Below are positions 1-36,352 of a stretch of DNA of 36,352 nucleotides, piece after piece. Origin of the DNA: Candidatus Methanomethylophilaceae archaeon (GTDB lineage Archaea > Thermoplasmatota > Thermoplasmata > Methanomassiliicoccales > Methanomethylophilaceae); the NCBI GenBank assembly GCA_017524805.1, contig JAFXUX010000020.1, positions 1 through 36,352 of the forward strand, in the 5' to 3' direction. Each line of letters starts with the position of its first letter. The first letter of the stretch is position 1. Below the pieces are notes generated by a model. That model was not told where the DNA came from. It searched no databases and was given only the letters and a program-made list of their open reading frames with translations. The translations under genes were made by a program, and so were the position numbers.

Positions 1-3000
1 AGGGTTATCGCGGCCTGGCCCTCGCCTATGGTAAGGGTCTTGCCGTCGGCGGAGATCGCGGTGCCCCACTCGACCTCGTAGGTGGAGGGGGTGAAGGTCT
101 TCGCGTCTTCCGGCGAGGAGACCAAGGTCACGGTGTACTTGTTGACGGCCCTGGAGAAGTTGGCGTAGACTGTGACGTCTCCGCCGACGGCCTCGGAGGG
201 GATGGTCCAGTCGACGAACGCGTAGCTGTACTGTTCGCCGGCCGCGGTGGCGGTGGCGGTGGCGACGGAGCTGCCGATTCCGGCGACGGTGAATGTCGCG
301 CCGGACGCGCTCAGGGAGGTCCCGTAGGGGACGTTCTCGAACTTGGCGACGGAGACGGTTCCGTAGCCCTCGGGCTGGGCGACGACGGTCACGGTGTACT
401 TGTTGATCTCCCAGATTGCATACATCGCGTTATAGGGACGGACCAAATCAGCAGCAACCTGAGTGGCCTTGGTGTCGGCGGTGCTGTCCACATAATATTT
501 GTTGTTGATGTAATAGAGATACAGATCGCCGGCACCCAGATTTTCATTGGTCTTGCTGGCAGGAAGTACCGCCCATTCCGCGGCCTCCTCCAAAGTCTCA
601 GCGTTGATGTCGATTCTGGCCCAGCCGAGGAAAGTATAGCCTTCGCGGGCCTGCGGATTGTGTATGTCCACGCCTTCGTTGATTTTCAAATTCTTATCCT
701 CATAGGCGTCGGTGCCATCGTTATTGAACCAATAGATTACCTGTGCCAAGGAGGGAACTCCTTTGTCAACATAGACCGCCTTCAGCTGCACCGTGTACTT
801 GTTGGTGTCATCGGTCTGAGGATTGGTGATCACTTCAACCTTAGCGAATTCCGCTTTGACCTCGAAGGTCCCGTCCTGGAAGACCTTGATGTTGGTATCC
901 ACATATCCGTCGACGTCCCACTTCTGCACTACCCAGTAAGCGAACTTCTGGCCGGCCGGAGCATTGACGGCCGCCGCGCCCAGAGAACTAGCGCCATCGA
1001 CATAGAGGTTGGTGTCGGAAACCGAGCCAGTGCCACCGTTGAGATTGTAGCTGACGCCGATTCCGGAAGCGCCGTCCAGAACAGTGCGCCACTTAGCGTA
1101 GACGTCATACTTCTTGGTGATCCAGAAACGGCCATTTTCTTTATCGCTATTAATAATGTTATTTGGGTCACCGGTGTATTTGCCGTTTATATCATATGGA
1201 TCGGTAGGGGTGGTATCCTTGTCATAATCCGCCGTGACCGTATCTTCATTCAGCACGATCGCATTCCCATTGAAGACCTGTGTACAGGCTTCATCGGTAA
1301 ACCAGCCGACGAATTCATAGCCGTTCAGACGGCCGGTCGGGGAGCTGATCTTTCCGCCGTAGCTGACACGGAAGTTCATTGCCTGTTCCGAGTTACCCCA
1401 GTTGATATCGCCAGAGGCGGCATCCGGATAGTTCGGATGCAGGAATACACGGTACTGGATCTGACGCCACTTGGCGTAGACGGTCAGTCCGCCCTCCGGC
1501 ATATTATCGAAAGTAAATGGCTGATTACAGGCTGTGTCCATATACCAGCCCTCGAAGACGAAGCCTTCCGGAACGTCAGTCGGTTCGTGGCTGTTGTAAT
1601 CAGAAACATCAGCACCGTAAACGATGCCGGTAACGAGCTCGATCTGGCTCTGGCCGGTCCCGATCTGGCTACCGTTACCGTCTACATAGACACCATCCAT
1701 GAAGTTGATTTCGTACTCGTTGGGCATGTAGTAATAACGCATGAAGTACGGTCTCGCGCCTGATTTGGTCATGCTACTATCGTTGGTGTAGCCATTATAG
1801 GCCGGCGGATGCTGATACTGGCCGTCTGAGCTAAAGTCAGAGGACCTGAGCACTATCGTCTTGCTGGGTTGATTATCATCCGGATAGCGCCCTTGAGCAT
1901 CTGCGAAGTAGATATAGTAAGTCCAGTCGTTATTGTTGTTAGAGTAGCGCGCGGTCAGATAGTTGCCGTCTTTATCGGACAGATTGCCGAGAACCTGTTC
2001 GTCCATAATGCTGATGGTTCCCTTGACGGTGTTTGCAGTAGCCAAAAAGGCTTTTGCGGTCGGCATCAGAATCCAGCTGACGAACTCAGGGCGGCTGGTG
2101 ATGTCGGCATATTCCGGCCAGGTCGTAATCTCCGCTCCATAATACGCGGTGATGGAGTAGTAATAATACCTTAGATTGTTAGTCGTATCAAAGGTTGTCG
2201 GAGCGGAGCCGTTGATCTGAGTTATATTGGAAAGAGTGGTACTCCAGTTGCCGCCATACTGACCCCCTTGTTGATAACTGCTGGAACCACGTACTTGGCC
2301 TCCGTTAGCATTCGTTCTCGTAACGTACATCTTCAGAGTATACTCTACGCGGTCGAAGTAGATGTTCACAACGGAGCTGCCGTCCACGGCAATTTCGGCA
2401 TCGGTGAGCTCATCCTCGTTCAGCGTGAAACCGGTGAACGGATCCGTGGTTGTTCCGGAAGACACTGATTGTACGCCGCCGTACCGAGTACCGCCCAACG
2501 TCACAAACTTCAGATCACCTAATGTGCCTATAGAAATCATGTCGACAATGCTGGCGCCAACTGCTCCCGTACCGGTATAGGATGCCGCGAAGTCATAATT
2601 GGCCGTCGAAAAAGTCCCGCCGGCAGCGCTGACTTTCTGTTTCCATATCAGGATGGTATAGCCGGCGGTTTCGTTGGGGATCCACTTGGCATAGATGGTG
2701 GTGAATTCGGTCAGCGTGCTTCCGAACGTAAATTCATTGCCGTCTGTGCAGGCTTTGTCTTTATACCAGCCGCCGAAGGTATAGCCGAAGCGGGTCATTT
2801 CTTCGTCTTCACAGGGTTTTTTAGTCCTTTCGGTGGCCTTGTAGAAGTGAGCGGCGTTATACGTGGCGCCCTTGCCGTTTTCATCGAAGACCAGCCAGTG
2901 GCCTTTGGGAGCGCTGACTCCGAAATCGACATCGCCGCTGATGCTGATGATATCGTTGTTCTGATAGGGCGGGGTCGTGCCCTCTACATAGCCAACGATG

Positions 3001-4028
3001 TTGCTACTGCCGTCGATGACCAGCCAGCCCTCGAAGTTTAACTCGGTGCTCGGGACGGTATAGGCCATATTGACTTTGTATTGGTGGGTGTCGACGGTAT
3101 CGTCCGCGCGGAAGACTACGGCTTCCTGGCCCAGCACAATTTCATGATCATCAAAGTAGGTGATCTCATAGGACCTGAACAGCATGGCGTAGTAAGTGAA
3201 GGTGACGTCATCATCGACACCGCCTTCCGTGGGAACAGCAGTGGCAAGCTGACCTCTGATGTCCGCGATGGTCAGCGCTTCAGTCGTGGAGTCATAATTC
3301 TGCTCTTCCGTCCATCCGCGGAAGAACACGCCATCGTCCAGGGTGACACCGGGATCGTAAATGAGCTGCCCCAGGCTGTCACCGTTCTTGACGTACATGG
3401 AAGCGATCAGGGTTCCGTCCGGATAGCGGAATTCTACCAGCAGGCGGGCGTCGACCACAGCGTAGACCGAAAAAGCGTCGGACTCGAAAGCAGCCATGCC
3501 GTCGCCGATCTCGGCATCCATCACTTCGATGCTGCCGTTGTTGTTCAGGTGAGCGATCTTGGCAGTCTCGCCGATCGCATCAGAGATGAAAGCCACCTTG
3601 ATCGGAGCCAGCGGCTCGACTTCATCGCCGTCCGCGTTGACGAAGGCGATGTCGATGGCAGTCACGTTCTGGGCCTTGGCCTCAACGCCCACAGCGATCT
3701 TTTCCAGCACAGCGGAATCATAGATCGGAGTAAGTTCCATTTCGACCTTCTGGTCAAAGGCGCCGGCCGCAGCGATCACATTCACGGTGATGCCGGCGGC
3801 CTTGCCGGTGAAGAAAGCGGCGGGCGTCAGCCCGACGGCTTCTTCTTCATCTGTCCATGTCACAATGCCCGGGGCAGCGCTGTCGCCGCAGTCCCCCTGG
3901 GCAGTGATGACAGTGCCGGCATCCGAATCCTCGGAAAACGCCGGCACGGCGATTGCCAGAACGGCCAGAAGCAGCACCACAAGTGCTATGCTTTTGACCG
4001 CTCCTTTCTCCATTGCATTTAGGTTCAT
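1..4028 (-). CDS. Giant secreted adhesin-like protein with InlB-type repeats (C-terminus outside window)
   Basis: The reading frame is open from the ATG at 4028 to the window edge, at least 1342 codons, and I followed it through the whole stretch without a stop. The start is supported by GAGGT six bases upstream. Residues 1-33 form a signal peptide: a short start with lysines (MEKGAVKS), a hydrophobic core (IALVVLLLAVLAIAV) and a cleavable PAFSED-type junction. Repeats of the Listeria-Bacteroides (InlB B-repeat) kind recur, each with a GY-F-GW-D-AC centre and a closing YAKW or YAIW; examples lie near residues 409-446 (FGYTFGGWYKD), 816-856 and 894-975, and later copies with KYTVT starts lie near 1205 and 1296. 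Between them are Tyr/Asn-rich spacer segments. Proteins of this build are cell-surface adhesins or cell-wall-like components. The binding target is unknown, and any C-terminal anchor lies outside the window. Confidence 0.88.
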   Translation of the reverse strand, partial: MNLNAMEKGAVKSIALVVLLLAVLAIAVPAFSEDSDAGTVITAQGDCGDSAAPGIVTWTDEEEAVGLTPAAFFTGKAAGITVNVIAAAGAFDQKVEMELTPIYDSAVLEKIAVGVEAKAQNVTAIDIAFVNADGDEVEPLAPIKVAFISDAIGETAKIAHLNNNGSIEVMDAEIGDGMAAFESDAFSVYAVVDARLLVEFRYPDGTLIASMYVKNGDSLGQLIYDPGVTLDDGVFFRGWTEEQNYDSTTEALTIADIRGQLATAVPTEGGVDDDVTFTYYAMLFRSYEITYFDDHEIVLGQEAVVFRADDTVDTHQYKVNMAYTVPSTELNFEGWLVIDGSSNIVGYVEGTTPPYQNNDIISISGDVDFGVSAPKGHWLVFDENGKGATYNAAHFYKATERTKKPCEDEEMTRFGYTFGGWYKDKACTDGNEFTFGSTLTEFTTIYAKWIPNETAGYTILIWKQKVSAAGGTFSTANYDFAASYTGTGAVGASIVDMISIGTLGDLKFVTLGGTRYGGVQSVSSGTTTDPFTGFTLNEDELTDAEIAVDGSSVVNIYFDRVEYTLKMYVTRTNANGGQVRGSSSYQQGGQYGGNWSTTLSNITQINGSAPTTFDTTNNLRYYYYSITAYYGAEITTWPEYADITSRPEFVSWILMPTAKAFLATANTVKGTISIMDEQVLGNLSDKDGNYLTARYSNNNNDWTYYIYFADAQGRYPDDNQPSKTIVLRSSDFSSDGQYQHPPAYNGYTNDSSMTKSGARPYFMRYYYMPNEYEINFMDGVYVDGNGSQIGTGQSQIELVTGIVYGADVSDYNSHEPTDVPEGFVFEGWYMDTACNQPFTFDNMPEGGLTVYAKWRQIQYRVFLHPNYPDAASGDINWGNSEQAMNFRVSYGGKISSPTGRLNGYEFVGWFTDEACTQVFNGNAIVLNEDTVTADYDKDTTPTDPYDINGKYTGDPNNIINSDKENGRFWITKKYDVYAKWRTVLDGASGIGVSYNLNGGTGSVSDTNLYVDGASSLGAAAVNAPAGQKFAYWVVQKWDVDGYVDTNIKVFQDGTFEVKAEFAKVEVITNPQTDDTNKYTVQLKAVYVDKGVPSLAQVIYWFNNDGTDAYEDKNLKINEGVDIHNPQAREGYTFLGWARIDINAETLEEAAEWAVLPASKTNENLGAGDLYLYYINNKYYVDSTADTKATQVAADLVRPYNAMYAIWEINKYTVTVVAQPEGYGTVSVAKFENVPYGTSLSASGATFTVAGIGSSVATATATAAGEQYSYAFVDWTIPSEAVGGDVTVYANFSRAVNKYTVTLVSSPEDAKTFTPSTYEVEWGTAISADGKTLTIGEGQAAIT

Positions 4029-4033
4029 AATTA

Positions 4034-4069
4034 ACCTCGGTAACTTATACATCCTACCGAATTAAAACC
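4034..4069 (-). promoter_or_regulatory. Promoter and ribosome binding site of the adhesin gene
   Basis: On the minus strand a TATA-like box GGTTTTAATTC (4059-4069) lies about 25 bases before a predicted transcription start near 4041. The short leader carries GAGGT (4035-4040), six bases before the ATG. The nearer TATAAG at 4045-4050 would start transcription inside the gene and is less likely. Confidence 0.5.
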
Positions 4070-4380
4070 TATCCCTTCTAAAGATGATTATTTCGCCGAT
4101 GATGATGAATCCTCATCAAAAAATACGGCTAATGCCGAACATTCAAATGGACTTCTGTCTTATTATAATACAAGATAAGGACGGAGAGTTCCGCTTCAGA
4201 ATGTGCAAAAGCGGACAGATCCCGGCCGATTGCCTGAATATCCGACAGCCGACCTTGATAGATGTAAGACGATAAACGAACTATATGCTTGGATGTTCGA
4301 CAGCGGTCAAACCTCCGCAGCTGACGATGGCAAGCCCGGAAAAAGATGGGGATGGTTTATGGCTGGGATCCGGGAAAGTC
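4070..4380. other. Gene-free stretch between the adhesin gene and the mcr operon end
   Basis: This is about 310 bases without a convincing gene. Short open frames on the plus strand (for example from 4084 and 4203) lack a ribosome binding site and have unremarkable composition. The left part serves as upstream promoter region for the adhesin gene, and the right end holds the mcr operon stop signal. I see no RNA gene or repeat here. Confidence 0.5.
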
Positions 4381-4397
4381 TGAGAAAAAATAAGGGG
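4381..4397 (-). terminator. T-rich transcription stop of the mcr operon
   Basis: On the minus strand the bases just after the last operon gene read CCCCTTATTTTTTCTCA. A run of six T residues without a strong hairpin is the usual form of an archaeal terminator. Confidence 0.55.
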
Positions 4398-4422
4398 TTT
4401 GGAAATGGTTTGGGAGGGGTTC

Positions 4423-4698
4423 TTATCCCCCTCCGGACGGCATGAAGTCGGTTATGTCGACCTCCTCGGCTTCCCTGGCGAGGTCTTCCACGGACTTCAT
4501 GCCCCCTTCATACGAAGAGCGCTCCTTGAAGGAGACCTCGATGTATTCCGAGGGGTCTGCCGGTATCAGGCTGGACGCGTCGTAGTAGAGATCGGTGAAG
4601 TCAAGCCTGACCCAGACTCTGCCGTCCCTCTCGCGGATGTCCGTGACCTTCCCGACCGTCGCCGTCGGAACATACTTCTGAAAGTCTCCGATCTGCAA
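4423..4698 (-). CDS. DUF2098 family protein, last gene of the mcr operon
   Basis: This 91-residue acidic protein starts six bases after the mcrA stop and so is co-transcribed with mcrA. The only start that fits is TTG at 4698; no ATG lies in frame close by. The N-terminal half has the small beta-barrel pattern of DUF2098: a turn-rich start, then TATVGKVTDI, a charged hairpin RERDGRVWVRL, and LYYDASSLIP. The tail is acidic and ends in glycines. DUF2098 proteins are found in methanogens and have no established biochemical role. The position directly behind mcrA suggests a link to MCR assembly, maturation or regulation, but that is inference from context. The family call is from memory of the motif pattern. 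Confidence 0.72.
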   Translation of the reverse strand: MQIGDFQKYVPTATVGKVTDIRERDGRVWVRLDFTDLYYDASSLIPADPSEYIEVSFKERSSYEGGMKSVEDLAREAEEVDITDFMPSGGG

Positions 4699-4703
4699 GG
4701 ATA

Positions 4704-6362
4704 TCAGCCTTTGATGACTGCGCTTCTCTCGCCGGCGGGCTGGAACTCCCTGAGGGCTCCGCGTCCGATTTCCTTGGTGATGTTGCCGAAGTCGAAGATC
4801 AGAGCGGGATCGGCGAATGCGACTCTCACGAAGGGATTGGCGGTGAAGGCGTCTCCGCGTGCGACGTGGGCAGCCTTGGGGATACCGGTGTATCCGGACT
4901 GGTGGCCGACGTTCATGGCGTAGTTGGGGTAGTTGGGTCCGCGGACCTCCATGGGGAGACCCTCGTCAGACCTGTATGCGAAGGAGTTGGCGGAACCGCA
5001 CTGGTCCTGGAGGTCGAATCCGTAGAATCCGAGCCTTCCGGTCCTCTCTTTGTGCTGGAGCATGGAGAGGTACCAGCAGTTCAGTCCGACATCGGCGATA
5101 CCGGTTGCCATCGCACCGGCGATACCGGTGGAAGCGGCGGCGACGGTTGCCCTCTGGGATCCTCCGAAGTGGGTCTCCATGATGGCGGGGTATCTCTCGT
5201 ACATCTCGAGAGCGTAGGCGTTGATGTCGTCTCCGAGTTTCATGACCTCATCCATGTTCTTGGGGTCAAGTTTGCAGAATCCTCCGTACCTGTCTTTGAT
5301 CTGGTCGATGGCGTAGTAGACGTAGTCCTCGAGGATGTTGTCGGTGTAGGCCGCGGTGGCGTACTGGGTGAATCCGACTCCTCCGGACATGTATCCGCCG
5401 AGGTAGATCTGGTCGTAGATGACCGCTCCGAGGGCGACGGCCTCAAGGGCGGCGCGTCCGGGGTCGTCAGGGTAGACACGGTCGGACTGGGCCATATCGG
5501 CGAGGTATCCGAACGGGATTCCGCCGGGCTCGTTGGGTCCCCTGGCACGCCTGGCGGGCATCATGGTTCCCATGGAGAGGGACTGGTGCTTTGCGGAGTA
5601 TGCGAAGTCTGCGATGGCTGCCTCTCCTGCCGCGAGTTTGTAGGAGGAGATGAAAGCCATAGAGATCTGCATGGCCGCGTGCCTGGAGACGGTAGCTCCG
5701 TCCATGAGCCTTCCGACGATGGTCGGGACGCGGACAGCCTGCATGAGGGTCTTTCCGATCGCTTTCTTGAGCTGTTTGGCCTGGGCCTTGGGGAACAGCT
5801 TGTTGATGTCGATGACGAACCTGGGGTCGATCTCGTCGATGAGCTCGTCGTCTCCGGAGAAGACTTTGACGTAGGAGTCGTAGACGAGCGCGGGGTTGAC
5901 CTCGGCCATGTGCTCCTGGACGACCGCTCCTCCGGGCATGGTGTGGTTGACGGTCTCGAGGTACTGGTTGATGGTCTCGGGGGTGACCTCTTTTCCGAGC
6001 CTTCTCTCGATGGTCTGGTGGGGAGAGTCGAGCCCGACGAGGATGGTCCTCCTGATGTCGTCCCAGGCCTGCTGGATAGCGGTGTTGTTGACGCAGTGCA
6101 GGTCGTCCGCCTCGGCGTAGATGTCGGTGTGGGACAGCTGGTAGGGCATCCAGCTCCTCTGTCCGAGCGGAACTCCGATGTCCTCGTTCATCATGGGGAT
6201 GCCACGTTTCTTGGCGATCTCCAAGGCGGATTTCTGGAATTCGACTTTGGATTTGGACTGCTTCCATCCACCGTAGCAGTAGTACTTGGTGGACATGTCG
6301 GTAGGCTCTTCCTTGAACTTCTTCTTGCATGCATCCATGAACAGCTTCTCTTTTCCTGCCAT
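4704..6362 (-). CDS. mcrA: Methyl-coenzyme M reductase, alpha subunit
   Basis: McrA is the catalytic subunit of the alpha2-beta2-gamma2 enzyme that reduces methyl-CoM with coenzyme B to methane using nickel cofactor F430. The 552-residue length is normal. Counting from the ATG at 6362: the F430 axial ligand Gln149 is in VVQEHM, the residue that is N-methylated is His259 in KHQ, the arginine that is C-methylated is the second Arg of RRARG, Phe331 and Tyr334 are in [11 protein letters not shown], Gln403 is in GGSQRA, and Tyr447-Gly448 (thioglycine site) with Cys455 are in [14 protein letters not shown] at 6371 overlaps the mcrG stop, but the ATG at 6362 follows GGGAG from the end of mcrG at a workable distance and matches the usual N-terminus. 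One residue is missing after the methyl-histidine compared with other McrA sequences I remember. Confidence 0.99.
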
Positions 6363-6367
6363 GGTAA

Positions 6368-7141
6368 TCACTCTCCCTTAACCTTCCAGGGCTGGTATCC
6401 GCCGAGGGTCCTCAGTTTGTGGATCCTGAGTCCGTACTCGGTGACCTCTTTGTCATCTCTCATGTCAACGCCGTCGGCTCTGAAAATGGTGGTCCTCTTC
6501 TTGAGGTCAGCCATGGTGCTGGGCTTTCCGACGGAGATCCTCCTGTCGAGGGGAATGGCGACCTGGTCTTTGACGTAGACGACCTCTTTCTTGTTGGCGT
6601 CCCAGACGTACCTCTGCCAGCCGTCGAACATGAGTCCGTTCTCGTCGAGACGGCATGCGTGTCCGTGGACGGTCGCTCCCCTGATTCCGGTGAGGGCGGG
6701 ATCGAAGGTCTCGTTGTCGATCATCTCTTTGGCCATGCGCTCGAGATCCCTCTCACGGACCTCGATGATCTGCCTTCCGGAAAGGGTTCCGGTGTCGATT
6801 CCTCTGTATCTGGAGAGATACATCCATGCCCTCTGGTAGGGGGAGATGGGCGCGAAGTAGACGGAGTCGGTGAACTGGATGTACCTGACACGGTCTCCGT
6901 GTTTCGCTCCCTCGATGGGGGTGACGAGTTTCCTGATGGGGCAGTCCGGCTCTTTTCCTTCCTCTATTGGAGGGTGGATGGATTTGTAATCCTCTCCGGG
7001 GTTCCTGTGCCCCATGATCCTGACTACATCGTCCTGAGCGACGTCGCGAAGTTTCTTCAGTTTGACCTTGGGGTTCATGTATCTGCGCCTGTTTTTGGCG
7101 GGGATGGACTCACCAGGATAGAACTGTCTCTCATATGCCAT
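6368..7141 (-). CDS. mcrG: Methyl-coenzyme M reductase, gamma subunit
   Basis: This 257-residue protein is McrG, the smallest subunit of MCR, which helps form the F430 pocket. Family marks are the N-terminal [10 protein letters not shown] segment, [19 protein letters not shown] and the conserved block [18 protein letters not shown] near residues 150-168. A GGAG inside the last codons of mcrD stands eight bases before the ATG, and only two bases separate the two genes, so translation is probably coupled. The TGA stop lies just before the mcrA ATG. There is no mcrC between mcrD and mcrG, unlike the mcrBDCGA order of many other methanogens. Confidence 0.98.
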
Positions 7142-7143
7142 GT

Positions 7144-7578
7144 TTATGCACTCCTATAATCATGAAGTGTGGGCCTGTATTTTGAGTACCTACCTACCTG
7201 CAAAGTATAGCCGTGCTCGATGTTCTCGTTGCATGCGGCTTTTATCTGGTCCAGCCTAGCCTCGAGGATCTCGTCGTCCTCCACTTCCAGCTCGATGTAG
7301 AATCCACCGACCAGATAGCGGAGCTCGACTTCCTCGCCGCCCACATGAATTATCTTCCTTTCCGAATGATTGTTGTCGTGGCCTTTTCCGGGCCCGCTGT
7401 TGATCGTCTTCGGAAGGCTCTCGCCGGTCATGTTGATCTGCCTGATGCCGGGGATTTTGTCCAAGGCGTTCAGGAGCTTCTCCGTGGTGTCGGCGCTGAG
7501 CAGGCGGTTGGTTATGATCTGGACTTCGGGAAGGGGCTTCCCGGAATACTCTGCGGCTGGTTTGATAGGTGCTGACAT
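7144..7578 (-). CDS. mcrD: Methyl-coenzyme M reductase operon protein D
   Basis: McrD is a 144-residue accessory protein that is not part of the mature MCR. It has been found associated with MCR and is thought to help assembly or F430 delivery. The sequence shows PEVQIITNRLLSADTTEKLLNAL and then IRQINMTGESLP, the typical start of the family, with a ferredoxin-like alternation of strands and helices. The gene begins 12 bases after mcrB; a GAGGT overlapping the mcrB stop can act as the ribosome binding site. The last codons hold the ribosome binding site of mcrG. Confidence 0.93.
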   Translation of the reverse strand: MSAPIKPAAEYSGKPLPEVQIITNRLLSADTTEKLLNALDKIPGIRQINMTGESLPKTINSGPGKGHDNNHSERKIIHVGGEEVELRYLVGGFYIELEVEDDEILEARLDQIKAACNENIEHGYTLQVGRYSKYRPTLHDYRSA

Positions 7579-7590
7579 GATACAGGAACC

Positions 7591-8919
7591 TCACAGTTTC
7601 TTTTTCACCTTCTTTGCAGCCTCGGCTACGAACTGCATAGGTTTGTTGAACTGCTCCATGTCTCCGAAGACCTCTTTGTAGAGTCCGGAGGTGGCCTCTG
7701 CGGAGAAGGTCTGGGTTCCTCCGTCCAGGCAGTTTCCTGCGGTGACGGCGGGGATCAGAACACCTTTAGCGTGCCTGGTAACGACGTGGTTTCCGTGGAA
7801 CAGACCGGGGCCTCCTCCTCCATAGATGGAGTGGGAGAAGAACGACATTCCGACTCCGACACCCTCGGACCTTCCGTAGTCAGCTCCGGGGAGTCCGGAC
7901 TCGTGCTCGAGCAGGTCGTTGTAGTACAGGATAGTTCCGGGAACACCCTGGGCGGCCCTTGCGGCTCCGACGTTGACCATGACTGCGGCAACCATTCCGG
8001 CGGAAGCGTAGGCGTTCCACATGGGGAGGTCGTCGGTGGTGTAGATCTTGTATCCGGAGGGAAGGGTCTTCTTCACATGGATGACTCCGTCGTCGATGGC
8101 CCTCTCCATGAGGGATCCGATGACGGTTCCGACGGTTCCGGTCTTTCCGTTCTTCTTGACGAGAGAGTAGACGATGTTGTTGGCGTTGAGGCCCTGGTAA
8201 GCAAGGGTCAGAAGGGCGCCCCTCTCGAAGTTACCGATGGCGTCTCCCATCTCGAAGGAACCGCAGTTCTCGTAGATGGCGGAGAGAGCGACTCCCTGCA
8301 TCGCGTTCCTGTTGACCAGGGAAACGACGTGGTTGGCCATGATGTTCCTGAGGGCGAATCCTGCGCCTTCGTTGTTCTGGGGGACCTCAAGGATGGATTT
8401 GATGTTGGATCCCTGGAAAGTGATGGTCTGGGGGTATCTTCCCCAAACGGCGGCTTTCACCATGTTGGCTTTGTACATGGGGACATCGAAAAGATCGATG
8501 ATGGCCTCGGTGGTTGCTGCGGCTGCAGCGGTGAATCCGGTCGTGTACTCGATACCAGCGTTGAGTCTCTCTTCAGGCACGACGACGATGATGTTCTTCC
8601 CTTTGACTTTGACGATGGTCCCGTCTCCGTCGTATACCTGGACTTTCTCTTTGATTGCGGCCGCGATTTTGTCGGCGCTGTCGACGATGGGGAGATCGAG
8701 CTCTTTTCCCTGGATGATGACTCCTCCGCCGGTCATGGATCCGGTTTTGAGAGCTTTCTCGATACCGGACAGACTGACTGCGATGGTCCTCTTGGTGAGG
8801 GAGACGATCTCTTTGATCGCAGTGTTGCGCAATGGACTGATGGCTTCCAACGGAATGTCTTTGGCGATGCGCTTTCCGTAGTCGTCATACAAGTCGATTA
8901 CGTCCTCGTATTTTGGCAT
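7591..8919 (-). CDS. mcrB: Methyl-coenzyme M reductase, beta subunit
   Basis: McrB, 442 residues, is the first gene of the operon. Family marks include YEDVIDLYDDYG at the start, the hydrophobic glycine/alanine-rich helices in the middle (TGFTAAAAATTEAI), and the active-site block SFFSHSIYGGGGPGLFHG followed by NHVVTRHAKG. The phenylalanine and tyrosine of this block point into the channel where coenzyme B and methyl-CoM meet. An exact GGAGGT stands five bases before the ATG, stronger than for most other genes in this window, which fits a very highly expressed gene with a transcribed leader. Confidence 0.99.
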   Translation of the reverse strand: MPKYEDVIDLYDDYGKRIAKDIPLEAISPLRNTAIKEIVSLTKRTIAVSLSGIEKALKTGSMTGGGVIIQGKELDLPIVDSADKIAAAIKEKVQVYDGDGTIVKVKGKNIIVVVPEERLNAGIEYTTGFTAAAAATTEAIIDLFDVPMYKANMVKAAVWGRYPQTITFQGSNIKSILEVPQNNEGAGFALRNIMANHVVSLVNRNAMQGVALSAIYENCGSFEMGDAIGNFERGALLTLAYQGLNANNIVYSLVKKNGKTGTVGTVIGSLMERAIDDGVIHVKKTLPSGYKIYTTDDLPMWNAYASAGMVAAVMVNVGAARAAQGVPGTILYYNDLLEHESGLPGADYGRSEGVGVGMSFFSHSIYGGGGPGLFHGNHVVTRHAKGVLIPAVTAGNCLDGGTQTFSAEATSGLYKEVFGDMEQFNKPMQFVAEAAKKVKKKL

Positions 8920-9004
8920 TTCATACCTCCTTTTTCAACAATATTCTGCAGAATTTCTCTCGAAACCCTGCATACCCCTTGCAAACGGGATAAACGCGTC
9001 ACTG

Positions 9005-9015
9005 CATATAAAACC
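9005..9015 (-). promoter_or_regulatory. Candidate proximal promoter of the mcr operon
   Basis: The minus strand reads GGTTTTATATG, a good archaeal TATA box. It would start transcription near 8983 and give a leader of about 60 bases with the GGAGGT site near its end. Confidence 0.5.
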
Positions 9016-9106
9016 ATGGCAAAAACGGCTTTTGAAGCGGTTTTCAAGGGTTTTTGCGTATTTAGTGGCGGCAAAAAAATGCAGGAATCACAGTTTTAGT
9101 TTCATA

Positions 9107-9125
9107 GATAATATTTAATTATTTC
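9107..9125 (-). promoter_or_regulatory. Candidate distal promoter of the mcr operon
   Basis: The minus strand reads GAAATAATTAAATATTATC, an AT-rich box with a purine-rich BRE-like lead. Transcription would start near 9090 and give a leader of about 170 bases. Either this or the box at 9005-9015, or both, may drive the operon. Confidence 0.4.
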
Positions 9126-9205
9126 TATGGACCAGTCCGCCAACATAATTGTATTTACTACATGACAGAAGAAATAATAAGAAAAAGGTTTGTGATGCTA
9201 CTGGC

Positions 9206-9916
9206 TCAATCGCGCTTGGCCTTCAGCATCACGCCGGAGGAATACTTTTCCTTGAGGCGCTGGACATAGCCGGGAATCAGGCTGTACGGGATTCCGCAGG
9301 CCAATTCGTCGGCGGCCATGGAGGTCTTCTTCCTGCATCCGAAGCAGCCGAGGGAAACATTGGGAGCGCCGCTGATGAACGGCACGGCGGTGACGTCCTC
9401 GCAGGCGCACTGGAACGGCGATGTGCTGAACTGCATCCTTCCCCCGCCGGCCGCGGTGGAGAGGGGGACGATCCAATAGATCCTCTCGGGAATGTCGATG
9501 ATCGCTACGACATCGGGCTCGAAATCAGCGTCTTTGAGCGGGCATACGACTTCGCCTTTGTTGTCCGGCATCGCCACGCGTTTGGCGATCATCTCTTCGG
9601 CGGCTGCCTGGGTGTCATGGATCCCTATGTTGGCATGGAACTCCCCGGTAGCCACTTTCTCGGGGGTGGCATTCATGCCGAGGGCAGAAGAACCTACTTT
9701 GCACCCTTGGGACTCCAAAGGCATCAGAAGCGATTCCCCGTCCTTGGCCGCGAATACCGCTTGGCAATGGCTCATCTGCGACTCGGGGGCGGAATAGCCT
9801 GCGGGGTATTCCTCGCCTTCTTTGACGAGCTTTATGGCCACCGGCTCTCCGCGGAGATTCAGAACCTCTTTCATGACGGACGCGTACTCAGCGTTGCGAT
9901 CCAGGATATCTGACAT
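9206..9916 (-). CDS. DUF169 family protein
   Basis: The 236-residue protein matches the DUF169 (COG2043) pattern: an N-terminal helix, then RGEPVAIKLVKEGEEYP, a SHCQAVFAAKDGE segment, and several conserved cysteines, notably QGCKVG, FQCACEDVT and GCFGCRKKTSM in the C-terminal third, followed by ELACGIP. Cysteines at these positions could bind a metal or a cofactor. Proteins of this family occur in methanogens and other anaerobes, often near C1 or corrinoid genes, but their function is not established. The gene lies between the methyltransferase gene and mcrB on the same strand, with its own promoter 25 bases before the start, so its message appears leaderless. Confidence 0.82.
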   Translation of the reverse strand: MSDILDRNAEYASVMKEVLNLRGEPVAIKLVKEGEEYPAGYSAPESQMSHCQAVFAAKDGESLLMPLESQGCKVGSSALGMNATPEKVATGEFHANIGIHDTQAAAEEMIAKRVAMPDNKGEVVCPLKDADFEPDVVAIIDIPERIYWIVPLSTAAGGGRMQFSTSPFQCACEDVTAVPFISGAPNVSLGCFGCRKKTSMAADELACGIPYSLIPGYVQRLKEKYSSGVMLKAKRD

Positions 9917-9937
9917 GGGACAGCAATCGCGACGGCA

Positions 9938-9947
9938 GAATTAAAAG
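9938..9947 (-). promoter_or_regulatory. TATA box of the DUF169 gene
   Basis: The minus strand reads CTTTTAATTC, centred about 26 bases before the ATG at 9916. Transcription would start at or next to the start codon. Confidence 0.55.
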
Positions 9948-10023
9948 AATGGCGTGGTAATCAAAAATGTTTAGAGGTGTTAAAAAAAGTGGGTTCCCCC
10001 GAAGGGGAACTTGGATAGCGAAA

Positions 10024-11067
10024 TCACTCGCCCTTGACGGTCTTGGCGAAGATCTTCATGTTCTCGTCGGGGGTCGCGACTGCGATACCGCATCCGGACG
10101 AGATGACGTTGAAGCCTGCGTCGACGGATTTCTTGACGCCCTCGACGACTTCCGCGGGGGTTCCCTGGAACAGAGGCCTGACAGATCCGACGTTTCCGAC
10201 GAGGACGGTCTTGGCTCCGACCATCTCGACGGCCTTGTAGGGGTCGACCTTCTCTTCGATGGAGATTCCGGTGGTGTTGGTCGCGACCATGTGGTCGAGG
10301 ATCTGGGTGGTGTCTCCGCAGATGTGGAGGACGGTGTATTTCTCCTTGGCGGGGCAGGGAGCAAGGGACTCGCGGACGAACTTTCCGGAGGCACCGTCGA
10401 ACATGTCGGGGGCGAGCATGTCCACAGACGCGGAAGGCTCCGAGCACTGGACGACATCGGCTCCAGCGTCGAGGAGAGCGTTGGTGTACGCTTTGACGAT
10501 GGGGTTGATGGCGGAGACCCATTTCTCGACCTGGTCGGGATCCATCATCATTCCGAAGACGATGCTCTCGGCGGAGACGAGGTTTCCGGTGAGGGTGAAG
10601 GGTCCGGTGTTTCCGGCGACGATCGCGTATTTCTCACCGTGGGACTTCTTAAGGAGGCCCATGGCTTTGATTGCCTCTGCGGGCCTTCCTCCCTGGAGGA
10701 ATTCCTCGGGGGACATCAGGACGGAAGCGGGGTCGTCGTATTCGCCGGACATGGGGTCGAATTTGAAGGGGTGCTTCTTGACCATGGGGTTGGCGTCTCT
10801 CTTGTCGACGGCGACGGTCGCTCCGAGCCTCTCGGTCTCGGCGGTAAGGCAGAAGGGAGCCCTGACGCACTCGAATCCGTCGTAATCGGCCTGGGCCGCT
10901 CCGAGTTTTGCCATGAGCACGGCGTCCTTGTGGGCGTCGGGCCAGGCTGCACCGCAGGCGTCCATCTGGGAGAGGGTGGCGGACTGGGTGAAGATGGCCG
11001 CCGGAGGCCTGTCCAGGGACTCTTTTTTCATTGCTGCAAGTACTCTTTCTCTAGGAGTCATCGACAT
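10024..11067 (-). CDS. Methylcobamide:coenzyme M methyltransferase (MtaA/MtbA family)
   Basis: This 347-residue enzyme of the UroD-like fold moves the methyl group from a methylated corrinoid protein to coenzyme M, giving the methyl-CoM used by MCR. The zinc that activates the CoM thiol is bound by His248 and Cys250 in LHICGDTT and Cys326 in SSGCGIA, the H-x-C-Xn-C set of the family. The start TPRERVLAAM is typical, and VAGNTGPFTLTGNL fits the substrate-side loops. AGGAG stands eight bases before the ATG at 11067. Whether the partner is a methanol, methylamine or methylthiol corrinoid protein cannot be read from the sequence; residue spacing fits MtbA at least as well as MtaA. The closeness to mcr is consistent with methyl-reducing methanogenesis. 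Confidence 0.93.
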   Translation of the reverse strand: MSMTPRERVLAAMKKESLDRPPAAIFTQSATLSQMDACGAAWPDAHKDAVLMAKLGAAQADYDGFECVRAPFCLTAETERLGATVAVDKRDANPMVKKHPFKFDPMSGEYDDPASVLMSPEEFLQGGRPAEAIKAMGLLKKSHGEKYAIVAGNTGPFTLTGNLVSAESIVFGMMMDPDQVEKWVSAINPIVKAYTNALLDAGADVVQCSEPSASVDMLAPDMFDGASGKFVRESLAPCPAKEKYTVLHICGDTTQILDHMVATNTTGISIEEKVDPYKAVEMVGAKTVLVGNVGSVRPLFQGTPAEVVEGVKKSVDAGFNVISSGCGIAVATPDENMKIFAKTVKGE

Positions 11068-11076
11068 GTATTTTTC

Positions 11077-11113
11077 TCCTTGGATTGGGCATCGAATTCC
11101 TATTATTTAAGAG
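11077..11113 (-). promoter_or_regulatory. Promoter and leader of the methyltransferase gene
   Basis: The minus strand carries CTCTTAAATAATAGG (11099-11113), a clear TATA box. Transcription would begin near 11080, and the short leader carries AGGAG before the ATG. The message thus seems to have a leader, unlike many neighbours. Confidence 0.5.
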
Positions 11114-11248
11114 ATGAACACATCCCCGCAGATAAGAACACTATATCGGCAATAAAATCGCTGACTTTGATAATTATTATTTAGAGAAATCCATAGTCCA
11201 AGAAAAGCGAGTGGACATAAACGAACACCAATGGATGATACATCCCAT

Positions 11249-11971
11249 TCAGATGCTGATGTCCGAGAGATCTTTCAGGCGCCCGAGCTTCATTATACCT
11301 ATATCTGTGACGCCGTAGATGTCTGCGGAAGCGAAATCCGCATTTCTGAGGGCGGGCGCCATCATAGCCTTTTCATCCAGAACCAGACCGTTCCCGGAAG
11401 CGAACGGGCTGAACGGAGGCAGCACGATGACGCCGTCCGACTTGGCGTGGACGAAGCATTGTATCTTCAGACTGCCGCCGACGGCGCCCGGAATCCTTAT
11501 TGAAGGATGCTCATGCCCTATGATCACCGGCCTCACCCCGGAATCCACGTGCCCATGCTCGAGCCTGAACCCCATGATATCCACGTAATCCGCGGCTAAA
11601 AGGCCCATATCCGTTATCGCGTTCTGGATGTAATTGTCATGATTTCCTTTGATGGGGATCACTTCGGCGGCTTCGGTGAGGAGCGCGAAAATCTTTTTGA
11701 TCTCGTTCTTCTCCTCCCACCCGGAACGCTTGAAATCATGCTTTATGTCTCCGAGAAGGACTATGCGCTCGGGCTCATGCCTGCATATCAGGTCGTTGAG
11801 GGCATCGCGGATGGAATCGGTGTTGATCCTCGGGAGATAGACGCCTTCGTTCTCCAGGGCGCGCTCGTATCCCAGATGCAGATCGCCGAGTACGACTGTG
11901 GGGCCTTCGTCCAAGACCAGGCACCTGTCGGATGTCACGCGCACACCGGGAAGGATCTCCAGCGATCTCAT
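11249..11971 (-). CDS. Archaeal metallophosphoesterase, SbcD/Mre11-related (COG1407 type)
   Basis: The 240-residue protein shows the full calcineurin-like metal-binding set: GDLHLGYE (D-x-H), LLGDIKHD (G-D-x-x-x-D), KGNHDNY (G-N-H-D), LEHGHVD and IIGHEHPS (G-H-x-H). These bind two metal ions and cleave phosphate esters. The pattern and length fit the archaeal single-domain group related to SbcD (TIGR00024-like); the natural substrate is not known. The start at 11971 follows the membrane-protein gene by 28 bases with no clear TATA box between, so the two may share a transcript. Confidence 0.88.
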   Translation of the reverse strand: MRSLEILPGVRVTSDRCLVLDEGPTVVLGDLHLGYERALENEGVYLPRINTDSIRDALNDLICRHEPERIVLLGDIKHDFKRSGWEEKNEIKKIFALLTEAAEVIPIKGNHDNYIQNAITDMGLLAADYVDIMGFRLEHGHVDSGVRPVIIGHEHPSIRIPGAVGGSLKIQCFVHAKSDGVIVLPPFSPFASGNGLVLDEKAMMAPALRNADFASADIYGVTDIGIMKLGRLKDLSDISI

Positions 11972-11999
11972 GTCCCAGCGAAAAGCGTGGTCTTAGAAT

Positions 12000-12506
12000 T
12001 CATTTGCGCTCCCATCGCTTGCCGTCGGCCAAATCCCCGACGAGAGCCCAGGAACCGTCGGAAGCCGTCAGCTTGAATTGGTGCACCACCATCGAAGAAT
12101 CTATGGCGAATTCGCAGAGCATAGGATTGGGAGTGTACGACCACCAGACGCAGTCGGCCCCGCCTATGGTTTCGGAGGAGCCTTTCGTGTATATCTCCAC
12201 GGGAACTTTGTCATCTCCGCAGATGACGTCGAAGGCCATGGTCCCCATGGATTCGCCGTATACGATTTCGACGGTGAAATGGTACATATATTCCCTTTGG
12301 GACTCGTTTATGTACTTGGACTCGCCGGTGCCGGAAGCGCCATAGCCCATGTACGTCCCCGAGACGGAATAATCGTGGGAAGCCTTGTAATCCTTATCTT
12401 TGTCATCCATCATCACGCTCATCAAACCCATCGCTGCCACCCCCATCATGAGGAATACCACCAGGATTGCATAGATCAGAACGGTCTGAGAGGATTCATT
12501 GGCCAT
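12000..12506 (-). CDS. Membrane-anchored extracytoplasmic protein, unknown
   Basis: I do not recognise the family. Starting at the ATG at 12506, the 168-residue protein has one hydrophobic segment at residues 10-33 (VLIYAILVVFLMMGVAAMGL), then an acidic linker (MMDDKDKDYK) and a soluble domain rich in beta-strand patterns, with two cysteines (VICGDD and ADCVWW) and a WWSY motif. The likely topology is a short inner N-terminus with the domain outside. An ATG eight codons upstream (12530) is also in frame, but the TATA box at 12534-12543 would start transcription near 12511, after that ATG, so 12506 is preferred. Confidence 0.68.
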   Translation of the reverse strand: MANESSQTVLIYAILVVFLMMGVAAMGLMSVMMDDKDKDYKASHDYSVSGTYMGYGASGTGESKYINESQREYMYHFTVEIVYGESMGTMAFDVICGDDKVPVEIYTKGSSETIGGADCVWWSYTPNPMLCEFAIDSSMVVHQFKLTASDGSWALVGDLADGKRWERK

Positions 12507-12533
12507 AGCAACACATCGCTGTATCGCCATTGG

Positions 12534-12543
12534 AGATATAAAC
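12534..12543 (-). promoter_or_regulatory. TATA box that decides the start of the membrane-anchored protein gene
   Basis: The minus strand reads GTTTATATC. It lies about 30 bases before the ATG at 12506 but only a few bases before the in-frame ATG at 12530, so only the inner start can be on the message. Confidence 0.5.
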
Positions 12544-12595
12544 CCAAGGTTGGGCTTGTGCCCGAAAACGTGTATTCGAACGCTGCCTCAGGATG

Positions 12596-12606
12596 AAACT
12601 ATAACC
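12596..12606 (+). promoter_or_regulatory. TATA box of the YprB-like nuclease gene
   Basis: AAACTATAACC is centred 27 bases before the ATG at 12628. This implies a leaderless message and supports that start over an in-frame ATG far upstream at 12499. Confidence 0.5.
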
Positions 12607-12627
12607 GTTATCGGCATATCCCGGCCC

Positions 12628-13392
12628 ATGATCGACCATACGTTCCAGATGCTGCCTTCCGTCGGGAAGAAGAAAGAGAGAAGCATCTGGGAATCCGGGG
12701 TCCGCACCTGGGACGAGTTCCTGTCGTCCCCGGACGTCCCCGGGATCAAAAGCGGCTCGAAGGAAAAGGACGACATAATCGTCATGCAGGCCCTGGATCT
12801 CCTGGACGCCGGCGATTCGGCCCTTCTCGGGGATCTGATCCCCAAAGCGGAGCACTGGCGGATGTACGACAGATTCAGGGACGGCGCGGCATACCTTGAC
12901 ATCGAGACCGACGGACTCAGCAGGGATTCCTTGGTGACCGTCGTGACCGTCCACAGGAAAAGCGGCACGACTACGCTCACGGAAGGCATCGATCTCGACG
13001 CCGAATCCCTCTCCGACGCCTTGGACGGGGCTAAGATGCTCGTGACCTTCAACGGAAGCTGCTTTGATGTCCCGGTGCTAAGGAACAGCTTCCCGAACGT
13101 CGATTTCGACCTCCCCCATTATGACCTCCGCTTCGCCTCCCGCAAAGTCGGGTACAGAGGCGGCCTGAAACCGCTGGAGATTGAGATGGGTATTTCGAGG
13201 AGCGACGACATAGAAGACGTGGACGGAGCCATGGCAGTGCGGCTGTGGCACCAATGGGAAAGGCACAGAGACGAGGACGCGCTGGAAATCCTCAGGGAAT
13301 ACAACAGGGCGGACACCGTCAACCTCGAGGAGATCGCCGGCAGAATCTACCGCCGCCTTGTCACCGATTACGCCGGGTACATATGGGAATGA
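12628..13392 (+). CDS. YprB-like 3'-5' exonuclease with RNase H fold (COG3359 type)
   Basis: The 254-residue protein has a DEDD-type exonuclease core: YLDIETDGL (D-x-E), VTFNGSCFDVPVL (second D), and a C-terminal YNRADTVNLEEIA (last D, DEDDh/y subtype not settled). PHYDLRF between them is typical of the YprB group. Before the core, residues 1-85 hold a short region with WDEFL and DLLDAGDSALLGDLIPK, which in this group precedes the nuclease. The substrate is not known; relatives are taken to act on DNA or RNA ends. The gene is divergent from the membrane-protein gene and runs towards argF. Confidence 0.85.
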   Translation: MIDHTFQMLPSVGKKKERSIWESGVRTWDEFLSSPDVPGIKSGSKEKDDIIVMQALDLLDAGDSALLGDLIPKAEHWRMYDRFRDGAAYLDIETDGLSRDSLVTVVTVHRKSGTTTLTEGIDLDAESLSDALDGAKMLVTFNGSCFDVPVLRNSFPNVDFDLPHYDLRFASRKVGYRGGLKPLEIEMGISRSDDIEDVDGAMAVRLWHQWERHRDEDALEILREYNRADTVNLEEIAGRIYRRLVTDYAGYIWE

Positions 13393-13413
13393 GGGGTCTC
13401 CCCCTCAGATGTT

Positions 13414-14334
13414 TCAATCCTTCAGAAGGGTGTACAGCACCGCTTTCTGGGCGTGGAGCCTGTTCTCAGCCTGATCGAAGACCACGCTGTGGGGCCCGTC
13501 CATAACCTCGGCGGTGACTTCCTGGCCCCTGTGGGCGGGCAGGCAGTGCATCACGATGCAGTCGGGGTTGGCGATTGCCAGGAGCTTGTCGTTGATCTGG
13601 TACATCTGGAACAGTTTGATGGCCTCGGCCTCGGGGGTCGTGTCGCCCATGGAGATCCAGGTGTCGGTGTAAAGGACGTCGGCGCCGATGCAGGCCTTCT
13701 CGGGCTCGTGGGACGCGATGATCTTGGAGCCGTTGGCCTCGGCGATCTTGGTGGCGTTCCACATGATCTCCGCGTTTGGCATCCTGACCGCGGGACAGCA
13801 GGCGACCATGTCGATGCCCATTATCGCGCAGGCGTACAGAAGTGAATTGCAGACGTTGTTCCCGTCGCCGAGATAGACGAGCTTCTTGCCGCGGAATCCG
13901 CCGAGCTTCTCCTTGATCGTCACCATGTCGGCGAGAGCCTGGCAGGGGTGCTCCAGATTGTCAAGGCCGCTGATGACCGGGCAGGTGGCGTACTCGCCGA
14001 ATTTGTCCATCATCTTGTAGTCGTAAGCCCTGTACATGATCCCGTGGACGAAGCGGCTCATGACGCGGGCGGTATCCTCGACGGTCTCGCTGTGGACTCC
14101 CATCTGCATCTTGGACTCGTCGATGTAGAGGGCGTGTCCCCCGAGCTCGGTGATCGCCACGTCGAACGATATCCTCGTCCTGGTGCTCGGCTTCTCGAAT
14201 ATCATGGCCAGGGTCTTCCCTTTGAGGGGGTCCCCATGGTGTCCGCGCTCGGCTTTGAGCCTGATGGCGAGATCGACCATATTGGCCCATTCGTCTTTCA
14301 TGTCGACAACGGAAATGAGATCCCTTTTTGCCAT
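13414..14334 (-). CDS. argF: Ornithine carbamoyltransferase
   Basis: The enzyme joins carbamoyl phosphate and ornithine to citrulline in arginine synthesis. From the ATG at 14334 it is 306 residues, the normal length. The carbamoyl-phosphate site is STRTR (residues 50-54) and HPCQALAD (129-136); the ornithine site includes DTWISMG (224-230) and HCLPAHRG (263-270), where the cysteine is the catalytic-loop residue. The HCLP motif separates it from aspartate carbamoyltransferase, which is encoded elsewhere in the window. The frame stays open upstream to a GTG/TTG-type start, but the TATA box at 14356-14366 rules those starts out. Confidence 0.97.
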   Translation of the reverse strand: MAKRDLISVVDMKDEWANMVDLAIRLKAERGHHGDPLKGKTLAMIFEKPSTRTRISFDVAITELGGHALYIDESKMQMGVHSETVEDTARVMSRFVHGIMYRAYDYKMMDKFGEYATCPVISGLDNLEHPCQALADMVTIKEKLGGFRGKKLVYLGDGNNVCNSLLYACAIMGIDMVACCPAVRMPNAEIMWNATKIAEANGSKIIASHEPEKACIGADVLYTDTWISMGDTTPEAEAIKLFQMYQINDKLLAIANPDCIVMHCLPAHRGQEVTAEVMDGPHSVVFDQAENRLHAQKAVLYTLLKD

Positions 14335-14355
14335 GGGCGCTTGATTAATCGGAAC

Positions 14356-14366
14356 GGATATAACGG
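14356..14366 (-). promoter_or_regulatory. TATA box of argF
   Basis: The minus strand reads CCGTTATATCC, centred 27 bases before the ATG at 14334. It predicts a leaderless message. Confidence 0.55.
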
Positions 14367-14459
14367 TGACGGAGAAAAAAAGACACTGGAAAGATAATTT
14401 GTCCGTGTACGTACCTGTTGGCTGGATGCGCACACGGACAGATATGGTATGTATGGCGC

Positions 14460-15269
14460 TCAATCGTTCATGCGCATCTTGAGGGCCTTGACACGCTCGA
14501 ACGAAAGGCCGGTCTTCATGGCCACTTCCATGACCTCCCCGCCTTTGCTGAGGAGCTCAATCGCCTCTTCGTCGCCGTCTCTGACCGACGGTTTCTTCTT
14601 GAACGTGTTCTTGCGCATCTCGCTGCGCTTAGGGTCTTTGAACGGGGCGCCGCACTCGGGGCAGAATTTGGGATGTTTCCCGGTCGTGTCCAGCCATTTG
14701 TGCCCGCAATCCCTGCAGACGCAATGGTAGCAGACGCTCCCGCATGACGGGCATCTCCCCAGAACGTTGATGCGGACAGGGAATTCCGCGCCGCATTTCA
14801 CGCATCTATGGTTCTCGGTAGGCTCATTCCAGACGAATCTCTTGCAGTTGGGGCAGGTCTTAGGCATCTTGTCTACTTTCCTTTCCCACACGTATCCGCA
14901 GAAATTGCATTTGCAAGGGTTCCTGTCCTCATTCCATCTGTGCGTTCTGCATTGGGGGCACCTATTGGGATTCATGGATGAGAACCAGGTGTATCCGCAC
15001 CTTTTGCAGGTCCTCTTGACCACATCTTCGCGGTCCCATAGTATGGAATGGCACCCGGGGCATATGCGAGGCTTCGCATAGACTTCTCCGCCGCTCGAAG
15101 TCTTCCTGCAACGCCTTGCCATCCAGGTATATGAACAGACTTTGCACCTATACTGAGGACGCTGAGTCTGCTGTCTCCTGGTGGAGCGCTGGACGGACGC
15201 GCCCTGATCGCTCACCCCATCCGGTTTGGATGCGGGTTTAGCTGCTGGCTGTTCAGCGTCATTAATCAT
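14460..15269 (-). CDS. Protein with five tandem zinc ribbons and a C-terminal helical domain
   Basis: I do not recognise this as a named family. The 269-residue protein (start ATG 15269) has five CxxC...CxxC units in a row: CKVC/CPGC, CKRC/CPQC, CNFC/CPNC, CVKC/CPSC and CRDC/CPEC. Four of the first knuckles are followed by an aromatic pair such as GYTW, GYVW or GHKW, which suggests duplication of one ancestral ribbon. The N-terminus is Ala/Lys/Pro/Gln-rich and probably disordered. The last 60 residues are basic, then form a helix-turn-helix-like segment (EAIELLSKGGEVMEVAMKTG). Binding to DNA, RNA or ribosomes is possible; a regulator of treble-clef type is one guess. Confidence 0.75.
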   Translation of the reverse strand: MINDAEQPAAKPASKPDGVSDQGASVQRSTRRQQTQRPQYRCKVCSYTWMARRCRKTSSGGEVYAKPRICPGCHSILWDREDVVKRTCKRCGYTWFSSMNPNRCPQCRTHRWNEDRNPCKCNFCGYVWERKVDKMPKTCPNCKRFVWNEPTENHRCVKCGAEFPVRINVLGRCPSCGSVCYHCVCRDCGHKWLDTTGKHPKFCPECGAPFKDPKRSEMRKNTFKKKPSVRDGDEEAIELLSKGGEVMEVAMKTGLSFERVKALKMRMND

Positions 15270-15290
15270 ACACAATTATCTGCAAGCCAA

Positions 15291-15299
15291 CTATTAAGG
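15291..15299 (-). promoter_or_regulatory. TATA box of the zinc-ribbon gene
   Basis: The minus strand reads CCTTAATAG, centred 26 bases before the ATG at 15269. It argues for that ATG rather than a TTG two codons upstream. Confidence 0.45.
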
Positions 15300-15454
15300 T
15301 AATGGTACGAAAACCGTAGGATTGGATTATATATCTATGCAAAATTCTCTGATTTACATATTAAAATGATATATCCAACCTCATAATTACTGCGGAAATG
15401 GCAACAATATGGAAGCATGGCATTGCGATGGTACCAACGGAAAATGGGAGGATC

Positions 15455-15478
15455 GGCCTCCAAACTGTGATGGAGGCC
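15455..15478 (-). terminator. Hairpin after the Sel1/GT-B-like gene
   Basis: GGCCTCC and GGAGGCC form a perfect seven-pair stem with a ten-base loop, starting ten bases after the stop codon of the gene at 15488-17638. Only a short T run follows (ATTTTCC), so it may act as a weak terminator or protect the 3' end. Confidence 0.4.
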
Positions 15479-15487
15479 TTCGACGGC

Positions 15488-17638
15488 TCAGGAGTCTTTG
15501 TTCTCTTTCGCCTTTCTGATCGCGGCCTTGCTCTCGTTCGGATCGGCCGCAAGAGTCGATGCCCTTTCCGAAGCCCATGCGACCCCGGCTCCGGCCGCTT
15601 TGCCGTACCATGACACCGCATCGGTTACATCCGTGCCTTCGCCCCTGCTTTCCAGGAACCTCGCGATCACGCAGCATTCCAGCGGATCGTCGGACCCTTC
15701 CTTCATTGCGTCTTCGACTTCGCCTTTGCAGACGGAATTCACGACGATATCGAGGAGACTTTCTTTTATCTCCAAACCTGAGAGCGCCTGCGCCCTTTCC
15801 TTGAGGGTCATCAGGTTGGTAGGCATAGGCGTATCCTCGGAGGGGTTGCCGGATACCTCTCTCGCGATTTTCAGAACCTTCATGACGATTCTGATGGGCT
15901 TATCCTCCAGGACATTGAACTCCCAGTAGCTGCCGGAGCCGAAACGGGACGCCATCGAGCCCCTGGTGTCGCCGTTGGAATAGCCGAGGACAACCAAGTT
16001 GCACCCTGTCGGGATGAGAGCCTCCATGAATCCGGTGAAGACGGTGACCACCAGATCGAACTCGAAAATCCCATGGACCATCTGCTCCACGGAGGCCGAA
16101 TACCTCTTGGTGTGGAGGAGAAGCTTCTGATCGGGGAACGGCGCGTTGGTATAAACTTCGAACCCTTCTTTAAGCAGCAAACGCGCCAGAGCCCTCATGA
16201 TCCTGTCGTCCCTGTCCCTCTCTACGGCGGACCTGTGCATGACCGAATTCCCGTACGGATTGAGAAGGATCTTGTGGCAATTCCTGAACCGGCTTCTCTT
16301 GGGCAATTCCCCGTTTTCGGTTTCGAATCCTATCAGACCGGGCTCATGGAGGCGCTTGGATATTCCGGTGGCCAGGTTCGTCTGGTAATCGTAGAAATAG
16401 GCGGCCGCAGGGTAAAGCGGCCTGAACGGGACTACCAATAAGGAATCGTCCGGCTCGGCCAGCATCGAGTTGTACATGCGGAGACATCTGGAATCCTTGA
16501 GAGATATCACGGTGCCCTTGACCCCCAGAAGCTTCGGGAGCATGGCGGACGATTCGGCGACGACGAAAGTAACATCCGAGTAATCCAGGCCGTCGTATCT
16601 GCAAAGCCATCTGAAATTGTCCCCCATATGCGGGAAGGAGCACATGATCGCCCTTCCGCCTAAAGCTCTCAACTTCTGGTATAAGGCGCGGCCGAGACGG
16701 TACATGATGTCTATAAGTTCCAAGGAACCTACGGCGTCCACCCTTTTCCTATGCGTCGACACGTAGAGGCCGGCCTCGTTGAACGGGCGCTGATCCAGGA
16801 AGACCGGCCCGTCGAAATCCGATACCTGCATCTGCCTGGAATGTATCTCCGGGTTCAGGACGACCACCTCGCATTTCCTTCCGGAGCATCCCTTGGCGGC
16901 CAGAATCTTCTCCAGATTCTCTTTGATCTTCCCCTCGGCGCGGACCGTGGGGTCCTTGGTCGCAAGCCTGCTATCCAATAAGAGCAGCGAGCTCTCGTCG
17001 GGGATGTAATCCTCCGTTGACGGGTGGTAATAGAAGCATTTGGTGGATTTGGTATACTTCCTTTTGGCTGAATCGAACATTATGTAGCATTTGGACTCCT
17101 TGTTGTTGGGGCATTCCTCCCCCATGATATCCAAGACCTTGGCGCCGGGATCGGTTTTGTAGTAATCCGGGCGGACAGAATATTCGAAGCACACGCAGTA
17201 CAGGACGCGCAATTCCTCGGGCGAACCGCAGATGACGATCTTGCTGTAATCGAAGATGGCCGGATTTATGGAAAACAGGATCGGAGACCTCCCCTGCCTT
17301 CTGAGGAGCGGCGTGCCTGTGTGCAGGGTTTTCATGGCTTTCTTGGTGTTGCGCTCCGTCCCAATGCCGAGGTATTCCATGCGGAAAGCATAGTATTTGC
17401 CCCATTGGGTGCCCAAATGTTTGGAAGCTATCTCATACGCTTTGGAGTGGTCCTCGGGAGAAGAAGAGCAAAGCAATTCATCGCACAGAATCTTGTCCTC
17501 AGACACTTTTTTCGGCCGGACTTTCCTGGCGGCTTTCTTAACGGACTTCTTGGCGGCTTTCTTGGGAGGAGCCGCATCCTTTTCCTCGCTGGGAGAGTTC
17601 TCCTCATCTGCCGATGGCGCTCTGAGTTCATCTTCCAT
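15488..17638 (-). CDS. Large unknown protein: GT-B-like core between Sel1-like ends
   Basis: I do not recognise the whole protein. Its 716 residues show three parts. Residues 1-45 are charged and Lys/Ala-rich (AKKSVKKAARKVRPKK) and probably disordered. A Sel1-like helical pair follows (LGTQWGKYYAFRMEYLGIGT, then KKAMKTLHTG), and another closes the C-terminus (ARFLESRGEGTDVTDAVSWY, then GKAAGAG). The middle, roughly 140-580, has alternating strands and helices with several cysteines; LLNPYGNSVMHRS and ARLLLKEGFEVYTNAPFP, then VTVFTGFMEALIPTGCNLVVLGY, resemble the C-terminal half of GT-B glycosyltransferases such as the heptosyltransferase (GT9) group, where the loop after a strand binds the nucleotide sugar. 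No signal peptide or membrane span is seen. The glycosyltransferase idea is inference. Confidence 0.62.
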   Translation of the reverse strand: MEDELRAPSADEENSPSEEKDAAPPKKAAKKSVKKAARKVRPKKVSEDKILCDELLCSSSPEDHSKAYEIASKHLGTQWGKYYAFRMEYLGIGTERNTKKAMKTLHTGTPLLRRQGRSPILFSINPAIFDYSKIVICGSPEELRVLYCVCFEYSVRPDYYKTDPGAKVLDIMGEECPNNKESKCYIMFDSAKRKYTKSTKCFYYHPSTEDYIPDESSLLLLDSRLATKDPTVRAEGKIKENLEKILAAKGCSGRKCEVVVLNPEIHSRQMQVSDFDGPVFLDQRPFNEAGLYVSTHRKRVDAVGSLELIDIMYRLGRALYQKLRALGGRAIMCSFPHMGDNFRWLCRYDGLDYSDVTFVVAESSAMLPKLLGVKGTVISLKDSRCLRMYNSMLAEPDDSLLVVPFRPLYPAAAYFYDYQTNLATGISKRLHEPGLIGFETENGELPKRSRFRNCHKILLNPYGNSVMHRSAVERDRDDRIMRALARLLLKEGFEVYTNAPFPDQKLLLHTKRYSASVEQMVHGIFEFDLVVTVFTGFMEALIPTGCNLVVLGYSNGDTRGSMASRFGSGSYWEFNVLEDKPIRIVMKVLKIAREVSGNPSEDTPMPTNLMTLKERAQALSGLEIKESLLDIVVNSVCKGEVEDAMKEGSDDPLECCVIARFLESRGEGTDVTDAVSWYGKAAGAGVAWASERASTLAADPNESKAAIRKAKENKDS

Positions 17639-17658
17639 ACGCGGTTATTTTATTATCT

Positions 17659-17667
17659 GTATTTAAC
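17659..17667 (-). promoter_or_regulatory. TATA box of the Sel1/GT-B-like gene
   Basis: The minus strand reads GTTAAATAC, centred 25 bases before the ATG at 17638, again predicting a leaderless message. Confidence 0.5.
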
Positions 17668-17835
17668 AATCAATACCCAATCTGCTGATGCTTTCGTACT
17701 GAATTTGGACAGGCGAACCCTATACCGAAACGGCTGGGAATGGCTGAGGAAGCCTTTGGATGGCCCTCTGTCCGCGGCCGCCGAAAAACAGGGCCGCTAC
17801 CGATCGGCGCCGGACTGCCCAGCAGAAAGGACAAA

Positions 17836-17848
17836 GGTTTATGTAAGG
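17836..17848 (+). promoter_or_regulatory. TATA box of the tRNA-His gene
   Basis: GGTTTATGTAAGG lies 28-40 bases before the tRNA. Transcription would start a few bases before the mature 5' end, leaving a short leader for RNase P. Confidence 0.5.
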
Positions 17849-17875
17849 GAACCTGATAGCGGATTTCGCAGCATG

Positions 17876-17949
17876 GCCGGGATAGGCTAGCTTGGTTAGA
17901 CTAGGGGACTGTGGATCCCCTGACTCGGGTTCAAATCTCGGTCCCGGCC
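17876..17949 (+). tRNA. tRNA-His (anticodon GTG)
   Basis: The acceptor stem GCCGGGA pairs with TCCCGGC (17942-17948) and ends in discriminator C73, as expected for histidine. The base before it (17875) is G, so the G-1 needed by histidyl-tRNA synthetase is encoded. The anticodon stem GGGGA/TCCCC encloses CTGTGGA with anticodon GTG. The T loop is TTCAAAT. The D stem is weak: GGCT against GACT leaves one C-A mismatch and two G-T pairs. No intron is seen, and CCA is not encoded. Confidence 0.93.
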
Positions 17950-17963
17950 CTTCTGAGTACCCG

Positions 17964-17974
17964 ATATTTTATGG
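17964..17974 (+). promoter_or_regulatory. TATA box of rtcB
   Basis: ATATTTTATGG lies 37 bases before the rtcB ATG at 18006 and predicts a leader of about ten bases that includes GGTGAT (17997-18002). The promoter begins right after the tRNA-His gene. Confidence 0.45.
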
Positions 17975-18005
17975 ATATACCGATCGAAGCATCAGCGGTG
18001 ATAGC

Positions 18006-19457
18006 ATGGCTTGGGAAGGCAGACTCAGAAAGATCGACGGAAACAGATGGGAGATTCCGAAAGACGAATCGGCTGGGATGAGGACCAACGCCGTGATTTT
18101 CGCCAGCGAGGGCATGATCGAGCAGGTTCGCTCCGACAACGCCCCGCAACAGGCTGCGAATGTCGCATGCATACCCGGCATAGTCGGCAGCAGCATGGCG
18201 ATGCCCGACATCCACTGGGGATACGGGTTCCCGATCGGCGGGGTCGCCGCCGTGGATGCGGAAAGCGGATCCATCTCGCCCGGCGGGATAGGGTTCGACA
18301 TAAACTGCGGCGTCCGCCTGATTAAAACCGATCTCACCATCGACGACATCGGCGACAAGAAGAACGCTCTCGTGGACGAGCTGTACAGGAACGTCCCCTC
18401 CGGGCTCGGTTCCAAAGGCCTCACCCATGTGGGATACAAGGAGCTGGCGGAAATCCTGACAAACGGCTCCGAGTGGGCGGTAGAAAACGGGTACGGATGG
18501 GAAAAGGACCTGGAAGTCACCGAGGAAGGCGGCCGCATGGCTGATGCCGACAGCTCCCTGGTGAGCGACAAAGCCCTGAGAAGGGGTCTCCCCCAGCTCG
18601 GGTCCCTCGGATCCGGCAACCATTTCCTGGAGCTGGACGTCGTGGACAGGGTGTTCGACGGGAGAACCGCCAAAGCCTTCGGACTCAAAGAGGGGACGGT
18701 CACCATCACCGTCCACTGCGGGTCCAGGGGATGCGGGCACCAGATAGCCACGGATTACCTCCAGCAGATGGAGCGCTACGTCAAGCAGAATTCCGTGAAG
18801 CTCCCTGACAGGCAGCTCGCCTGCGCGCCGCTGGATTCCAAGCTTGGCGACGAGTATTACAAAGCGATGTGCTGCGGAGCGAACTACGCCTGGGCGAACA
18901 GGCAGATGATCACCCATTGGGCGAGGGAGTCCTTCGAGAGGATCCTCGGGGATTCCGCCGAATCCATGGGCATGGAAGTCGTCTACGACGTGGCGCACAA
19001 CATCGCCAAAAAAGAGAGGCACGACATCGACCGCCACCACGAGGATGTCCTTGTGCACAGGAAAGGGGCCACCCGCGCCTTCGCGCCCGGGAGAAGCGAG
19101 ATAACGATGAGGTACAGGGACTACGGCCAGCCGGTCATCATACCCGGCGACATGAGCGTGGGAACCTACGTTCTGGCCGGCAGGAAAGGCGCGATGGAGG
19201 AGACCTTCGGATCCACCTGCCACGGAGCGGGCAGGCTGATGTCCAGGAAGAAAGCGATCGGAAGCCTCACGGTGGAAGGCGTCAGGAAAGAGATGGACGA
19301 CGCGGGCATCTACCTGAGGCATGGCTCCGACGAAGGCGTCCTGGAAGAGGCCCCAGAAGCGTACAAGGACGTGGACGAAGTCATCGAAGTCGTATGCTCC
19401 GCAGGGCTCACCGCCAAAGTATGCAAGCTCACCCCGTTCGGAGTGATAAAAGGATGA
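18006..19457 (+). CDS. rtcB: RNA-splicing ligase RtcB
   Basis: RtcB joins RNA 2',3'-cyclic phosphate ends to 5'-OH ends with GTP and manganese; in archaea it seals tRNA exons after intron removal and can repair broken RNA. The 483-residue length is normal. Metal ligands are Cys101 (GGIGFDINCGVR), His206 (GSGNHFLE), His237 (VHCGSRGCGHQ) and His331 (DVAHN); His406 in STCHGAGR is the residue that carries GMP. The frame is open upstream through the tRNA gene, but the ATG at 18006 gives the usual N-terminus (WEGRLRKIDGNRWEIPK). It sits directly after tRNA-His, which itself has no intron. Confidence 0.97.
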   Translation: MAWEGRLRKIDGNRWEIPKDESAGMRTNAVIFASEGMIEQVRSDNAPQQAANVACIPGIVGSSMAMPDIHWGYGFPIGGVAAVDAESGSISPGGIGFDINCGVRLIKTDLTIDDIGDKKNALVDELYRNVPSGLGSKGLTHVGYKELAEILTNGSEWAVENGYGWEKDLEVTEEGGRMADADSSLVSDKALRRGLPQLGSLGSGNHFLELDVVDRVFDGRTAKAFGLKEGTVTITVHCGSRGCGHQIATDYLQQMERYVKQNSVKLPDRQLACAPLDSKLGDEYYKAMCCGANYAWANRQMITHWARESFERILGDSAESMGMEVVYDVAHNIAKKERHDIDRHHEDVLVHRKGATRAFAPGRSEITMRYRDYGQPVIIPGDMSVGTYVLAGRKGAMEETFGSTCHGAGRLMSRKKAIGSLTVEGVRKEMDDAGIYLRHGSDEGVLEEAPEAYKDVDEVIEVVCSAGLTAKVCKLTPFGVIKG

Positions 19458-19478
19458 TGCCGGGAATTCCCCCGGCAT

Positions 19479-19970
19479 TCATTCGCCGACTTTCCAAAGC
19501 TTGTCGCCGACGAAATGTATGGTTTTGATGGCTTTTCCGGGGGCTTTCGCTCCCATCTCCTCGGCCGAGCGCAATGCGATCCCGACCGCCAGGGGCGCAT
19601 TGTTCTTGACGTCCCTCACCCAAACCAGATCGCCCTCGGCTATGGACGGGTCCGCCTCCAGTATCCCGGGGCCCATGACATCCGCCCCATTGGCGACGAA
19701 CGGCACGGCGCCCATGTCCACAGTGACGTATCTGGCTGCGGGCCTGTATTTCATTATCCCCCTCAGAGTCAGAAAAGGCTTCCCGTCCTTCACGATCCCG
19801 TATATGTCCCCGCCCACGAATATCACGCTGAAATCCGAGCTCTCGGCCATATCGACCGGATCGTCCTCGGAGAACACCGGGACGCCCAGAATCCCTTCCA
19901 GCTCGGAGGACAGGGCTTTGACCTCCTTGGACCTCATCCTCTTCCTCTTGCGGATCATTATGTCTGCCAT
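19479..19970 (-). CDS. PUA-domain RNA-binding protein (archaeal MCT-1/Tma20-like)
   Basis: The 163-residue protein has an N-terminal part of the DUF1947 type (basic helix MIRKRKRMRSKEVKAL, then VDMAESSDFSVIFVGGDIYG) and a C-terminal PUA domain from about residue 75: ARYVTVDMGAVPFVANGADV, MGPGI, and EGDLVWVRD with VGIAL. PUA domains bind structured RNA. Archaeal proteins with this build (COG2016) resemble eukaryotic MCT-1/Tma20, which act on the ribosome in initiation and recycling. The ATG at 19970 follows a TATA box at 19995-20006. The gene is convergent with rtcB and divergent from the transporter gene. Confidence 0.85.
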   Translation of the reverse strand: MADIMIRKRKRMRSKEVKALSSELEGILGVPVFSEDDPVDMAESSDFSVIFVGGDIYGIVKDGKPFLTLRGIMKYRPAARYVTVDMGAVPFVANGADVMGPGILEADPSIAEGDLVWVRDVKNNAPLAVGIALRSAEEMGAKAPGKAIKTIHFVGDKLWKVGE

Positions 19971-19994
19971 TTCGCTGCCTGATGGATTCCGGCT

Positions 19995-20042
19995 GGTATA
20001 GTATTTCCTATCGCCAAGGCTTCCCTCCCATACTATTAAAGC
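19995..20042. promoter_or_regulatory. Divergent promoter pair between the PUA gene and the DUF368 gene
   Basis: For the minus strand, AAATACTATACC (19995-20006) lies about 30 bases before the ATG at 19970. For the plus strand, TACTATTAAAGC (20031-20042) is centred 28 bases before the ATG at 20064. Both genes thus seem to have almost no leader. Confidence 0.5.
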
Positions 20043-20063
20043 GGATTCGGGATACCGCATCCC

Positions 20064-20903
20064 ATGAAGGATTGGACGACGGCCGCGGTGGGAGCCCTGG
20101 TGGGTATCGTATCCGCCCTCCCCGGAGCCAGCGGATCCACGATGCTGGTCATATTCGGCCTCTATGAAAGGGTGATCCTGGCCGTATCCAGCATCAGGCG
20201 CCTCATCGCTGACATCCGTTTCATGGCCGTCGTCGCCGTGGGAATCATGGTCGGGCTGTTCGCATGCTCCGTTTTCCTGGACTACGTGATCCTCAAGTGG
20301 GAGATGCCGGCGATGTTCTTCTTCGGCATCCTCATCCTATGCCAGATCCCCGACGTCAAAGCTATGGAAGGCAGGTCCGAACCTGCGGGGAAAACATGGT
20401 GGATCGCGTTCGCCATAGGATTCGCCGCCATACTTGCGCTCCTGCCGATAAGAGGCACGGGAAGCACTGAGCCTTCGATGATGGCCATGCTTCTGATCGG
20501 AGCCATATACGCTGTCGCCACGGTGTTGCCGGGTGTGAGCGGATCCACCGTGCTGGTCGCCTTGGGGCTTTACGACGCATTCCTTGCGGCCGTCTCCGGG
20601 CTTAACCTCGTCTATCTGGCACCGATGATCGCAGGAGCCTTGGTGACAGCCATTCTTCTCACAAAAGCGATAAGAATATGCTTGGACAGGCACAGGACGA
20701 CATCTTTCGGGGCCATCATGGGCCTCACGGTGGGTTCCATGGCCACCGTCCTCATAAGCGCCTGCGCAATGGTATCTGACGCCGACGATATTTTGCTGGC
20801 CATCGCCGGGATCGCGATAGGATTCGCCGCAGGATATGCCCTCAGACGTCTCGCCATCAGATACAGAAAAGAAGGGATCGACGGCAGCGGGGATAGGGAT
20901 TGA
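20064..20903 (+). CDS. DUF368 family polyprenyl-phosphate transporter (PopT-like)
   Basis: The 279-residue membrane protein has about eight to nine hydrophobic segments and two copies of a re-entrant motif in an inverted-repeat build: ALPGASGSTMLVIFGLYE (residues 18-35) and VLPGVSGSTVLVALGLYD (about 155-172). This duplicated PGxSGST signature defines DUF368. Bacterial members return undecaprenyl phosphate across the membrane. In an archaeon the natural substrate would be dolichyl phosphate or another long polyprenyl phosphate used for glycan export; this is inference from the family. The start is 28 bases after a TATA box. Confidence 0.88.
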   Translation: MKDWTTAAVGALVGIVSALPGASGSTMLVIFGLYERVILAVSSIRRLIADIRFMAVVAVGIMVGLFACSVFLDYVILKWEMPAMFFFGILILCQIPDVKAMEGRSEPAGKTWWIAFAIGFAAILALLPIRGTGSTEPSMMAMLLIGAIYAVATVLPGVSGSTVLVALGLYDAFLAAVSGLNLVYLAPMIAGALVTAILLTKAIRICLDRHRTTSFGAIMGLTVGSMATVLISACAMVSDADDILLAIAGIAIGFAAGYALRRLAIRYRKEGIDGSGDRD

Positions 20904-20980
20904 AGGGATTGCGTGCTGCCGCCAGAGAGCACAGCGTTGGATGCACTCACATGCCCTCAGAACAATCATCAAAAGAACGG

Positions 20981-20990
20981 TATTTAAAAA
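20981..20990 (+). promoter_or_regulatory. Strong TATA-like box, or T run on the other strand
   Basis: TATTTAAAAA on the plus strand is a near-perfect archaeal TATA box with no protein gene within 300 bases downstream. Read on the minus strand, the same bases give a TTTTTT run directly after the hairpin at 20995-21034 and so could be a terminator instead. Confidence 0.45.
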
Positions 20991-21324
20991 AGACTAGGGG
21001 GTGCCCGAAAGTGCGGAAGCCCCTCAGCAACACGGATGACTGCCGTATTGAGACGTCTCAGAACCTTTTGCGGCTCTGCCGGCATCCGTCCAGCCACAAT
21101 ATCGCGAATGATATCTCGGGGTCGAGGGCCAATCGCCTCCGTTTCCAGTACGACGACGGATCCTCTCGATTCCCTCGATTATCCCCTCGAAGAAGAGCTT
21201 TCCGGGGCTGTTGGGAGCACCATACGAAGTGGTACTCGTCAAATCGGAGCCCGAAAGGTACTCGTGACGAAATCAGGGGAGCCGGAAGGGAATGGTCCCC
21301 GCCCCCTGATGCGAGATGCGAACT
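20985..21324. ncRNA. Gene-free stretch with dense dyad symmetry; possible structured RNA
   Basis: No convincing protein gene is found between 20904 and 21324. The stretch holds several inverted repeats: AGGGG...CCCCT enclosing CCG/CGG (20995-21034), ACGGATG (21031-21037) with CATCCGT, the 12-base palindrome TGAGACGTCTCA (21049-21060), ATATC/GATAT near 21100-21115, and GGGGTCGAGGG with CCTCGATTATCCCC. Between 21214 and 21290 a unit GGAGC-stem-loop-GGTACTCGT is repeated in tandem. I looked for RNase P motifs (GAGGAAAGTCC, ACAGAA) and the SRP helix 8 signature and found neither. Strand is unclear: a TATA box favours plus, a hairpin followed by six T residues favours minus. Confidence 0.3.
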
Positions 21325-23016
21325 TCACTTCGATCTGTGGCGCATTTTGACGGCGATGCCTCTCTTCAGGTCCGCCATCTCTCTGCCGCACATCATCGCC
21401 ACGCCGACTCCACGGACTTCGCCCCCGCAGACCGCTATGGCCTCATCCCCTATGCGAATCCTCGGATCCGCCGATAAGACTCCTACGGCAAACAGGCTGC
21501 CCTTCATCTCGAAATCCATGATCTCGACAGTGTTGAACCCTTTCTCCGCAAGGATCTTCGCCCCGTCCAGCGTAAGGGAGAGCATGCCTCTTTCCGGGGT
21601 CATCATCCCCAGCTGCACCTTCTCGGAACGCTTCTCTGGGTTCTCGCGGAACAGCTTCCAATAAGGGAATTTGCCGATTGCATAGGAGTTTCCGTCCATC
21701 AGAAGGTCTGCCGCCTCCTTTCCGAATTGGAATTCCAGAACGGATCTGAGCTGGTTGTTGCGATCGTCGAGATAATCGACGGGTTCCATGCCTTCCGCGG
21801 CGGCTCTGAGCGCTTTGTCCAGATTCTCCAGCGACGCCGGAGAAGTGGGATCGCCGACGACAGTGAATTCCATATCAGCCAGACCCTCGACCAGCTCGCT
21901 GTCCTCCCCCAAATGGCATATTATCTTGTCATATCCCTGGGCGATGATGTCGCCGATCATCTCCCTTATCATCGCCTTCTCCTCGCATTTCCATTCTCCA
22001 GTTACAGGAATGTCATAAGCGTTGGCAGGGTATATGGCATCCAATTCGCGCGGGACGGCCCCCAACGGTGACGTGACTATGACCTCGTGGACGAGGGTGT
22101 CGTGGGGAGCGGTGTGTATCGCCGACGAGAATGCCTTGTGTGATTTGGAGATATGATAGGGTTTCTTCGCCGAGCACGGCAGCAGAAGCAGTATCCTCTT
22201 GTTGGCCGGCTTCCTGTAGGATTTCATCCTGTCCCTGTACCTCCTGATGTCGGGCCTTCTCAGGGCTTGGGTAGAATTGCAGCAGAATCTGCATCCGACG
22301 GTGGAACAGACCTCCTCGGCGTAGGCGTATCCAACCCTGTCGTATATCCTCAGGAGAGCGACGGAAGAAGGGGATGAGAATGACCTCTGGTCGACGAGCT
22401 CCCTTAGCCTGTCGCATCCGATGAACGCCCTCACCTTCTCAAGCTCGGCATCCAGCTCACGGACGTTCGCCTCGGATTCGTCCTTGCCGGTTACCATGTC
22501 GGCCTCCGGGATCTGCCTGATGCCGCTCAGCCCCATCGCCTCCGGCAGCGATGCGTCGAACATGTCCACTCCCATATACGCGAGAATGGAGGCGGTCGAC
22601 GGCTCCGCGATGCCCAGCATGCACAGGATTCTGCCGAAGCCGCATGCCTCCCTCAGCCTGATGACGGCATCGACGGCGCGGCGGGGGTCGTGCCTCAGCT
22701 CATACGCGTTCGGGACCACGACCGCTTCCGCATCCTCGTCCGGAACGAAATCTTCGGGGATCGGCAGCCTGACGACCTGTATCCCGTCCTTGGAGGGCGA
22801 AATGCCGCCCATCCCCGATGACGCAGTGGTCAGAAGTCCGCCTTCCAAGTGGATATCGGAGCCCATGAAATGAAGCGTCCTGCCGCATCCGCCCGCCTCG
22901 ATCCAAACGGATTCCCCTGGAACGTATTTTATGGCGCAAGGAGACGTGATACGGCAGTCTCCCCTGGAATATTCGCAAACTCTGCCTCTCTGGGACCGGG
23001 AGACGATGTCCAACAT
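21325..23016 (-). CDS. arcS: Archaeosine synthase, alpha subunit
   Basis: ArcS converts preQ0 at position 15 of archaeal tRNA to archaeosine, by adding lysine to the nitrile as first step. From the ATG at 23016 the protein has 563 residues. The signature LPCSAKKPYHISKSH lies near residues 300-314, in the core domain that follows a degenerate TGT-like N-terminal domain; that first part keeps VVVPNAYELRHDPR and GFGRILCMLGIAEPSTA but is not expected to exchange bases. CSTVGCRFCCNSTQ is a possible metal-binding cysteine cluster. The C-terminal 80 residues form a PUA domain (GVLSADPRIRIGDEAIAVCG). It is divergent from pyrB. Confidence 0.95.
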   Translation of the reverse strand: MLDIVSRSQRGRVCEYSRGDCRITSPCAIKYVPGESVWIEAGGCGRTLHFMGSDIHLEGGLLTTASSGMGGISPSKDGIQVVRLPIPEDFVPDEDAEAVVVPNAYELRHDPRRAVDAVIRLREACGFGRILCMLGIAEPSTASILAYMGVDMFDASLPEAMGLSGIRQIPEADMVTGKDESEANVRELDAELEKVRAFIGCDRLRELVDQRSFSSPSSVALLRIYDRVGYAYAEEVCSTVGCRFCCNSTQALRRPDIRRYRDRMKSYRKPANKRILLLLPCSAKKPYHISKSHKAFSSAIHTAPHDTLVHEVIVTSPLGAVPRELDAIYPANAYDIPVTGEWKCEEKAMIREMIGDIIAQGYDKIICHLGEDSELVEGLADMEFTVVGDPTSPASLENLDKALRAAAEGMEPVDYLDDRNNQLRSVLEFQFGKEAADLLMDGNSYAIGKFPYWKLFRENPEKRSEKVQLGMMTPERGMLSLTLDGAKILAEKGFNTVEIMDFEMKGSLFAVGVLSADPRIRIGDEAIAVCGGEVRGVGVAMMCGREMADLKRGIAVKMRHRSK

Positions 23017-23038
23017 GCTTCTGCCGACGCCCGTAAAG

Positions 23039-23049
23039 ATATTAATGGT
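23039..23049 (-). promoter_or_regulatory. TATA box of arcS
   Basis: The minus strand reads CCATTAATATC, centred 28 bases before the arcS ATG at 23016. The box is nearly symmetrical and could also serve the plus strand towards pyrB. Confidence 0.5.
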
Positions 23050-23070
23050 TGCGGAAACCCGGAAGAATAC

Positions 23071-23080
23071 AGTTAATAAC
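23071..23080 (+). promoter_or_regulatory. TATA box of the pyrB operon
   Basis: AGTTAATAAC is centred 28 bases before the ATG at 23103 but only ten bases before the in-frame ATG at 23085. It favours 23103 as the start, unless the box at 23039-23049 is also used in this direction. Confidence 0.45.
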
Positions 23081-23102
23081 GGCCATGGCGATAGGGAAGC
23101 CC

Positions 23103-24032
23103 ATGGACCTCTACGACAAAGACGTTGTGTCAATCAGGGACTTCAGCAAGGACCAGATCGAAGGCATTCTGGACCTTTCCCAGAAGATGGTTCCGTATGC
23201 GCTCGGCGACAAGACAAGACGCATCCTAGACGGCAAGATCCTCGGCAACCTTTTCTTCGAGCCTTCCACCCGCACCAAACTCTCGTTCGAGAGTGCAGCG
23301 TACAGGCTTGGATGCGACGTCATAGACGTGTCCGAGATGTCCATGACCTCGATATCCAAGGGAGAAACCCTTGCGGACACCATAAAAATGGTGGATGCCT
23401 ATTGCGACCTCATCGTCCTGAGGCATCCGTACGAGGGAGCCGCGAGATTGGCGGCCAAATTCTCGATAAACCCAGTCATCAACGCAGGGGACGGGGCCGG
23501 ATCCCACCCGACCCAGACTCTTCTGGACCTTTTCACGATGAGGGAGGCGAAAGGCACCCTCGACGGCCTCAACATAGTTCTGGTGGGCGACCTGAAATAC
23601 GGCAGGACCGTCCATTCCCTGGCCGACGCTCTCACCATGTTCGGCGCCAAAATCACCTTGGTAGCGCCGGAAAGCCTCCAGATGCCCGACGACATAGTCG
23701 CCCATCTTGAAGAGAAAGGCTGCCATCCCCGCAAGACCGCCGTGCTGGAAGACGTCATAGACCAGGCAGACGTCCTTTATGTGACGAGGATACAGAGGGA
23801 AAGGTTCCCCGACCCGTCGGAATACAGCAAAGTTGCCGGCACCTACAGGATCGACAACGCGATCCTCAGGGAAGCAAAGAACGACATGATCGTCATGCAC
23901 CCGCTTCCCAGGGTCGGAGAGATAGCGCCGGAAGTGGATGAAACACAGCATGCAAGATATTTCAAGCAGGCATTCAACGGGGTCCCCGTGAGAATGGCCC
24001 TTCTCAGCGCCATTTTGGGAGGTGAGATGTGA
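23103..24032 (+). CDS. pyrB: Aspartate carbamoyltransferase, catalytic subunit
   Basis: PyrB joins carbamoyl phosphate and aspartate in the first committed step of pyrimidine synthesis. From the ATG at 23103 the protein has 309 residues, the usual length; starting at 23085 would add six. The phosphate site is EPSTRTKLSFESA; then come LRHPYEG, HPTQTLLDLFT, the loop residues VGDLKYGRTVHSLADAL and the aspartate site TRIQRERF and MHPLPR. The HPLPR motif and absence of HCLP distinguish it from argF. The stop overlaps the pyrI start, so the two subunits are made together and should form the regulated holoenzyme. Confidence 0.97.
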   Translation: MDLYDKDVVSIRDFSKDQIEGILDLSQKMVPYALGDKTRRILDGKILGNLFFEPSTRTKLSFESAAYRLGCDVIDVSEMSMTSISKGETLADTIKMVDAYCDLIVLRHPYEGAARLAAKFSINPVINAGDGAGSHPTQTLLDLFTMREAKGTLDGLNIVLVGDLKYGRTVHSLADALTMFGAKITLVAPESLQMPDDIVAHLEEKGCHPRKTAVLEDVIDQADVLYVTRIQRERFPDPSEYSKVAGTYRIDNAILREAKNDMIVMHPLPRVGEIAPEVDETQHARYFKQAFNGVPVRMALLSAILGGEM

Positions 24033-24511
24033 TGCAGACGAATCCTACTGTGAAAGAGATCAAACTTGCGCCCATCAGGAACGGCACCGTCATAGACCAC
24101 ATCGCCTGCGGCCAAGCGCTCAACGTGATGAAAATACTCGGCGTGAGCGAGAACAACATCGATTCATGCATCAGCATAGGGATCCATGTCCCCTCCACGA
24201 AAGAGACCAAGTGGAAGGACCTTATCAAGATAGAGGACAGAGAGCTGGATTCGGCTACCGTAGATAAGATCGCTCTCATCGCCCCTGATGCGACCATCTC
24301 CATCATCAGAGACTATTACGTCGCGGAAAAGTTCACCGTCCATCTGGACGACCACGTCAGCGGCCTGGCCAAATGCAGCAACCCCAATTGCATCACCAAC
24401 AAGGGAGAGCCCGTATCGCCGGAGTTCACGGTCGTCAGCAGGCACCCCATCCAGCTAAGATGCTGCTACTGCGACAGGATATTGACGAACATATCCGACA
24501 ACCTGCTGTGA
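24032..24511 (+). CDS. pyrI: Aspartate carbamoyltransferase, regulatory subunit
   Basis: PyrI binds nucleotide effectors and links catalytic trimers of PyrB. The 159-residue protein has the N-terminal effector domain (IRNGTVIDHIACGQALNVMKIL, then VPSTKETKWKDLIKIE) and a C-terminal zinc domain with four cysteines, CSNPNC and CCYCD. The start ATG overlaps the pyrB stop by one base (TGATG), with GGAGGTGA a few bases upstream inside pyrB. A GTG one codon before is also in frame. Feedback control by CTP or a similar nucleotide is expected from the family. Confidence 0.97.
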   Translation: MQTNPTVKEIKLAPIRNGTVIDHIACGQALNVMKILGVSENNIDSCISIGIHVPSTKETKWKDLIKIEDRELDSATVDKIALIAPDATISIIRDYYVAEKFTVHLDDHVSGLAKCSNPNCITNKGEPVSPEFTVVSRHPIQLRCCYCDRILTNISDNLL

Positions 24512-24515
24512 TCAG

Positions 24516-25046
24516 ATGAGAATCATAGTCGTCGCAGGGATGCCCGGCTCCGGGAAAGAGGAGCTGCTGAAGGTAGCGCGCTCGATGGGATTCGATTTCG
24601 TCAGGATGGGCGACGTCGTCAGAGAATCCTACGCGGAATCCCGCGCGGAGTCCGAGGGGCTTTCCGTCGGAGAATTCGCCGCGAGAGAGAGGGAAAGGTA
24701 TGGCAAGGACGTTTGGGCCGAGAGGTCGGTCAAACGCATGTCAGGCGATCTGTTCTTCGTCGACGGATGCAGGAGCATGGACGAGGTCCGCTCGTTCCGC
24801 CGCGTCTCGGATGACGTGCTCATAGTCGCCATACATGCCCCCAGAAGCGAGCGCTTCAGAAGGCTGGTGAACAGAAACAGGGAAGATGCTCCCCGCGATG
24901 AAAAGGAATTCGACGCACGCGATAACTTAGAGATCGGATGGGGCATCGCCGAGGTGATAGCTCTGTCCGAGCATATGCTGGTCAACGATTCCGACCTCGA
25001 AACCTTCCATAAAAACGCCCGCACGCTTTTGGAGAGCCTCAGATGA
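24516..25046 (+). CDS. P-loop kinase of the archaeal UPF0200 / dephospho-CoA-kinase-like group
   Basis: The 176-residue protein begins with a Walker A loop, VVAGMPGSGKEELL (residues 5-18), then RMGDVVRESY, a pattern shared with small nucleotide kinases. DLFFVDGCRSMDEV fits the strand that carries the Walker B acid, and RFRRLVNRNREDAPRDEKEF looks like an arginine-rich lid. The archaeal UPF0200 group has this build and is related to CoaE and adenylate kinases, but its substrate is not settled. It starts four bases after pyrI and is probably in the same operon, which would be consistent with a nucleotide substrate. Confidence 0.78.
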   Translation: MRIIVVAGMPGSGKEELLKVARSMGFDFVRMGDVVRESYAESRAESEGLSVGEFAARERERYGKDVWAERSVKRMSGDLFFVDGCRSMDEVRSFRRVSDDVLIVAIHAPRSERFRRLVNRNREDAPRDEKEFDARDNLEIGWGIAEVIALSEHMLVNDSDLETFHKNARTLLESLR

Positions 25047-25069
25047 GATTCACGACGTCCCGCCTCTGC

Positions 25070-25078
25070 GGAGGTGAT
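25070..25078 (+). promoter_or_regulatory. Full-length Shine-Dalgarno sequence that sets the start of the small TBP-like gene
   Basis: GGAGGTGAT matches the whole anti-SD end of 16S rRNA and stands six bases before the ATG at 25085. It is the best ribosome binding site in the window and favours this ATG over the one at 25043 that overlaps the previous gene. Confidence 0.7.
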
Positions 25079-25084
25079 TCATTC

Positions 25085-25306
25085 ATGGCCATTTCCGCCG
25101 AACCCATGGACATAGACATGGCGAAGGCCGCCGAATCCATCTCCGCCCGGGGATGCCCGATATCCAAAGTTGGCGAGCTGGAGCTGACATTCACCTGGAA
25201 CGGGATGGAGGTCACCCTCTATCCCTCCGGGAAAATCATGTTTTTCCCTCTGAAAGACCGCGCTCTGTGCATCAAATACGCCACCGAGCTGCTAGAATCG
25301 CTCTGA
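25085..25306 (+). CDS. Small protein with a TBP-like half-fold pattern, unknown
   Basis: I do not recognise a named family. The 73-residue protein has two short helices (DIDMAKAAESISARG) and then LELTFTWNGMEVTLYPSG, KIMFFPLKDRALCIKYATELL. The strand-turn-strand with PSGKI followed by a helix resembles one half of the TATA-binding-protein fold, where a SGK turn joins two strands. It may bind nucleic acid or a protein partner. An in-frame ATG at 25043 overlaps the kinase stop (ATGA) and would add 14 residues, but the strong ribosome binding site supports 25085. It closes the pyrB operon. Confidence 0.68.
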   Translation: MAISAEPMDIDMAKAAESISARGCPISKVGELELTFTWNGMEVTLYPSGKIMFFPLKDRALCIKYATELLESL

Positions 25307-25317
25307 TTTTTGGCATG

Positions 25318-25329
25318 ATATTATAAAGC
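25318..25329 (+). promoter_or_regulatory. TATA box of the DUF92 gene
   Basis: ATATTATAAAGC is centred 25 bases before the ATG at 25348 and separates this gene from the pyrB operon. Confidence 0.55.
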
Positions 25330-25347
25330 AGATTCCAATGGACAGCC

Positions 25348-26079
25348 ATGGATGCCATATCGTTAGCGACATTGGCGGTGGCTCTCTCAACCCTGCTGTC
25401 CCTCGCAGCGCTCAAAACCGGCTGCCTGACCAAAGATGGGGCGGCAGCCTCGTTACTGGTCGGATCGTTCACAGGAATATTCGGTTCTCTGGAAGCGTTC
25501 ATCCTGATGACGATATTCACCGTCACCGGATTCGCAGCGACATGGAACGGGCTTTCCGATAAGAAGAAACGTGGCCTCCAAGAGGGAAAGAAAGGCGAGC
25601 GGACATGGAAGAACGTAGCCGGGGTAGGCATCCCGCCGTGCGCGATAGTCCTGATCAACGCCATCTGGCCGATGGAGCCGACGCTTTTCTTCGTGGCGTT
25701 CATATCCACCATGACTGTCGCCGGGGCCGACACGATAGCATCGGAGATAGGCATCCGCGACAGGGAAGTCTTCCTGATCACCAATTTCAAGAAGGTATCG
25801 CCGGGAACCAACGGGGGCATATCGCTGCTGGGAACTGCCGTATCCACAGCCGCATCTCTGGCCATAGCTGTTCTGGGATGGCTCATAATGGCCCACACTC
25901 TCGACTGGGTACTCATCATCCCATTCGTCGCAGGGGTATTCGGGAACTTCATGGACAGCGTTCTGGGTGCCACGCTGGAAGATCGCGGTATAATCTCTAA
26001 ATACGCGAACAACTGCGTCACGGCGCTCATGGGAGCCGCCTTCGGAGCCGGCGCATGCATAGCCGCGGGATATGCCTGA
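25348..26079 (+). CDS. DUF92 integral membrane protein (VTE6-related)
   Basis: The 243-residue protein has about six hydrophobic segments. Motifs of the DUF92 / TIGR00297 family are KTGCLTKDGAAASLLVGS near residue 30, GVGIPPCAIVL, then MTVAGADTIASEIG near 125-138, KVSPGTNGGISLLG near 152-165, and GNFMDSVLGATLED near 205. The plant relative VTE6 phosphorylates phytyl phosphate to phytyl diphosphate. In an archaeon a matching substrate would be geranylgeranyl or other prenyl phosphates. This role is inferred from the family and from a VTE5-like gene 1.3 kb away. It is convergent with the thymidylate-kinase-like gene. Confidence 0.85.
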   Translation: MDAISLATLAVALSTLLSLAALKTGCLTKDGAAASLLVGSFTGIFGSLEAFILMTIFTVTGFAATWNGLSDKKKRGLQEGKKGERTWKNVAGVGIPPCAIVLINAIWPMEPTLFFVAFISTMTVAGADTIASEIGIRDREVFLITNFKKVSPGTNGGISLLGTAVSTAASLAIAVLGWLIMAHTLDWVLIIPFVAGVFGNFMDSVLGATLEDRGIISKYANNCVTALMGAAFGAGACIAAGYA

Positions 26080-26110
26080 AGAATATCCTCAGCTTGCACC
26101 TATAAGCGAT

Positions 26111-26692
26111 TCATCCCTTCGAAAGCGTAGAATCGGCGATTTCAGAGATCGATGACCTTACCGTCTCCAAACTCAGGGTATTGTCGATCACATGCCATCC
26201 GTCCGAGAGGGACAGCATTTTCTCGCGGATGTGTGTGAGATCCTCCAAATTCTCGAAGGCTTCCAGATCCTCCCCGCGCCCCATGATGCGCTTCATCGAG
26301 GTCTCCGCGTCCACGTCCACCAGGATGAACTCGTCCGGCATCGGAAACAGCTTCGTTATGGGGCCGTACGCTTTCTTGTAAATCCCGTCCGGAAGATAGG
26401 CGACCGACATCAGATACCTGACGAAGATGAAATCGTCATACCTTTTGGAGTGGATTCTCATGCGGAATATGGAGTTTACCGCGTCAAGGATGAAAAACAC
26501 CGTGGAAAGGATCTTGGCCAGTTTCCCCTCTTTATGTAGATAGCCGTATTCCAGCTTCCCGGCCAGGCAGGATGTGTCGGGATGCGACACCATGAAAACC
26601 CTGCGGCCTTCGGACTCCAATTTATCTCTGAGGAAATCGGCACAGGTCGTCTTCCCGCATCCGTCCATCCCATCCACGACATACCAGGTCAT
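26111..26692 (-). CDS. Thymidylate-kinase-like P-loop kinase
   Basis: The 193-residue protein starts with VVDGMDGCGKTTCADFLRD, a Walker A loop as in dTMP kinases. HPDTSCLAGKL follows where dTMP kinases have a base-binding loop, and MGRGEDLEAFENLEDLTHIR matches the region after the lid. The typical dTMP-kinase DR-Y motif is not clear; instead DDFIFVRYLMSVAYL occupies that position with Arg and Tyr present. The start lies one base after the stop of the VTE5-like prenol kinase gene, so the two are translated from one message. It may make dTDP, or it may act on a different monophosphate. Confidence 0.78.
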   Translation of the reverse strand: MTWYVVDGMDGCGKTTCADFLRDKLESEGRRVFMVSHPDTSCLAGKLEYGYLHKEGKLAKILSTVFFILDAVNSIFRMRIHSKRYDDFIFVRYLMSVAYLPDGIYKKAYGPITKLFPMPDEFILVDVDAETSMKRIMGRGEDLEAFENLEDLTHIREKMLSLSDGWHVIDNTLSLETVRSSISEIADSTLSKG

Positions 26693-26693
26693 G

Positions 26694-27392
26694 TCAAAGC
26701 CCCAGGAGAGCCATCGCGAGCGCCACGGTAAGCGGGACGGCCAGATTGTCGTATGCCCCGTTGCATACGGCCTCTATGGCCGCGGCCAACGCACCTGCGA
26801 CCGCGCATGCCACATATGGCGGCACAATGCCGGAATAGACTCCGGCCGGATACCACCCTGACGAAGCCAGGAAACCGTAGAAAGCTATGAGAATCAAGGA
26901 TATGACGGCCGTGAAAGCGAACACGCCGAAAGTTCCCTCCGCGGACTTGCCGTTGATGATCTTGTGCTTGCCGAACTTTTTGCCGATGACGCTGCCGAAG
27001 CCGTCGCCAAAAGTCATCGCTATGACGCCTATGGAAGCGGCTGTCCAGTGGTCGGAGCAGAGCAATACCAATACGGTGATCGTGATGGCATAGAAGAACA
27101 GCCCGGTCTTGTGCCCGTTGTTGGATATCTCCCCAAGCTTGGACTCGGATATCTTGTTGCCCTTGATCATCGCGAAGAATAGTATTATTGCGAAGGGAAT
27201 GGTGAAAAAGATCAGCATAACCCAGTTCTCGGTGAACATCCACCAGACGAAAACGAAAGTTCCGACTCCGATGTGGACCACTTTGCGGGTGTCTATCCTG
27301 GAATTCTTCTTCTCCAGATAAGCCGAAACAGCCAACGACACGCCGATGATCAGATACACCAGAATGAGCGCCACGTAATCCTGAGTCTGCAT
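26694..27392 (-). CDS. CTP-dependent prenol kinase, VTE5/SEC59 family
   Basis: The 232-residue protein has about seven membrane spans. Family marks are the N-terminal DTRKVVHIGVG (residues 34-44), the nucleotide-binding segment FGDGFGSVIGKKFGKHKI followed by GKSAEGTFG in the middle, and EAVCNGAYDNLAVPLTVAL near the C-terminus. Members phosphorylate phytol, farnesol or dolichol with CTP. In an archaeon the substrate is likely a geranylgeraniol-type alcohol or dolichol. GGAGG stands almost against the ATG, so initiation there may be weak; a TTTATC box near 27434-27441 could be the promoter. Confidence 0.85.
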   Translation of the reverse strand: MQTQDYVALILVYLIIGVSLAVSAYLEKKNSRIDTRKVVHIGVGTFVFVWWMFTENWVMLIFFTIPFAIILFFAMIKGNKISESKLGEISNNGHKTGLFFYAITITVLVLLCSDHWTAASIGVIAMTFGDGFGSVIGKKFGKHKIINGKSAEGTFGVFAFTAVISLILIAFYGFLASSGWYPAGVYSGIVPPYVACAVAGALAAAIEAVCNGAYDNLAVPLTVALAMALLGL

Positions 27393-27431
27393 CCTCCAAC
27401 CTGCCAGTACGATGTGAGTAAAGACTACTCA

Positions 27432-27647
27432 ATGATAAACGTTGATGTGGAAACAATTGACTCCGCCTGGGCCGAACCCCATCGGAAGGTCGTAGGAATC
27501 CCCTCAGAAGATGGGAAACTTCGGACTGCTTTCGGAAAAACAGTCGAGGATATGGGATTTATAGATTTCAGAGAGATTCGGACACAGAGAATCAGACAAT
27601 ATCATCCATCTGATCCCGCAAAACCGGCGTTTGAAACTATTATATAA
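27432..27647 (+). CDS. Possible short protein, doubtful
   Basis: A 71-residue frame begins with MINVDVETIDSAWAEP and has a plausible soluble composition with EDGKLRTAFGKTVEDMGF. No ribosome binding site or clear TATA box precedes it, and its stop lies inside the TATA box of the next gene. It also overlaps the promoter region of the VTE5-like gene. I list it only because it is the one open frame in this 277-base gap that looks protein-like. Confidence 0.2.
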   Translation: MINVDVETIDSAWAEPHRKVVGIPSEDGKLRTAFGKTVEDMGFIDFREIRTQRIRQYHPSDPAKPAFETII

Positions 27648-27650
27648 ATG
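27640..27650 (+). promoter_or_regulatory. TATA box of the UbiA-type gene
   Basis: TTATATAAATG is a near-consensus box centred 25 bases before the ATG at 27670. The message should be leaderless. Confidence 0.6.
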
Positions 27651-27669
27651 AAACAGGTCATGCCGTGCC

Positions 27670-28488
27670 ATGAACAAGTATCTGCAGTTGTTCAGGATCG
27701 GGAACGCCATAATGGGGATCATCGGCGTAACCGTGGCATCCTTCATGGCTTCGGGGACCGGGATCGCCGACCATTGGATCAACCTCCTGATATCCGCTCT
27801 GATAGTGTTCATGTTCGTGTGCGGGGGAAACGCCCTCAACGACAGCATAGACGCCGAGATCGACAAGACCGCCCATCCTGAGCGCCCAGTCCCTTCCGGC
27901 CGCATGACCGCCAAAGAAGCGAGGAACGCCGGCATAATCATGCTCGCCGGTTCGGCCGCCGCTTCCCTCCTCACCATGGACCCGGTCTGCATCCTCATCG
28001 TAACGGTTGCCGTGGCGCTGATGGTAGCTTACGAGCTGTTCCTGAAGCAAAGGGGATTCGTAGGGAATCTGACCATAGCGGCGCTCACCGGGATGACATT
28101 CCTGATGGGCGGGGCGGCCGTATCCAACGCCGAAGGCAACGTCATAATCGCGGTCATGGCCGCTCTCGTTTCCGTCGGAAGAGAGATCGCCAAAGACATC
28201 GAAGACATGGAAGGGGATGAGGGGAGAGTCACTCTGCCCATGAAAATAGGGAAGAAGGGTGCGGCAGCAGTTGCATGCGTGTTCTTCATCGCAGGCCCGA
28301 TGCTGAGCATCGTACCCATGATCCAGCACACGTACGGACCGATGTACTATCTGGTGGTAGTAGCTGACGCCCTGTTCATATTCTGCGCCTATTCCGTGTT
28401 CTCAGACCCGCACAAAGCCCAGAAGACAGCGAAAATCGCCATGTTCGCCGCTCTCATTGCGTTCATACTCGGAGTCGCATTCAGATGA
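27670..28488 (+). CDS. Digeranylgeranylglyceryl phosphate synthase (UbiA family)
   Basis: This enzyme adds the second geranylgeranyl chain to geranylgeranylglyceryl phosphate in archaeal ether-lipid synthesis, in the membrane. The 272-residue protein has about eight to nine spans. The first aspartate-rich motif is NALNDSIDAEIDKTAHPERP (residues 56-75), the second is REIAKDIEDMEGDEG (about 177-191); both hold magnesium and the diphosphate. N-terminal LFRIGNAIMG is typical of the archaeal group. Quinone-type UbiA enzymes share the fold, but methanogens of this type lack quinones, and the motif spacing fits DGGGP synthase. It is divergent from the VTE5-like gene. Confidence 0.92.
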   Translation: MNKYLQLFRIGNAIMGIIGVTVASFMASGTGIADHWINLLISALIVFMFVCGGNALNDSIDAEIDKTAHPERPVPSGRMTAKEARNAGIIMLAGSAAASLLTMDPVCILIVTVAVALMVAYELFLKQRGFVGNLTIAALTGMTFLMGGAAVSNAEGNVIIAVMAALVSVGREIAKDIEDMEGDEGRVTLPMKIGKKGAAAVACVFFIAGPMLSIVPMIQHTYGPMYYLVVVADALFIFCAYSVFSDPHKAQKTAKIAMFAALIAFILGVAFR

Positions 28489-28786
28489 TGTCTGAATGGA
28501 TTATTATCCGAATCGAATTGGATCCTTCGAACTGGCAGAACAATTTGATACGGCACTTGAATCTGAAAGAAAATTGATCGCCCCGACAGATCAGATTCTA
28601 CAGAGAAATCGAGAGACCTCGAGCGCATGCCCGAAACTCATCCCTCACCGCGAATATGCCGCATATCGTAAGGATGAATTGTGGGTCTAAAGTTGATTGA
28701 TAAACTTTAGGAATCTGAGTACAAACAGTTATGACTTCAGTTTCCATTTTTACTTTGTAGACTGCATAGTGTACAGGAGATTGTTT
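28489..28786 (+). other. Upstream region of the giant surface-protein gene
   Basis: This is about 300 bases without a protein gene that I can support. It holds the inverted repeat at 28687-28710 and, at 28775-28780, GGAGAT, which is the ribosome binding site of the next gene. No clear TATA box was found at the usual distance; the AT-rich stretch 28735-28760 is a weak candidate. Confidence 0.5.
28687..28710. repeat. Perfect inverted repeat before the giant surface-protein gene
   Basis: CTAAAGTT and AACTTTAG form an eight-base perfect dyad around the spacer GATTGATA. It lies about 80 bases before the start codon. It could be an operator for a dimeric regulator or the stem of a leader hairpin. 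Confidence 0.6.
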
Positions 28787-28787
28787 G

Positions 28788-31700
28788 ATGACAAAACAAA
28801 TGTGCGCATCACCGGCAGGACACGCGGAGGCGTTCCGCCCCATTCACATCCTTGCCGTGTTCATTGCCATTCTGTCACTGTTCGCGATATTCACAGTGGC
28901 ATCCAATGACTCGGACGCCTTATCCTTTTGGGATGACGACGAGATAATACACTATTACCAACCAGATGGAGTGGATTGGGTTGCGGCGGACGGCATAGCC
29001 GACAAAATAGCCGATATAACCGTACCCGCCCAGATTGAACATGATGGAGTCACATACCAGGTTAAGGCAGTAGATTTCAGTGGGGAGAAGTATCTGATAT
29101 CCGCGAAATTATCATACGGGATAGAGATCATAGGTCTCTCCAACGGATTTTACAGCTGCAATAATCTCAGATATGTCGAGATCCCCGATTCTGTGACGAC
29201 GATCGGCTTCGATGCCTTCGACAATTGCAGATCGCTGTATCACCTTTATCTTCCCGACTCCGTGACCAGCATCGCCGATTGGGCGTTCAGCAACTCGGCG
29301 CTCGTTTCCATAAGACTTCCGGAAAGCGACGGTTTCACTACAATGCCGAATTATCTCTTCTCCGGCTGCAATCAATTGACATCCGTTGTCATCCCCAGCA
29401 ACGTGACGACCATAGCAGACCATTGTTTTTCGGATTGCGACAGCCTGGAGCAGATAGTGATTCCCGAGAACGTCAAATCGATAGGGGAAGGAGCTTTCTC
29501 CGGATGCGACGCATTGACATTCATAGATCTCCGCTGCGACGAGACGACGAATTTCGGATATTATTCCCTGTGGGGAGCCTCAGGCATAGATGGCGCGCTG
29601 AAGGTCCGGACATCGATTCCCATAGAGACTTTCCTCGAAGCTGATGCGTTCAGAGACGGAACGCAGGTGGGACCGAACCTTGAATTCGGATACCATTTCC
29701 ACGGCAATACTAACGGATGGGAGCTCGCCAACCACGAGTGGGATCTGGTGGACGGATATCTGAAGGTCTGGGCCGTGTCCCCGGACAATACCGTCCTCGG
29801 CGAGGATGGAGGGGAACTCTTCTACGTCGTGGACCGCGAGAATTATAACGCATTCAGCGTCAAGAAGCTGATACGCCAGGTGGAGTTCGTAAACGACCCG
29901 TCCAATGGCAAATACCTCCTGACATCCGTGGGATACGACGCATTCTACGGAGTGCTGGCTACCTCGTTCATCCTCCCGGAGGGTATGGAGAGCATCATGA
30001 GCTATTCCATCGATACCCCCGGTTACGTGAAGATTCCCGATTCAATAGAGACCTGGGAATGCAACATGCGCCCGTTGAACACCGTCATAATCTCTGACAG
30101 CAACGTCCCAGAAGGGTTGTGCGTGGGCAACGAAGCCAACTCCGTGATCATCACAGTCGGCTCCGACTTCGTTGAGGACGGGATCATCCAAACTTATAAC
30201 GACCACATCCACAACGGCGACGGCATCTTGTATCTGGTGGGAAAAACCCCCATGATTTCGAAGATAAACAGCGCCGGCCTCGAAATCGATGTGCGGTACA
30301 TTTCCGATACGGATGGAAAAGTATACCATTTCGACAGCGACAAGTGGAAGTGGGTGCAGGATACCGATCTGCGCACGGTTCAATTCGAATTCAACGACGG
30401 CTCCGGACTCTACACCAGAAAGGTTGTCAAGGACACCATAGGCGATGCAGGGATCACATACCTTCCCGACAAGAGCTTCGCCGGATGGTTCCTGCCCGGA
30501 GGCGTGTTCGTATCCCCTGATGCCAGCGTATCCAGCGTCATGGGATCCAGCTATCTCAAGACCCTCTATGGCCGCTGGAACGGCGCCATGGTCGAGCTAG
30601 GCAGCGGCGTGACACTCACCGTGGACGGCACTTCCTACACAGGATACGCCACGGTACCTCTCGGCAAGACCGCGGCCGTATCGTTCGAAGACGGGCTCGA
30701 ACTCTACTACGCCCCCGGGTTCTCCGTCAGCGGCAACAAACTGACCCCCATAGCCGGATGCCAGACCTATGCGGTCATGGCCCAGCCCGCGGCCAACACC
30801 TTGGTTACTTTGAACCTCAACGGCGGAACCGGCTCATTCACCAGCTTCAACGTGGCGATAGGCGGATCCGTGCCCGCTTCCTTCAAGGCCCCGGAGAAGA
30901 CCGGATATGATTTCGGCGGCTACAACAACAGCAACGGAACGACAGTCATCACCGCCAAGGGCGCGTTCGTCCGCAACGTATCGGGATACACCGACAGAAA
31001 CGGATTGTGGACGAACGAGAACTCCGCCGTCACCTTGGAAGCCAAGTGGACTGCGCACACCACCAAGGTAATCCTGCACAACATGGGCGTCGTCCCGGAC
31101 GCGGAGTACACCGCGACCTACGGCATGGATTTCCCGAACATCCAAGCACCTTCCAGCGAGATGGCGAGGTTCGACGGTTACTACGATGCCGTAGATGCCC
31201 AGGGCAACCCCTCTGGAATGCTCATCAACAAGGGCGGATGGACAAACATCGACAGCTCCGTCAATCCCCTTTTCGACGGATACACCTGGAAGGGAGACAT
31301 CCCGGCCTACGACCTCTACGCCAAATGGGTTCCGAAGTATACCGTCGTGAACGACGATGACGGCCGCTCCTATGAGCTCTCAGGCAACGATGCGCTTGAC
31401 CTCGGGCAGCCTTCCAAGGCAGGATACACATTATCCGGATGGCTCCTCACAGGAGATGTGAACTACAGCACAGCCGTTTACGGAACTGAAGGCAGCGTCA
31501 CCAAGAAGATAGTCGAAGGGACTGCGTTCAAGGCATCCAAGGGTGACACCTGGGTCGCTTCCCTTTCATCCGCCGTCGGAGGAACCGTACATGCGGTGCC
31601 GCAGTGGACCCCGATCAGATACAAGGTCACCTTCGACCTCGACGGAGGAACCGGCAGCTATTCCGACAAGACATTCACGTACGACAGCAAATACGCCATC

Positions 31701-34700
31701 TCCGAACCCTCCAAGGAAGGGTACGTCTTCCTCGGATGGACCGTCACCTGCGATGCCCTGTCATGGGCGGCCTGCTCCGACTCCAAGAATGGAACATACC
31801 GCTGGATGTCATCGACCTCGCCCGAGAAGAACAGCACCTCGGGAAGCCCCCTTTACGTGATGAACCTGTCTTCCGACGCTTCGAAGACCGCCGCCTTGGT
31901 CGCCCACTGGGCCCCCGGAACTTACTCGCTGAGCTTCGACCCCAATGCCATCGACGCGACCGGATCCATGAGCATCCAGACGATCTACATCGACACCTCG
32001 GAGTACATCCAATGGGCAGACTTCTCGAGGACCGGCTACTCGTTCATGGGATGGGCTACCTCCGCCGGAGGAGCCGTCGTGTACGAGAACCACCAGCTGG
32101 TCAGCAACATCGCTGAGAAAGATCAGATTCTGACCCTGTACGCCGTGTGGAAGATCAACCAATACACCATCCACTTCGCCAACACCGGATCGAGCGTCAT
32201 CCCTGACATCACCCAGGATTACGGCACCGCCATAACCGCGCCCGCTGACCCCGTCCTGCCGAGATACACGTTCGCCGGATGGGTTCCCCAGGTGCCTGCC
32301 GTCATGCCTGCCGAAGACGTGACCGTCACCGCGAAATGGGAGGTCGGCACATACACCGTCACATTCAGCGCCAACGGCGGCTCGGGAGCCATGAGCCCGC
32401 AGTCCGTGGCTTATGAGCTGACCGTGCCCCTCAAATCCAACGAATTCACCAAGACGGGATACAGATTCGCATCCTGGAACACCGCCAAGGACGGATCGGG
32501 AACATCCTATCAGGACAAGGAATCCGTCTACAACCTCGACGACGTCATCCTGTACGCCCAGTGGGCTCCCATAACCTACACGGTGAAGTTCCACGACAAC
32601 ACAGGAAACACGCCCGAGAGCACTGCGACCCAGAGCATGACGTACGGCAAGAGCGCGACCCTGAAGGCCAACACATTCACCAACGCGCCCTACAAGTTCC
32701 TGTCCTGGAACACCAAGGCCGACGGAACCGGAACCAGCTATGCCGACAAGGCTGCCGTCAAGAACCTCACGAAAACCGACAGGGATACGGTCGATCTGTA
32801 CGCCCAGTGGGACTCTCCGACCACCTCCATCATCATGGACAAGGGCGACGGCGATTCGAGCGGAGCAGCCGCCGCCAAGTATGGGGCCAAAGCGGCATCC
32901 ATAACCAAGCCGGCGGCCTCGGATTATCTCCGCCTGGTCGGATACTATTCCGGCGACATCCTCGTCATCAACCCGGACGGATCCTTCCCGACCAGCGCGA
33001 TAGGATTCGTCACCGATGGCGTATGGAGATATGCCGAAGAGACACTGACCCTCACGGCCAAGTGGAAGGCCCCCTACGAAGTGGGCGAAACGTTCGTTTA
33101 CGAGAACATCACCTACATAATCACCTCGATCAACCCCAACAAGGCTGCCGCGGTCAATGTGGACAAGCCCGCCGCAGTCATCGAGATCGCGTCGGAAGCC
33201 GACCACATGAACGGAAGGTTCAGCATCACATCCCTGGCAAAGAACTCCTTCTCCGGATGCGCCTCGGCCGAGGAAGTCACCATACCCTCGAGCATAGCGT
33301 CCATCGGATCCGGATCCTTCTCTGGAATAACCTTCTACGACATCGACGGCACCACCGTCCTCCAGAAGACGGCCGCGGCTTTGAAGGGCCACACCTACTC
33401 CGGAGGAAACGGAAAGCTGGTCCGCGAAGGCATCGCTCCGGGCGAGACCTTCGACTACGGCGACCTGAAGTATAAGGTCACCTCGGTCTCCCCCAATTAT
33501 GAAGCATCCGTCATCGGATACAACGGCAAGATGACGAACCTCATCGTCCCGGCGACCGCATCCTGCAAGGGAGTGAACATGGCTGTGACCTCGATCGAGA
33601 GCCAGGCGTTCTACAGCTGCTCCACCATGGTCACCGCCTCCATCGGCAATGTCGCATCCATCGGCAGCAAGGCCTTCGCCAACTGCGTTGCTCTGAAGAC
33701 AGTGGATTCAGGAGACGATCTGAAGACGATAGGCAGCTACGCGTTCTACAACTGCCCCGCATTGGAATACGTGAAGGTCCCGTCATCCGTGGCCAGCATC
33801 GGCACCGCGGCGTTCTCCGGACTTACGTTCTACGACGCGGACGGAGAGACGAAGCTCAGCACCAACGCGCTCCCCGGCTACATCTACAAGGGCGCAGGGG
33901 ACAAGACATTGGTCCGCCAGGTTCAGCTGTATGTCGGATACGAATTCAAGACCCACGGGTTCCTGTACACCGTCACTTCCCTGAACCCCGCGAAGGTTGC
34001 CCTGTCCGGCTATGTGGGCAAGCCCGTCGACGTTGTCGTCCCCAACGAGATCAGCTACGGAGGATCGAAGATCATCGTCGATTCCATAGGGGCCAAGGCG
34101 TTCTACGGATGCACGACCCTCAAGTCCATCGACACCGGAGACGCGACGACCATTGGCTCGAAGGCCTTCGCCAACTGCTCCAATCTGGAGACGGTCAAGA
34201 TGAGCGCCGCATCCAAGATCGATTCCTATGCGTTCTTCGGATGCCCTGCCCTCAAGAGCATCCAGTTCTCCAGTTCCCTGAGGACCATAGGCGCCAGCGC
34301 ATTCCAGGGCACCACATTCCTGAAGATGGACGGAACCGCCGTCAGCGCCGCCGCCGACCTGAAGGGATACCTGTTCGAGGGCTCCAACGGCGTCCTCAAG
34401 AAGAATGCGTTCAAGGAAGGGGACAGATTCACCTACACCGGCCTGAAATACAAGGTCATAAACATTGACCCGCTGAAGGTGTCCCTGGTAGGATACGAAG
34501 GCGTGATCACCCACCTCACAGTTCCTGGCAACGTCGAATTCAAGGGCGAGAGCCTGTTCGTCGCCACCATCGGAACGAAGGCGTTCTACGGCAACCTTGA
34601 TCTGAAGTATACCGACCTCGGATACGTCAACTACGTCGGCCTGAAGGCCTTCGCAAACTGCACGAACCTCACCACCTTGATTGTCCCGAAGAGCGTGACG

Positions 34701-35654
34701 ACCGTCGCCACCTACGCATTCTGCAACACGGGCATCACCTCTCTGGACATCCCCGGAGACAATGTGGTCCTCGAGGACAGCGTGTTCAGCGCCTGCAAGG
34801 ATATGACCAGCATAACATTCAGCGGGCACGGCGCAGTCATAGGCAAGAACGCATTCTACAAGAACAACGGAGTCAGCAGCGTAGATCTGTCCACCGTGGA
34901 ATCCGTCGGACCGAAGGCGTTCTCCTATTGCTACGGGCTCACGTCGCTGACCATAACCAGCAACATACGCGTGCTGTACCAGTACACGTTCTTCCAGTGC
35001 ACGAACCTGAAGGACCTGACGATCGAATACGGCGTCCAGAAGATAGGCGCCAGCGCGTTCAGCGGATGCGTCTCCCTGGAGAACGTTTCCATGCCCAAGT
35101 CTTTGATCTACATGGGCGACAACGTATTCCACGGCCTGAAGTTCCTCGACCTCAACGGGGAGCCCATGGACGCCACCGTCAAGAACCTCCGCGGACACTT
35201 CTTCACCGGAACCGGCAAGATCCTCCGCGAGACCGCCGATCTGGTGATCGACGAGGAATTCACCTCCGGAGGGCTGACCTACAAGGTGGCTTCGACCGAC
35301 CCGCGCGAAGTGGCTCTCATCGGATTCGACGAGGCCGTCACCTCCATCCCCAGCTCCGTGATATACAAGGGCTGGGAGATCCCGGTCGCCTACATCGGCG
35401 AGAAGGCGCTCTTCAGCTGCGAGACGCTGACATCGGCCGATCTGACGAACGCGAAGTCCATCGGCGCCAAGGCATTTGCCTACTGCCACTCCCTCGCGGA
35501 TGTGTCGTTCGGCAAGGGCCTCCAGACCGTGGGAGGATACGCGTTCTACGACCTGTCCTTCTACGACGGAGCCAAGAAGATTTCGGCGTCCGCCGCCAAC
35601 CTGAAGGGACATACCTTCAGCGGATCGGACTCGAACCTATACCTTGTAAAGTGA
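28788..35654 (+). CDS. Giant BspA/InlB-type surface protein
   Basis: The 2288-residue protein starts at ATG 28788 behind GGAGAT (spacing seven). Residues 20-40 are a hydrophobic signal segment (ILAVFIAILSLFAIFTVAS). Residues about 100-270 are BspA-type leucine-rich repeats (IPDSVTTIGFDAFDNC and similar). Residues about 545-1430 hold a row of InlB-type repeats, each with a YTVTF-like strand, a GY-F-W centre and a closing AQW or AKW. From about 1430 to the end come five tandem modules, each opening with a G-x-x-F-x-x-x-x-L-x-Y pattern (GETFVYENITY, GETFDYGDLKY, GYEFKTHGFLY, GDRFTYTGLKY, DEEFTSGGLTY) and containing BspA repeats with KAFANC. The last module ends at the C-terminus with no membrane span or sorting signal. 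A role in adhesion to host or microbes is inferred. Confidence 0.93.
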   Translation: MTKQMCASPAGHAEAFRPIHILAVFIAILSLFAIFTVASNDSDALSFWDDDEIIHYYQPDGVDWVAADGIADKIADITVPAQIEHDGVTYQVKAVDFSGEKYLISAKLSYGIEIIGLSNGFYSCNNLRYVEIPDSVTTIGFDAFDNCRSLYHLYLPDSVTSIADWAFSNSALVSIRLPESDGFTTMPNYLFSGCNQLTSVVIPSNVTTIADHCFSDCDSLEQIVIPENVKSIGEGAFSGCDALTFIDLRCDETTNFGYYSLWGASGIDGALKVRTSIPIETFLEADAFRDGTQVGPNLEFGYHFHGNTNGWELANHEWDLVDGYLKVWAVSPDNTVLGEDGGELFYVVDRENYNAFSVKKLIRQVEFVNDPSNGKYLLTSVGYDAFYGVLATSFILPEGMESIMSYSIDTPGYVKIPDSIETWECNMRPLNTVIISDSNVPEGLCVGNEANSVIITVGSDFVEDGIIQTYNDHIHNGDGILYLVGKTPMISKINSAGLEIDVRYISDTDGKVYHFDSDKWKWVQDTDLRTVQFEFNDGSGLYTRKVVKDTIGDAGITYLPDKSFAGWFLPGGVFVSPDASVSSVMGSSYLKTLYGRWNGAMVELGSGVTLTVDGTSYTGYATVPLGKTAAVSFEDGLELYYAPGFSVSGNKLTPIAGCQTYAVMAQPAANTLVTLNLNGGTGSFTSFNVAIGGSVPASFKAPEKTGYDFGGYNNSNGTTVITAKGAFVRNVSGYTDRNGLWTNENSAVTLEAKWTAHTTKVILHNMGVVPDAEYTATYGMDFPNIQAPSSEMARFDGYYDAVDAQGNPSGMLINKGGWTNIDSSVNPLFDGYTWKGDIPAYDLYAKWVPKYTVVNDDDGRSYELSGNDALDLGQPSKAGYTLSGWLLTGDVNYSTAVYGTEGSVTKKIVEGTAFKASKGDTWVASLSSAVGGTVHAVPQWTPIRYKVTFDLDGGTGSYSDKTFTYDSKYAISEPSKEGYVFLGWTVTCDALSWAACSDSKNGTYRWMSSTSPEKNSTSGSPLYVMNLSSDASKTAALVAHWAPGTYSLSFDPNAIDATGSMSIQTIYIDTSEYIQWADFSRTGYSFMGWATSAGGAVVYENHQLVSNIAEKDQILTLYAVWKINQYTIHFANTGSSVIPDITQDYGTAITAPADPVLPRYTFAGWVPQVPAVMPAEDVTVTAKWEVGTYTVTFSANGGSGAMSPQSVAYELTVPLKSNEFTKTGYRFASWNTAKDGSGTSYQDKESVYNLDDVILYAQWAPITYTVKFHDNTGNTPESTATQSMTYGKSATLKANTFTNAPYKFLSWNTKADGTGTSYADKAAVKNLTKTDRDTVDLYAQWDSPTTSIIMDKGDGDSSGAAAAKYGAKAASITKPAASDYLRLVGYYSGDILVINPDGSFPTSAIGFVTDGVWRYAEETLTLTAKWKAPYEVGETFVYENITYIITSINPNKAAAVNVDKPAAVIEIASEADHMNGRFSITSLAKNSFSGCASAEEVTIPSSIASIGSGSFSGITFYDIDGTTVLQKTAAALKGHTYSGGNGKLVREGIAPGETFDYGDLKYKVTSVSPNYEASVIGYNGKMTNLIVPATASCKGVNMAVTSIESQAFYSCSTMVTASIGNVASIGSKAFANCVALKTVDSGDDLKTIGSYAFYNCPALEYVKVPSSVASIGTAAFSGLTFYDADGETKLSTNALPGYIYKGAGDKTLVRQVQLYVGYEFKTHGFLYTVTSLNPAKVALSGYVGKPVDVVVPNEISYGGSKIIVDSIGAKAFYGCTTLKSIDTGDATTIGSKAFANCSNLETVKMSAASKIDSYAFFGCPALKSIQFSSSLRTIGASAFQGTTFLKMDGTAVSAAADLKGYLFEGSNGVLKKNAFKEGDRFTYTGLKYKVINIDPLKVSLVGYEGVITHLTVPGNVEFKGESLFVATIGTKAFYGNLDLKYTDLGYVNYVGLKAFANCTNLTTLIVPKSVTTVATYAFCNTGITSLDIPGDNVVLEDSVFSACKDMTSITFSGHGAVIGKNAFYKNNGVSSVDLSTVESVGPKAFSYCYGLTSLTITSNIRVLYQYTFFQCTNLKDLTIEYGVQKIGASAFSGCVSLENVSMPKSLIYMGDNVFHGLKFLDLNGEPMDATVKNLRGHFFTGTGKILRETADLVIDEEFTSGGLTYKVASTDPREVALIGFDEAVTSIPSSVIYKGWEIPVAYIGEKALFSCETLTSADLTNAKSIGAKAFAYCHSLADVSFGKGLQTVGGYAFYDLSFYDGAKKISASAANLKGHTFSGSDSNLYLVK
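33079..35651 (+). repeat. Five tandem BspA modules in the surface-protein gene
   Basis: Module starts lie near 33079, 33439, 33932, 34416 and 35249. Modules two and three are each about 485-495 bases, the fourth is longer (about 830), and the first and last are shorter. Each closes with a segment like LKGYxFxG before the next G-x-x-F opening. They are similar at protein level and diverged at DNA level. Confidence 0.7.
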
Positions 35655-35658
35655 AACC

Positions 35659-35687
35659 CAGGGGCTTCGGCCCCCAAAAACCTTTTT
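35659..35687 (+). terminator. Hairpin terminator after the giant surface-protein gene
   Basis: GGGGCTTCGGCCCC forms a stable stem with a TTCGG-type loop, followed by AAAAACCTTTTT. It starts seven bases after the stop codon. Confidence 0.7.
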
Positions 35688-35750
35688 GAAACCATTTCAG
35701 CCCCGTTTTCCCTCGCTTCTGATGGCCTTGCGACTTATTGATGGCAATCG

Positions 35751-35760
35751 TTAAATATAA
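35751..35760 (+). promoter_or_regulatory. TATA box of the 5S rRNA gene
   Basis: TTAAATATAA is centred 25 bases before the predicted 5' end of 5S rRNA at 35780. Confidence 0.65.
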
Positions 35761-35779
35761 CAAATATATCCAGCAATTC

Positions 35780-35903
35780 GGCAAGACGGCCATAGCGGCG
35801 GGGAAACACCCGGTCCCATCCCGAACCCGGCAGTAAAGTCCGCCCGCGTACCTGTCTGTACTGTATTGCGCAAGCGTACGGGAACTCAAGCACGCTGTCT
35901 GCC
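35780..35903 (+). rRNA. rrf: 5S ribosomal RNA
   Basis: The sequence carries the conserved 5S core: GGCCATAGCGGCGGGG, then CACCCGGTCCCATCCCGAACC and CGGCAGTAAAGTCCGCCCGCG. The ends pair to form helix I (GGCAAGAC with GTCTGCC, one base bulged). The length of about 124 bases is normal. It stands alone with its own promoter and is followed by a T-rich stop (ACTTTTCTTTC), so it is not part of a 16S-23S operon. Exact ends are estimated from pairing. Confidence 0.93.
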
Positions 35904-35915
35904 ACTTTTCTTTCA
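35904..35915 (+). terminator. T-rich stop of the 5S rRNA gene
   Basis: ACTTTTCTTTCA directly follows helix I of the 5S rRNA, which is the usual archaeal form of terminator. Confidence 0.5.
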
Positions 35916-36036
35916 ATTATTCGGTTAAACGCCGTTATCGATCCGTTCTCCTCGTCTCCTTTCATGGCAGATCATACGGTGGCAGCCCAACATCGATACT
36001 CATTCATCACTATGATTGGCAATAATTGTAAGAAAA

Positions 36037-36047
36037 AATAATATTAC
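36037..36047 (+). promoter_or_regulatory. TATA box of the short membrane-protein gene
   Basis: AATAATATTAC is centred about 24 bases before the ATG at 36065 and predicts a leaderless message. Confidence 0.45.
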
Positions 36048-36064
36048 AAAGCGATTCCGACTTC

Positions 36065-36289
36065 ATGAACAAAACTATTCTGATAATCGTAGCCGTAGTG
36101 GCGGCCATCGCGGTGGTTGCGCTAGCGGCATTCGTCCTTCTCAGCGGGCCCAAATGGGACGACCCTGTGGACAACTGGGTTCTGAGCCAGGACGTCAACG
36201 AAGGCGATTATCTTGACTTGGACATTAGACTTTGCTTCGGAACCTGTTTTTTCGTGAAACCACCATATATGAAACTAACTGTCCAATGA
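36065..36289 (+). pseudogene. N-terminal fragment of a membrane-anchored protein, probably interrupted
   Basis: The 74-codon frame starts with one membrane segment (ILIIVAVVAAIAVVALAAFVLL, residues 5-26) and then an outer-domain-like stretch, KWDDPVDNWVLSQDVNEGDY. After LDLDI (about residue 54) the character changes: RLCFGTCFFVKPPYMKLTVQ looks unlike the preceding part, and the stop codon lies inside the left arm of the inverted repeat at 36277-36289. Membrane-anchored proteins of this sort, such as the one at 12000-12506, are usually over 150 residues. I infer that an inserted sequence joins the gene near 36225 and cuts it. It could instead be a real short protein. Confidence 0.5.
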
Positions 36290-36338
36290 GGATAGCCAGC
36301 ATTCTGCAATAATTAAGAAAATGAGTCATTGGACAGTT
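36277..36338. repeat. 13-bp perfect inverted repeat at the window end
   Basis: AACTGTCCAATGA (36277-36289) and TCATTGGACAGTT (36326-36338) are exact reverse complements separated by 36 bases. They may be the ends of a small non-coding mobile element, a terminal repeat of a larger one that continues to the right, or a transcription stop. Confidence 0.6.
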
Positions 36339-36352
36339 GGCGATTCTGAGGG

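Follow-up and report, generated by a model that had tools for sequence, protein, structure and literature searches.

A conserved VTE5-like, thymidylate-kinase-like and UbiA gene set in Methanomassiliicoccales as a candidate prenol-activation cassette

RESULTS

Gene content of the locus

Four open reading frames lie within 3.1 kb of the window (the whole stretch of 36,352 nucleotides that was analysed), and their initial annotation as DUF92, thymidylate-kinase-like (TMKL), VTE5-like and UbiA proteins was confirmed, coordinates included, by the reading frames together with profile and motif evidence (Table 1). Only 1 nt separates the VTE5 stop codon from the TMKL start codon, which makes the earlier suggestion that both proteins are translated from a shared message reasonable. 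The divergent spacer between the VTE5-like and UbiA genes is longer in the window than the ~90-200 bp found in most relatives, and the TATA-like sequence TATTATATAA lies in it immediately 5' of the UbiA start.

Table 1. Features of the window discussed in the text
Feature	Positions	Strand	Evidence and remarks
Polyprenyl-phosphate translocase-like gene	20064-20903		Profile matches
pyrB, pyrI, AAA_17 kinase-like protein, 87-aa ORF	23049-25306	+	Pfam; block that DUF92 mostly accompanies
DUF92/TIGR00297 (VTE6 superfamily) membrane protein, 243 aa	25348-26079	+	PF01940; outside the conserved cassette
TMK-like protein (TMKL), 193 aa, putative soluble prenyl-phosphate kinase	26111-26692	-	Thymidylate_kin, fold, signature
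VTE5-like membrane CTP:prenol kinase, predicted, 232 aa	26694-27392	-	Motifs; first gene of two-gene message
VTE5/UbiA divergent intergenic region, 277 bp	27393-27669	.	Sequence reading
UbiA prenyltransferase, probable DGGGP synthase	27670-28488	+	UbiA Pfam; divergent from VTE5

Family assignment of the prenol kinase and the prenyltransferase

At 1e-3, neither Pfam nor NCBIfam models matched the VTE5-like protein of the window, and CTP_transf_1 was matched by one of 25 relatives (2e-5). Its sequence contains the RKxxH clamp and the GDG, GKSxEG and DN motifs, and the corresponding residues (R36-K37-H40, G129-D130-G131, K149-S-x-E152-G153 and D215-N216) show little or no variation among 38 core relatives and are for the most part retained in five divergent ones. 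The predicted model is a multi-helix structure (pLDDT 91.7), for which Foldseek returned CdsA (4q2g) as the best PDB match with a probability of 0.94 but a weak E value of 0.09. The putative VTE5/SEC59-type assignment rests on the motifs, the CTP_transf_1 match of that one relative and the predicted fold. Two genomes carry stops in both the VTE5 and TMKL genes, and a search of annotated plasmid records for VTE5 homologues found none.

The UbiA protein scored 143.6 bits against the Pfam model (cut-off 34.2), and the motifs NDxxDxxxD and DxxxD can be read in it as NDSIDAEID and KDIEDMEGD. Its nearest solved relative is the DGGGP synthase of M. jannaschii (6m31, 131.7 bits, the next at 44.7), and it reaches 212 bits with NCBIfam PRK12882, the GGGP geranylgeranyltransferase equivalog, below the cut-off of 296. 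Within the order, 94 of 96 genomes have an orthologue. Outside it, NCBIfam PRK12884 "prenyltransferase" matches the UbiA of the operon better than the DGGGPS models do, and 10-18 UbiA members are present in many of these genomes. In a UbiA tree aimed at DGGGPS orthology, long branches meet, and the deep branches neither join this UbiA to the known DGGGPS nor separate it from them. Judged from its sequence, the UbiA protein beside VTE5 is probably DGGGP synthase.

TMKL is a distinct subfamily of the thymidylate kinase fold

TMKL matches Thymidylate_kin with 98.5 bits (Pfam cut-off 27) and the dTMP kinase equivalog TIGR00041 with 63.2 bits, below the cut-off of 83.25, and Foldseek assigns it to the fold of several TMKs with a probability of 1.00. 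The protein retains the P-loop (DGMDGCGKTT in the window), the phosphate-binding R92 and the LID arginines. Its subfamily signature reads DGxDG-GK, HP, DVxxS, VRY..AYLP and EMFE, while true TMKs compared from the same genomes carry EP, ADR and DRY..S..AYQ. The thymidylate-binding motifs DR(Y/H)..S..AYQ and ADR are thus not those of TMKL, whose subfamily has VRY, AYLP and DA/DV, and the missing DR-Y motif of the initial annotation proved to be a subfamily-wide VRY. The consistently replaced positions include residues that read thymine, namely the ADR arginine and the AYQ glutamine. True TMKs are encoded elsewhere in the sampled genomes, including that of the window, and these separate genes together with the signature residues rule out TMKL as an ordinary TMK.

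Conservation of the gene neighbourhood

The survey of the order covered 96 genomes, of which 64 were VTE5-positive and 30 had no VTE5 match; it was complemented by 20 further genomes of the phylum with a strong VTE5 match. TMKL directly follows VTE5 on the same strand, with a gap of at most 81 bp, in 61 of the 64 positive genomes, and the two genes are adjacent in all 20 genomes outside the order. In 18 of these 20, a UbiA gene lies directly upstream of the pair on the same strand, mostly at a distance of 3-34 bp, and this co-directional arrangement occurs in three other families of the phylum. Within the window's own family, UbiA is divergent from VTE5 in 22 of 37 VTE5-positive genomes; since the link is kept in these relatives and in the three other families, the neighbourhood test does not speak against the proposed association of a prenol kinase with the prenyltransferase. 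Comparison of 20 family loci over ~9 kb revealed that only TMKL, VTE5 and UbiA persist (18-20 of 20 loci). Over all these comparisons, the proximity of the three genes is far above chance. The polyprenyl-phosphate translocase-like gene is kept in only 3 of these 20 loci and was rejected as a functional neighbour. The conserved unit is VTE5-like plus TMKL with a UbiA/DGGGP-synthase-type enzyme adjoining, without DUF92.

Exceptions to the pairing were also recorded. Four genomes have TMKL without a detected VTE5, and some VTE5-like relatives, in one family, occur with neither TMKL nor DUF92, where a one-step product is possible. A VTE5-TMKL fusion was sought in long open frames, and a VTE5-DUF92 fusion in one genome (G116) turned up instead; this genome has no TMKL match, which is consistent with alternative second kinases. 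The long frames of two other genomes consist of a SEC59-like domain after an N-terminal stretch resembling a spurious reading frame.

DISCUSSION

Proposed pathway

The observed gene set, its conservation, the operon structure, the subfamily signatures and the folds underlie a reading in which we infer the substrates, the order of steps, the phosphate donors and a salvage or recycling purpose. The VTE5-like membrane enzyme would use CTP to phosphorylate a free prenol, for which geranylgeraniol or a similar C20 alcohol is the likeliest candidate, and the apparently soluble TMKL, probably made from the same message, would add a second phosphate from an NTP, yielding a prenyl diphosphate that the neighbouring UbiA, probably DGGGP synthase, would consume for ether lipids. 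As judged from sequence, we give an even chance to the window carrying such a conserved prenol-activation cassette. The near-constant pairing of VTE5 with TMKL, often together with an ether-lipid enzyme, makes TMKL a promising candidate for the archaeal C20 prenyl-phosphate kinase still to be found. More specifically, and with confidence somewhat short of even, VRY-type TMKLs could be soluble P-loop enzymes that phosphorylate prenyl monophosphates, evolved as an alternative to VTE6/DUF92 and sharing an operon with a prenol kinase and a UbiA that uses GGPP; to our knowledge, they would be the first genes proposed for the archaeal GGP kinase.

Alternative explanations

The salvage set originally proposed for this locus paired the VTE5-like protein with DUF92 as successive kinases, leaving TMKL incidental, and part of it stands, namely the link between a prenol kinase and a GGPP-type prenyltransferase. 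In that proposal the alcohol could be salvaged from the gut. DUF92 as the working second step here lacks support, and we consider this version unlikely. The window's protein is a clear family member (PF01940, 170 bits against a cut-off of 27.5; TIGR00297, 151 bits, under the cut-off of 206), plant VTE5 and VTE6 work in succession (PMC10849223, PMC9782597), and the G116 fusion has a counterpart in the Sec59-DUF92 fusion reported in Methanosarcina (PMC5898192). In one genome, moreover, DUF92 adjoins the cassette even with the pyr block inverted and on the opposite side. The expected neighbourhood is nevertheless not conserved: just 7 of the 64 positive genomes have DUF92 less than 10 kb from VTE5, and 16 of the 20 outside genomes with the VTE5-TMKL pair lack DUF92. 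Within the order, 92 of the 96 genomes have DUF92, even though VTE5 has no match in 30 of the 96. These data rule out DUF92 as the conserved partner of VTE5, whose constant partner is TMKL. The AAA_17 and 87-aa genes share 6 of 20 family loci with DUF92 and adjoin it in five, and its position beside the cassette here is a local juxtaposition of what is mainly a member of the pyrBI/AAA block. A superfamily relation between DUF92 and SEC59-like proteins is reported in PMC5898192; hhalign of DUF92 against the VTE5-like protein, with two alignments too shallow to be informative, gave a probability near 0. Because DUF92 occurs fused to a VTE5-like domain, it may perform the second phosphorylation in other archaea, and its presence in the window's genome means that this step could be redundant there. 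The earlier mention of TMKL as a possible prenyl-phosphate supplier fared better, the sequence evidence favouring it over DUF92 as the candidate second step.

Two further readings retain the gene pair and change its substrate or purpose. The VTE5-like protein could be a dolichol or polyprenol kinase that supplies or recycles the long-chain dolichyl phosphate used in glycosylation, with TMKL in support, for example by providing a diphosphate carrier. The family is related to SEC59, archaeal members have been assigned as dolichol kinases (arCOG01881, PMC5898192), uppS is the only reported conserved context of DUF92, a translocase-like gene lies in the window, and there are VTE5-like proteins with no second kinase at all. 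We find this reading doubtful, since the UbiA beside the pair has DGGGPS as its nearest solved relative, the translocase gene is rarely kept, and neither glycosylation genes nor uppS were seen among the annotated neighbour clusters. Alternatively, TMKL might be a nucleotide kinase, such as a kinase for pyrimidine NMPs that contributes to CTP regeneration for the VTE5-like enzyme, as its fold, intact P-loop and LID arginines would allow and as the preference of VTE5-type kinases for CTP would suit (PMC9782597). The replaced thymine-reading residues and the true TMKs of the sampled genomes make this unlikely. In addition, the by-product of a VTE5-type kinase would be CDP, and it is an NDP kinase, not an NMP kinase, that returns CDP to CTP.

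Significance and relation to known systems

According to recent reviews, salvage-pathway enzymes are still missing in most organisms. As a prenyl-phosphate kinase candidate, TMKL is concrete, small and apparently soluble; its partner in the operon is conserved and a likely consumer enzyme is at hand, so that the question is decidable with two purified proteins. If the proposal is correct, it would extend the thymidylate kinase fold to a new substrate class and point to a way in which archaeal membrane prenols may be recycled.

A membrane GGOH kinase and a cytosolic GGP kinase were described in Sulfolobus acidocaldarius by Ohnuma in 1996, as related in PMC9782597, and the 1996 archaeal activities are also cited in PMC9385802; the literature searched assigned no gene to either. 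The layout that we predict from genes is alike, with a membrane first kinase and a cytosolic second one. It differs in that six Sulfolobales genomes (reached via Sac7d loci) had no VRY-type TMKL match, and the TMK matches read in them carry canonical motifs and are ordinary TMKs only. As far as these six genomes show, TMKL is ruled out as the 1996 Sulfolobus GGP kinase, and the second Sulfolobus enzyme may be another protein; S. acidocaldarius had no DUF92 match. For arCOG02245/Sec59-DUF92 fusion proteins, independent comparative genomics predicted an isoprenoid kinase role of DUF92 and its link to a SEC59-like domain, and the portion of PMC5898192 examined does not describe the VTE5-TMKL-UbiA cassette.

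With thymidylate kinases, TMKL shares the fold, P-loop, LID arginines and general architecture, but DRY is changed to VRY, ADR to DV, AYQ to AYLP and EP to HP, and it is not the genome's TMK. The Plasmodium FOH/GGOH kinase PfPolK, likewise a membrane protein, has its R29, K30, H33 clamp spaced like R36, K37, H40; it is not encoded in an operon, and its diphosphate-making partner was not identified (PMC10849223). The plant VTE5/VTE6 system, in which VTE6 is known from the literature to have prenyl-phosphate kinase activity, resembles the archaeal set in the two successive phosphorylations of a C20 alcohol predicted here, in a first enzyme of the VTE5/SEC59 family and in a UbiA-type consumer. 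The archaeal set is distinguished by a constant second partner that is a P-loop TMK-like protein rather than a DUF92/VTE6 membrane protein, and by its association with a probable ether-lipid enzyme.

Conservation of the VTE5-TMKL-UbiA cassette

The initial annotation grouped four genes as a possible prenyl-alcohol salvage set in which a putative VTE5/SEC59-like CTP:prenol kinase (VTE5) would act before DUF92, beside DGGGP synthase. All four were found where it had placed them, with 1 base separating the VTE5 stop from the start of the thymidylate-kinase-like gene (TMKL). We searched 96 genomes of the order Methanomassiliicoccales with each of the four proteins and computed inter-gene distances, revealing that TMKL directly adjoins VTE5 on the same strand in 61 of the 64 genomes that gave a full VTE5-like match (gap at most 81 bp, usually 4-10 bp); four genomes carry TMKL without a detected VTE5. 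The expected co-occurrence across the order was borne out in part: UbiA, the probable DGGGP synthase (DGGGPS), lies divergently within 2 kb of VTE5 in 22 genomes, all from the window's family (22 of the 37 VTE5-positive genomes there), but DUF92 falls within 10 kb of VTE5 in only 7 of the 64.

Features of the window
Feature	Position	Strand	Remarks
VCA0040-like/PopT-like polyprenyl-phosphate translocase gene	20064-20903		PF04018, 116 bits; only 3/20 relatives have it close to the cassette
AAA_17 kinase-like gene and 87-aa ORF	24516-25306		No Pfam match for the ORF; co-occur with DUF92 in family loci
DUF92	25348-26079	+	Clearly above Pfam cut-off
TMKL	26111-26692	-	Clearly above Pfam cut-off
VTE5-like protein	26694-27392	-	Complete motif set of the family; no Pfam model cut-off passed
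UbiA	27670-28488	+	Clearly above Pfam cut-off
2289-aa protein	28785-35654		BspA-type leucine-rich repeats and Listeria-Bacteroides repeats; likely a surface protein

When 20 family loci were compared over up to ~9 kb on each side, TMKL (20/20), VTE5 (20/20) and UbiA (18/20) were the only persisting genes. DUF92 occurs in 6 of these loci, each of which also has two genes of the pyrBI block, AAA_17 and the 87-aa ORF; in 5 of the 6, DUF92 adjoins that block. Because DUF92 goes with the pyrBI block and TMKL, VTE5 and UbiA persist alone, the initial grouping reflects two conserved blocks that abut in the window's genome and a few close relatives.

The cassette extends beyond the order. Among 117 genomes across the phylum, with a strong VTE5 match defined as 150 bits or more, a strong TMKL match lies immediately downstream of VTE5 in all 20 out-of-order genomes with such a match, and DUF92 is absent from 16 of these 20. 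The order UbiA-VTE5-TMKL on one strand is found at 18 of the 20 loci, with gaps mostly of 3-34 bp. The closest solved structure to this UbiA is M. jannaschii DGGGP synthase (115.5 bits); in NCBIfam, PRK12884 'prenyltransferase' ranks ahead of the DGGGPS models, many of these genomes hold 10-18 UbiA members, and our tree left the deep branching relative to known DGGGPS open. At most of the 18 loci the cassette UbiA matches the window's UbiA better than any other gene of its genome does, or is the sole match there, the exceptions being G170, G185, G193 and G156. VTE5 and TMKL matches are both broken or carry stops in G146 and G130 (L101, L152), and in G020 (L151) a VTE5 fragment adjoins an intact TMKL; judged by these lesions, the three loci are decaying cassettes. 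In family f20, UbiA-VTE5-TMKL is immediately preceded, on the same strand, by a gene for a zinc alcohol dehydrogenase of the threonine/polyol-dehydrogenase type (L086, L093-L095, L097, L098, L100).

Features of the two putative kinases

The VTE5-like protein carries R36-K37-xx-H40, G129-D130-G131, K149-S-x-E-G153 and D215-N216. An alignment shows this set kept in 38 close relatives and largely retained by five divergent proteins. Its predicted model (pLDDT 91.7) has CdsA as best solved match, at a weak E-value.

The TMKL model (pLDDT 93.9) adopts a thymidylate-kinase fold with a probability of 1.00, and the protein falls below the NCBIfam dTMP kinase cut-off. An alignment of VTE5-paired proteins and a few paralogues shows that the P-loop is kept, as is the DRY-motif arginine, whereas the nucleotide-reading motifs of thymidylate kinases (TMKs) are consistently replaced: ADR to DV, DRY to VRY, AYQ to AYLP and EP to HP. 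Canonical motifs are present in TMKs elsewhere in the sampled genomes, including the window's own (contig C7). Outside the order (L082-L101) the P-loop ends in GKDT rather than GK(S/T)T, as in some polyphosphate kinases 2. TMKL, a predicted phosphate kinase, seems no longer to recognise thymidylate, the residues taken to read thymine being assigned from TMK structures in general. A second VRY-type paralogue in the window's own genome (contig C38, L141:2149-2709) neighbours deoxyhypusine synthase and an isocitrate/isopropylmalate-dehydrogenase-like gene, types also found near the VTE5-TMKL pair in other families of the order; these common surroundings suggest the ancestral location.

A candidate pathway and its alternatives

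Since one operon holds a putative prenol kinase, an apparently thymidylate-blind kinase and a UbiA that consumes prenyl diphosphate, the simplest reading is successive phosphorylation, in which the VTE5-like protein would convert prenol to prenyl phosphate, TMKL would convert this to prenyl diphosphate, and UbiA would use the product in transfer. The alcohol might be salvaged from the gut, or it might equally come from turnover of the cell's own lipids, which would give the same picture.

The second step may have alternative enzymes. In G116, where a TMKL search gave no match, a VTE5/SEC59-like domain is fused to a DUF92 domain (L160:2815-4365), paralleling Mbar_A3310 of Methanosarcina, for which an earlier study reports a Sec59-DUF92 fusion (PMC5898192); together these fusions suggest that the second kinase may be DUF92 in some genomes and TMKL in others. 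The VTE5-like protein could instead serve dolichol phosphorylation, which we regard as unlikely yet worth keeping in view: in family f8 (L166:3802-4626, L167:3019-3708) VTE5-like proteins occur with neither DUF92 nor TMKL matched, so this branch may make the monophosphate alone, and its product may be formed in one step, as dolichyl phosphate would be. For the cassette itself, successive phosphorylation to the diphosphate is the reading we carry forward.

Comparison with known systems

Two later sources (PMC9782597, PMC9385802) describe measurements by Ohnuma et al. (1996) in Sulfolobus acidocaldarius of a geranylgeraniol kinase in the membrane and a geranylgeranyl-phosphate kinase in the cytosol. 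DUF92, a membrane protein with no match in the S. acidocaldarius control genome, is not an obvious source of that cytosolic activity. TMKL was not found in the six other Sulfolobales genomes searched either, so the Sulfolobus second kinase may be another protein. In the literature searched, which took in few subscription journals and no bioRxiv preprints, neither a TMK-like prenyl-phosphate kinase nor a VTE5-TMKL-UbiA operon was found described. The R-K-xx-H spacing of the VTE5-like protein is identical to that of the charged clamp (R29, K30, H33) of the Plasmodium prenol kinase (PMC10849223), and an isoprenoid kinase role for DUF92 was already predicted by Makarova and colleagues (PMC5898192), who also noted that DUF92 is linked with uppS and with a SEC59-like domain.
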